Virus record (IMG/VR): IMGVR_UViG_3300049188_000028
Coordinates: 1 to 40,001 of that record
Direction: 5' to 3' (one strand)
Origin: a virus
DNA length: 40,001 nucleotides
Within the stretch, counting starts at the first letter, position 1. The number at the start of each line of letters is the position of its first letter. This document shows positions 1 through 40,001 of the stretch, in pieces. The notes under the pieces were generated by a model. It was not told where the DNA came from. It saw only the letters and a list, made by a program, of their open reading frames with translations, and searched no databases. The translations under genes were made by a program, and so were the position numbers.

Positions 1-127
1 TGTGTCCTATGTACCACCAATCTCTTTTAAAGTCAGTATGAGCGCTGTTACTGTGAGCATTGTTTTCAATCAGCCTTACAGCTTCGTTTTTGAGCTTCCA
101 CAGCTCTGAGGGTATGTCGTTGTTTTT
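1..127. repeat. Terminal direct repeat, left copy (circular closure)
   Basis: These 127 bases are identical to the last 127 bases of the window. The length equals a commonly used largest assembly k-mer, and a gene reads through the join without a break. The simplest reading is that a circular or circularly permuted molecule was cut open here and the overlap left in place. A true 127-base terminal repeat of packaged DNA is possible but less likely. Confidence 0.95.
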
Positions 128-130
128 CAT
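1..130 (-). CDS. Small hypothetical protein spanning the circular join (5' part)
   Basis: The start codon is at 130-128, in an ATGA overlap with the stop of the upstream Dam-type methylase, so the two are probably translationally coupled. Read across the join, the protein is 63 residues long. It starts MKNNDIPSEL, carries WWYIGHNL in the middle and ends KQEE before a TAA at 39813. It is charged, probably helical, and has no recognised domain. Its last codons supply the Shine-Dalgarno sequence of the next gene. No function can be assigned. Confidence 0.75.
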   Translation of the reverse strand, partial: MKNNDIPSELWKLKNEAVRLIENNAHSNSAHTDFKRDWWYIGH

Positions 131-624
131 GGGGTGATAGCGTATTTTTTAAATGTTTTTCCTAATCCGTTTTGCTCCCCTGTCAATAATGCGCTTACGG
201 CTTTTTGCCCGTAGGCAAATAGGGTCGTTCCGTTACCGGGTTGCTCGCCTCTGGCTCCATTAGGCAGGATGAATTTAATTTTGCCGTCAACAAACAAAAT
301 AGCATCGGCCTTATTAGCTGCCTCCTGCCACCACGGGGCACTTGTCCTGTCTGGCATAAGAGCTATGCCATCGCCATGTTTTGCTAGCTTGTTAAGCCAA
401 AGGCTTTTTGATTTGTTATGCCCATACGGTGGGTTCATCCATACGAACCCGCGCCATAATTTAGTGAGTGATTCGCTTTTTATGTATTGATCAGCAGGCA
501 CACAAACATGTGTCAGGTCGGCAGGTGCGGCCACGTCCATATCGAAACGGCATTTAAGTGCCTCGAAAACATACTGAGGTGTGTACCATTCATCAGATCC
601 ACCACGTTTTTCATGCTGTGCCAT
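127..624 (-). CDS. dam: Dam-type phage N6-adenine DNA methyltransferase
   Basis: The 165-residue protein resembles the short phage N-6-adenine methyltransferase family. It has the N-terminal DEWYTPQYVF block (residues 11-20) that reads the cofactor site and the catalytic NPPYG motif at residues 64-68. It would methylate adenine in a short DNA site, probably to protect phage DNA from host restriction or to mark replicated DNA. The start overlaps the upstream stop (TAATG) and its own stop overlaps the next start (ATGA), so it is an operon member. No restriction partner is visible. Confidence 0.88.
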   Translation of the reverse strand: MAQHEKRGGSDEWYTPQYVFEALKCRFDMDVAAPADLTHVCVPADQYIKSESLTKLWRGFVWMNPPYGHNKSKSLWLNKLAKHGDGIALMPDRTSAPWWQEAANKADAILFVDGKIKFILPNGARGEQPGNGTTLFAYGQKAVSALLTGEQNGLGKTFKKYAITP

Positions 625-1040
625 TATATTTTATCCCCTCTCAATAAATACTGGTTATCACCTTCCTTTAAATCCATAATTTTGTATGCGGAGTAAAGGC
701 TTTCAAGGGCGGTTCCACATGTGACCCCTGCTGGCTGAGGCAATCCGTATTTATAGTTTTGATAAAAATCTAACTTAAACCCCGGTGTGAGGCATTTCAC
801 CAGCCCCCTTGCAACCTCTTCGGTTACTGAGAAGGGTGGCCCTATGATCGACCAGCGATAACCAGCCAATTCTTTTTCATCTAGGAAAATGGTGCCTACT
901 GTCCCGTTGATTTGATATATCAGGATGCAGTCATTATCTCCGTAGCCAGCGAAACCTGTGCGTATCTCCGGCTCCGTTGCTCCTTCTGGCATTTCCACCC
1001 CCATAAGGTAGCAGACACCTGTAAAAAATGGTTCGTTCAT
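624..1040 (-). CDS. Hypothetical early protein, 138 aa
   Basis: A soluble 138-residue protein with no signal peptide, membrane segment or motif I recognise. It is preceded by a canonical AGGAGG six bases before ATG, formed by the last codons of the upstream 53-residue gene. It lies between the helicase loader and the Dam methylase, so a role in replication or DNA metabolism is possible but is only inferred from position. Confidence 0.75.
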   Translation of the reverse strand: MNEPFFTGVCYLMGVEMPEGATEPEIRTGFAGYGDNDCILIYQINGTVGTIFLDEKELAGYRWSIIGPPFSVTEEVARGLVKCLTPGFKLDFYQNYKYGLPQPAGVTCGTALESLYSAYKIMDLKEGDNQYLLRGDKI

Positions 1041-1043
1041 GCG

Positions 1044-1205
1044 TTACCTCCTTTGTTTTTTAATCCGTTGATCCTCGGCATACTTTTTAATTCTCAGCCT
1101 TTCCTTTAAGGTCAGTAGCTTTCCCTTTCGCTGATCAAAGAGTAAATCTTCAATCGGGCGTGTTATTTCGTTCCGGCGCCCACGTATTTTAATTTTTTCA
1201 AACAT
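1044..1205 (-). CDS. Small basic protein, 53 aa
   Basis: An open frame of 53 residues starting MFEKIKIRGRRNE and ending KKQRR. About a third of the residues are Lys or Arg, which suggests nucleic-acid binding. The start is supported by AGGAGG five bases upstream (complement of 1211-1216), formed by the terminal Arg-Arg-stop codons of the helicase loader. Its own Arg-Arg-stop end forms the ribosome-binding site of the next gene. It fills the otherwise empty gap between two solid genes. Confidence 0.7.
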   Translation of the reverse strand: MFEKIKIRGRRNEITRPIEDLLFDQRKGKLLTLKERLRIKKYAEDQRIKKQRR

Positions 1206-1207
1206 TG

Positions 1208-1936
1208 TTACCTCCTGTCTTTATATTCCTTGCATGTTCCTAAATCCAATACATTGCACATCTGCTTCAGCCTGCTTCTAATCCTGGTGCTGTACCGGCC
1301 CTCTATTTCATCCGGGGAAAGATTCGTTGTGAAATGCGTTACCAATCCGCTTTCCAGCAAATGATCGTACCGCTGCAGGATTACTTCGGCCATTACCTCT
1401 TTTTTGTTCCCGAAATTGTTTTTCACTTCCTCTGCCCCTAAATCGTCGAATAGGCAGGCGTTTGCCATTGGACCGTTAAACCCGTTAATAATCGGCTTCA
1501 CAAACTTTTCAATTCCTGCATCCCCTTCCTTCATGAACATTTTTGCCGGGTGTTCAGTATTGTAGGCGGTGAAGTACTTGGAATAGAAAAACCTCCGGTA
1601 ATCGTCATGGGATAGGCAGGCTTTTAGGATCCGAAACAGCATGCTTTTACCGCTCCCCGGGTTGCCGAAAATCATTATCCCTTTGCGCAGGTCCATTTCG
1701 TACCGCTCCGCTGTTTCAACGTCCCCGGTGAAGTAGGCCACGAACGCTGTAACCTGATCCCGGTTTTCATCGTCCAGGGTGAAGGCGGCTTTCATTTCCT
1801 TTTGTGCCAGCTTATTCGCCATTTTCCAGAAAGCGGCTTTCGCCAGCTCAAAGTTTTGTGGATCCGAAATCTTTAATGTTCCCTGATTGAATGGCTGTTG
1901 TTGCTCCTTTGCCAAAATTTCTTTGATTGTTTCCAT
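1208..1936 (-). CDS. DnaC/IstB-type helicase-loader ATPase
   Basis: A 242-residue AAA+ ATPase. Walker A GNPGSGKS lies at residues 91-98 and Walker B CLFDDLG at about 161-167. A sensor stretch HFTTNLSPDEI (201-211) is followed by an arginine-rich end. This matches phage DnaC-like loaders that place the replicative helicase at the origin. It follows the DUF1376-like initiator, the usual phage pairing. Its start lies 89 bases inside the initiator gene; the next internal Met (residue 39) would remove part of the N-terminal domain, so I keep the long form. Confidence 0.88.
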   Translation of the reverse strand: METIKEILAKEQQQPFNQGTLKISDPQNFELAKAAFWKMANKLAQKEMKAAFTLDDENRDQVTAFVAYFTGDVETAERYEMDLRKGIMIFGNPGSGKSMLFRILKACLSHDDYRRFFYSKYFTAYNTEHPAKMFMKEGDAGIEKFVKPIINGFNGPMANACLFDDLGAEEVKNNFGNKKEVMAEVILQRYDHLLESGLVTHFTTNLSPDEIEGRYSTRIRSRLKQMCNVLDLGTCKEYKDRR

Positions 1937-2630
1937 TGTTGTTAAGTTTTGCTGCTACGGTTTCACGTATGAATTTTGAAAAGGCATCGGTCAAATGCTT
2001 GGAGTTGGTAAATTCCTTGTATAGCGCCCGGTCGGTGGTGTCAAATGCTTTTACCTCGTGATCTTTAAGCCCTTTCCCCATGATTGATTCGCGGTAAAAT
2101 CGTGGGTGGTGCTTTTCCAGGTATTCGGTCGGGTATAGGTCGCTGAAGTTTTTGCCTACCTGTGTTCGGTGGTTGGCCGGTAATTTCAGGGAGTTGATTT
2201 CCTCATCCGGGGTTTCCCCCGATCCCCCTTCCAATTCAATACTATTTCCAATTCCAATTACAATTCCATTATTAGGCATATGCCCCGGCATATGCGGTTT
2301 ATCTTTATTCCATCTTTTATTTGCTCTTTCTTGTTGATTTTCAGAGTTTTTCTTTGACTTACTGAATTCTCTTAATAATCGAGCAGAACAGTAAAAACCA
2401 TTCTCGAAAACAAATTTTTGCTTAAGCACGGCAAACAGTTCCGCATATGCCGCGGCATGTGCCAAAGTCGATGCGGCTTCGGTTTCTGTAAAACCTGGGA
2501 GGCCGTCCGAAAGGGCATAAAAGTTCAGCATCAAAAGTTCGATATACGCGCCCTTTTGCTCCAAACTCATGCGCTTGGTTCCCCCCATCCAGTTATCAGG
2601 GTAAAAATTAAATCTCGGGTCCTTTGCCAT
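1848..2630 (-). CDS. Replication initiation protein, DUF1376-like N-terminus
   Basis: The 260-residue protein opens with DPRFNFYPDNWMGGT and an EQKGAYIELLMLNFYAL helix, the signature of DUF1376/YdaU-type phage proteins. The middle (about residues 110-140) is low-complexity linker and the C-terminus is rich in Asn and Lys. Such proteins precede a DnaC-type loader and act like lambda O, binding the origin. The gene overlaps the loader by 89 bases in another frame. The origin may lie within the linker-coding part, as in lambda, but I see no clear iterons. Confidence 0.8.
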   Translation of the reverse strand: MAKDPRFNFYPDNWMGGTKRMSLEQKGAYIELLMLNFYALSDGLPGFTETEAASTLAHAAAYAELFAVLKQKFVFENGFYCSARLLREFSKSKKNSENQQERANKRWNKDKPHMPGHMPNNGIVIGIGNSIELEGGSGETPDEEINSLKLPANHRTQVGKNFSDLYPTEYLEKHHPRFYRESIMGKGLKDHEVKAFDTTDRALYKEFTNSKHLTDAFSKFIRETVAAKLNNNGNNQRNFGKGATTAIQSGNIKDFGSTKL

Positions 2631-2634
2631 TACT

Positions 2635-3348
2635 TCAGATCAGTTTATATTGATTTTCTGCATCAACCGGATTAACGGTAGCAGGTGAATATTTGAGTAT
2701 GTGGTTGTTAAGGCGTTCGGTTCCTGCTTTGAAATAGTCGGGGTCAAGCTCACAGCCTGTTAATTCAAATCCTAAATCATAACAGGCTATTGCTATACTC
2801 ATGCTTCCTAAATGAGTGTCGAGTATCTTATCTCCTGGTTTGGCGTAATTTTCTAAAATCCATTTGTAAAGTGCTATTGGCTTTTCAGTTGGGTGAATTC
2901 GTTCTTGCTTGTTTTTCATATCACCCTGAAGCATTCCGTTCCACATAAATTCATATTTGCGCACTGCTGTTTTAAATGAAGTCCACGCTAGTTCACAATC
3001 AGCATTAGACCACCGACCATTAACCTTATCCCAAACAAGAAAACACGAAGTTGATCCGAGGTTATCCAAAAAGTAATTACCACCCCAAATAATTTGATTT
3101 TTAGACACGCGCTTTAACTCTGAAAAGTATTCCGATACAGGCACACTCGCATCCCATGATTTGGCACCATAGTCTTTTCTTTTTGCCAGCCCATCCGCAT
3201 TATTACCAATTGTGCTAAATCCGTTTTTCCCAGCACCAATTCCGTACGGAGGGTCTACAATGGCTAAATCATAATATTTGTCAGAGCATATTTTAAGATG
3301 CTCCATACAATCTTCGTTTAATAGAAAAAGTTTGTGATCAGTTAACAT
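2635..3348 (-). CDS. Beta-class DNA N6-adenine/N4-cytosine methyltransferase
   Basis: Starting at the ATG at 3348 (MLTDHKLFLLNEDC) the protein has 237 residues. The catalytic DPPYGIG lies at residues 32-38 and the cofactor motif comes late (ILDTHLGSMSIAIACYDLGFELTGCELD). Catalytic motif before cofactor motif defines the beta class. A longer frame from 3402 overlaps the upstream gene by 65 bases and lacks family-like sequence, so the later start is preferred. The THLGS version of FxGxG is typical of phage members. It probably protects DNA, and it is the second methylase of the phage. Confidence 0.88.
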   Translation of the reverse strand: MLTDHKLFLLNEDCMEHLKICSDKYYDLAIVDPPYGIGAGKNGFSTIGNNADGLAKRKDYGAKSWDASVPVSEYFSELKRVSKNQIIWGGNYFLDNLGSTSCFLVWDKVNGRWSNADCELAWTSFKTAVRKYEFMWNGMLQGDMKNKQERIHPTEKPIALYKWILENYAKPGDKILDTHLGSMSIAIACYDLGFELTGCELDPDYFKAGTERLNNHILKYSPATVNPVDAENQYKLI

Positions 3349-3565
3349 GTAGGTACAATGGATTATCATTTTCAAGGGAGCGAATAGTATTAAGGCAGTC
3401 AATGCGGTCGCCTTCGGTGTGCATTTTCTTTTTGAGCATCTCGCCGGTATTTGTTTTTAAAATGGAGTATTCAAACAGCCGGGAGACACCGGTAGAAATC
3501 GTTACTATTTTCAAGGGCTTAAAATCTGTGCGCTCCAATAGGCGCTTTATGTTATTGTTCTGCAT
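3338..3565 (-). CDS. Hypothetical early protein, 75 aa
   Basis: A 75-residue soluble protein without recognised motifs. Its start region (TAACCAATATGCAGAA) is identical to that of the next gene upstream at 3882, so both probably share a translation signal or an old duplication of the leader. The end overlaps the methyltransferase start by 11 bases. No function can be offered. Confidence 0.65.
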   Translation of the reverse strand: MQNNNIKRLLERTDFKPLKIVTISTGVSRLFEYSILKTNTGEMLKKKMHTEGDRIDCLNTIRSLENDNPLYLHVN

Positions 3566-3570
3566 ATTGG

Positions 3571-3882
3571 TTAGTCATTCATTCTGCTTAAATAGATCTT
3601 ATCACGCTCTGGTTCCTCTGAAACATGAATTATTAGAGGTCGCATATAATTTCGATCGAGAGGTTTACCATGAATACAATAAGCCTGCTCGCCCAACCTT
3701 ATTGTTTTTAGGTGCTTATAGTGTTCTGGTATTGTAGTTCCAGTATTACCGAGCCATACCTCTCCTTTAGCTAATTCGTGATGACAAGAAGTGTGCTTGT
3801 AAGCATCATTAGTATAGTTACTAAGGATATCAATCGAATCGGCGGCTGGGCTACACTCAGTTTCAAAAAGTGATTTCTGCAT
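3571..3882 (-). CDS. Hypothetical early protein, 103 aa
   Basis: A 103-residue protein with scattered His and Cys residues and no domain I recognise. It is the first gene downstream of the long structured non-coding stretch, about 50 bases after the last hairpin. The start is supported by the 16-base leader it shares with the gene at 3565. It could be an accessory partner of the methyltransferase, but only position suggests this. Confidence 0.65.
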   Translation of the reverse strand: MQKSLFETECSPAADSIDILSNYTNDAYKHTSCHHELAKGEVWLGNTGTTIPEHYKHLKTIRLGEQAYCIHGKPLDRNYMRPLIIHVSEEPERDKIYLSRMND

Positions 3883-3929
3883 ATTGGTTAAGGGTTAATA
3901 CTTTTGCCATTTACTTTCTTATTAATTGC

Positions 3930-4394
3930 TTTATCTCCCCCAAAGGGGCCGGTCTTTCCCTGGTGTCTTACGTCTTTCCGTTTGTCAGCGATACTTTCGC
4001 CTGTGTTCAACAACTTGTTAATCCCGTGCGGTCATGTCCGTATCTCTACTTTCTCATTCCATGATGTCAGGACGTTAAGCGTTGTCCCTCGCCAGTTGTA
4101 TTTAGTTCAGGCTATCCTCTCGCGTTCTTTCGCTTTAAAGGGTTGTGGCAACGCCCGATTACGAACCGCAGGTCGAATAGGAAAACAGAGTAGACCCAAA
4201 AACCTATTCACCAGCGTTGCCATTTTTAGCAGGCTATATACCGCCTGCCAGGGTCGTACGTCTTTCCGTTCTTGTCAACTGCCCATGATTCCAGCTTTTT
4301 GCTCCTTTCTCGCAATTATGCTACACGTAGCAGGGCTTAATCGAGGAGGTGTTGAGGCATTTCGCGCGATTACCCGTACGCTGCTGGTCTACGC
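3930..4394 (-). ncRNA. Candidate large structured non-coding RNA
   Basis: A 512-base gap in the leftward operon has no frame of 60 codons or more on its own strand. Read leftward, it forms perfect nested helices: GGCAACGC (4221-4214) with GCGTTGCC (4154-4147), enclosing GAATAGG (4209-4203) with CCTATTC (4181-4175). GCAGGC pairs with GCCTGC (4248-4229). A bulged hairpin spans 4345-4309 and CCCC-TTT-GGGG ends near 3938. GTAGACC at the 5' end (4392-4386) complements GGTCTAC inside a hairpin loop (4196-4190). The 14-base AACGGAAAGACGTA occurs twice, 288 bases apart. This resembles ornate phage RNAs such as ROOL or GOLLD in style and size, but I cannot assign it to a known family. It should be co-transcribed with the early genes. 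Confidence 0.62.
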
Positions 4395-4883
4395 TTACCC
4401 ATGGGCCACCGTATCGTAATATTTTCTATTTAATCTCTCTTTTCTTTCAGCCGCTTCCGGCCCTATCTTCATTGTTTCCCATTCCCCGCTTTCATCGAAC
4501 ATCCAACCGCAGTTACATTCATTGAACAGGGGGCCGCGTCCTAATACAAAGTGGTTCTCCGGGTCCAGGTATAAAGTTTCATTCGCTCCGCTTCCGATAA
4601 TGTGGCAAACCGCCCGGCCATGCTTTTTACCTAGTGGGTCTTTGATCGGATCACCGCAATTGTCGCAAAGACATTTTCCTTTATTTTTAAGGATGTTCAT
4701 CCCGATAGCTTCACGGTAGTAATCCTTGCTATCCTTTATCTTTCCTGCTTTCTTCTCGCTGATCTTTCGCAATGCTTTTGGTGGGTTAACCCTGCGGTCG
4801 CAGTCCTTCAACTTTCCACGTGCCCAGATAATGCCGGACTTTCCACATCCGCAGTTGCACGTTTTGATCTTGCGAGGGATCAC
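4395..4883 (-). CDS. NinG/HNH-like zinc nuclease
   Basis: A 162-residue Cys-rich protein. The N-terminus has CNCGCGKSG (residues 9-17). The DSKDYYREAIGMNI segment (51-64) resembles the lambda NinG recombination nuclease. The core has paired cysteines C73/C76, GRAVCHIIG with His94, N110-H111 and C123, as expected for a zinc-bound HNH-type fold. NinG resolves recombination intermediates, which fits the nearby RecT and exonuclease. It starts in an ATGA overlap with the basic protein upstream. The exact subfamily is uncertain. Confidence 0.68.
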   Translation of the reverse strand: MIPRKIKTCNCGCGKSGIIWARGKLKDCDRRVNPPKALRKISEKKAGKIKDSKDYYREAIGMNILKNKGKCLCDNCGDPIKDPLGKKHGRAVCHIIGSGANETLYLDPENHFVLGRGPLFNECNCGWMFDESGEWETMKIGPEAAERKERLNRKYYDTVAHG

Positions 4884-5065
4884 CGTTTGCTTCGCGCTTT
4901 CAGTTTAAACTGGTTCGGCTTAAACCGCTTCCGTTTCTTCCCGGGGTTTGGAGGTAGCCCCGGTTTGATATGTGGGTTAGGGTCAATGCCACGCCTTTTT
5001 GCGTTCATTTCTGTACTGGCTGCCATCATTGTGGCTAATGCCATTGCTTTATTAATTCCGTGCAT
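4880..5065 (-). CDS. Small basic protein, 61 aa
   Basis: A 61-residue protein with an alanine/methionine-rich N-terminal helix and a Lys/Arg/Pro-rich tail (from about residue 34), likely to bind nucleic acid. It overlaps the NinG-like gene by ATGA. No family is recognised. Its position inside the recombination module suggests an accessory DNA-binding role, by inference only. Confidence 0.6.
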   Translation of the reverse strand: MHGINKAMALATMMAASTEMNAKRRGIDPNPHIKPGLPPNPGKKRKRFKPNQFKLKARSKR

Positions 5066-5070
5066 AATGA

Positions 5071-5259
5071 TTATTTAAGAAGCGAGATAAGGAACACAAT
5101 CAGGATGAAAAGGAGCAGTAATGCGACACCTCCCCATAATGGAATTGTTACCCACCACCATGACCATGTAATTACACCACCGAGCTTTAAGCCGATGAAA
5201 AGGATTGCCAGCAGGCCCATAAAGCCTATCCCTGTACTGTTGTTTGATTCTTTGCTCAT
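5071..5259 (-). CDS. Small two-span membrane protein (Tmemb_185A-like)
   Basis: A 62-residue protein with two hydrophobic segments (about residues 10-30 and 36-60) separated by an SWWWV-type turn. The pattern IGFMGLLAILFIGLKLGG..WSWWWV..PLWGG resembles the short phage members of the transmembrane Fragile-X-F-associated family. These are common in early regions of phages and their function is unknown. It would sit in the inner membrane. Confidence 0.72.
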   Translation of the reverse strand: MSKESNNSTGIGFMGLLAILFIGLKLGGVITWSWWWVTIPLWGGVALLLLFILIVFLISLLK

Positions 5260-5317
5260 ACTGTTATTGTTTTATCTGCCTGTTACGGCTGGTTAAGATT
5301 TGATAAGGGAAAGTACT

Positions 5318-6133
5318 TTATGCTGCTTCGGTTGTTTGTTTAAAGAAGTTTTCATTCAGATAAGCCCGGCAATCTTCAATACGCCTGTAAAGCCTTTTTA
5401 TATCTTCATCGTTGCGCTCAACTTCAAATGCGTAGTGCCTTTCCTTTAGCGGTACTTCAACAAAACCCAGGAATATTGCCGCTGCGTTTTCATCTGCATG
5501 AATATCTATACCGCGCCTTTGGATATAAGCCTCGAATGTTGCTTTGTCATATGTGTGGTTAGCTATGATCTGTAGTTCAATCCAGGCCGGGGTATCATTA
5601 TTCAAATGGTTATAGCTCTCCTTTCTCAGTTCACCTTCTACTAAATGATATGGAGTATTGTTCAGGCAGTAATCAACGTATGCCTTTTTTGCTCCGGTTA
5701 AAGCCATGTAGCATTGCATCTGCCAGTAGTAAAGTTTATTCAGTTCTTTACGGATTGCCCGGTTGAAGGTGAATAGATCCCAGCTGCTTTTAGTGTCGCG
5801 GATCAGATCAGCCATGTAGATGCTTTCCCCTTTGAATAAATCCGGGGTGCCCTTGATGTAAGCATTGCTCAGGTGAATTTCATTCTTTACATAAAACTCC
5901 TTCGTGATCCTGGAAACAACTGTTATGCTGTCTTCCTCAACCTCGTTTCCTTTATCCAGCGCCTTTCCATTGATTTCAGTAAAACGATTGTATGCTTCAC
6001 GTACGTAAACATCAACAAGATGCGTTTTAGTTGTTTCAGATAATTCACCGGCCTCTTTTGCTGCTTTGGTTTGTGGCTCCGTCATTAAGTGCCCGGCACT
6101 TGAACTACGGAATAAAACTTGGTTCGCGTTCAT
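5318..6133 (-). CDS. YqaJ-type recombination exonuclease (PD-(D/E)XK)
   Basis: The 271-residue protein has the nuclease order of YqaJ-like/lambda-Exo-like enzymes: FRSSSAGHLM (8-17), an acidic GNEVEE (62-67), IKGTPDLF with D98, DTKSS with D113 and K115, and YYWQMQCYMALTG (135-147). It would resect double-strand DNA ends 5' to 3'. It directly follows RecT (1 base gap), forming a two-component recombination system. The length and motif set look intact. Confidence 0.88.
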   Translation of the reverse strand: MNANQVLFRSSSAGHLMTEPQTKAAKEAGELSETTKTHLVDVYVREAYNRFTEINGKALDKGNEVEEDSITVVSRITKEFYVKNEIHLSNAYIKGTPDLFKGESIYMADLIRDTKSSWDLFTFNRAIRKELNKLYYWQMQCYMALTGAKKAYVDYCLNNTPYHLVEGELRKESYNHLNNDTPAWIELQIIANHTYDKATFEAYIQRRGIDIHADENAAAIFLGFVEVPLKERHYAFEVERNDEDIKRLYRRIEDCRAYLNENFFKQTTEAA

Positions 6134-6134
6134 A

Positions 6135-6929
6135 CTATTGTGGAACTAATTCGTTAGACTTCTGCCTGTATATGGCCGTTAATTCTTCGCTGTTGTGCGC
6201 CTTCACGGCTGCATCAATGTTCATTAAATGCTCTACATCGGTGGCATCTTCGATCATTACCTTTAGGCGCTCGAACTCCTTATCAACGTCTGCCAAAACA
6301 ATCGGTCCGCGTATCGGTATAGCTTCGCCAACATCCCCGTCAGTGATCTCAATGCCGGTGATGTTTGAAAGTAACCATGCGCGAGCTTTCCGGGTAGCTT
6401 TGCCAATGATGCTGTCAACGCTGGCGTAGCTGTCAATCTTTATAGGTATAGGTATTACTCTTGTGCGGCTCGCACCTGATAGCTGCCATGTGATAGAAGC
6501 CTCAACACTCGCGCTTGTCTTATCCTTATTCAAGGCTTTTATCTCACAAACAATGTCGTACTTCAGTCCCTCCTGCTTTTCTAGCATAGCCCCGCATCCT
6601 TCTTTGGTCGGGTACATGTTGCCGGCAATGATATTAAACTGGTTTCCGTATGGCTGCAGCCCTATCAGCACCGCTTCGATAAGGCACCGCTTCACCACAT
6701 CTTCGGTATAGCCGCCTGTCTTATCCTTATCTGTTCTGAATCCTAGTTTATTGCCCTGCATTGCCATGATCGGCTTCATATATTCAGGCGTTAACAGTTC
6801 ATTTAAAGTAACAATAGCCTGTGATATAGTGTATGCCTTTTCAAAGCCGTCAATTGCCGTGCTTCCAAGTACCTGCATAACTGCGCCATTCATCCGTTTG
6901 GCTACGTCCATTATAATTTCCTTAGCCAT
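6135..6929 (-). CDS. recT: RecT-family single-strand annealing protein
   Basis: The 264-residue protein matches RecT-type annealing proteins: an N-terminal helical part, then RCLIEAVLIGLQPYGNQFNIIAGNMYPTKEG (about residues 85-115), where the G-x-P core and a Lys/Glu-rich beta segment are typical. It pairs resected single strands during phage recombination and replication. It sits between the coiled-coil protein and the exonuclease; all three are packed with gaps of one base. Confidence 0.85.
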   Translation of the reverse strand: MAKEIIMDVAKRMNGAVMQVLGSTAIDGFEKAYTISQAIVTLNELLTPEYMKPIMAMQGNKLGFRTDKDKTGGYTEDVVKRCLIEAVLIGLQPYGNQFNIIAGNMYPTKEGCGAMLEKQEGLKYDIVCEIKALNKDKTSASVEASITWQLSGASRTRVIPIPIKIDSYASVDSIIGKATRKARAWLLSNITGIEITDGDVGEAIPIRGPIVLADVDKEFERLKVMIEDATDVEHLMNIDAAVKAHNSEELTAIYRQKSNELVPQ

Positions 6930-6930
6930 A

Positions 6931-8085
6931 TTACAGTGCCTCCAATGTTTCTTTTACGTGTGAATACATGGCGTTCAATGTTTCTTCGCAATGATTTACC
7001 AATGTGATCATCTCGGGGTCGGCAACCTTCGGAACTGTAATTGCTCCAAGTGACTGCATCCATAAGATAATACGCTCGGTCTCGGGCATGCGGGCAATTC
7101 TTTTTTGCTCGGCTTTGCGTTCCTTTTCCTCTTTGGCGGCTTTGTCTGCAAGGGCTTTTTGGGCTGCTTCTTTCCTTGTTGCTTCTTCTTTCTCTTTGTA
7201 TTCTGAAAGAGATTTTTTAGCAGCGTCGTGAATGCTAATCCAAGCCGCATCATCGGCCTCGTCTATTACATGAAACGAAATTGCAGGCGCACCCATTAGT
7301 TCGTATTGCTGAAAGCCCCCTCGTTCAAATCCGAGACCCTTTAGTAGTTCGACTCTGTTGTTGTAACGAATTTCTTTTGCAGCTTTATCGTGTCGCGCCT
7401 TCTGCTCCTCTAATTCCTTACGGTCTGCCTCGATCTTGTCAGCCTGTGCCTTCATTGCGATTTCACGTTCGGCCTGTTCTGCCCGCAGCTTTTGCAGTTC
7501 CTCGCGTTCCGCTTTCATCTTCGCTTCTTCGGCGGCTTTAGCCTCAGCTGCTTCACGCGCTACTTTCTCCAACCTTTCGGCCTCTGCTTCAAATTCAATG
7601 CGGGCAGCAGTAAGTTTTTCAAGGAACTGTTCGTCAGTCCACGCTAATACCTGGATGTAGTCCACAGCAACATTGTAAACGGATAGCTTGTGAATGCGGT
7701 CGTTAATGCGCTGGCGTTCCGCTTCGGCTTTCTCTGCCCGTATGCGCTCTTGCTCTGCTTCAACCCATTGCTCGCGGCTTGCCAATCTTTCTTCCTCCGG
7801 GGAGATAATAGCAACCAGTTCCTTTTCTTTGGCGGAGATATGTTTTGCAACAGGGGTGATCATGTCGCGCATTGACTTGCCCTGTTTTTCAACATCAACC
7901 CGGGCAGCTTTCAGGGCTTTACGCTTTGTTGATACGACTGCCAGCGCGGCCTTATCGTCAATGCTGGTTATGTCAACGTCTTTGCAGGACTGTGCCAGTA
8001 AAATGAGTTCTTCGCGCTTTGCCTCGAATGCCACAAGGCGCGTGCTAATTAATTCGAGGTCGGTGTTCTTTGTTAATGTATTCAT
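6931..8085 (-). CDS. Long coiled-coil protein of the RecT module (DUF1351-like)
   Basis: A 384-residue protein with continuous charged heptads at about residues 40-125 and 165-250, and a Lys/Ala/Glu-rich part near 300-340. It lies immediately upstream of recT, the place where many phages carry a DUF1351-type protein of this composition. It may tether or modulate the recombinase. The assignment rests on composition, length and neighbourhood, not on a catalytic motif. The starts of this gene and of the one at 9389 share the leader pattern AATCCC..AAACCACTT. Confidence 0.68.
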   Translation of the reverse strand: MNTLTKNTDLELISTRLVAFEAKREELILLAQSCKDVDITSIDDKAALAVVSTKRKALKAARVDVEKQGKSMRDMITPVAKHISAKEKELVAIISPEEERLASREQWVEAEQERIRAEKAEAERQRINDRIHKLSVYNVAVDYIQVLAWTDEQFLEKLTAARIEFEAEAERLEKVAREAAEAKAAEEAKMKAEREELQKLRAEQAEREIAMKAQADKIEADRKELEEQKARHDKAAKEIRYNNRVELLKGLGFERGGFQQYELMGAPAISFHVIDEADDAAWISIHDAAKKSLSEYKEKEEATRKEAAQKALADKAAKEEKERKAEQKRIARMPETERIILWMQSLGAITVPKVADPEMITLVNHCEETLNAMYSHVKETLEAL

Positions 8086-8106
8086 CTTTATAAGTGGTTT
8101 TTGGGA

Positions 8107-8715
8107 TTAATCTATTCCTGTAAAAAATGCACCCATTTCACCCGATGAAGGTTCGGTGCTATTAGTGTCGTTTTCTTCCTGTGGTTCCGGCTTTGGCATG
8201 TCCTGTATAGCTTCCACCAGCTTCTTCATTTCTCCCATACACATGCTGAAACCCTTTTGGTAGTAGCGGAATGCACGGCTCATTGTGGATGCAGGGAAAG
8301 GAATTTTGTTAAGCATCAGCTGGCGTTTAGATAAATCAATGAATGATGTTTCACCGTGGTAAACCCTTTCGCTATCCACCGCGAACATTGATACGGTGAA
8401 GTCGAAAGCCTCAATGGTTGCTTGCGGGTCACTCCAATACTTTTTAATCAGGTCGTATTTTTTGCCATTGTACAGAACTTTCATGCCATTGTCGCTCTCC
8501 CACTTAACCTCTGCGCTGTTGCTCTTAAAGAACTTTTCGGCTTTTTTAAATTCATCCTCATTCGGAAAGAACATGTCGTAGTCAGTCTTGATCGGCACTC
8601 CCATGAAATAATCCCGAATAGCACCGCCAGCAAGCCAGCACTTAATATTCGCCTCTTTCATTTCCGACAGGATTATTTTGTTATACCGTTCTATGGCGTT
8701 GTCAAACTGCACCAT
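8107..8715 (-). CDS. PcnB/CCA-adding-type nucleotidyltransferase
   Basis: From the ATG at 8715 the protein has 202 residues. LAGGAIRDYFMG (28-39) and TDYDMFF with the Asp45-x-Asp47 metal pair match the class II poly(A)-polymerase/CCA-adding head domain. AFDFTVSMFAVD corresponds to the RDFTINA block, and the ASTMSRAFRYYQKGF helix to the neck. The RNA-binding body and tail are missing, leaving an acidic C-terminus. It may add nucleotides to tRNA or another RNA, or modify a protein. A TTG at 8721 overlapping the upstream stop is an alternative start. Confidence 0.78.
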   Translation of the reverse strand: MVQFDNAIERYNKIILSEMKEANIKCWLAGGAIRDYFMGVPIKTDYDMFFPNEDEFKKAEKFFKSNSAEVKWESDNGMKVLYNGKKYDLIKKYWSDPQATIEAFDFTVSMFAVDSERVYHGETSFIDLSKRQLMLNKIPFPASTMSRAFRYYQKGFSMCMGEMKKLVEAIQDMPKPEPQEENDTNSTEPSSGEMGAFFTGID

Positions 8716-8717
8716 GC

Positions 8718-9389
8718 TCAATAAACTTTAGTGAAGGGCATACCTTCAATGATGTACCTTTCGGCTATTGTCTGCATGTTGGCCTGCATGAAGGACATTA
8801 TATGTTGTGCTTTATGCTTTGCTCCTGCATAGGTTCTTTGAACGTGGCCGCCTTCGTGATCGCAGGTATCAGTTACTGAATTCCGCATCATTTGTACCGC
8901 GTAGTTCATGAAGTCCCCGGCCTGGATCTTTGCCCTGTGCTCGGTGTCACCCTCGTAGTAATCAACCAGCACATTGTCCTGTGAATCCATAACCGGTTCC
9001 AGCACCGATATTTTAGGCTGGTAGGCTTCACGTATGAACTCCTGAAATTGATCTGCGGTAGCTGAATGAAAGCTGGCTGTTTCTTCGGCAAACCATGCAC
9101 CCCATGCCGGATTCATTTCTTGTATCGAATCACCAACGTATTTCATTACTGCTGTTGCTTCTTTCTCCAAGCCAAAGGCGTGAAGTTTAAAGGCTATGGC
9201 CAACTGCTTTCCATAAGAGGTAAAGCAACGCTCCTCGTCCAACTGCAGCACGTGGGTAAGAAGGGTATGGTACAGGTCGTGCACCAACTCCTGAGCAAGC
9301 GCCTTGTTCGTAATCAGGTTGGCTGTTAACACATCCTGTCCACATGAGGGGCTGTTTGCTTCTATCAGGTCTTTTATTATATTTGCCAT
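8718..9389 (-). CDS. Hypothetical early protein, 223 aa
   Basis: A mostly helical soluble protein of 223 residues from the ATG at 9389 (a TTG two codons earlier is also open). It has no recognised motif. It is followed directly by the nucleotidyltransferase with only 2 bases between stop and ATG, so the two are probably expressed together and may act together. CDHEGGHVQRTYAGAKHKAQH near the C-terminus is His-rich and could bind metal. Confidence 0.68.
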   Translation of the reverse strand: MANIIKDLIEANSPSCGQDVLTANLITNKALAQELVHDLYHTLLTHVLQLDEERCFTSYGKQLAIAFKLHAFGLEKEATAVMKYVGDSIQEMNPAWGAWFAEETASFHSATADQFQEFIREAYQPKISVLEPVMDSQDNVLVDYYEGDTEHRAKIQAGDFMNYAVQMMRNSVTDTCDHEGGHVQRTYAGAKHKAQHIMSFMQANMQTIAERYIIEGMPFTKVY

Positions 9390-9420
9390 TGTCAAGACTT
9401 TAAGTGGTTTAAGGGATTGA

Positions 9421-9449
9421 TAGGGCTCCGAAAGGGGCCTTTATTTTTT
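9421..9449 (+). terminator. Rho-independent terminator facing right, antisense to early genes
   Basis: On the plus strand GGCTCC (9424-9429), loop GAAA and GGGGCC (9434-9439) pair with one G-U, and TTTATTTTTT follows. On the minus strand the wobble becomes a C-A mismatch and no T run follows, so it is directional. It points against the leftward genes. Confidence 0.55.
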
Positions 9450-9602
9450 AAAAGGGTTATGACTTGCATTCTTTTGACCTATCATTTCTTTAGCAACCAT
9501 TACGGTTATTACTCCACCTAAAAGTGCAGCTGCTAAAATCATTGATGCTTCTACTGGATCATACGCCAGTAGGCTTTCATAGAGATTGATCAAGGTTTCC
9601 AT
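9441..9602 (-). CDS. Small single-span membrane protein, 53 aa
   Basis: An open frame of 53 residues, too short for ordinary length cut-offs. It begins METLINLYESLLAYDP, has one hydrophobic segment (about residues 19-38, ASMILAAALLGGVITVMVAK) and a polar tail ending NPFKK. The ATG is one base after the upstream stop. It is probably an inner-membrane peptide; function unknown. Confidence 0.65.
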   Translation of the reverse strand: METLINLYESLLAYDPVEASMILAAALLGGVITVMVAKEMIGQKNASHNPFKK

Positions 9603-9603
9603 A

Positions 9604-9795
9604 TCAGTGATTTAAAGTTTTACGAACCTGTTTAGTTACCAGCATGCGTTTCATTTCCTGAACGGTTGCTGACTTGCTTTTTTCTACCGGCTTTCTGAAT
9701 CCTTGCAACTGACCGATGAAGTTTTCCAGCATAACCATTATCTTATCCTGCCTGCTTTCTATTGCTCTGAGGCGCTGTTCTATTTCTGTGCTCAT
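9604..9795 (-). CDS. Small coiled-coil protein, 63 aa
   Basis: Residues 1-33 form heptads (MSTEIEQRLRAIESRQDKIMVMLENFIGQLQGF) typical of a short coiled coil; the rest is basic. The start overlaps the Cro-like gene by ATGA, so it is translated with it. Possibly an accessory regulator, but no family is recognised. Confidence 0.65.
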   Translation of the reverse strand: MSTEIEQRLRAIESRQDKIMVMLENFIGQLQGFRKPVEKSKSATVQEMKRMLVTKQVRKTLNH

Positions 9796-10034
9796 GCTGC
9801 GTTAGCTTTTTTAAGGAGGCGTTGCATTTTCTTTTTAAGGACATCTGAGGTTGCCTTGCGCTGGGCGGTCACCTCCTCTATAGCGGTAACGATCCTCACC
9901 TTTATTTCTTCCGACAGTCTGGCATCTGGATCATTCAGAAACATGCTTACCGCCATCTTACTTACCCCGGCCTTCCGTGCTGCCTTCGCAGCGTCTCCAT
10001 GTACCAGCAGCTTTTTTATCCTTGAATTTTCCAT
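9792..10034 (-). CDS. Cro-like helix-turn-helix regulator
   Basis: An 80-residue protein with a helix-turn-helix: GDAAKAARKAGVSKMAVSMFLNDPDARLS (about 13-41) followed by basic helices. It is the first gene of the leftward early operon and is transcribed away from the CI-like gene, as Cro is in lambdoid phages. A consensus-matching promoter lies about 45 bases upstream. It probably binds operators in 10,035-10,153 to set the lytic state. Confidence 0.75.
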   Translation of the reverse strand: MENSRIKKLLVHGDAAKAARKAGVSKMAVSMFLNDPDARLSEEIKVRIVTAIEEVTAQRKATSDVLKKKMQRLLKKANAA

Positions 10035-10063
10035 GTCGATAGTATATTATTGCTTCTTAATCG

Positions 10064-10133
10064 TATCAATATCGTAAAGCAAATGTACACACTTATCAAT
10101 TTATGTCAAGCGTATCTATCATTAAATATCAAT
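10064..10133. promoter_or_regulatory. Candidate operator repeats TATCAAT
   Basis: TATCAAT or its core ATCAAT occurs at 10064-10070, 10095-10100 and 10127-10133 in the same orientation. The cores are spaced 30 and 33 bases apart, near three helical turns, and surround the early promoter boxes. This fits binding by the Cro-like or CI-like protein; it is an inference from spacing. Confidence 0.45.
10080..10109 (-). promoter_or_regulatory. Leftward early promoter (bacteroidetal -33/-7)
   Basis: On the minus strand TTG (10109-10107), exactly 19 bases, then TACATTTG (10087-10080) matches the Bacteroidota pattern TTG-N19-TAnnTTTG. The inferred start is near 10076, leaving a leader of about 42 bases before the Cro-like gene. 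It would drive the long leftward early operon. Confidence 0.75.
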
Positions 10134-10153
10134 TAAAGTACATAAACAGTTGA

Positions 10154-10525
10154 ATGCTAGGAGAAAAAATTTTACTCTATTATCAAAAAAAGGGGATTAG
10201 CGAAAGGGAGTTTGCAAAACTTGTAGGCATAGCGCCGGAGCAAATCAACAGGTATGTTAATGGCAAGAACACCCCAACCATGAAAACATGGTCTAAGATA
10301 CTGTCGGCGCTACCTGACTTCGAGAAGGTTGTCAATATTGATCAACCGCCAGTCAGTAGTTCCTACGGCAAGATGCTGACAGATGCCTACGATGAAACGA
10401 TCCGGTCAAAGGACTTGTATATAAAAACCCTGGAAGAAACAGTATCACTAAAGGAGAAAACGATCCAGAACCTCAGCGCACAGATAAAGGACCTGCAACG
10501 TATAATAGAGGGGCATCATAAATGA
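10154..10525 (+). CDS. CI-like XRE repressor with C-terminal coiled coil
   Basis: A 123-residue protein. The XRE-type DNA-binding domain occupies residues 1-55 (YYQKKGISEREFAKLVGIAPEQINRYVNGKNTPTMKTWSKIL). The rest, from about residue 80, is a charged coiled coil for oligomerisation. It lacks the S24 peptidase domain of lambda CI, so induction cannot proceed by RecA-stimulated self-cleavage. It diverges from the Cro-like gene. No clear TAnnTTTG box is visible upstream on this strand, so its promoter is weak or activator-dependent. Confidence 0.8.
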   Translation: MLGEKILLYYQKKGISEREFAKLVGIAPEQINRYVNGKNTPTMKTWSKILSALPDFEKVVNIDQPPVSSSYGKMLTDAYDETIRSKDLYIKTLEETVSLKEKTIQNLSAQIKDLQRIIEGHHK

Positions 10526-10538
10526 AATATTACAACCC

Positions 10539-10569
10539 CGTTATTAACCGATTAAAGTATAAAATAACG
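10539..10569. other. Inverted repeat CGTTATT/AATAACG
   Basis: A perfect 7-base inverted repeat (10539-10545 and 10563-10569) with a 17-base loop in the gap between the repressor gene and the next gene. It could be a weak terminator or an operator. No T run follows directly. Confidence 0.3.
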
Positions 10570-10624
10570 CTTTACAATATGAGTTAACTTATTTACGTTG
10601 CAAGTTGTATTAATTCTAAGCTAT

Positions 10625-10795
10625 ATGAATACAAATTGCAACCATGGCTCTTGTAAGTGCGAGGGCTGCCAGATCGTAGCAATGCTGAAGCTGGCCATCG
10701 AAACAAAGGAGAAAACCATTATCCGTCTCATTCTTAACCAGGAAGCCTACAAGCCAACGCAGGAGGACTTCGACAAGAAACAGAATCGAAATTGA
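10625..10795 (+). CDS. Small Cys-rich protein, 56 aa
   Basis: From ATG 10625 it is 56 residues with a cysteine-rich head (NCNHGSCKCEGC, residues 4-15) and a charged helical tail. The head could bind zinc. The stop overlaps the TTG start of the next regulator, so the two are probably coupled. Upstream in-frame codons from 10598 are an alternative but hydrophobic and unlike the rest. Function unknown. Confidence 0.55.
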   Translation: MNTNCNHGSCKCEGCQIVAMLKLAIETKEKTIIRLILNQEAYKPTQEDFDKKQNRN

Positions 10796-11043
10796 CATCA
10801 AAAAATAACATCGGCAAGCACATGAAGGAGACCCGCAAGGAACTCGGGTTAACTCAGGTAGAGCTTGCCGTGTTGTTGGAAACCACCCAGGGGTATGTAG
10901 CATCCCTGGAACTCGGTGTAAAGGAACCTTCAATAAGCATGCTTATGAAAATAAAGTCGGTACTGAACACCAGTTATGATAGGCTATTAGAGGGACAAAA
11001 CGTTTCAAAAAACGTATCAAAAAAGGCAATATATCTCTTATAG
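10792..11043 (+). CDS. XRE-family helix-turn-helix regulator
   Basis: A compact 83-residue protein: IGKHMKETRKELGLTQVELAVLLETTQGYVASLELGVKEPSISMLMKI is a textbook XRE domain. A complete first helix needs the TTG start at 10792, which overlaps the previous stop as TTGA; ATG 10822 would cut into the helix. It precedes the integrase and may control it or excision. Its last codons form tandem CGTTTCAAAAAA/CGTATCAAAAAA repeats, and its stop lies inside an inverted repeat. Confidence 0.78.
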   Translation: MTSKNNIGKHMKETRKELGLTQVELAVLLETTQGYVASLELGVKEPSISMLMKIKSVLNTSYDRLLEGQNVSKNVSKKAIYLL

Positions 11044-11049
11044 AGATAT
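11031..11049. other. Inverted repeat ATATCTCT/AGAGATAT before integrase
   Basis: ATATCTCT (11031-11038), a 3-base centre and AGAGATAT (11042-11049), then TTTT. It could end transcription, but a related repeat (TATCTCTAT/ATAGAGATA) lies directly after the integrase gene, so a protein binding site such as an integrase or excision site is equally plausible. Confidence 0.45.
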
Positions 11050-11149
11050 TTTAATTGCTTGAATATCAACAGTGTAAAAATATGAGAGAGCCGAAAGGGG
11101 AATGTATCATTTGTAACGGAACAAACAAAAACCTAGCAAATACAGGGGT

Positions 11150-11181
11150 TTTGCATTTGCCGTATCAAAAACGTATCTTTA
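11150..11181 (+). promoter_or_regulatory. Candidate integrase promoter
   Basis: TTTG (11150-11153), 20 bases, TATCTTTA (11174-11181) matches the bacteroidetal promoter in all but the last -7 base. The integrase ATG (11187) begins 5 bases later, so the message would be almost leaderless. Confidence 0.4.
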
Positions 11182-11186
11182 TTTCC

Positions 11187-12356
11187 ATGAACTATAAGCC
11201 CGCGAAACTGTACCAGGGCGCAGGCAAAAAGGAGCCCGCGAATATAACCAAAGAATGGTACGTATTTGCCTACGCACTTAGTCCTGCTACGGGAAAACTG
11301 CAAAGGTTTATCAGAAAGGGCGGGATTAATTACGCTCATACCATACGAGAGAGGCGTTTGCTCGGGGAGGCACTTGTAAAAGCGATAAACGAATTGCTCG
11401 CCCAAGGCTGGAATCCATTTACAGAGGTGGAGCATGCACCAAAAGACCAGAAGCAGTTTAACGATATGATCGATCACGCTTTGGACATTTCAAAGAAAAG
11501 GCTAGCGCATGAATCTTGGATGGGCTACTCGGCTAACATGCAGCACGTAAAGGAGGCAGCAAAGCGAACAGGAGTAGCTACCATGCCGATACGGGACGTT
11601 AAGCGGAAGCACATCCAAATTATATTCCGGGATCTTCTGGCAAAAGGAATATCCAATAAGCGATATAACATGTACCTGGTGTGCCTTAAATCCATGTACA
11701 CAACACTCATGGATGATGACATAGACCTCATAGAAAACGACCCGATTCACGGCATGAAAAGCCTGCGGGCCGATGAAGCTAAAGCATACGAAAGCTTAGA
11801 GCCAGTCATGGCAAAAATAAAGGAGTTGACCTATAAAGATAGTTTCTTTTTCGGGCTGATCTGCCAGACGATTTACGAGACCGGCATCCGGCCAAACGAG
11901 ATCCTGGCCCTGAAGTGGGAAAGCATCAATCGCGAGCGCCTGATATTTACTGTTGAATCAGTTTACGCGAAGAATAGAAAACTAAGAGAGGTGCCAGTAA
12001 GGCAGAGCCTTATTGATCTTTACGATAAGGCCCGGGAACAAAACCTCAACGCACTATCTGAGTGGCACATCTTCAGCGATAGTAGAAATCTTTTGTCTAA
12101 ACCACAAAAGCTAAAGCCGAGCGTGCTTACCGAGCGATGGGCGAGGGTAATGCACAAGGAGGGGGGATTGGATAAGAAATATAAAATGTATGGGCTTAAG
12201 CACACGGGAGCCGACAAAAAGATCGACGCTGGCATAGACCTAGAGCACCTGAAAGACATGTACGGCCACCACTCCACAAAAATAACACGCATTTACGCCC
12301 GCAAGATCAAAGAGAAGGGCGGCCAATCCATCCGCGAGCAATCACCAGAATATTAG
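11187..12356 (+). CDS. int: Tyrosine site-specific integrase
   Basis: From ATG 11187 (MNYKPAKLYQG) the protein has 389 residues. It has an N-terminal arm-type domain, a SAM-like core-binding domain near 95-190, and the catalytic domain with Arg in TGIRPNEILALKW (about 234), GHHS and the Tyr nucleophile in TRIYARK. In box II the usual HxLRH is YGLKH, with Tyr and Lys in place of His and Arg, a variant known in Bacteroidota phage integrases. Longer starts at 11082 or the TTG 11055 stay open and encode a CIIC segment. It integrates and excises the phage. Confidence 0.9.
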   Translation: MNYKPAKLYQGAGKKEPANITKEWYVFAYALSPATGKLQRFIRKGGINYAHTIRERRLLGEALVKAINELLAQGWNPFTEVEHAPKDQKQFNDMIDHALDISKKRLAHESWMGYSANMQHVKEAAKRTGVATMPIRDVKRKHIQIIFRDLLAKGISNKRYNMYLVCLKSMYTTLMDDDIDLIENDPIHGMKSLRADEAKAYESLEPVMAKIKELTYKDSFFFGLICQTIYETGIRPNEILALKWESINRERLIFTVESVYAKNRKLREVPVRQSLIDLYDKAREQNLNALSEWHIFSDSRNLLSKPQKLKPSVLTERWARVMHKEGGLDKKYKMYGLKHTGADKKIDAGIDLEHLKDMYGHHSTKITRIYARKIKEKGGQSIREQSPEY

Positions 12357-12371
12357 TTATAAACAAGTTAT

Positions 12372-12403
12372 TATCTCTATTGGAAATATCCCTCATAGAG
12401 ATA
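12372..12403. other. Inverted repeat TATCTCTAT/ATAGAGATA after integrase
   Basis: Perfect 9-base arms (12372-12380 and 12395-12403) with a 14-base centre, sharing the ATAGAGATATT core with the repeat before the integrase at 11031-11049. It overlaps the spacer of the promoter at 12405, so it can act as operator, attP arm or both. No core overlap with a tRNA end is recognised. Confidence 0.45.
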
Positions 12404-12404
12404 T

Positions 12405-12412
12405 TATATTTG
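12405..12412 (+). promoter_or_regulatory. -7 box TATATTTG of the sigma-like gene
   Basis: An exact TAnnTTTG box ends 4 bases before the ATG at 12417. With the Bacteroidota start site a few bases after the box, the transcript would begin at or beside the start codon. A TTG lies 22 bases upstream, slightly longer than ideal. Confidence 0.6.
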
Positions 12413-12416
12413 TTTT

Positions 12417-12980
12417 ATGAACAAACCCGATGCCTGTAAGGAGCTATTAAAGCTCAAAAGGGAGGCGTATTGTATTTGCAAAGAGCCATCACTAAGAGAC
12501 GATCTTCTAAGTGAGGCTATCGTTATTTTTCTGGAAAGCAAAATCGAGTTCACGAGCTATGAGCACTGCAAGGGGTTTGTTATAACGACAATGGTTAATC
12601 TGTTCAAGCAGCACAAAAATAAATTCAATAAGACCTATGTACATGAAACGGATAAGCAACTCATTATTAAAACAAAAGAGCACCATAGTGTCTTCCAGTA
12701 TCAAAACGACCACTTCCTTTGCCCTCCCACCACTTACGAGCCAGTAGAACCAAGCTCGGTAGAATTAACAGAAGGGAGGCGCGAATACGTCAACGATCAT
12801 TTAATAACCGTTGCAATGGATCAGCTCCATTGGTACAACCGTGAGTTACTTAACCTCTACGCACAAGGCAACAGCTACCGGGCCATATCCAAAATGACCG
12901 GCATCAACCACGTAGAGATATACAACTCCATCCAGGCCGGCCGCAAGCAAATATTCCAATACCTCAACATTAATGGCTAA
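12417..12980 (+). CDS. Sigma-70-like / late-regulator protein
   Basis: A 187-residue protein laid out like a small sigma factor. The N-terminal helices (EAYCICKEPSLRDDLLSEAIVIFLES, about 16-41) look like region 2. The C-terminal domain (LHWYNRELLNLYAQGNSYRAISKMTGINHVEIYNSIQAGRKQIFQYL, about 137-183) looks like a region 4 helix-turn-helix. It stands just before the late genes, where a late activator is expected, and may read the repeated AACASMVCCCTATTA sites. It overlaps the glycosyltransferase start by 8 bases. The sigma role is inferred. Confidence 0.62.
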   Translation: MNKPDACKELLKLKREAYCICKEPSLRDDLLSEAIVIFLESKIEFTSYEHCKGFVITTMVNLFKQHKNKFNKTYVHETDKQLIIKTKEHHSVFQYQNDHFLCPPTTYEPVEPSSVELTEGRREYVNDHLITVAMDQLHWYNRELLNLYAQGNSYRAISKMTGINHVEIYNSIQAGRKQIFQYLNING

Positions 12981-14031
12981 ACGAATCCTTTTTATATCAC
13001 CCGAGAAGCCCGGGGGTGTGGAGTATCACCGCATCGAAATCCCGCTGATTCATATGATGGAAACCACGGAGCATGAGTACAACGTAACTAACGCAGTTAT
13101 GGGCCTCGACTTCAAACCGGACCTGGTTATAGCCAACCGAAAAATATCCATTCACAGCAAGCAGCACAACACCGACACGATAAAATATCTCAAAGAAAAC
13201 AATATCCCTTACATCATTGATGTTGACGATTATTGGAACCTGAGCCATGACCACCCGCTAAGGGAGCACTACCGGGAGAATGAAATACCTGGCCAGGTCA
13301 TTGAATCGCTGAAGGGCGCAGCCGAAGTGTGGACCACGCATGAGGTGCTGGCCGATAAGGTCCGCAAGTATAACAGCAACGTGGTGATCATTCCAAATGC
13401 CATAAACTTTGACCAACCGCAGTTCGCCAGGAAGCCGAAAGCAACAGACAAGGTAGTTATTGGCTGGGCCGGAAGCAGCACCCATGTGCCTGATATTAAC
13501 CTGTTAAAAACATCGATGCACAGGCTGCACAAGGATAAAGACCTCGCCGGAAAATACAGCATACTTCATGCAGGTTGGCACCACGAAACCAAAGAGAGCC
13601 ATCATTTTGAGAAAATATTCACTGCAGGCTACCGGGCTACCCCGGATCAATATAAAAGGTTCCCGGCCATTGATGTTTACAACTACGCCAAAGCATACGA
13701 CATTGTACACATAAGCCTATGCCCATTGGTAGATAATGAATTCAACCGGTGTAAGTCATTCCTTAAAGCTCTTGAATCAGGAGCGAAAGGCTGCGCGGTG
13801 ATCGCCTCGAACGTTCACCCGTATAATGACCTGCTGCGCCATGAAGATAACGCCATGCTCGTGGATCCGAAGAATAATGAAAAGGGCTGGCACAATGCCG
13901 TCAAACGGCTGGTGAATGATAAGGTGCTCCGCGAACGGCTGGCGACAAATCTGTATAACGATATACGAAAGGTGTACGATATAAAGCTGATCAATCAATT
14001 AAGAATCAATAGGATAAATAACATATTATGA
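12973..14031 (+). CDS. Glycosyltransferase, GT-B fold (family 4-like)
   Basis: The 352-residue protein begins with a Rossmann strand and glycine turn (RILFISPEKPGGVEYHR). It has a middle acceptor part and a C-terminal donor domain whose CPLVDNEFNRCKSFLKALESGAKGCAVIASNVHPY block (about 250-285) is typical of family 4 nucleotide-sugar binding. The substrate is unknown; it could glycosylate phage DNA, virion proteins or the host surface. The following lipoprotein and MptE/DUF115-like gene suggest a surface role. Translation is coupled to both neighbours. Confidence 0.82.
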   Translation: MAKRILFISPEKPGGVEYHRIEIPLIHMMETTEHEYNVTNAVMGLDFKPDLVIANRKISIHSKQHNTDTIKYLKENNIPYIIDVDDYWNLSHDHPLREHYRENEIPGQVIESLKGAAEVWTTHEVLADKVRKYNSNVVIIPNAINFDQPQFARKPKATDKVVIGWAGSSTHVPDINLLKTSMHRLHKDKDLAGKYSILHAGWHHETKESHHFEKIFTAGYRATPDQYKRFPAIDVYNYAKAYDIVHISLCPLVDNEFNRCKSFLKALESGAKGCAVIASNVHPYNDLLRHEDNAMLVDPKNNEKGWHNAVKRLVNDKVLRERLATNLYNDIRKVYDIKLINQLRINRINNIL

Positions 14032-14249
14032 AAGTAGCACTCTTACTTATCGCATCCCTGCTATGCGCATGCGCAGAAAGATTTCAGGGCGCAGACGGCC
14101 ACACCTATGAGGTGAGGAAAACATGCGTGCAGAGCCATCTTGAAACCCAGATAATGATGACCGCCGACGCGCAGGGAATGACATGGAGCCACCCCATTGT
14201 AATTACCGTTTGCGACGGCTATTTAACCGACACAATCCTGATAAAATAA
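14028..14249 (+). CDS. Small lipoprotein, 73 aa
   Basis: The N-terminus MKVALLLIASLLCACAERF is a short signal peptide ending in a lipobox-like LCAC; the mature part is about 58 residues with two more cysteines. It would be lipid-anchored in the envelope. Start and stop overlap neighbours (ATGA with the glycosyltransferase). A superinfection-exclusion or spanin role is possible but not shown. Confidence 0.65.
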   Translation: MKVALLLIASLLCACAERFQGADGHTYEVRKTCVQSHLETQIMMTADAQGMTWSHPIVITVCDGYLTDTILIK

Positions 14250-14250
14250 T

Positions 14251-14514
14251 ATGACACCCGACCAAATAAAAGCACTCGAAGCCATACACCCCCATTACGA
14301 GAAGTTCAAAAAGTCCGGAAACTGGTATCTGAAGCACGAAGAAGTAGTGAAGCTAAAAGAAACCGCCCGAAGCTTCGGAATGGAAGTCTCGAACGAATGC
14401 ATGAGCTGCGTACCCGATTTGGTGATCCGGCTCATGCGGCACCAGTACCTCCCCTACCTTAAGAACCAGGCAGCAGCACCAGAAGTAAAAACAAAAACAA
14501 AAACAAAGAAATGA
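14251..14514 (+). CDS. Hypothetical protein, 87 aa
   Basis: A small helical protein with MSCVPDLVIRLMRH near residues 51-64 and a Lys-Thr repeat tail (KTKTKTKK). It is common in style among Bacteroidota phage genes upstream of the terminase; I know no function. The end overlaps the next start by ATGA. Confidence 0.65.
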   Translation: MTPDQIKALEAIHPHYEKFKKSGNWYLKHEEVVKLKETARSFGMEVSNECMSCVPDLVIRLMRHQYLPYLKNQAAAPEVKTKTKTKK

Positions 14515-15017
14515 CATCAATACCCCTGCCGTCAAGTGTGCTATATCCATTTAAGTTCATGGGAGTGGGAGATAGCTTTGAAGTTCCTGTGATTGAAGGT
14601 GTAAGTATACGCCAACAAAGGTCAAGAGCATCAACGTATATGGCAATCTATACGAGGAAGAATCCAGAGTATCAATTTACGATTCGGTATGTAAACAAAA
14701 AGATAAGGATTTGGAGGACTGGAATCGTTAAAGGAAAGCAGCCCGCGCCTCGTCAAGACGATAAATGGACTGGCTTTAAGGTAGAGAGGGCAATACCAAT
14801 ACCTGAACCTGCATTGAAAGTGAAATACAAATTCAGGAAAATGAAACTCTTTGATGTTGACCTTATAAAAGTACCTGAAGCGGTGTATGTGTTTGATTTT
14901 TATTATAACGTGTATACAGCTGGTTATATGCACATGAGGCGGTCAGGGAAAGGAACTGAGTTTAAATTTAGCTATGCCAAAAACCCAGGATATATAACAA
15001 TTGTAAGAGTAAAATAA
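14511..15017 (+). CDS. Hypothetical beta-rich basic protein, 168 aa
   Basis: The N-terminal half carries MGVGDSFEVP..., basic residues and FTIRYVNKKIRIWRTG, resembling a small phage family with a VGDSF...RVWR pattern that may bind nucleic acid. The second half (VKYKFRKMKLFDVDLIKVPEAVYVFDFYYN) is strongly beta-forming and basic and unlike anything I recognise. It overlaps both neighbours. Confidence 0.6.
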   Translation: MTSIPLPSSVLYPFKFMGVGDSFEVPVIEGVSIRQQRSRASTYMAIYTRKNPEYQFTIRYVNKKIRIWRTGIVKGKQPAPRQDDKWTGFKVERAIPIPEPALKVKYKFRKMKLFDVDLIKVPEAVYVFDFYYNVYTAGYMHMRRSGKGTEFKFSYAKNPGYITIVRVK

Positions 15018-15607
15018 TGTTAGACAGTAAAAATATTCCCAAAATATCAACGATAGTAAATGAACCGTGGTTCCATGCGAAACCCTGGCTAATCCTGGGA
15101 ACAGGTGAAAGCCTCGCCCAATACAAACCGGAGTACCTCGAACAGTTCAATATCTGGGCGATCTACGCGGCTATTGACGTACCCGGGTATGCTGATGTGC
15201 TCCATTACCAGGACACCCAGGTGCCAATATACGACGGACCAATACCTAGAAGCTACCGGTATTGCGCTATTCGCCATACCAAAGCCGGTACCTACCAACC
15301 GGAACGCGCAGTAAACATCACGTACAAAGAGGACTTCACTGACCACGGGCTGAACCCTGACGAAGCAGATTACCCCCGGAGCAATTCAACGAGCTTCGCG
15401 TTCCTGTTCTTGGCCAGCAATGGAGTAAAGAAGATCCACACCCTCGGCATTGACGACGGCAGCACAGGATTTTGCGACCTGATCAGCCCGCTTTACAGAG
15501 CAATAAACGCCCCCTTCATATCTGAAGATCAGTTCAACCTTGAAAACGCTACGAACGATCATTGGTGCAGAACCTACGGGGCAGAATGGATAAAGCTAAA
15601 TAAGTAG
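15017..15607 (+). CDS. MptE/DUF115-like sugar-transfer protein
   Basis: A 196-residue protein with a nucleotide-binding start, PWLILGTGESLAQYKPEYLEQFNIWAIYAAI (about 23-53), seen in DUF115/MptE-like and some sialyltransferase-like proteins. It also has HTLGIDDG near 138-145. These families transfer groups from nucleotide donors in surface-glycan pathways. Together with the glycosyltransferase at 12973 it forms a small modification cassette upstream of the terminase. Substrate unknown. Confidence 0.62.
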   Translation: MLDSKNIPKISTIVNEPWFHAKPWLILGTGESLAQYKPEYLEQFNIWAIYAAIDVPGYADVLHYQDTQVPIYDGPIPRSYRYCAIRHTKAGTYQPERAVNITYKEDFTDHGLNPDEADYPRSNSTSFAFLFLASNGVKKIHTLGIDDGSTGFCDLISPLYRAINAPFISEDQFNLENATNDHWCRTYGAEWIKLNK

Positions 15608-15608
15608 T

Positions 15609-16040
15609 ATGGCACGACCAAAAGGAACAAAGTATATCGAAACCCCGGAAAAGATGTGGCAGCACTTCTGCGAATACCGGCACGATAAAAAAAGCGATCC
15701 AATAATCGAGATCGACTATGCAGGCAAGGATGCTGTAAGGGTAGAGAAGCCGCACCAACGACCGCTAACTTTGGAGGGTTTCTCCGCATGGCTGTTTGAG
15801 CACGGAATCACCGGTAATGTGCACGATTACTTTGGGAATAAAAATGATGCTTATACTGATTATTCCGATATCTGTCGCGCAATAAAGGAGATTATCAGAA
15901 CTGACCAGATCGAAGGCGGCATGGCCGGCATCTACAACCCATCCATCACCCAGCGCCTGAACGGGCTAACAGAGAAGGTACAGCAGGAGAATTACAACAA
16001 CACCGAGAAGCCGGACTGGCTTACTAAACCAATATCGTAA
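15609..16040 (+). CDS. terS: Terminase small subunit (DNA packaging)
   Basis: A 143-residue protein beginning MARPKGTKYIETPEKMW, with PLTLEGFSAWLFEHGI (about 52-67), a helical centre and the ending IYNPSITQRLNGLTEKVQ that is typical of gp3-type phage small terminases. It would recognise phage DNA and hand it to the large subunit encoded 0.75 kb downstream. Confidence 0.82.
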   Translation: MARPKGTKYIETPEKMWQHFCEYRHDKKSDPIIEIDYAGKDAVRVEKPHQRPLTLEGFSAWLFEHGITGNVHDYFGNKNDAYTDYSDICRAIKEIIRTDQIEGGMAGIYNPSITQRLNGLTEKVQQENYNNTEKPDWLTKPIS

Positions 16041-16396
16041 TGGAAGAAAACAAAAAGGTAATGACCGAATTTACTCCGAGCCTGCACAACTTTCAGCGGT
16101 TATTGATAAGTAAGATTGAATGGTTTGTCAAGACAGCGGAGGGTTTAACGGACGAGCAGCGGACGAACTTAAAGTACCAGGTGTCAGGATGGGTTTACAA
16201 TAAGCAGGGCTTTGATGCTAAAACGATTGTTGAAGATGCTTTTGGGTATGCTATTTCCGAATGGGTCCAGCAAAACCATGAGCTATCCGAGCTGTGGAAA
16301 CAAGTGGCTGTAGCTAATGCCGCTATCCATAACGCGCCTGAGGAGACCGCGACCGTGGTTGTCGCTAAATATAAAGAGGGTTTCAACATTACGTAA
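16040..16396 (+). CDS. Hypothetical protein, 118 aa
   Basis: A helical soluble protein that overlaps the stop of the small terminase by one base. No recognised domain. Its place between terminase subunits suggests a packaging accessory, inferred only from position. Confidence 0.65.
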   Translation: MEENKKVMTEFTPSLHNFQRLLISKIEWFVKTAEGLTDEQRTNLKYQVSGWVYNKQGFDAKTIVEDAFGYAISEWVQQNHELSELWKQVAVANAAIHNAPEETATVVVAKYKEGFNIT

Positions 16397-16404
16397 GCAT
16401 AAAA

Positions 16405-16474
16405 ACAGCCACCCATATAAACCGCAGCAGGTCAAAAGCCGCATTTTGCCACACATCACAGCCACTTATATAAA
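16405..16474 (+). promoter_or_regulatory. Paired repeat ACAGCCACyyATATAAA upstream of the TerL unit
   Basis: Two copies (16405-16421 and 16458-16474), 53 bases apart, differ in two bases, and the second abuts the ATG at 16475. The first begins AACAGCCACCCATATAA, loosely like the late motif at 17965. It is a candidate promoter or regulator site in the only gap of this gene block. Confidence 0.4.
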
Positions 16475-16603
16475 ATGAAGAACAAAAAAGTATCACTCGA
16501 ATATCATAATGCGGCATTAAAGGCTATCGCATGGGGATACGCCGCTGCTGGTTTAGGGATTGGAATTGCGGTAGGGGCCTCAATTGCCGGGCTTGTATTA
16601 TGA
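16475..16603 (+). CDS. Small membrane protein, 42 aa
   Basis: A short frame MKNKKVSLEYHNAALKAIAW followed by a Gly/Ala-rich hydrophobic segment (about residues 20-42) ending at the stop. It has a single membrane span. The start abuts the second ACAGCCAC repeat, and the end overlaps the next gene by ATGA, which supports its reality. Function unknown. Confidence 0.62.
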   Translation: MKNKKVSLEYHNAALKAIAWGYAAAGLGIGIAVGASIAGLVL

Positions 16604-16794
16604 TCCTGACAATCGACCCCGAATATGACATCGGCCAAACGGTGTACCTAAAGACCGACCCGGATCAGTACCCGCGGTTGGTGGAGGCGTATGTCGTAAC
16701 CGAGCGCACCACCATGTACAAGCTTGCCCATATCGCCAACAGCAGCCAGCATTACGATTTTGAGATCAGCGCACGAAAGAACTTCCATGTTTAA
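16600..16794 (+). CDS. Small hypothetical protein, 64 aa
   Basis: The start ATG 16600 overlaps the previous stop. The sequence IGQTVYLKTDPDQYPRLVEAYVVTERTTMYKLAHIANSSQHYDFEIS is a compact beta-sheet type I have seen just before terminase or portal genes in Bacteroidota phages. Its role is unknown. It overlaps the TerL start by 8 bases. Confidence 0.72.
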   Translation: MILTIDPEYDIGQTVYLKTDPDQYPRLVEAYVVTERTTMYKLAHIANSSQHYDFEISARKNFHV

Positions 16795-17965
16795 CCCGAA
16801 CCTTGTTTTCATTGATCAGAACATAAAGGATGCACGCATTATCGCGCTTCAGGGCGGCACACGCTCGGGCAAAACGCATTCAGCCCTGCGGTGGGTTATC
16901 CGGCAGGCAAACATGTACAAGGGTAACTTAACCTATTCAGTCGTCCGGCAGACCCTCACGGCATTAAAGGCAACCGCCCTGCGTGACTTTATCGAGATCA
17001 CCACCGAGGCCAACATGTATTCGGAGGCATTTCACAACAAGACCGAGAATACCTACCACCTGAACGGGAACATGATCGAGTTCTTCGGGGTAGACGACGA
17101 GCAAAAGGTCAGGGGCCGAAAGCGGCAGTTGCTTTACGTGAACGAGGCGAACGAATTGACATTGGAGCAATGGCGACAGCTGCTATTCAGAACCGAGGGC
17201 AAGGTTATTATTGACTACAACCCATCCATGAGCGCGGACCATTGGATATTTAAGGACGTGCTGACACGGGACGACTGCCGAATGATCATTACCACGTATA
17301 AGGACAACCCGCACCTTACCCCTGAAACGGTTGCAGAGATCGACAGGCTGAAAGATATTGACCCGGAGTATTACAAGGTGTTCGGGCTGGGGCTGCGCGG
17401 TGAGATCAAAGGGCAGATATTCTCCAACTTCACCGAGTGCGAGGGGATCCCGACCGATGCTAAGTACCTAGGTTCAGGCATGGACTTCGGGTTTACCAAT
17501 GACCCGACTGCAGTTGTCGATGTGTACCAGCAGAACGGCGAGCTTTGGGTTGATGAGGTGCTTTACCGTACCGCCCTGACCAATTCGGATATTAACGCCT
17601 TGATAAAGCACCGGGCAGGCAAGCGGTATGTATGTGACAGTGCCGAACCTAAAAGCATTGAGGAACTCAGGCGCATGGGGTTGAATGTCGAGGCGGCGAA
17701 GAAAGGGCCGGACAGCGTGAAAGCATCCATCGATATACTGAAGCGGTACCGGATCAATATCACCAAAGGATCCGCCAACCTGCTTAAAGAGATGCGGCAA
17801 TACAAATGGAGGGTCAGCAAGAACACCGTCACCAAAGAGGACCAGACCATGAATGAGCCGGTCGACTTCAATAACCACGCAGTCGATGCCCTGCGCTACC
17901 TGGCATTAAACAAGCTCAGCAACCCTTCCAGTGGCAAGTACGCTATTGTTGGAGGCAGGGGATAA
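16787..17965 (+). CDS. terL: Terminase large subunit
   Basis: From ATG 16787 the protein has 392 residues. Walker A GGTRSGKT is at 23-30 and the Walker B block LLYVNEANEL near 114. The RNase-H-like nuclease has GMDFGFTNDPTAVVD (Asp near 232), DSAEPKS (about 283) and NHAVDALRYLAL (about 366). This is a PBSX-type large terminase, the motor that packages and cuts DNA. The stop is fused to the first AACASMVCCCTATTA site. Confidence 0.93.
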   Translation: MFNPNLVFIDQNIKDARIIALQGGTRSGKTHSALRWVIRQANMYKGNLTYSVVRQTLTALKATALRDFIEITTEANMYSEAFHNKTENTYHLNGNMIEFFGVDDEQKVRGRKRQLLYVNEANELTLEQWRQLLFRTEGKVIIDYNPSMSADHWIFKDVLTRDDCRMIITTYKDNPHLTPETVAEIDRLKDIDPEYYKVFGLGLRGEIKGQIFSNFTECEGIPTDAKYLGSGMDFGFTNDPTAVVDVYQQNGELWVDEVLYRTALTNSDINALIKHRAGKRYVCDSAEPKSIEELRRMGLNVEAAKKGPDSVKASIDILKRYRINITKGSANLLKEMRQYKWRVSKNTVTKEDQTMNEPVDFNNHAVDALRYLALNKLSNPSSGKYAIVGGRG

Positions 17966-17979
17966 ACAGCACCCTATTA
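17965..17979 (+). promoter_or_regulatory. Late motif AACASMVCCCTATTA, site 1
   Basis: Begins at the last base of the terminase stop. Five bases later an A starts ATGGATAAGTAA, a three-codon frame, instead of a real gene; the next gene starts at 18009. It precedes the tail-chaperone unit. Confidence 0.6.
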
Positions 17980-18008
17980 TAGTTATGGATAAGTAAATTT
18001 GAAAGATT

Positions 18009-18359
18009 ATGATTAAAGCAAATGAATTGAGAATCGGGAACGAGGTAATGAACCCATTTTCCGGGACAACAGGCCGCGTTACAGCAATGGATATTTCAGA
18101 CATTGAGAACGGCAGTAAAGAACGGCAGCCCATCCCTCTTACCGAAGAATGGTTGAATAAGGCTGGCTGCAACATTAAAGAGGGTGTTGGATGGAAATAC
18201 TATTGTTTTATAGATTTTGATTTACAAGTTGATCTTTGCAATAAAGTAGCTTTCGTTCAAAGACATGACGAGGACGCTGTTCCGTTTCCATGCCAATACA
18301 TACATCAACTGCAAAACATTTATTTCACCCTTACAGGAGAAGAACTATTATGGAATTAA
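18009..18359 (+). CDS. Hypothetical protein, 116 aa
   Basis: The layout is NELRIGNEV...PIPLTEEWLNKAGC...VAFVQRH...IHQLQNIYFTLTGEEL, a family frequent in Bacteroidota mobile DNA with unknown function. The second half resembles the 78-residue leftward gene at 36048-36284. It overlaps the next gene by 10 bases. Confidence 0.72.
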   Translation: MIKANELRIGNEVMNPFSGTTGRVTAMDISDIENGSKERQPIPLTEEWLNKAGCNIKEGVGWKYYCFIDFDLQVDLCNKVAFVQRHDEDAVPFPCQYIHQLQNIYFTLTGEELLWN

Positions 18360-19018
18360 ACATACCAACCGCATACAATGAAGTAAACCTGGGAACATAC
18401 CAGCATGTTGCCCGACTGATTACCGAACGGGCACAGATAGAAGACGCAGCGGATGCCGTACAGCATAACATTGAGATCCTGGCAGCACTTACCCAGGTGG
18501 ATGCCGAAGCACTGGGCAATGTCATATCATTCCCCATGCTTAATCAGCTGCTTCAAAAGCTGGCTTTCCTGAATGACCTGCCAAAGCCGAAGATGATCGC
18601 AACATTCGAGTGCCATGGTAAGCGGTTCACGGTTTTAAACACGGTCCAGAAGATCAGCGCCGGTGATTTTATCGACCTATTGGAGTTTCAAAAGGATATC
18701 GAAGGGAACATGCACTCGATCATGGGGATCATCTGCCGGGAGGAAGGGGTAGAATACACTACCGAAGGAGCAATGAGCAACGCGGACCTGTTCAAAAAGC
18801 ACCTGACCGCTGATATCGCAATAGGCGTGTCGCTTTTTTTTTGCAACTTTTTCATCAACTGTGTAGAAGTTACCAGGGCTTATTTGGCGGCAACAAGCCC
18901 GAAGGAGCGCAGAGCGATAAGCAAGAAACTAAAGGGAGTTGGTACAGCCAGAAATATGGCTGGCTTCTCTGGATTGATCGACTTGCAAGGGGCATTCCTA
19001 AAGATAAAGACATCATAG
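18350..19018 (+). CDS. Tail-assembly chaperone, short form
   Basis: From ATG 18350, 222 residues; helical, starting MELNIPTAYNEVNLGTYQ. In siphophages a protein of this kind lies before the tape measure and is made in short and frameshifted long forms. The last third (after residue 196) changes to a low-quality basic sequence, while the -1 frame carries a better conserved ending that leads to an ATGA overlap with the next gene. The assignment rests on position, architecture and the frameshift design. Confidence 0.65.
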   Translation: MELNIPTAYNEVNLGTYQHVARLITERAQIEDAADAVQHNIEILAALTQVDAEALGNVISFPMLNQLLQKLAFLNDLPKPKMIATFECHGKRFTVLNTVQKISAGDFIDLLEFQKDIEGNMHSIMGIICREEGVEYTTEGAMSNADLFKKHLTADIAIGVSLFFCNFFINCVEVTRAYLAATSPKERRAISKKLKGVGTARNMAGFSGLIDLQGAFLKIKTS

Positions 19019-19098
19019 AACAATGGCCGGTTATCCGGTTCCTGAATGAAATAGTATTTGAAAAGGACACCGAGACATATGATAAGCAAACAAAATGA
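18937..19098 (+). CDS. C-terminal extension of the tail chaperone by -1 frameshift
   Basis: AAAGGGA at 18931-18937, in the phase A AAG GGA, is an ideal XXXYYYZ slippery heptamer. Slipping one base back joins residues 1-196 to SWYSQKYGWLLWIDRLARG...EKDTETYDKQTK, a fusion of 249 residues. The YGWLLWID pattern recurs in second chaperone frames of Bacteroidota phages, and the -1 frame stop overlaps the next ATG (ATGA at 19095). A run of nine T at 18834-18842 is a second possible slip site. Confidence 0.65.
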   Translation, partial: SWYSQKYGWLLWIDRLARGIPKDKDIIEQWPVIRFLNEIVFEKDTETYDKQTK

Positions 19099-19724
19099 GT
19101 GAGGTAACAACCATAAAGTCCGTTGACCCTTCAACCCTGGAATGGCTTTCCGGGATGAAAACGAAGTACTCCATCGAGGACCTGCGGGCCGGTAATGGTA
19201 ACCCGCTGGAAAAAGGTGTGCTCGGATGGAGCAACATGTTGACTAGCGGCATCAAAAAGAATGTACGTAGTACCAAGTCAGAGGCTACCAAAGCCCTGCT
19301 TCAGTCCGTGGTGGCCCTGCCAATCTTCAGCAAGCGTAACTCCCTGATCAGCCAGATCCAGGCAGAGGACTATATCGAGTTCCTGGAAAAAGGCGTGAGC
19401 GGTACAAAGGTGAAGCGTAACACCCCGTTTAAATTCAAGAATACTTTCGTAGGCGCTAAGATGCTGGCCTCGTTTCAGGTGTACGTAGCATCAAAACCGA
19501 TCAGGCTGCAGCCGAAGCGCGGGCAGTCCAAAAAGGACATGAACAAGCAGGTAGCCTTCGCAATGGCAAAGTCGGTTAAAATGAAGGGGATCAAGGCCCG
19601 GAACATTTACGGAACCTTCTTAAAAAAGAATAGCCCGCAGATCAAAGAGCTGAAGGATATCGTAGGCAGGAACATCGGTGGAGCTGTAGCGGCTGAGATC
19701 GTTACCGCCTGGGGGAATAAATAA
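19095..19724 (+). CDS. Neck/tail-completion protein, HK97 gp10-like
   Basis: A 209-residue basic protein. DYIEFLEKGVSGTKVKRNTPFKFKN (about 94-118) matches the EYG-type turn of HK97 gp10-like head-tail joining proteins. It overlaps the frameshifted chaperone stop by ATGA. Its place here, and not beside the connector, is part of the odd order of virion genes. The family is a moderate-confidence call. Confidence 0.6.
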   Translation: MSEVTTIKSVDPSTLEWLSGMKTKYSIEDLRAGNGNPLEKGVLGWSNMLTSGIKKNVRSTKSEATKALLQSVVALPIFSKRNSLISQIQAEDYIEFLEKGVSGTKVKRNTPFKFKNTFVGAKMLASFQVYVASKPIRLQPKRGQSKKDMNKQVAFAMAKSVKMKGIKARNIYGTFLKKNSPQIKELKDIVGRNIGGAVAAEIVTAWGNK

Positions 19725-20027
19725 TCAGTTGCTTTCGAGGGGCCACAGGGCCAACGGGATGAGGTGCGCCACTGGCACCTTTACCTCTGTCTTATCTATT
19801 TCGTAGTGCAGCCGCTCCGGGGTTCCGGGTGTTGTTGCAGTGGCCACCAGCCTGAGCATGCTGACCTCAGCGCCGGTGTTTGCGTCTTGCAACTGCCGAA
19901 TGGTAAGGTATGTTGTTAAAGCCAGCTTTTGAGGGATGCAGTAGAACTCGTCCGTCTCACTGTCCTTGTATATCGATACCCGGCGTATTGCACTAAAGTC
20001 GTGGAGGGGTTCGGTTTCTTCCTGCAT
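19725..20027 (-). CDS. Leftward moron, hypothetical 100 aa protein
   Basis: A soluble protein without recognised motif, encoded on the strand opposite to all surrounding genes. It is 4 bases downstream of the lipoprotein at 20424 and so shares its promoter. It meets the preceding rightward gene tail to tail without an obvious terminator. Probably expressed in the lysogen; function unknown. Confidence 0.65.
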   Translation of the reverse strand: MQEETEPLHDFSAIRRVSIYKDSETDEFYCIPQKLALTTYLTIRQLQDANTGAEVSMLRLVATATTPGTPERLHYEIDKTEVKVPVAHLIPLALWPLESN

Positions 20028-20031
20028 TTGG

Positions 20032-20424
20032 CTACTTTACGCGAGTCCAGTTCATCATAACGCTGTCTGAGGCTTTAATGATCTTGTTATTCCTGAATAA
20101 AACCAGGCACTTAAATGTCGATACAGACGAATCAGTTAATCTCAATGTAGTGGCGGGATCGTCTGGCAGGTAAATAGATAGATTAAGAACGCTACCGTCA
20201 TTGTCTTGCTGCATAGTCCACACCCCGCCAGACCTTACACCTGCCGAATCCTTAATGAATGTCGAATCGTCATTGAACGTGTATACCCATGCGCTTCTGT
20301 AGTCGTTTACCCACGACCCGCGTGTCAGCTTAAAGTCGGTTGGTTCAGGCTCGATCGGTTCTTCATCCTTGCACGAAGCAAAAGCCAGGGCAGTAAAAAA
20401 GAGTAGAAGGTAGGTTGTTTTCAT
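20032..20424 (-). CDS. Leftward moron, lipocalin-like lipoprotein
   Basis: A 130-residue protein with a signal peptide MKTTYLLLFFTALAFASC ending in a clear lipobox and followed by KDEE, the acidic signal for Bacteroidota surface lipoproteins. The mature part has the pattern TRGSWVND..YTFNDDSTF..GVWTM..L.I.....W, as in short lipocalin-like proteins. It has its own host-type promoter and lies against the late genes, so lysogenic conversion, surface change or superinfection exclusion is likely. Confidence 0.8.
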   Translation of the reverse strand: MKTTYLLLFFTALAFASCKDEEPIEPEPTDFKLTRGSWVNDYRSAWVYTFNDDSTFIKDSAGVRSGGVWTMQQDNDGSVLNLSIYLPDDPATTLRLTDSSVSTFKCLVLFRNNKIIKASDSVMMNWTRVK

Positions 20425-20428
20425 AAAT

Positions 20429-20458
20429 CAAAGGTAAACAATCCTTTAACATTTCCAA
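20429..20458 (-). promoter_or_regulatory. Host-type promoter of the lipoprotein moron
   Basis: On the minus strand TTG (20458-20456), exactly 19 bases, TACCTTTG (20436-20429), then 4 bases and the ATG at 20424. This is a full match to the bacteroidetal consensus and implies a leaderless or near-leaderless message. Confidence 0.75.
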
Positions 20459-20469
20459 GCACGGCCATA

Positions 20470-20484
20470 AACACCACCCTATTA
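20470..20484 (+). promoter_or_regulatory. Late motif AACASMVCCCTATTA, site 2
   Basis: Lies between the leftward moron and the tail gene at 20490, whose ATG begins exactly five bases after the motif. Rightward transcription must restart or cross 700 bases of antisense genes here, which supports a promoter role. Confidence 0.68.
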
Positions 20485-20489
20485 CGTAT

Positions 20490-22064
20490 ATGGCGTATAC
20501 AATCATAGAGCAACCCCAGGAATACACACCAGCATATAACAACATTGTGTACCGGCTTTTCAGCAGTAACGGAGCACAGGCGAAATTTAAGTTCTGCATT
20601 GACCTTTACCTGAAAGACGATAGTGTAGGGCTGGATGAATACCTGGGACGGTTCAGAACGCTTTTGCAGGTTAACCGCACAAACCTTGAATTGGAAGGCT
20701 TTTTCAACCTGACCGACATTTTAAAGAACGCCTACCCATTAACAACATACCCGCAGAACCAGTATCAACAGCGGGCTTACTACATCCATGCCGACCTGGG
20801 GGAAGAATATGCAGCAAGCGCAACCGGTGCTGTGACATACTACCCTGCCGCCACAGCTGATTTTGTTGTATACAACGGTGCGCTAGGTGCACAAGAGTTC
20901 CGGCAGTACGACCATACCGACCTAATCGATACCACAATCGTGGCCGCCTCGTCCGGTGTGGGGATCAACGCGTTAACATCCATGCCGTTCCCGCGTGTGA
21001 TCCTTCGCAGTACATGGGCCGAACTGGGTTTCCTGATCAATGGCAATGCCATGAATGCGCTTTTCACGTATTACAACGGCAATACCGTAATAGGCACCCA
21101 GGAAATAATACCGGACACCACAGACCGGGTTTCAACTGAGGTATCGATCAACCCGGATAACATTTCAATACCCGATGCGGCCACTAGGTTTACGGTAGTA
21201 CTGCGCAGGCAGAGCAACGATAACGCTATTTCACCGGTGTACGAGTTCGAGTTCGATACCTCGTGCGATATATATGACAAGGTGAATGTGTACTGGCAAA
21301 ACAAGTACGGGGCCGAGGATTCGTTTGTTTTCAACATGAAAAGCTACCGGAACAGCGAGACCCAGCGCAACCGGTATAAAACCGAATTCGGATTAAATAA
21401 CGGGTACGACCGGGCAGGTGATGGAGTATACCACAGTAATACCGGTATTAAGCACCGGTTAAACACTGACTGGCTGACCGAAGAACAGTTGCAGGCAATG
21501 GGACAGCTCGCGGAAAGCAACAATGTGTTTATCAGCTTTCATAACGAATACGTGGCCGGGGTACGCGCATCAATCAACCTGACCTTTACAACCCTACCTT
21601 TTGACGGAGGGAGCAGCGAGTACTATATCCAGGCTGGCTGGTTCCTGACATTCAACACCTCAAACGGAGCACTGACATATACCGACGGAGGGGGCAATGC
21701 CCAGCTCACGCCAGAGAGCGTTATCACACAGCTGGTAGCCGACCTGCAGGCATCGGATATCGGAACTTATTTCAACATCTCATATACCGGGAGTGCATAC
21801 CCGTTTGTCATATCCTTTGAAGCGATAACGCCGGGAGATGCCGATACAATCAGCAGTCCGACCACAACCATTTCAGGAGGACCGACCGAAGCAGCCGGAA
21901 CACTATCAGCGAATGTTGCAGGTGTGGATGGGGTAACGCCTCAGCGCATCCCGGTACTGGTGGACAACAACACATTCGAGTACAAGAAATCAGAAAACGA
22001 ACCACTGTTCCAGCTTGAACTAAGCGTAACTGAGCGGTTAAGCTACGAAAGACAAACCCAATAA
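20490..22064 (+). CDS. Tail/baseplate structural protein, 524 aa
   Basis: A beta-rich protein of 524 residues with many aromatic and Thr/Asn residues and no signal peptide. Composition, size and position (before the distal tail protein and tape measure) indicate a virion tail component. I recognise this arrangement from other Bacteroidota siphophages, but there is no named domain. It is led by late motif site 2 and overlaps the next gene by TAATG. Confidence 0.7.
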   Translation: MAYTIIEQPQEYTPAYNNIVYRLFSSNGAQAKFKFCIDLYLKDDSVGLDEYLGRFRTLLQVNRTNLELEGFFNLTDILKNAYPLTTYPQNQYQQRAYYIHADLGEEYAASATGAVTYYPAATADFVVYNGALGAQEFRQYDHTDLIDTTIVAASSGVGINALTSMPFPRVILRSTWAELGFLINGNAMNALFTYYNGNTVIGTQEIIPDTTDRVSTEVSINPDNISIPDAATRFTVVLRRQSNDNAISPVYEFEFDTSCDIYDKVNVYWQNKYGAEDSFVFNMKSYRNSETQRNRYKTEFGLNNGYDRAGDGVYHSNTGIKHRLNTDWLTEEQLQAMGQLAESNNVFISFHNEYVAGVRASINLTFTTLPFDGGSSEYYIQAGWFLTFNTSNGALTYTDGGGNAQLTPESVITQLVADLQASDIGTYFNISYTGSAYPFVISFEAITPGDADTISSPTTTISGGPTEAAGTLSANVAGVDGVTPQRIPVLVDNNTFEYKKSENEPLFQLELSVTERLSYERQTQ

Positions 22065-24238
22065 TGAATACATTCCTATACATAGCCGCCGTCCAGATGG
22101 ATTTATCGGATGAATACCCGATACCGTTAGACTTTTTATTGACCGATGTTACTCAGCCGGGCACCAGGAAGGCGAGTCGATCCCTCACGATCACACTGCC
22201 TAACACGCCGAACAATGCCGCAGTGTTTAAAAACCTGTTCGTGCTGAACAAGGATAACACGATCCAGAGTTATGACCCGAACGTGAAGGTCGTGGCATTT
22301 CTGCAAACCGGCAGCAGTACGCAAATGGAGGGATATTTCCAGCTGAACAACATCGTTACTACAGACGGGGTAACTATATACGAAGGATCGCTTATCTCTA
22401 ACGAAATGAGCCTGTTTTCGGATATGGGCGATAAGTATATTACTGGAAATACGGATAGCGGCAATGATGTTGACCTCGACACGGGCACCACCGCAAAGCT
22501 GTTGCAACTGTCCTCAAATCCACAACCGGTAGTAGATGCTTTTGCGGATCCGGCTTCCACCGAGGTATCGGAATTTATGCTCGTTGATTCCGGCACTGGC
22601 GTAGAGTCTTCGACATGGCCATACTATACAACCGATTGGAGCAACCAACGGCTCGCCCTGCGCTTTAAGCACATATGGGACCGGGTGTTTTTAAAGCATG
22701 GGTACAGCTATTCCAGCGACTTCCTTGAAGCCGACTTTTTCAAGAACCTCGTTTATATCGATACGCATAAGGGTTTACCGAAATTGACAGCCGCGGAGGT
22801 GGCGAATATTTATGCGCTGGTAAAACGTACGGCTGCATCAGCGGTTATTGCCACAGCTGGCTTTAACGCGGACTTCACCACTGAAGTAGCCGATGTTGGG
22901 AACCGCTTTAACCTGGCAACGGATGTTTATACCAACACAGGCACGCAACGGTTGCTCACGACATCAGCATTGATAAAGCTGGTTTCCCGCCTAACGTTCA
23001 CGGGGCCGCATGTTACAGCGGTTGGGCAAACCGTAACAAATACCATTACCGTTTCCATTAAGCATGTCGCAGCCACACTGACTACGGCTATTTTCAGCCA
23101 AGCAATTACCATTCCAGCCGGCTCATATATAGCTGGCAACACCATTGATTATGCACTGACAAATGAACCTGATTACATAGCCTTTCTGCAAGCACTAAGG
23201 TTGGTCGGCAATTCTGAAACACTTTTCGTAGAAATTGCGCAGAGCAATAACGCGAGCATTCAGGGCATACCAGCGGACGTTGGTGTAATCCAATCATCTG
23301 ACAACTACCTCGAAATAAAACCAACCGGGGACCGGATCGCTTTCGGAGATCGTTACTACAACCGTGCAGTAATAGCCGATAAGCACATGCAGAAGGACTT
23401 CATTGTAGATGTGCTTAAAATGTTCAATCTCTACCTCCTATTCAAAGATGGGGAGTATATCATCGAGCCGCGCGATACCTTCTACACCCTGGGTATAGAA
23501 CATGACTGGACCGACTTAGTCGACCGCTCGCAGCCGATGGAGATTAAGCCGCTGGGACAGCTCACATGGAAACAACTGCAGTTCTGCCCGGCGGTGGATA
23601 AGGATTACTACAGCAAGCAATACCAGGCATCCACCGGCCAGGCATACGGCCAGCAAAATGTGCTGAACACCAACCAGTTTTTGAAGGAGATCAAAAAGGT
23701 GGAGCTGAAGTTTTCGGCCCCGCTCCTGGTGAGCAATGGGCCAACCCATCCTAAAATACCGCACCTGTATGACCAATCCGGGGATCAAAAGTCACCGCTG
23801 GACTGCGGGCCGCGCTATGGATATTGGGCAGGCTGGAAGGAAGCCGACACAACTTTTTTGAGCATAACAGATCCCGGGGGAACACAGTACACATGGAACG
23901 GGTACGCTTACGTAGGGGAATTTGACGACCCGAACAACCCGACCCTATCCGTTTTATTCGGGCCGCCTTCGATCATTTACTACACCTCGGCAGAACCGAT
24001 AGCAATACCAAGCTCCGGGCTGTACGATTACTACGGAAACGAGATCGAGAACCAGACCGACCTTAATGCAAAGCTGCTTACCTGCTATGTGCTGATCAAC
24101 CCCTTGCTCGTAAACAGCCTGAAGCTATACGATACGGTAGTGATTGATGGGGTGCGCTGGATCATATCCAAGATAAATAATTATAACACCGCAGAGCTTC
24201 AGCCCGTGCAGGTAGAACTAATTCAATACGTAATCTAA
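22064..24238 (+). CDS. Distal tail / baseplate protein, 724 aa
   Basis: Begins MNTFLYIAAVQMDLSDEYPIPLDFLLTDVTQPGTRKASRSLTITLPNTPNN, a start seen in Bacteroidota phage baseplate proteins. The remainder is beta-rich, with a C-terminal VINPLLVNSLKLYDTVVIDGVRWIISKINNYN segment like a hub-protein beta domain. It would form the tail tip near the tape measure encoded next. No lytic motif is evident. Translation is coupled on both sides. Confidence 0.72.
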   Translation: MNTFLYIAAVQMDLSDEYPIPLDFLLTDVTQPGTRKASRSLTITLPNTPNNAAVFKNLFVLNKDNTIQSYDPNVKVVAFLQTGSSTQMEGYFQLNNIVTTDGVTIYEGSLISNEMSLFSDMGDKYITGNTDSGNDVDLDTGTTAKLLQLSSNPQPVVDAFADPASTEVSEFMLVDSGTGVESSTWPYYTTDWSNQRLALRFKHIWDRVFLKHGYSYSSDFLEADFFKNLVYIDTHKGLPKLTAAEVANIYALVKRTAASAVIATAGFNADFTTEVADVGNRFNLATDVYTNTGTQRLLTTSALIKLVSRLTFTGPHVTAVGQTVTNTITVSIKHVAATLTTAIFSQAITIPAGSYIAGNTIDYALTNEPDYIAFLQALRLVGNSETLFVEIAQSNNASIQGIPADVGVIQSSDNYLEIKPTGDRIAFGDRYYNRAVIADKHMQKDFIVDVLKMFNLYLLFKDGEYIIEPRDTFYTLGIEHDWTDLVDRSQPMEIKPLGQLTWKQLQFCPAVDKDYYSKQYQASTGQAYGQQNVLNTNQFLKEIKKVELKFSAPLLVSNGPTHPKIPHLYDQSGDQKSPLDCGPRYGYWAGWKEADTTFLSITDPGGTQYTWNGYAYVGEFDDPNNPTLSVLFGPPSIIYYTSAEPIAIPSSGLYDYYGNEIENQTDLNAKLLTCYVLINPLLVNSLKLYDTVVIDGVRWIISKINNYNTAELQPVQVELIQYVI

Positions 24239-25920
24239 TGGAAAGAGTAGTAATAGAATCGGAAATAAAATTAGACCAGCCGGTTGCAGTGTATAAGAAC
24301 GTCAAAACGCTTATCCGGGAAACCAGGAATGAACAGCAAAAGGCGGCTGAGCAGTTCGGCGAAAACTCCAAGCAAGCTACTGCACTGGCAAAAAAACTGA
24401 GCGAGTTACAGGAAAAGCAGGAGGACTTAAACCGTTCGACCAAAGCGTATGCGGCTGATCCTTTCGACCGGGCCGAATTTACCTTGCGAGGAGTTACCGC
24501 CGGGTTTCAGGCTGCAGCCGGTGCCGCTGCAATTTTCGGATCCGAAAGCGAGGATGTGCAAAAGGCCTTACTGAAGGTACAGGGAGCAATGGCCCTTTCG
24601 CAAGGGGTGAAAGATATTCTCGATCTGGGCAAAGCATATAACCTGTTCAGCATAAACACAATTCCAAATGTCGTGAAGTCTTTATTCACGCTGAGAGGCG
24701 CGTTGATCGCTACGGGTATTGGTGCTATCGCAGTAGCCGTTGGAACGCTGGCAGCGAATTGGGATAAGCTGATTGGCTTCTTTACAAAGTCATTTCCTGT
24801 GTTAAACCAGATCGGAGAGTTTTTCAAAAACATCAAACAGCAGTTCGCCGGGTTCATTGCCGGAGCGGTTGAAGGCTTTAAGGTTGTTGGCGATGTTCTG
24901 GTTAAGTTCTTCACAGGGGATTTATACGGTGCGGTCGATGCCGCAAAAGCTGGCGGGGCAAAAATAGCCGAAGCGTATAACAAGGGTTTCGAGGAAAAGG
25001 ATGCTGAACTGAAAGAGGAAGCCGCGGTTAAATCATTAAATCGTCAGTTGCAACTACTGGAAGCCCAGGGAAAGGATATTACAGACAAGAAAATTGCTTT
25101 GCTGAAACGAGAGCAGGCAATGCTGGATAAGGAGAGCGACGAGTATTTTGAAAAGACCCTGGAAATCGAAAAGCTGCGCACGGCGCAACGGCAGAAGAAC
25201 GAGGATGAGCGCAAGAAAAAAGAAGAAAAACAGAAAGAAAAAGCGGAGACTGAATTTGCCATACAAATGAGCCGTCAAATTGAGGCGCTGCGTATGGAAA
25301 GGGAGTTGATCGATGGGGTACAAAAGGATAAAGAGGCTGATGATGAACTAAAGATAAAGCGAAAAAAAGAAGCGGATAAACTTCTTGAAGGCATGCTGGA
25401 TGATGAAAAGAAGGCAGATGATAAACGTAATCAGGGGCTTCTTGAATCACGGCGCAACCTTTACGAGCAGTCTGCCAATTTAGCCGGGACATTCGCGGAT
25501 CTTGTCGGTAGGCAGACCGCGGCAGGGAAAACCGCTGCTTTGCTTCAGATTGGATATGATACCGCTAAAGCCCTTACCGGCGCGCTGGCAATATCCCAAA
25601 GCCCGACCCCGGACAACGTTGCAACGGGTGGCCTTGCTGGTATTGCAAAATACATCGGTATAGCAGCAACCATTTTTACAAGTGCCGCCAAAGCCAAACA
25701 GATTATCAGCAGCGGTAACGCTGGCGGTGGCGGTGCTCCCTCACTTCCTTCAGTGAACTTTCAGGCCCCCCAGATACCACGAGGCACAAACGTAGACGGT
25801 GCCGGTGACATTCAATTGAGCCAAAGGCAACAAGCATCCCGGGTGTACGTAGTTGAATCCGATATCAGAAGAACAGCTGGAAAGGTAGCAGTAATAGACC
25901 AGAACGCCACAATCGGTTAA
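24238..25920 (+). CDS. Tail tape measure protein
   Basis: A 560-residue protein: N-terminal heptads (20-65), Ala/Gly-rich helices, a membrane-active stretch LIATGIGAIAVAVGTLAANW (about 152-171), a long Lys/Glu coiled coil (255-400), then another hydrophobic Gly/Ala part and a polar end. This is the usual tape-measure layout, and its length would fit a tail of rather short to medium size. It follows the distal tail gene. Site 3 of the late motif starts at its stop. Confidence 0.83.
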   Translation: MERVVIESEIKLDQPVAVYKNVKTLIRETRNEQQKAAEQFGENSKQATALAKKLSELQEKQEDLNRSTKAYAADPFDRAEFTLRGVTAGFQAAAGAAAIFGSESEDVQKALLKVQGAMALSQGVKDILDLGKAYNLFSINTIPNVVKSLFTLRGALIATGIGAIAVAVGTLAANWDKLIGFFTKSFPVLNQIGEFFKNIKQQFAGFIAGAVEGFKVVGDVLVKFFTGDLYGAVDAAKAGGAKIAEAYNKGFEEKDAELKEEAAVKSLNRQLQLLEAQGKDITDKKIALLKREQAMLDKESDEYFEKTLEIEKLRTAQRQKNEDERKKKEEKQKEKAETEFAIQMSRQIEALRMERELIDGVQKDKEADDELKIKRKKEADKLLEGMLDDEKKADDKRNQGLLESRRNLYEQSANLAGTFADLVGRQTAAGKTAALLQIGYDTAKALTGALAISQSPTPDNVATGGLAGIAKYIGIAATIFTSAAKAKQIISSGNAGGGGAPSLPSVNFQAPQIPRGTNVDGAGDIQLSQRQQASRVYVVESDIRRTAGKVAVIDQNATIG

Positions 25921-25933
25921 CACCACCCTATTA
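25919..25933 (+). promoter_or_regulatory. Late motif AACASMVCCCTATTA, site 3
   Basis: Starts within the stop codon of the tape measure gene. The protease ATG (25939) follows after five bases. It is identical to site 2 over 23 bases including the ATGG, although the coding sequences differ. Confidence 0.66.
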
Positions 25934-25938
25934 CGTAT

Positions 25939-26523
25939 ATGGATAAGAAGTTACCCGTGTACGAAATGGTTATTGATGAGGACCAGGAAGCACTTGTTTA
26001 TAAAACCTCATTCGTAAAAGATCCCGCGTTTATGCGCTCGTTCATGGCCTTCTCAAAGCAGAGCAAAATACACTTTGAGGCAGACGATGAGCAAATGGTA
26101 GTTACCGGGCCAATGCTGGTTCCCGGGCTACCCATCTACCGGAGGGAGGAAACCGGGGATGAATTCTATGTAACGATCAACGCGGCAAACGTCCGCAAAG
26201 CAGCCTTCGCTTATTTAAAAAAGGGCTTCGCCACCGCCGTAAACGTCGAGCATTCGCAAGATGTAGCCGGTGTGTTCATGGTGGAGAGCTTCATCATTGA
26301 TGAGAAGCGCGGCATATCCACGCCGCAGGGTTTCGATAAACAGCCGGAAGGTACCTGGTTCGCTTCATTCAAAGTCGATAACCCGGATGTATGGGCGAAA
26401 GTAAAATCCGGTGAATTTACCGGGTTTAGTATCGAGGGATTGTTCGATTTGCAGAAAATAACAAACAGCCCGGAAAGCCAGTTGCAGCAAGTGATTGACA
26501 TCATAAATCAGGCTGAAAAATAA
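25939..26523 (+). CDS. Prohead protease, XkdF-like
   Basis: The 194-residue protein has VNVEHSQDVAGVFMVESFIIDE (His near residue 101) and GEFTGFSIEGLF (Ser near 171), the His-Ser pair of the XkdF/HK97 prohead protease fold. It matures the capsid. It is followed by the scaffold-like and capsid genes, as expected, but lies downstream of the tail genes. Confidence 0.8.
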   Translation: MDKKLPVYEMVIDEDQEALVYKTSFVKDPAFMRSFMAFSKQSKIHFEADDEQMVVTGPMLVPGLPIYRREETGDEFYVTINAANVRKAAFAYLKKGFATAVNVEHSQDVAGVFMVESFIIDEKRGISTPQGFDKQPEGTWFASFKVDNPDVWAKVKSGEFTGFSIEGLFDLQKITNSPESQLQQVIDIINQAEK

Positions 26524-26536
26524 CACCCCCCTATTA
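26522..26536 (+). promoter_or_regulatory. Late motif AACASMVCCCTATTA, site 4
   Basis: Overlaps the protease stop. The base six after the motif is A, but the next bases read ATC, not ATG; the scaffold gene starts 28 bases later. This separates the motif from translation and argues for a transcription signal. Confidence 0.62.
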
Positions 26537-26569
26537 CAGTTATCACGTAGGAAATAATACGGCTATAAC

Positions 26570-27166
26570 ATGAAGAAGGACGCAAAAACAATTTTACAGG
26601 AACTGAAGAAAGTTCTGTTCGGTGACGAGGGACAACAGTTCAAAGAAGCAACCCTGAAAGACGGCACCATTATAAAATACGACGGTGAATTAGCGCAGGG
26701 TACCGCCCTGATCGCTGTAACGCCTGAAGGCGAAATTCCGATTCCTGACGGTACCTACGAAATGGAGGACGGCACAATGGTAACAACCGCAGCCGGACTG
26801 ATTTCTGAGATCGTACCACCTTCAAAAATGAACGAGGACGAAGCGTTTTCCGAGAAGATGAAACCATACGATGAGCGGATGGGTAAGATGGAAGAAAGCC
26901 TGAAAACCCTCGTCGATCTGGCAACCAGACAGAACGAAAGTTTTGAAGCAGTTACCAAAGAAAATAAAGAGATGAAAGAAGCTCTCGGTAAGCAGGACGA
27001 AGTAAACGAAACGATCCTCAAAGGATTGGAGAAGTTCAGCAAAGCCCCTTCCGGAAAGGCAGCAGAGATCAAGAAAAACCCCCTAAAGAAAGACGACGAT
27101 GCGCAGGATCCGCTTGAAAACCAAGTTGAAACAATGATGGCCGTCTTGGAAAGCAAAAACGATTAA
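26570..27166 (+). CDS. Scaffold-like protein
   Basis: A 198-residue acidic protein. A small N-terminal beta domain (TLKDGTIIKYDGELAQGTALIAVTPEGEIPIPDGTY) leads to a coiled coil (about 85-155) and a Lys/Asp-rich tail. It lies between protease and capsid, the standard place and design for a scaffold that the protease removes. Confidence 0.7.
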   Translation: MKKDAKTILQELKKVLFGDEGQQFKEATLKDGTIIKYDGELAQGTALIAVTPEGEIPIPDGTYEMEDGTMVTTAAGLISEIVPPSKMNEDEAFSEKMKPYDERMGKMEESLKTLVDLATRQNESFEAVTKENKEMKEALGKQDEVNETILKGLEKFSKAPSGKAAEIKKNPLKKDDDAQDPLENQVETMMAVLESKND

Positions 27167-27192
27167 TCACGAAAAAAATCAACAAATCTGAT

Positions 27193-28155
27193 ATGAAAAA
27201 GGGTTTAAAATTCTCGTTCGATGTTAGTGCCTTAGCTAACTACACCGACCAGGAAGAAAAGAAATTAGTACTCCGTTCATTCTTCACACCAAAGACGTTT
27301 CAGTCGAGCCGTGCTTTAGGTGCTGACCTTGAAACGGGTATCAAATCGAGCAAGGTAATACAGAAGCTGGCCGTTTCAGCCGTGCCACAGGCAGGCGGGT
27401 CGTGTAGCTTCAACGCTTCCGGCAACCAGGCATTCACCCAGGCAACCATTACACCGGGTAAGGTTAAGTACCAGGACACATTGTGCCCTAGCGACCTTGA
27501 AGCAAAATGGACCCAAAAACTGCTCACGTTGGGTCAGAACTATGATGAGAATTCCATCACCATAGACGGTATCATTAAGGACGCTCTTTTCGAGTTGATC
27601 GGGGAGCATCTGGAAGTTGCCGACTGGCAGGGTGACACAGGCAGCGTAAGTGCATACCTGAACAGGTACAACGGTCTGATCAAAGTAATGACGGACGCAG
27701 GCGGTCTTGTTGACGGTAACACAGCAGCCATAGAATCGCTCACTATCGCAAACACCATTCCGGCACTGTTTGCAATGGTTGATGCTCTACCGGCACCGCT
27801 GAAGGGTAAACCCGACCTGGTGTTGTACATCGGTACTGACACTTTCGACAAGGCAGTGACCAACATGTTCAACCTGAATATGTTCAACTACACCCAGGAA
27901 ACCGGAACGTACGAAATGACGCTGCCAACCAAAGGGGTTAAACTCGTTGGTGTGCATGGCCTGGATGGAACCAACCGCATGTTTTTAATGCGCGCATCGA
28001 ACATCACATGGGGAACAGACATGGAAGGGGATTTTGAAGAATTTGAAATCTGGTACTCAAAAGATGATCGCAACATCAAATACAGCGTTCAGTTTGCCCG
28101 CGGTGTTCAGGTGGCTTACCCTGGCGAGATCGTCGAATTCACATTAGCATCATAA
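27193..28155 (+). CDS. Major capsid protein
   Basis: A 320-residue HK97-fold-type candidate: helical N-terminus, a beta hinge and a long spine helix region, then the ending FARGVQVAYPGEIVEF typical of Bacteroidota phage capsids. It is preceded by protease and scaffold genes. A strong hairpin follows its stop, as is common after abundant capsid messages. Confidence 0.8.
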   Translation: MKKGLKFSFDVSALANYTDQEEKKLVLRSFFTPKTFQSSRALGADLETGIKSSKVIQKLAVSAVPQAGGSCSFNASGNQAFTQATITPGKVKYQDTLCPSDLEAKWTQKLLTLGQNYDENSITIDGIIKDALFELIGEHLEVADWQGDTGSVSAYLNRYNGLIKVMTDAGGLVDGNTAAIESLTIANTIPALFAMVDALPAPLKGKPDLVLYIGTDTFDKAVTNMFNLNMFNYTQETGTYEMTLPTKGVKLVGVHGLDGTNRMFLMRASNITWGTDMEGDFEEFEIWYSKDDRNIKYSVQFARGVQVAYPGEIVEFTLAS

Positions 28156-28161
28156 CCAACC

Positions 28162-28190
28162 GGGGCGGCTTACAACCGCCCCATAATTTT
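28162..28190 (+). terminator. Rho-independent terminator after the capsid gene
   Basis: GGGGCGG (28162-28168), a 7-base loop and CCGCCCC (28176-28182), then ATAATTTT. The perfect GC stem ends or attenuates the capsid message; the tail-tube gene 20 bases on probably depends on read-through. Confidence 0.72.
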
Positions 28191-28201
28191 CACACAGAAC
28201 A

Positions 28202-28726
28202 ATGTGCCAATTAACAAGAGGTTTCGCGCGGGACTGTAACAACAGTATCAGCGCAATCAAAAACATATACATATCCAACAAGGAGCTTGCCGGTGCCGCT
28301 ACACAGAACGCCACCGGGCAGATCACAGCCTTTGCGGCGGCTACTGGTACACCGTTTAAAAAGTACGAGCTGAACGACCAGAACGCGGATTGGAAGTCGA
28401 CACCTGCAGTCAACGAACAGAACGGTACTTGCTTCTTTGCCAATCTGATCAACTTCACGGTTCCTAAATCAGAACAGGCGAAGCGTAACGAGTTCAAGCT
28501 ACTGGCCAACGGCGACGGTGCTACGGTGATTGCGGAGGGTTTTGACGGCAGGTATTGGGCTATGGGCTTCCTGAATGGTGCAAGGTGGACAGGCGGTGAT
28601 TTGGGAGTAGGCAGGAACTTCGGGGACCTGAACGGTTTCAACGTCTCATTAACAGCAAACGAAACGGAGCCACCGGCAGAGATCGCGTACAGCGCCTTTT
28701 CAGCCCTGGTGGAAGCAAATGCATAA
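28202..28726 (+). CDS. Major tail tube protein
   Basis: A 174-residue beta-rich protein starting MCQLTRGFARDCNNSISAIKNIYISNK, with a GFDGRYWAMGFLNGA segment near 110-125. It resembles tail-tube proteins that follow capsid genes in Bacteroidota siphophages. It stands between two terminators, consistent with a highly expressed separate message. Confidence 0.7.
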   Translation: MCQLTRGFARDCNNSISAIKNIYISNKELAGAATQNATGQITAFAAATGTPFKKYELNDQNADWKSTPAVNEQNGTCFFANLINFTVPKSEQAKRNEFKLLANGDGATVIAEGFDGRYWAMGFLNGARWTGGDLGVGRNFGDLNGFNVSLTANETEPPAEIAYSAFSALVEANA

Positions 28727-28763
28727 AATCTTATAGGTGGGGATCTATTGTTTCATCAAATCA

Positions 28764-28789
28764 GCCTCGGAGCAATCCGGGGCTTTTTT
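28764..28789 (+). terminator. Strong rho-independent terminator after the tail tube gene
   Basis: GCCTCGGA, a GCAA tetraloop and TCCGGGGC pair over 8 bases (one G-U), followed by six T. It should stop most rightward transcription, so the next gene needs its own promoter within 34 bases. Confidence 0.88.
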
Positions 28790-28798
28790 GCGCCATAT

Positions 28799-28813
28799 AA
28801 CACCGCCCTATTA
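28799..28813 (+). promoter_or_regulatory. Late motif AACASMVCCCTATTA, site 5
   Basis: Sits between the terminator (ending 28789) and the ATG at 28824. It is the only conserved element in that short gap and so the best promoter candidate of the set. The A six bases after the motif is at 28819, giving a 5-base leader. Confidence 0.74.
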
Positions 28814-28823
28814 TAGATAGAGC

Positions 28824-29294
28824 ATGTTAAGGATCACTACCGGGATAAACTATTTGGTTGCCACGCTGACAGAAAAATGTACGCTGGATAATCCTGTTTT
28901 CCTGGTGGAGTTCATTAACCAGATAACCCTACAGAAAAGATACTGTATCGCAGAGGATATAAGCGAGTACCCGGACCGGTATAATAAGCTGGTGATAGAT
29001 AACGACCCGGAACCGGTGGACCCGTTGGAGGGGGAGGTTGATTTAAGCGTTCGCGGGTACTATCACTATAAGGTTTACGAACAAAGCTCCACTACGAACC
29101 TGGATCCAGATAACGCAGTTGGACTTGTGGAGCGCGGAATAGCAAAAGTAGAGTACACGGCTCAGACAGTAACCGAATACGAAACCACCCAGAACGACGG
29201 GGTTTATACCGGCGACCCGGTAGACGAGTTCCTGACGGATGAGGACGGCAATTATCTAACCGATGAACAAGGCATATTATTAATAGCAGAATAA
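28824..29294 (+). CDS. Structural protein, 156 aa
   Basis: A beta-rich acidic protein with the repeated ending EFLTDEDGNYLTDEQGILLIAE, a tail I know from small virion proteins of Bacteroidota phages. It overlaps the fibre gene start (TAATG). It is probably a tail or baseplate accessory. Confidence 0.62.
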   Translation: MLRITTGINYLVATLTEKCTLDNPVFLVEFINQITLQKRYCIAEDISEYPDRYNKLVIDNDPEPVDPLEGEVDLSVRGYYHYKVYEQSSTTNLDPDNAVGLVERGIAKVEYTAQTVTEYETTQNDGVYTGDPVDEFLTDEDGNYLTDEQGILLIAE

Positions 29295-30217
29295 TGACGA
29301 TCATAAAAAAGAAACTATACGAGGACTTCGACCAGGTGGCAGCAAACCAGCTCACCGATGAAGTGCCGGTAAAGCAAACCACGAACAAGGTAACGACCCT
29401 GCAAAAGATTTACAACCTTTTCAAAACCAGTTTTGATGCGGTCTATACTACAACGGCAGCGGTGGCCGCTCAGATAACCACAGCCCTTTCACCGTACGCG
29501 ACAACGGCATATGTCAATAACCTGGTTGCCACAGTCTACCGTGCAGCAGGGGAATGGGATGCAAGCGGAGGTGGGTATCCGACAATCGGGACTGGAACAG
29601 CAGGCGCAGTAAGGCAGGGAGATACGTATAACGTAACCGTTGCCGGAGGTGATTTTGATATAGGAGATAGTTTTTATTCTAAGGTAGATAACCCGGGCCA
29701 GGATGCTAATAATTGGGCGAGGTTCGAAGCGAATACCCAGCAGGCCACAGAAAGTACAAGGGGTACGGCAAAGGTTGTTACCCTTGCGAATCTTCAGGAC
29801 GATGCCAGCACAAACGACACTGATATTATAACCCCGGTAAAGTTCTGGGACGTGCTAAAGAACACGTTTATGGGGCTGGCCGAATTTTCCGCAGGGGTGG
29901 CAGCGGCACTCATTACAAACCTGCCCAGTGGATCAGGGCCAATTGTCGCTGGTGAAGCGTTGGACTTAATGCTCAGCAAGCTACAGACACAACTTAACAC
30001 AGCGGTTAATCTTCCTGGTGGACTTGCCCCGGGTTTGGCTCCTCTAAAGGTTGGCGCATCAACAAATTTACCAATCGATATTTCCGAAAGCGATATGCGG
30101 GTTAATGCAGACTTAGAGATCATCGAGGGGAAATACCTGTACTTAACTAACGATTCCGGCCAGCGGGTGCGGATTTCGGTAGACGGCTCAAACAATTGGG
30201 TTATAACACCAGTATAG
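29294..30217 (+). CDS. Tail fibre / baseplate wedge-like protein
   Basis: 307 residues. The AGEWDASGGGYPTIGTGTAGAVRQGDTYNVTVAG...GDSFYSKVDNPG block (about 86-140) is a common fibre-associated beta module in Bacteroidota phages. The rest is low-complexity Thr/Ala and ends in a small beta domain. It is likely part of the receptor-binding apparatus. Confidence 0.66.
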   Translation: MTIIKKKLYEDFDQVAANQLTDEVPVKQTTNKVTTLQKIYNLFKTSFDAVYTTTAAVAAQITTALSPYATTAYVNNLVATVYRAAGEWDASGGGYPTIGTGTAGAVRQGDTYNVTVAGGDFDIGDSFYSKVDNPGQDANNWARFEANTQQATESTRGTAKVVTLANLQDDASTNDTDIITPVKFWDVLKNTFMGLAEFSAGVAAALITNLPSGSGPIVAGEALDLMLSKLQTQLNTAVNLPGGLAPGLAPLKVGASTNLPIDISESDMRVNADLEIIEGKYLYLTNDSGQRVRISVDGSNNWVITPV

Positions 30218-30218
30218 C

Positions 30219-32051
30219 ATGCAGTACAAAACATTACACTTAGCCCAGCATAAAGTACCGGAGTTCATTGAAAAACCAATGAGCAAGGGATGGGTAATGA
30301 ACGGGGAGAATGACCGTTACCCTATGTATCTGCTGGAACTGTTCAACCGGTCCAGCGTTCACAATGCGCTGGTGCTCGGGAAGTCGTCCTACATCTACGG
30401 AAAAGGATTTGAGGTTGAAGACCCTAAAGCGAAAATATTTGTTGATAAGGCGAACCGGTATGAATCATTAAACAAGGTTCTGAAAAAATGCACCATTGAT
30501 GAGGAAATATTTGGCGGGTATTACCTACAGTGCATATGGAATAATGAAGGAACATCTATCGCAGAGGTGTACCACCTGCCATACGCTAAGATGCGGTCCA
30601 ATGACGACAACTCCATTTTTTTCTACTCCCCGAAATTCAAAGGACCTGAAAACAAAAAGGTAGGCCCGTTCGATAAATCCGTGAAGGACTTCCCATGCCT
30701 GGACCTTAGCGACAGAACCGGCAGCCAGGTATTATTTGTAAAAAACTACAGGCCAGATGTGGAGGCGTATTCCCTGCCGGATTATATCGGGGCCAACGCT
30801 GCAATCGAAACCAACATCGAGATCAACAATTACCACCTGAACAACATCAAAAACGGCTTCTCTGGCGGGTACCTGATCAATTTTAAGAACGGCAATCCAA
30901 CACCTGAGGAGCAGAAGGCTATATATAAGAAGATCGAGGAACAGCACACGGGAAGCGATGCGGCCGGCCGGATCGTTTTGATCTTCTCTGAAGGGCCGAG
31001 TGATTCGCCGGATATAGTACCGCTCACCCCTAATGACCTTGACAAGATGTTCGAGCAGCTGCGCAAGGACACCAACGAGGAAATATTCATCGGGCACAGG
31101 GTGGTTTCTCCTATGCTTTTTGGTATCAAAACCGAGGGGCAGCTGGGGGGCGTTACGGAATTAAAAACCTCTTTCGAGATATTCAAAACGACTGTTATCC
31201 AGGAAAAGCAGGAATCGCTTTTGGAGGTTTTTAACGAGCTGGTAAAGCTGGCGACAGGCGTTGAAGATTCGTTGGAACTAAAGGCAATCCCACCGGTAAA
31301 AGAAGAATTATCGATCAAAGACATTTTGAATGACCTCACCGTAGACGAACGGCGTGAGCTTGTAGGATTCGGGCCAAAACCTGAAGAGGTTACGCCCGTG
31401 TCTCCGGCAGATCCAGCCATGTTCTCCCGCCATAAAAAGGACAAGCAAAAGGACAAGGACGAGTTTAACATATTCAACGAGTTTGGCCGGGAAGTACCAG
31501 AAGAAGAACTGGCCACGTATGCAAGGCGCGACCTGGATTTTGTGGACGAACGGCCGGTGCTGTACATGTTCGACACCTTAACAGCCATTGAAAAGAAAGC
31601 GATCAGCATAGCCCGCGACAGCCCGAACATAGAAATAGGTGAGCTGGCCGAGGCGTTGGAGATCGATGCAGACGAAGCAGCAGAACTGCTGAAAGGCCTG
31701 AGCAAAAAGGAACTGATCTGGACCAAAAAAGGCAAGGTAAATATCACCAAAAAGGGCGACACTATTGCCGATAATACCGACCTGCCGGAGTATGATGTGG
31801 TGTATCGGTATGAGAAAAGCCCGGATGCGCAAGGCCCGTCCATTCTCCCAGGTGGCCGTACCCGGGATTTCTGCGAGCTGATGATCAGGGCCAACAAAGT
31901 ATTTACCCGCCAGGAAATTGATGCGATAGGCGACCGCGTGGGGTACAACGTTTGGAAGTTCCGGGGCGGCTGGTATCACAACGCACAAGGAGAAAATACG
32001 CCTTACTGCAGGCATGTGTGGGTTCAGTACGTAATCAAGAAAAAGAAATGA
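30219..32051 (+). CDS. Portal protein with wHTH and MuF-like C-terminal domains
   Basis: A 610-residue protein. Residues 1-370 fit a portal: NRSSVHNALVLGKSSYIYGKGFEV, the YHLPYAKMR block and a GQLGG..T.L stretch. About 455-512 is a winged-helix-like segment (LTAIEKKAISIARDSPNIEIGELAEAL). About 539-605 is RTRDFCELMIRANKVFTRQEIDAI..NVWKFRGGWY...PYCRHVWVQY, like the C-terminal Cys/His part of MuF head proteins. It forms the DNA gate of the head. The position far from TerL is unusual. Confidence 0.8.
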   Translation: MQYKTLHLAQHKVPEFIEKPMSKGWVMNGENDRYPMYLLELFNRSSVHNALVLGKSSYIYGKGFEVEDPKAKIFVDKANRYESLNKVLKKCTIDEEIFGGYYLQCIWNNEGTSIAEVYHLPYAKMRSNDDNSIFFYSPKFKGPENKKVGPFDKSVKDFPCLDLSDRTGSQVLFVKNYRPDVEAYSLPDYIGANAAIETNIEINNYHLNNIKNGFSGGYLINFKNGNPTPEEQKAIYKKIEEQHTGSDAAGRIVLIFSEGPSDSPDIVPLTPNDLDKMFEQLRKDTNEEIFIGHRVVSPMLFGIKTEGQLGGVTELKTSFEIFKTTVIQEKQESLLEVFNELVKLATGVEDSLELKAIPPVKEELSIKDILNDLTVDERRELVGFGPKPEEVTPVSPADPAMFSRHKKDKQKDKDEFNIFNEFGREVPEEELATYARRDLDFVDERPVLYMFDTLTAIEKKAISIARDSPNIEIGELAEALEIDADEAAELLKGLSKKELIWTKKGKVNITKKGDTIADNTDLPEYDVVYRYEKSPDAQGPSILPGGRTRDFCELMIRANKVFTRQEIDAIGDRVGYNVWKFRGGWYHNAQGENTPYCRHVWVQYVIKKKK

Positions 32052-32617
32052 AAACAATTATCTATTTTATTGACGAGCAGACCTTAAAGGGTAACTCACC
32101 GTTGGACGACAATGTTGAGACAAAGCAGATTCAGATTGCCATGCGGTCAGCACAGGAGATTGAAATACAAACCGCATTAGGCAGCGATTTGTACAAGGAT
32201 ATGCAGGATGCGCTTGCGGATGATCCAACGTATATGGCACATGAAGCCTACAAAACGCTTCTGGATGATTATATCCAGCAGGCAATGATATGGCTCACAA
32301 TAAAAAATATCGTTACCTGGCTAACCTTTAAACTACAGAATAAGAACATCGCCAAAAAGGACAGCGATAACAGCACCCCGATTGAGCGGGAGGACCTTTC
32401 ATTTATCCGTTCGGAGGCAAAAAGTAAAGGGGAGTGGTACCTGGAACGGATGAAGCAATTTATCTGTGAGCACCGGGACGACTACCCATTGTATTTTAAT
32501 TCAAGCGGCGACCTGGACAGGATTGCCCCGGATAAGCAGCCGTTTAAAAGCTCGATGTTTTTAGGCCGCGAGACCAGCATGAAAGGAATTCCAACCTATA
32601 AAGAACCCTACAAATAA
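32048..32617 (+). CDS. Head-tail connector protein
   Basis: Start ATG 32048 overlaps the portal stop (ATGA) and gives 189 residues. It is helical, with QIQIAMRSAQEIEIQTALGSDLYKDMQDAL near the start, the pattern of gp6-like/DUF6712-type connectors found right after portals. It ends at TAATG. Confidence 0.68.
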   Translation: MKTIIYFIDEQTLKGNSPLDDNVETKQIQIAMRSAQEIEIQTALGSDLYKDMQDALADDPTYMAHEAYKTLLDDYIQQAMIWLTIKNIVTWLTFKLQNKNIAKKDSDNSTPIEREDLSFIRSEAKSKGEWYLERMKQFICEHRDDYPLYFNSSGDLDRIAPDKQPFKSSMFLGRETSMKGIPTYKEPYK

Positions 32618-32674
32618 TGGAACAGAAACCCACAAACCGGAACGAAAAGAAACTCTTAAAATTCCTTAAAAAGA

Positions 32675-33118
32675 ATGGCTACATTAAATCAGATCAACAG
32701 CCTGATAAAAGCAAAGGCCGAAAGCCACGCACAGGTTGAAACATATATCGGCTTTGATGAGGACTGGATGGCCGGTGACGACAGCAACACGCAATACCCG
32801 ATTATAAGCGCGAGCATTCAGCCGTCAGTCATTTCCCAAAGCACCAACACCATAAATTTTACAATCCGGCTGGCATCTGCAGATCGGCAGCAAAAGGGTG
32901 TGCGGGATGTTGTCGAGGTTCTGAGTGACAGGCTACAGGTTTTAAACGACCTGCTGACCATGCTAAGGCGTGAGCTGGCTGGGCAGGTGATCATTTCAAA
33001 TGATGTCCAGATAACCCACTTCACGGATTTTACTGACGATGAGTGCGCAGGCTGGTACGGTGATTTTATTATTCAGATTCCAAACCCTGCCGACTACTGC
33101 GCAATACCAACCAATTAA
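32675..33118 (+). CDS. Tail terminator / completion protein
   Basis: 147 residues with a helix-sheet pattern typical of small neck proteins: an N-terminal helix, ISASIQPSVISQSTNTINFTIRLASADRQ strands, then a long helix. It follows the connector. Late motif site 6 begins at its stop. Confidence 0.6.
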   Translation: MATLNQINSLIKAKAESHAQVETYIGFDEDWMAGDDSNTQYPIISASIQPSVISQSTNTINFTIRLASADRQQKGVRDVVEVLSDRLQVLNDLLTMLRRELAGQVIISNDVQITHFTDFTDDECAGWYGDFIIQIPNPADYCAIPTN

Positions 33119-33131
33119 CACACCCCTATTA
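33117..33131 (+). promoter_or_regulatory. Late motif AACASMVCCCTATTA, site 6
   Basis: Overlaps the stop of the completion gene; the ATG of the next gene (33137) follows after five bases. It leads the fibre and lysis unit. Confidence 0.66.
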
Positions 33132-33136
33132 CTATT

Positions 33137-33418
33137 ATGGCAACAGCAATTGAAGATTTAATGGGCGGAGGAAAGCAGGGCAAACTTGTAAAGAATTTGG
33201 AGCCGATCACGGCCAGCAGCTACAAGTACCTATACATCCGCGAGGATTCGGTTATTTCCGCTATCACCAGCACCAGCGATAAGGATGTTCTGGCACAGTG
33301 GAACATGGCCGGCGAAACTTTCCTGGCGGGTGATATCATCTTTGCCCACAACGGCGAAGGGATCAAAGCGGTAACATTTACATCTGGATCAGGTTTCGTT
33401 TTAGGGGAGGTATTGTAA
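33137..33418 (+). CDS. Small virion protein, 93 aa
   Basis: A compact beta protein (LEPITASSYKYLYIREDSVISAITSTSDKDVLAQWNMAGETFLAGDIIFAHNGEGIKAVTFTSGS), a familiar partner of tail fibres in Bacteroidota phages. It overlaps the fibre gene by one base. Confidence 0.66.
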   Translation: MATAIEDLMGGGKQGKLVKNLEPITASSYKYLYIREDSVISAITSTSDKDVLAQWNMAGETFLAGDIIFAHNGEGIKAVTFTSGSGFVLGEVL

Positions 33419-34440
33419 TGCGCTACGGGTACGGGTACGACTATTCCAGGAAACGCAGCGGTACTATAGCAACCGTTGTGAGCAATGTTTCAATTACCGG
33501 CAATCCGGTGGTTGGGCAATTGCTTACGGTGAGCTATGACATAACCGGGCCAGCTTCGGTTATTACCCGGGTATGGAAAAGGAATGGCGTAACCATATCC
33601 ACGAGCACTGTAAGCGATACTTACCCACTCGGTCAGAATGATGCCGGGAACGCCTCAAACATCCTGTGTAACGTTGATGTGGACGGTGTGAGCAATGCGG
33701 ATAGTAATACAATCGTACGGATTATGGATGCCCTGGCCGATGCATGGATCGGTGCCGAAATAATCACCTCAGCCGAACGCGATTCCGCAAACCAGCTATT
33801 CCTCGACATCCGGGCTGTTTCTTACCACACGGAGCTTGACAACAGGTTCATTTACGCTAACATCAACCAGAACCTTGCAAATAAATCGTTGTTCGGATCC
33901 AATGTGGCAGTGCCGGTAAACAGCCCTACATGGACCAGGGCGGTAGGGTATACAATGACCGGCACATCCTACATCAATCGCGGAACATCTACAAACGTAA
34001 AGTTCACCAGGAACAACCATACCCTCGTTGTAGAGATTTCAAACAAAAACATCCTGACCCTGGCCGCCCCGATGGGAGGAATGACGGCCGGAACTGCAGC
34101 AATATATTTTGAAATGGCCGCAAATGTGAACATGAACAGCCTGTCGATGCAAGATAATGCGGTGTTCGTTCGGACGATAGCCAATAAAGACTATGGAATA
34201 CGCCGGTCAATTTCTACCGAATACATACCTTATCAGGACGGAGTGGCCGCCGCCGCAAAGATCAGGACCACAACAGGCACCCCGGCTACTTTGCTTTTCG
34301 ATGGGGCGTATAACAACAACGGTGCGGTCGTTGAACCAATGGAGTCAGGGTCAATTGTTGTCGGTTCTGCACAAGGATCCGCAGTTGTTGATCCAGCTGT
34401 ACTTCGTACAATAATTAACACTTTTATCGCATCATTATAA
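33418..34440 (+). CDS. Tail fibre / receptor-binding protein with Ig-like start
   Basis: 340 residues. An Ig-like domain near residues 15-105 (ISGNPVVGQLLTVSYDI-type start, VWKRNGVTIS) leads to a beta-sandwich like lectin/laminin-G folds (NHTLVVEISNKN...). It would bind the host surface. The start and stop are coupled to neighbours. Confidence 0.7.
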   Translation: MRYGYGYDYSRKRSGTIATVVSNVSITGNPVVGQLLTVSYDITGPASVITRVWKRNGVTISTSTVSDTYPLGQNDAGNASNILCNVDVDGVSNADSNTIVRIMDALADAWIGAEIITSAERDSANQLFLDIRAVSYHTELDNRFIYANINQNLANKSLFGSNVAVPVNSPTWTRAVGYTMTGTSYINRGTSTNVKFTRNNHTLVVEISNKNILTLAAPMGGMTAGTAAIYFEMAANVNMNSLSMQDNAVFVRTIANKDYGIRRSISTEYIPYQDGVAAAAKIRTTTGTPATLLFDGAYNNNGAVVEPMESGSIVVGSAQGSAVVDPAVLRTIINTFIASL

Positions 34441-34640
34441 TGAAAGTATTTTTGATACCCCCAACAAAAGCGAAAGAATGGACCGGCGAATATGGCGGCC
34501 ACGGATTCGCTCCTATTGAAGATGCAAGCGGTAACATGGTTGTTGCTGCAGATGCAGATTATTCGCCGTTTCCTTTTTACGAAGAACTACTGAACTGTGA
34601 TGTTATTGATTACACCCCTAAACCATTTTCATTTCAATGA
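34440..34640 (+). CDS. Small hypothetical protein, 66 aa
   Basis: A soluble 66-residue protein coupled at both ends (TAATG, ATGA) between fibre and holin genes. It has no recognised motif; possibly a fibre chaperone or lysis regulator by position. Confidence 0.6.
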   Translation: MKVFLIPPTKAKEWTGEYGGHGFAPIEDASGNMVVAADADYSPFPFYEELLNCDVIDYTPKPFSFQ

Positions 34641-34837
34641 TAACAAAATGCACACTCGCCTGGATTGCCTCATGGGTTTTAGTATGGATCGGTCATACAG
34701 ACTGGCTCCTGAAAACCGCCTCGGTAGCTGAGGTTATTAAACCGATTCTACAGGATGTTTCGCTAATGCTGGCAATGGCGTTATCAGTATACAACTACCT
34801 CGCAATAAAAGGAAAGAAAAATGAAAATCGTAAGTGA
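34637..34837 (+). CDS. Holin-like membrane protein 1, 66 aa
   Basis: Two hydrophobic segments (about 4-20 and 38-58) and a charged end KGKKNENRK, typical of small holins. It precedes a second two-span protein and the endolysin, so a holin or antiholin role is likely. Confidence 0.66.
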   Translation: MITKCTLAWIASWVLVWIGHTDWLLKTASVAEVIKPILQDVSLMLAMALSVYNYLAIKGKKNENRK

Positions 34838-35081
34838 ATTTCTGAATACCCTCAGCGGTAAACCGTCATTTTTCAGCAGTAAGCGGATAGAGCGGTTTGC
34901 CGTTTTTACGACCATGCTGCTGGCAACTGTGTCCTGGATGGGAATGCACATAGTAAAATGCTCGCTATCGGCAACGGATTTGGTACTTGTTGTAGGTACC
35001 TGGCTGGCATACGGAGGCTTCAATACGCTTCAAATTAAGAAAGACAAAAAGGAGGTAACCAATGAGAATACCAATATCTGA
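34821..35081 (+). CDS. Holin-like membrane protein 2, 86 aa
   Basis: An amphipathic start (KPSFFSSKRIERFAVFTT), two membrane spans (about 26-45 and 50-70) and a Lys/Glu tail. The tail codons contain AGGAGG six bases before the endolysin ATG. It overlaps the first holin-like gene by 17 bases. The pair may be holin and antiholin. Confidence 0.68.
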   Translation: MKIVSEFLNTLSGKPSFFSSKRIERFAVFTTMLLATVSWMGMHIVKCSLSATDLVLVVGTWLAYGGFNTLQIKKDKKEVTNENTNI

Positions 35082-35499
35082 GCACTTCATGCTCGATGAG
35101 TTCCTGGATCCGATCAGCCACGGGAACCTTGTAAAGCAGATCGGGATTGCGGAGTTTATCCGGAAAAGCACCGGGCAACCGGTAACGGTCAATAATTGGG
35201 CAACAGGCGGCCAGTATCAGCATAGTGGTTTCAGGCCCATAACCTGCACGATCGGAAGTAAAACCAGCGAGCACAGGGAATTGAATGCAGGCGACTACAA
35301 AATAGGCAAGTGGACCGGTAAGCAAATGTTTGATTGGGCGGTAAGAAACGCTGATGCACTATATGCGCTCGGGGTTCGGAGAATTGAAGACCCGAGCATT
35401 ACAACTACCTGGCTGCACCTGGATTGTAAAGAGCACGGGGAAAGGGCCATTAAAGTAATTGACCTCAAAAAGGTTACACAGGTAATTTACATCAAATGA
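35062..35499 (+). CDS. M15-like peptidase endolysin
   Basis: A 145-residue protein with the zinc ligands of M15/VanY-like peptidases: SxH in SEH (His71), AGD (Asp78) and WLHLD (His119). It would cut peptide cross-links of peptidoglycan. It lacks a signal peptide, so it depends on the holin genes. It has a canonical AGGAGG site, rare in this genome. Confidence 0.82.
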   Translation: MRIPISEHFMLDEFLDPISHGNLVKQIGIAEFIRKSTGQPVTVNNWATGGQYQHSGFRPITCTIGSKTSEHRELNAGDYKIGKWTGKQMFDWAVRNADALYALGVRRIEDPSITTTWLHLDCKEHGERAIKVIDLKKVTQVIYIK

Positions 35500-35816
35500 A
35501 AAACGTCCTGCTTTTAATTTTTGTTGCCGGGTGTATGGTAGCTACCTGCCTGCTGATCTTCTATGCCCAGCAACCCGCCTCTGAAACGTCCGCAGGGGTT
35601 CACTCTGACAGCCTGCGCAATGCAGCGATACAGGACACGGCCACCCGGGTAATCCAGCATGCTACTAATGTTAAAAACGAAATCACAAAGCAATATGTCA
35701 CCAACATTACGAACATTTATAACGGGCCTTCTACTGCTGATCAGCTCGATAGCATACTCGGACACCTGTACGACAGCCTCTACACCTACCGATTCAGTAA
35801 GGTTATTACGCAATAA
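35496..35816 (+). CDS. Spanin-like protein, outer partner or inner partner
   Basis: 106 residues with a hydrophobic start MKNVLLLIFVAGCMVATCLLIFY that holds a VAGC lipobox but continues hydrophobic, then a helical periplasmic part. It overlaps the next gene for 122 bases in another frame, as Rz/Rz1 pairs do. Whether it is lipid-anchored or a transmembrane anchor cannot be settled by eye. Confidence 0.62.
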   Translation: MKNVLLLIFVAGCMVATCLLIFYAQQPASETSAGVHSDSLRNAAIQDTATRVIQHATNVKNEITKQYVTNITNIYNGPSTADQLDSILGHLYDSLYTYRFSKVITQ

Positions 35817-36051
35817 AACCGCCCGCGCGGTGTACGAAACAATGATCAGCTGCGAAGCCTTGCGGTTGCAGGATAGCGTAATCATTCAGCAATGGCAGGT
35901 TAAGTTTACCAGCCAGGTGCAGCATACCGATACTTTAAGCCAGGAAAACAAGGCGCTTTCCCAGAAAAATCAGGCCCTCGGTACCTGTATTCGTTTTTGG
36001 CGCACTTTCTCTTTTATTCTCGGAGCGGCGCTTATAGGGTCAATCTTTTAA
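35695..36051 (+). CDS. Spanin-like protein with signal sequence, coiled coil and C-terminal span
   Basis: From ATG 35695 it has 118 residues: a signal-like start (MSPTLRTFITGLLLLISSIAYS), a coiled coil (QVQHTDTLSQENKALSQKNQALG) and a final membrane span (FSFILGAALIGSIF). Earlier in-frame starts at 35659 and 35668 exist. Similar proteins follow endolysins in Bacteroidota phages. It meets the leftward gene tail to tail, with stops overlapping at TTAA. Confidence 0.62.
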   Translation: MSPTLRTFITGLLLLISSIAYSDTCTTASTPTDSVRLLRNKTARAVYETMISCEALRLQDSVIIQQWQVKFTSQVQHTDTLSQENKALSQKNQALGTCIRFWRTFSFILGAALIGSIF

Positions 36052-36284
36052 GGGATAACCAGCGTAAACGCCTCTCCTGTAACTTCCAAATAAAATTCCT
36101 CAAACTCCTGAACGGTAATATTCGCTTGTTTCTTATACTCGTTATGTACTGATATTACCATTATTCCCCAGCAGTAAAAGGCTACTGTAGCATGATCAAG
36201 GTTATCGAGGTAGAAGTAATTGCCTGTTTGTTCCGACCATGGTTTAAAGCCGCTATTTATTACTATCTCCCTGGTTAATATCAT
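36048..36284 (-). CDS. Hypothetical protein, 78 aa (last leftward gene)
   Basis: LTREIVINSGFKPW...YFYLDN...VISVHNEYKKQ...EFEEFYLEVTGEAF has the same order of blocks as the 116-residue protein at 18009 (LTEEWLNKAGC...QLQNIYFTLTGEEL), so the two appear to be distant paralogues. Its stop overlaps the rightward spanin stop by 3 bases. Confidence 0.68.
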   Translation of the reverse strand: MILTREIVINSGFKPWSEQTGNYFYLDNLDHATVAFYCWGIMVISVHNEYKKQANITVQEFEEFYLEVTGEAFTLVIP

Positions 36285-36342
36285 GGCAGCAATTTACCAG
36301 GATCATGGGCCAGGATTCAAGCAAAAAGTTTTAGCAATTATT

Positions 36343-36558
36343 TTACTTTTCGATTGTTTGAACCGGCTCAGCGTTTTCCTGGAATAGCGGGCTTTCTGGA
36401 ATAACGTCAAACTGTTTACGCTCTAATTCACCGTTGCAATGGGGGCACCTTTCAGGATCTTGTATTTCGATCCCTACCGAACGCCTCGTTGTTACTGATA
36501 TTATCTTTGCCAGTTTCCCTTTCCAAAAAAGGAAGTCTCCTAGGTTTGCTGTTTTCAT
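36343..36558 (-). CDS. Small zinc-ribbon-like protein, 71 aa
   Basis: GDFLFWKGKLAKIISVTTRRSVGIEIQDPERCPHCNGELE has a short beta part and one CPHC knuckle near residues 38-41. It overlaps the preceding gene by ATGA. Function unknown. Confidence 0.62.
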   Translation of the reverse strand: MKTANLGDFLFWKGKLAKIISVTTRRSVGIEIQDPERCPHCNGELERKQFDVIPESPLFQENAEPVQTIEK

Positions 36559-36950
36559 GCTTTCTCTGTATTAGGTGGTGATGCAGGTAATGGCTGCCAA
36601 ATGTTTTTTAACCAGTACTCGTAAAGTTCACCAGTTGGTTTTGCCCATACTCGTTTAGCCGACCCTTCCCCTGTAACATTGAAGTACTGCGGGTGAATTT
36701 TATAGTTTGATGTTTTGGCAGTAGGCAGCCAGTTTGCAAATTCAACTGTTTTCCACTGGCTTTCCTGCCTCCCTAGTTGCTCCCGGTAATCACCGTACCT
36801 TTGGGCGGCTTCCGTGGTAATTGCCCCTTCCATTGGGAAGAACATTTTTGCTCCTTTATCTACCAGTTCTTGCATTTTCTCCTTTTCAACCTCCTGCTGA
36901 AAGTCCTCAAATGTTTTCTCCCCTTTAGGGGTGTTGTTGTCGTTGTTCAT
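36555..36950 (-). CDS. Hypothetical protein, 131 aa
   Basis: A mostly helical protein whose C-terminal half (KTVEFANWLP...TGELYEYWL) repeats the FAxWL...T-ELY plan of the gene directly upstream, so the two look like diverged tandem copies. No named family; linked to its neighbours by ATGA overlaps. Confidence 0.66.
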   Translation of the reverse strand: MNNDNNTPKGEKTFEDFQQEVEKEKMQELVDKGAKMFFPMEGAITTEAAQRYGDYREQLGRQESQWKTVEFANWLPTAKTSNYKIHPQYFNVTGEGSAKRVWAKPTGELYEYWLKNIWQPLPASPPNTEKA

Positions 36951-37213
36951 GGTGTTGGTTCGTTAAATTTTTTGTACAGTTCTTCGGTGGTGAACCGGGG
37001 CCTAATATTCTTACTGAATGAATTATTTGGCACCCAAACGGTTCTTTTTATCCCCATTGGTTGATAACCATTTACAAGCCACTCTGCAAAGTCCACCGCC
37101 TTTTTCTGGGCGTATAATTCAGCTGCTTCATCAGCCCCCGGCTTGCGCTTTCCGTAGTTCCACGGGCGCTTCTTTTCTACAAGCTCATCGGCTTTCTTCT
37201 TTGCTGGTGTCAT
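36947..37213 (-). CDS. Hypothetical protein, 88 aa
   Basis: Basic N-terminus (MTPAKKKADELVEKKRPWNYGKRKPG), then KKAVDFAEWLVNGY...FTTEELYKKF. The second part is shared with the next gene. Small FAEWL/TEELY proteins are frequent in Bacteroidota phage accessory regions; the function is unknown. Confidence 0.66.
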   Translation of the reverse strand: MTPAKKKADELVEKKRPWNYGKRKPGADEAAELYAQKKAVDFAEWLVNGYQPMGIKRTVWVPNNSFSKNIRPRFTTEELYKKFNEPTP

Positions 37214-37434
37214 AGCATAATTTGTTTGATGCCCTTACATGCTGCGCCAGCATCCCCCTGAATATTCTCATAAGCCATTTCAAGGGCTCCTGTGTAATCA
37301 AGTCCCCAATCCTTATCACTGTCCTTTTTCATCCGATCAGGTGTTTGATATTGCTTACTGATGCGCTTTAACATAGCAAGCATCCTGTTAAACTGCTGTG
37401 CCTGCTTTTCTGTAATTTGAATTTTCTTTGTCAT
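37210..37434 (-). CDS. Hypothetical protein, 74 aa
   Basis: Start ATG 37434 (MTKKIQITEKQAQQFNRML) is preferred; the longer frame from 37605 runs through the upstream gene and is Cys/Arg-rich, unlike a real protein. Helical, soluble, no motif recognised. ATGA overlap with the next gene. Confidence 0.62.
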   Translation of the reverse strand: MTKKIQITEKQAQQFNRMLAMLKRISKQYQTPDRMKKDSDKDWGLDYTGALEMAYENIQGDAGAACKGIKQIML

Positions 37435-37450
37435 AATGTATAACTGCCGT

Positions 37451-37783
37451 CTATGGCTGTTGAACCGGCCCCAATTCTTCACGAAGTGCTTTTTGCAGAG
37501 CGGGTAATATCTTTTCAGCGAATCTGTGGCAAGCCTGCTCAGTCCTTTTTGCATGAAGGATATATGTGTTACCCTGATACATTTTGTTGCCGAAGTAATC
37601 AACATTCAGATTGCGTAAAAACTCTTTAAAATCGTCACCATACGACCTCCACGCAAAAGACAGGTTTCCGTAATCAGTCACCGAAGCGAACATTCCGTCA
37701 TTGGTTAAAACAATTTGTCCTAACCAGCTACCATTTTCATCACGCAGGGTGTAGCTTTCTGCTGTTACTTTTTTATTTTCCAT
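37451..37783 (-). CDS. Hypothetical protein, 110 aa
   Basis: An alpha/beta protein opening SYTLRDENGSWLGQIVLTNDGMFASVTDYGNLSFAWRSYGDDFKEFL, resembling small phage proteins of unknown function seen with early accessory genes. Followed by a helical tail. No catalytic residues stand out. Confidence 0.66.
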   Translation of the reverse strand: MENKKVTAESYTLRDENGSWLGQIVLTNDGMFASVTDYGNLSFAWRSYGDDFKEFLRNLNVDYFGNKMYQGNTYILHAKRTEQACHRFAEKILPALQKALREELGPVQQP

Positions 37784-37788
37784 AATTT

Positions 37789-38010
37789 TTACTGTTTTAA
37801 CTTATTTTCTGCTTCTGGCAGGTGTTTAAGGACTTCCCTGAACAATGCTTTTGCAAAAGCCGGAGAAATATTAATCGAGTTTCCTTCCTGATCAAAGCAT
37901 ATACACCCATTGTAATACTTTACTTCGATAGGGTATTCGCAATTTCCGTCTCCTGCAAATGGATCACCCTGTTTAAATACAAACATGGGTACTGTTGTTA
38001 ATTCTGGCAT
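37789..38010 (-). CDS. Hypothetical protein, 73 aa
   Basis: A short beta-type N-terminal half and a helical C-terminal half. It is separated from its neighbours by AT-rich gaps rather than overlaps. No domain is recognised. Confidence 0.62.
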   Translation of the reverse strand: MPELTTVPMFVFKQGDPFAGDGNCEYPIEVKYYNGCICFDQEGNSINISPAFAKALFREVLKHLPEAENKLKQ

Positions 38011-38065
38011 ATTGTTAATTTTTACTTTTGATAGAGGTAAAGGGTGTCAATCACGTTGTCCTTAA

Positions 38066-38359
38066 CTATGCCAATTGAACGCGGCAAACCTGTTTTAACC
38101 TTTCAAGCTCTTTTTCTTGCGCTTCAACATGGAGGTTTATCACATCTAAGGCCAGTTGAAAAGGAACCCGTTTAATACTGTGCCCGGATGCGCTTGTCGG
38201 AATATGAAGCTCCAGGCCCCTTGTGTGCCCCCAATTATCCTTAAACTCAAATTCGCCCTTCTCATTGAGGGCCTTTTTTAGCTCCACAATCATTTTACCC
38301 GCTTCTTCAATTTCTGTATAACAGTTATGAATAAGTCTTGCCGTGTCTTTTGTTATCAT
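38066..38359 (-). CDS. Hypothetical protein, 97 aa
   Basis: Helix (DTARLIHNCYTEIEEAGKMIVELKKAL), a central Gly-rich segment with GLELHIPTSASGHSIKRVPFQLALDVI, then a charged helix. This plan is common in Bacteroidota phage accessory proteins; function unknown. Confidence 0.64.
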   Translation of the reverse strand: MITKDTARLIHNCYTEIEEAGKMIVELKKALNEKGEFEFKDNWGHTRGLELHIPTSASGHSIKRVPFQLALDVINLHVEAQEKELERLKQVCRVQLA

Positions 38360-38398
38360 ATTTTATTGTTTAAAGTGTTTCTGTTCTACTGGTTGGGG

Positions 38399-38776
38399 CT
38401 AATACAAATCAGGATTAAAGCCCTCGTCTTTAGGTTGGTGTTCACACTTTCCCACCTCAGGCATCCTGACCTGATCTTCAAATGTGTCTGGGTACTTTTC
38501 AATAAGTCCTTTCTTTTCGGCTTTAGGCGCGTACATGAGCTGATGGGTGACTGAGCATTGAAACGTTCTTGCGCTGGTGCTTGCTTCCGGGTCGTAAGGC
38601 ATACCTCTGTAAACATCAACGGATGCATCCATTTTATTCGGGCATTCAAAGCAGGCCCGGAAATTGACAGGATTCTTCGTGCACCATTTTTCGTGAAACT
38701 CCATTGCGTGCTTAATCTGGAGGCTCTTTTTGCAGAACTCACATTGATACAGGGTAACGTTTTGCTTTATTTTCAT
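38399..38776 (-). CDS. Zinc-finger protein, 125 aa
   Basis: The N-terminus YQCEFCKKSLQIKHAMEFHEKWC (residues 10-32) has Cys-x2-Cys, His and Cys spaced like a classic zinc finger; a second CFECP follows at about 42-46. The rest is polar. It may bind DNA or protein. Confidence 0.68.
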   Translation of the reverse strand: MKIKQNVTLYQCEFCKKSLQIKHAMEFHEKWCTKNPVNFRACFECPNKMDASVDVYRGMPYDPEASTSARTFQCSVTHQLMYAPKAEKKGLIEKYPDTFEDQVRMPEVGKCEHQPKDEGFNPDLY

Positions 38777-38784
38777 GTTGGTGG

Positions 38785-39030
38785 TTATTGCTTATTGGTG
38801 GGGTGGCCGGGACAACCTTTTCCGAAAGGATCAAACCCTTCACATTCGTCACTCATTTGCATTAACTTATGACCCTTCGCCTGTAACCCTGCGATGTGTT
38901 CCCTTGCTTCTTTATCCGACAGTGGGCGCCCCTTATCATCCTCAAAGAAGTTTATTTTTCTTCTCTTGTAAATCCTGAGCATTCCCTCTATGTTCATGCT
39001 CATGTGAGATGTTTTTGTTACTTCGCTCAT
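38785..39030 (-). CDS. Hypothetical protein, 81 aa
   Basis: Helical and basic, with a C-terminal DECEGFDPFGKGCPGHP that could bind metal. ATGA overlap with the gene upstream. No family recognised. Confidence 0.63.
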   Translation of the reverse strand: MSEVTKTSHMSMNIEGMLRIYKRRKINFFEDDKGRPLSDKEAREHIAGLQAKGHKLMQMSDECEGFDPFGKGCPGHPTNKQ

Positions 39031-39422
39031 CCTTCACCCCCTTCCAAAGTGGCTAAACCGGCTTCAACCAAGCTTTTCCCCTCGAGGTGGTACGAAGGAA
39101 AGTCGATGAATACGGATCGCAGGTAATCTATTGCCTCAACAGCTCCTGTGATACCCATAACGTAAGGAGTTTTATTTTTTATTGCGTTGATTAAATGATC
39201 AACAGTAAAAACTCCGGCCACCTCGTGTAGTTCGTTTCGCTCTTCATCCGTTAAACTGTCTATGCTTCGCAGAACCAGTTTCCACCCGTTTGCCTGATTA
39301 ACTTTACCATATTCAATGGTTTCCCAACTTAGTGTTGACGGATCACCTTCGGCATCAACCATTTTGCAAGATTGATATGGCGCAATAGCCCCACTGATTT
39401 GTTCTGATGTTAAGTTACTCAT
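39027..39422 (-). CDS. Hypothetical protein, 131 aa
   Basis: A soluble protein with KLVLRSIDSLTDEERNELHEVAG near the middle, a phrase often seen in small Bacteroidota phage proteins. The start is overlapped by the 57-residue Cys protein upstream. Function unknown. Confidence 0.68.
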   Translation of the reverse strand: MSNLTSEQISGAIAPYQSCKMVDAEGDPSTLSWETIEYGKVNQANGWKLVLRSIDSLTDEERNELHEVAGVFTVDHLINAIKNKTPYVMGITGAVEAIDYLRSVFIDFPSYHLEGKSLVEAGLATLEGGEG

Positions 39423-39588
39423 TTGGTTGGTTGTTTAAAACTTTGGTGTGTGCCGTACATTTATTGGGGTTTTTATGGCAATTAAATCCGCTTCCATTTT
39501 CTCGTTGATATTCAGTGTCACTTTGGGTGCTTGATGATTGGTTCGCCCAAGTTCCTTTACGGTATGCGCACCCATCACACATTTTCAT
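39415..39588 (-). CDS. Small Cys-rich protein, 57 aa
   Basis: Frame MKMCDGCAYRKGTW...GFNCHKNPNKCTAH...PNE, with cysteines at 4, 7, 37 and 44, a likely zinc site. It fills a gap between two larger genes and overlaps the next start by 8 bases. A second ATG lies two codons in. Function unknown. Confidence 0.64.
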   Translation of the reverse strand: MKMCDGCAYRKGTWANQSSSTQSDTEYQRENGSGFNCHKNPNKCTAHTKVLNNQPNE

Positions 39589-39595
39589 TTTTTGG

Positions 39596-39808
39596 TCAAC
39601 GAGCTACTGGCTTGCCGTCAGGATAGCGGTAATCATCTGGAAACTCAATAATTAATCTGAGGTACGTTTCGTTAACTGTAAACGGCTCCCAAGTGTCTGC
39701 TTCGCCTCCATTTCCGTCCCGTCTCAGCATTTGATCACCTGATTTAATTGTTGTGGTATTCCAGTCGTGACTAACGGCTTCATACCTTTTTTCTTCGTTG
39801 TTTTTCAT
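39596..39808 (-). CDS. Hypothetical protein, 70 aa
   Basis: A soluble protein ending IIEFPDDYRYPDGKPVAR with no recognised motif. Its ATG is 9 bases after an AGGAGG formed by the end of the join-spanning gene. Confidence 0.64.
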   Translation of the reverse strand: MKNNEEKRYEAVSHDWNTTTIKSGDQMLRRDGNGGEADTWEPFTVNETYLRLIIEFPDDYRYPDGKPVAR

Positions 39809-39812
39809 GATT

Positions 39813-40001
39813 TTATTCCTCCTGTTTAAATTCGTTAGCCAGTTGTTCTATCTTCTCTCCGATTGATTTGAGGTTGTGTCCTATGTACCACCAATCTCTT
39901 TTAAAGTCAGTATGAGCGCTGTTACTGTGAGCATTGTTTTCAATCAGCCTTACAGCTTCGTTTTTGAGCTTCCACAGCTCTGAGGGTATGTCGTTGTTTT
40001 T
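39813..40001 (-). CDS. Small hypothetical protein spanning the circular join (3' part)
   Basis: This is the carboxy-terminal part of the 63-residue gene that starts at base 130. In the linear window it appears without a start codon, because the first codon lies just beyond the 127-base overlap. It ends with GAG GAA TAA. The CAGGAGGAA stretch at its end sits 9 bases before the ATG of the next gene at 39808, a good ribosome-binding distance. Confidence 0.75.
   Translation of the reverse strand, partial: KNNDIPSELWKLKNEAVRLIENNAHSNSAHTDFKRDWWYIGHNLKSIGEKIEQLANEFKQEE
39875..40001. repeat. Terminal direct repeat, right copy (circular closure)
   Basis: Exact second copy of bases 1-127. Removing it leaves a circle of 39,874 bases. 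The reading frame of the small leftward gene that enters from base 130 continues through this copy to a stop at 39813. Confidence 0.95.

Follow-up and report, generated by a model that had tools for sequence, protein, structure and literature searches.

Phage genomes hold many unannotated gaps of several hundred bases, and the locus studied here raises the question of what one such gap contains. In the window, by which we mean the whole stretch of 40,001 bases from an IMG/VR record that was analysed, the list of open reading frames leaves 512 bases (3883-4394) between two minus-strand frames of 103 and 162 amino acids (3571-3882 and 4395-4883, respectively). DNA methyltransferases, a DnaC-like loader, a primosomal protein and an exonuclease are encoded nearby on the same strand, and the RNA locus described below is most likely transcribed from that strand together with these neighbouring early genes. 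To judge from the relatives, the host of this environmental phage is probably a member of the Bacteroidota.

A preliminary description had read most of this gap as one structured RNA of 0.46 kb with the features of large ornate phage RNAs. It was right in kind: covariation supports a core of 116 nt and a repeated hairpin, but not one 0.46-kb molecule, and instead of a single ornate fold the locus looks modular. The covariance-model search against Rfam that had been proposed returned no match, the ROOL and GOLLD models included. At the gathering threshold Rfam matched nothing in the window, nor did ARAGORN, and Rfam also found nothing in 3800-4500 at E values up to 10. No terminator was called on the minus strand in 3500-5400. 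In folding energy the gap does not stand out (z of -0.19 on the minus strand and -0.35 on the plus strand), so single-sequence folding gives no support and the case rests on comparison. Several of the stems drawn by eye are present, among them GAATAGG/CCTATTC within the outer stem GGCAACG/CGTTGCC, as well as the hairpin at 4250-4227. The 7-base complementarity that had been taken to link the 5' end (4392-4386) to a hairpin loop (4196-4190) is real but at chance level, since by simple arithmetic about eight such 7-mer pairs are expected per 512 random bases.

Relatives of the locus and the structure of core X

Used as bait for homologous gaps, the NinG-like neighbour had no relatives, while the methyltransferase and RecT neighbours had relatives, none of them with a homologous gap. 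We also scanned viral contigs for TGACA, 0-3 bases and the 14-base element AACGGAAAGACGTA, which retrieved eight loci; a second pattern added four. This 14-mer, reported earlier as present twice, each time after TGACA, does occur twice on the minus strand, near 4270 and near 3982; the copy near 3982 follows TGACA directly, and in that near 4270 two bases, AG, intervene. The window's first copy, in the A element (Table 1), is kept over 25-51 bases in the relatives, with 86-100% identity in the first eight loci, and lies there in DNA without a conserved reading frame, often next to tRNA or tmRNA genes. L003 has it upstream of tmRNA, L005 and L093 have it before tRNA-Cys and tRNA-Tyr, respectively, and in L004 it comes after tRNA-Met. 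The element was also found in one bacterial genome, a Chitinophagaceae MAG (L096); two other bacterial matches (L094 and L095) were chance matches in coding DNA, as were L223 and L224. Variants of the stem of the hairpin after A include GGCAGGC/GCCTGCT, GACAGAC/GTCTGTC and GTGCAGAC/GTCTGCAC, and in L006 this hairpin is followed by a T run.

A longer RNA, core X, is common to the window, L092, L225 and L226. The model CM R1 was built from the latter three only, with the window left out and with four helices read by eye. Against the whole 40-kb window it gave a single match, 3983-4098 on the minus strand (E 0.006), with 17 of 17 pairs standard; because the helices had first been drawn with the window in view, this test is independent for the sequence model and not wholly so for the choice of helices. 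The same model matches L209 at E 5e-12, and a marginal match in L240 was treated as chance. In the five-sequence alignment, which was fitted to the model so that the counts lean towards it, 98.8% of the cells pair and 12 of the 17 pairs change on both sides, a result that none of 500 shuffles reached; sliding the partners destroys the signal. Covariation among homologous gaps, proposed earlier as a check, is thus present, and the window groups with L092, L225, L226 and L209 through a significant match to a window-free model and the same junction kept by compensatory changes. Judged by this covariation, core X is a real structured RNA.

The surroundings of core X recur as well. In the four loci named in Table 1 for the tRNA-like domain, a tRNA or tRNA-like piece stands 5' of the core; the domain of the window itself was not called as a tRNA or tmRNA by ARAGORN or Rfam. 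Two UGACA-type hairpins follow on the 3' side in the window (3987-3969 and 3968-3949), L092, L209 and L226, and tandem pairs like this B1-B2 pair occur in the latter three and in L096. Helix P3 of the junction, whose loop starts with GAAUG in the window and GAAAG in the homologues and whose stem is TCTTG/CAAGA in L209, is by its sequence a UGACA-type hairpin with an enlarged loop. One of the four loci, L239, comes from a Chitinophagaceae genome and resembles a prophage; at 1501-1610 (minus strand) it carries a tRNA, core X and a strong terminator-like hairpin, with no clear UGACA/GAAAGA hairpin at the end.

Table 1. Features of the RNA locus (positions in the window)
Feature	Position	Strand	Evidence
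Noncoding gap with RNA locus	3883..4394	-	ORF list; no Rfam match; plus-strand ORF judged noncoding
A element TGACAAGAACGGAAAGACGTACGACC: UGACA hairpin, GAAAGA loop, A-A mismatch in stem (GAACG/CGTAC)	4252..4277	-	Almost the same sequence in noncoding DNA of further phage contigs and of a Chitinophagaceae MAG; reading frame not kept
Hairpin directly 3' of A: TGGCAGGC-GGTATATA-GCCTGCTA	4227..4250	-	Compensated stem changes between phages, loop GGTATATA largely kept
tRNA-like domain: 7-bp acceptor-like stem GGCAACG/CGTTGCC plus ACA tail, inner 7-bp stem GAATAGG/CCTATTC	4147..4221	-	Sequence; tRNA or tRNA-like piece at the same place in L092, L225, L209, L239
Core X: three-way junction (P0, P2, P1, P3), then linker to UGACA	3983..4098	-	CM R1 match, covariation in five sequences
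P3 of junction: TGACA + TCATG ... CATGA, loop begins GAAUG	4032..4069	-	Alignment A5
B1: TGACA AACG GAAAGA CGTA	3969..3987	-	Same motif in at least 120 phage contigs
B2: AGACA CCaGG GAAAGA CCGG, second tandem hairpin, bulged A	3949..3968	-	Sequence; one-mismatch match
Short GC hairpin CCCC-TTT-GGGG after B2	3938..3948	-	Sequence

It is very improbable that the conservation is that of a protein, encoded by the 171-codon plus-strand frame at 3904-4419 that spans the gap or by small minus-strand frames. The frame is open over nearly the whole gap and the A element can be read as the peptide DKNGKTYDP; however, GC is flat over the codon positions of the long frame, which matched nothing in Pfam or PHROGs, and in the core region all four homologues have stops in every frame, antisense and sense. 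The peptide was rejected, as its frame is not conserved and stops lie close upstream in most phages. A conserved protein, which the preliminary description had set against its RNA reading, was found on neither strand, and the protein reading is excluded as far as sequence can exclude it.

A short hairpin in many phages

The AACGGAAAGACGTA repeat is part of a sharply bounded hairpin of about 21 nt, consisting of UGACA, a stem of 3-5 bp whose sequence is free and a GAAAGA hexaloop; in the relatives, TGACA is present and GGAAAGAC is flanked by pairing bases. The pattern TGACAGC-N(1-3)-GGAAAGAC-N(1-3)-GC, which does not require the N bases to pair, found at least 120 stretches in environmental phage contigs. 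All 70 non-redundant copies with a 5-bp stem, in which two bases per side are free, can pair, compared with 26.8 on average and at most 40 in 2000 shuffles. Conservation is nil upstream of the hairpin and downstream concerns mainly one A. In 395 Bacteroidota genomes the pattern occurred five times and its reversed control not at all, and a stricter search of 2.1 Mb of collected DNA, most of it fetched by this pattern, gave 134 copies vs one for the reversed control. Among the window's own hairpins A is imperfect and B2 bulged, with AGACA replacing UGACA.

The hairpin is also present in cultured phages of Gammaproteobacteria and cyanobacteria, and unannotated gaps that carry it were found in mEp390, Pokken, Alexa, Medea1, ESP2949-1, P7641, Pag-Yong1, PSKM, DIBBI and others. 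For the element itself Rfam returned nothing at gathering or loose thresholds. A text search of open-licence PMC articles for the hairpin sequences gave no phage or RNA paper among the matches listed, and in the same collection the literature on structured and phage RNAs held only ROOL/GOLLD-type or unrelated work, so a prior description elsewhere is possible. TTTT lies within 10 nt of the hairpin in 27 of 116 copies, and some copies may be plain terminators; no T run follows any of the window's hairpins A, B1 and B2, so that they lack the GC stem plus T run of an intrinsic terminator.

Gaps that contain the hairpin have a median length of 458 bases, compared with 23 when every gap of these contigs is counted, gaps being delimited by a crude ORF caller. 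In seven loci a tRNA begins 4-13 nt 3' of the hairpin, and the tRNAs in hairpin loci lie on the same strand as the hairpin in 39 cases and on the opposite strand in none. Loci with any tRNA hold only 23 of 125 hairpin matches, many copies being far from detected tRNAs. Similarity between environmental loci extends beyond the hairpin on the downstream side only in 39 pairs, some of them formed by close relatives or by repeats of a single contig, on the upstream side only in 10, and on both sides in 4. A 322-kb phage contig (L111) has at about 4125-4512 (minus strand) tandem 78-nt repeats, each with TGACA-GCTTG-GAAAGA-CAAGC, and five hairpin copies in all.

The mEp390 modules come after the repressor gene and a promoter-like TTGACA, in the place of an early left leader. 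The 691 bases after the repressor gene match, segment by segment, 87 phage records and 1928 of the 5426 complete E. coli genomes; some of the E. coli matches overlap tRNA-Arg, which by itself may account for them. Query bases 210-212 and 422, the ends of UGACA hairpins (L227 1809 and 2021), are where many of the segments stop, and others end elsewhere (221, 324 and 503). The hypothetical protein mEp390_036 (L227 1729-1971; JQ182729.1 27501-27743) overlies a conserved RNA module with a UGACA hairpin and is probably a false gene. In SPN1S a lone RNA unit with the hairpin lies between opposite-strand genes, and is therefore not merely the leader of a gene.

Possible roles of the hairpin

Comparison establishes the covariation-based structure, the spread and the association with tRNAs and module boundaries. 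We see about an even chance that the window RNA is a structured, modular noncoding locus of an undescribed phage RNA family, in which the 21-nt hairpins act as punctuation and serve in 3'-end or processing recognition. The modules would be the three-way-junction core X, tRNA or tRNA-like pieces and other RNA units, with hairpins ending or joining them. Since UGACA and the loop are fixed and the stem is free to vary, recognition of the hairpin by some partner is most likely; a host factor is the more likely recogniser because the hosts span phyla, and processing or 3'-end definition is the likeliest role because the hairpin stands at module ends and just before tRNAs. The hairpin may thus be recognised by a widely conserved factor, probably of the host, that binds or cleaves RNA. 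Such a factor would define the 3' ends of the RNA modules or shield them, and would detach the modules from the following tRNA or mRNA, which would allow stable noncoding RNAs and tRNAs to accumulate during infection. Binding of the released core X to a host RNA or to the ribosome is conjecture. More tentatively, the UGACA plus GAAAGA-loop signal, read by a putative factor common to many phyla, could organise mosaic cassettes of noncoding RNAs and tRNAs that phages, among them a considerable fraction of E. coli prophages, exchange as they do genes.

A similarity boundary at the hairpin can also come from homologous recombination at a conserved repeat, with no need for a processing role. It would be rather improbable, in our view, for the hairpin to owe its conservation to use as a joint at which phages swap RNA and gene modules: most similarities do start or stop there, but compensatory stem changes with a fixed loop and UGACA need selection on RNA or single strands, and the stem sequence, which homologous recombination would use, is free. 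An antitermination element, similar to nut boxB or put and acting in cis for read-through of long untranslated RNA and tRNA stretches, appears unlikely. Such a role would suit the early-left-leader position in mEp390, and boxB is likewise a short hairpin with a purine-rich loop. However, read-through would be useless for units between opposite-strand genes (SPN1S) or before a convergent gene (Alexa; five loci); up to five copies stand in tandem in L111, and the hosts span phyla, whereas nut needs a phage N protein. HK022 put, a leader RNA of about 70 nt, is known to bind RNA polymerase, its two stem-loops contacting the beta' zinc-binding domain (PMC9378689). The likeness to put, namely a place in the lambdoid early leader, is confined to mEp390 relatives, whereas the hairpin is also found in RNA units that stand alone and upstream of tRNAs, and the phages that carry it belong to several phyla.

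ROOL and GOLLD are phage-encoded structured RNAs often set near tRNA islands, and GOLLD sometimes has a tRNA inside the RNA (PMC12286853). We think it improbable that the locus is a large ornate RNA-only assembly of this type, in which the UGACA/GAAAGA hairpins would dock within a single big fold. In its favour are the phage origin, the tRNA islands, the large gaps, the presence of several junctions and the recurrence of loop motifs, and the setting is shared with GOLLD and ROOL (PMC12286853), but their models found no match, the modules occur singly and are swapped, and the hairpin also stands nearly alone between genes, for example in L090. Like ROOL, the family is one of phage-encoded structured noncoding RNAs often found near tRNA islands; unlike ROOL, the locus is an array punctuated by a 21-nt hairpin and not one large fold, and the window and tested homologues lie below the Rfam gathering threshold. 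GOLLD shares with it the place near tRNAs, found for several relatives, whereas the window itself has no recognised tRNA; the Rfam model of GOLLD, which covers its conserved 3' region, gave no match, and the 116-nt core has its own junction and conserved sequences. As for tRNAs and tmRNA, the window has acceptor-like pairing and in relatives they adjoin the element, but the window RNA went undetected by ARAGORN and Rfam. Hammerhead and other small ribozymes were rejected: their cores do not appear to fit, and Rfam finds none.

The presence of the hairpin in many unrelated phages may point to a common, overlooked phage RNA system. If one small hairpin does mark a share of the gaps across unrelated phages, these gaps would become a readable system: modules could be catalogued together with their predicted ends, and E. 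coli with mEp390 or related lambdoid prophages would be the place to look for the partner that recognises the hairpin. This would also set ROOL and GOLLD in a wider context, in which noncoding RNAs are exchanged at phage tRNA islands.

The loop context GGAAAGAC (3969-3987 in the window, and relatives) may resemble the 23S rRNA sequence around A2058, possibly by chance. The loop variants GAAGTAGA, GAGAGA and GAAGAGA stand beside standard hairpin copies in the same gap (L232, L233 and L227), and two UGACA-hairpin phage contigs contain matches to the DUF2815 RNA family (RF03084), at 8873-8932 in L157 and 4901-4960 in L153.
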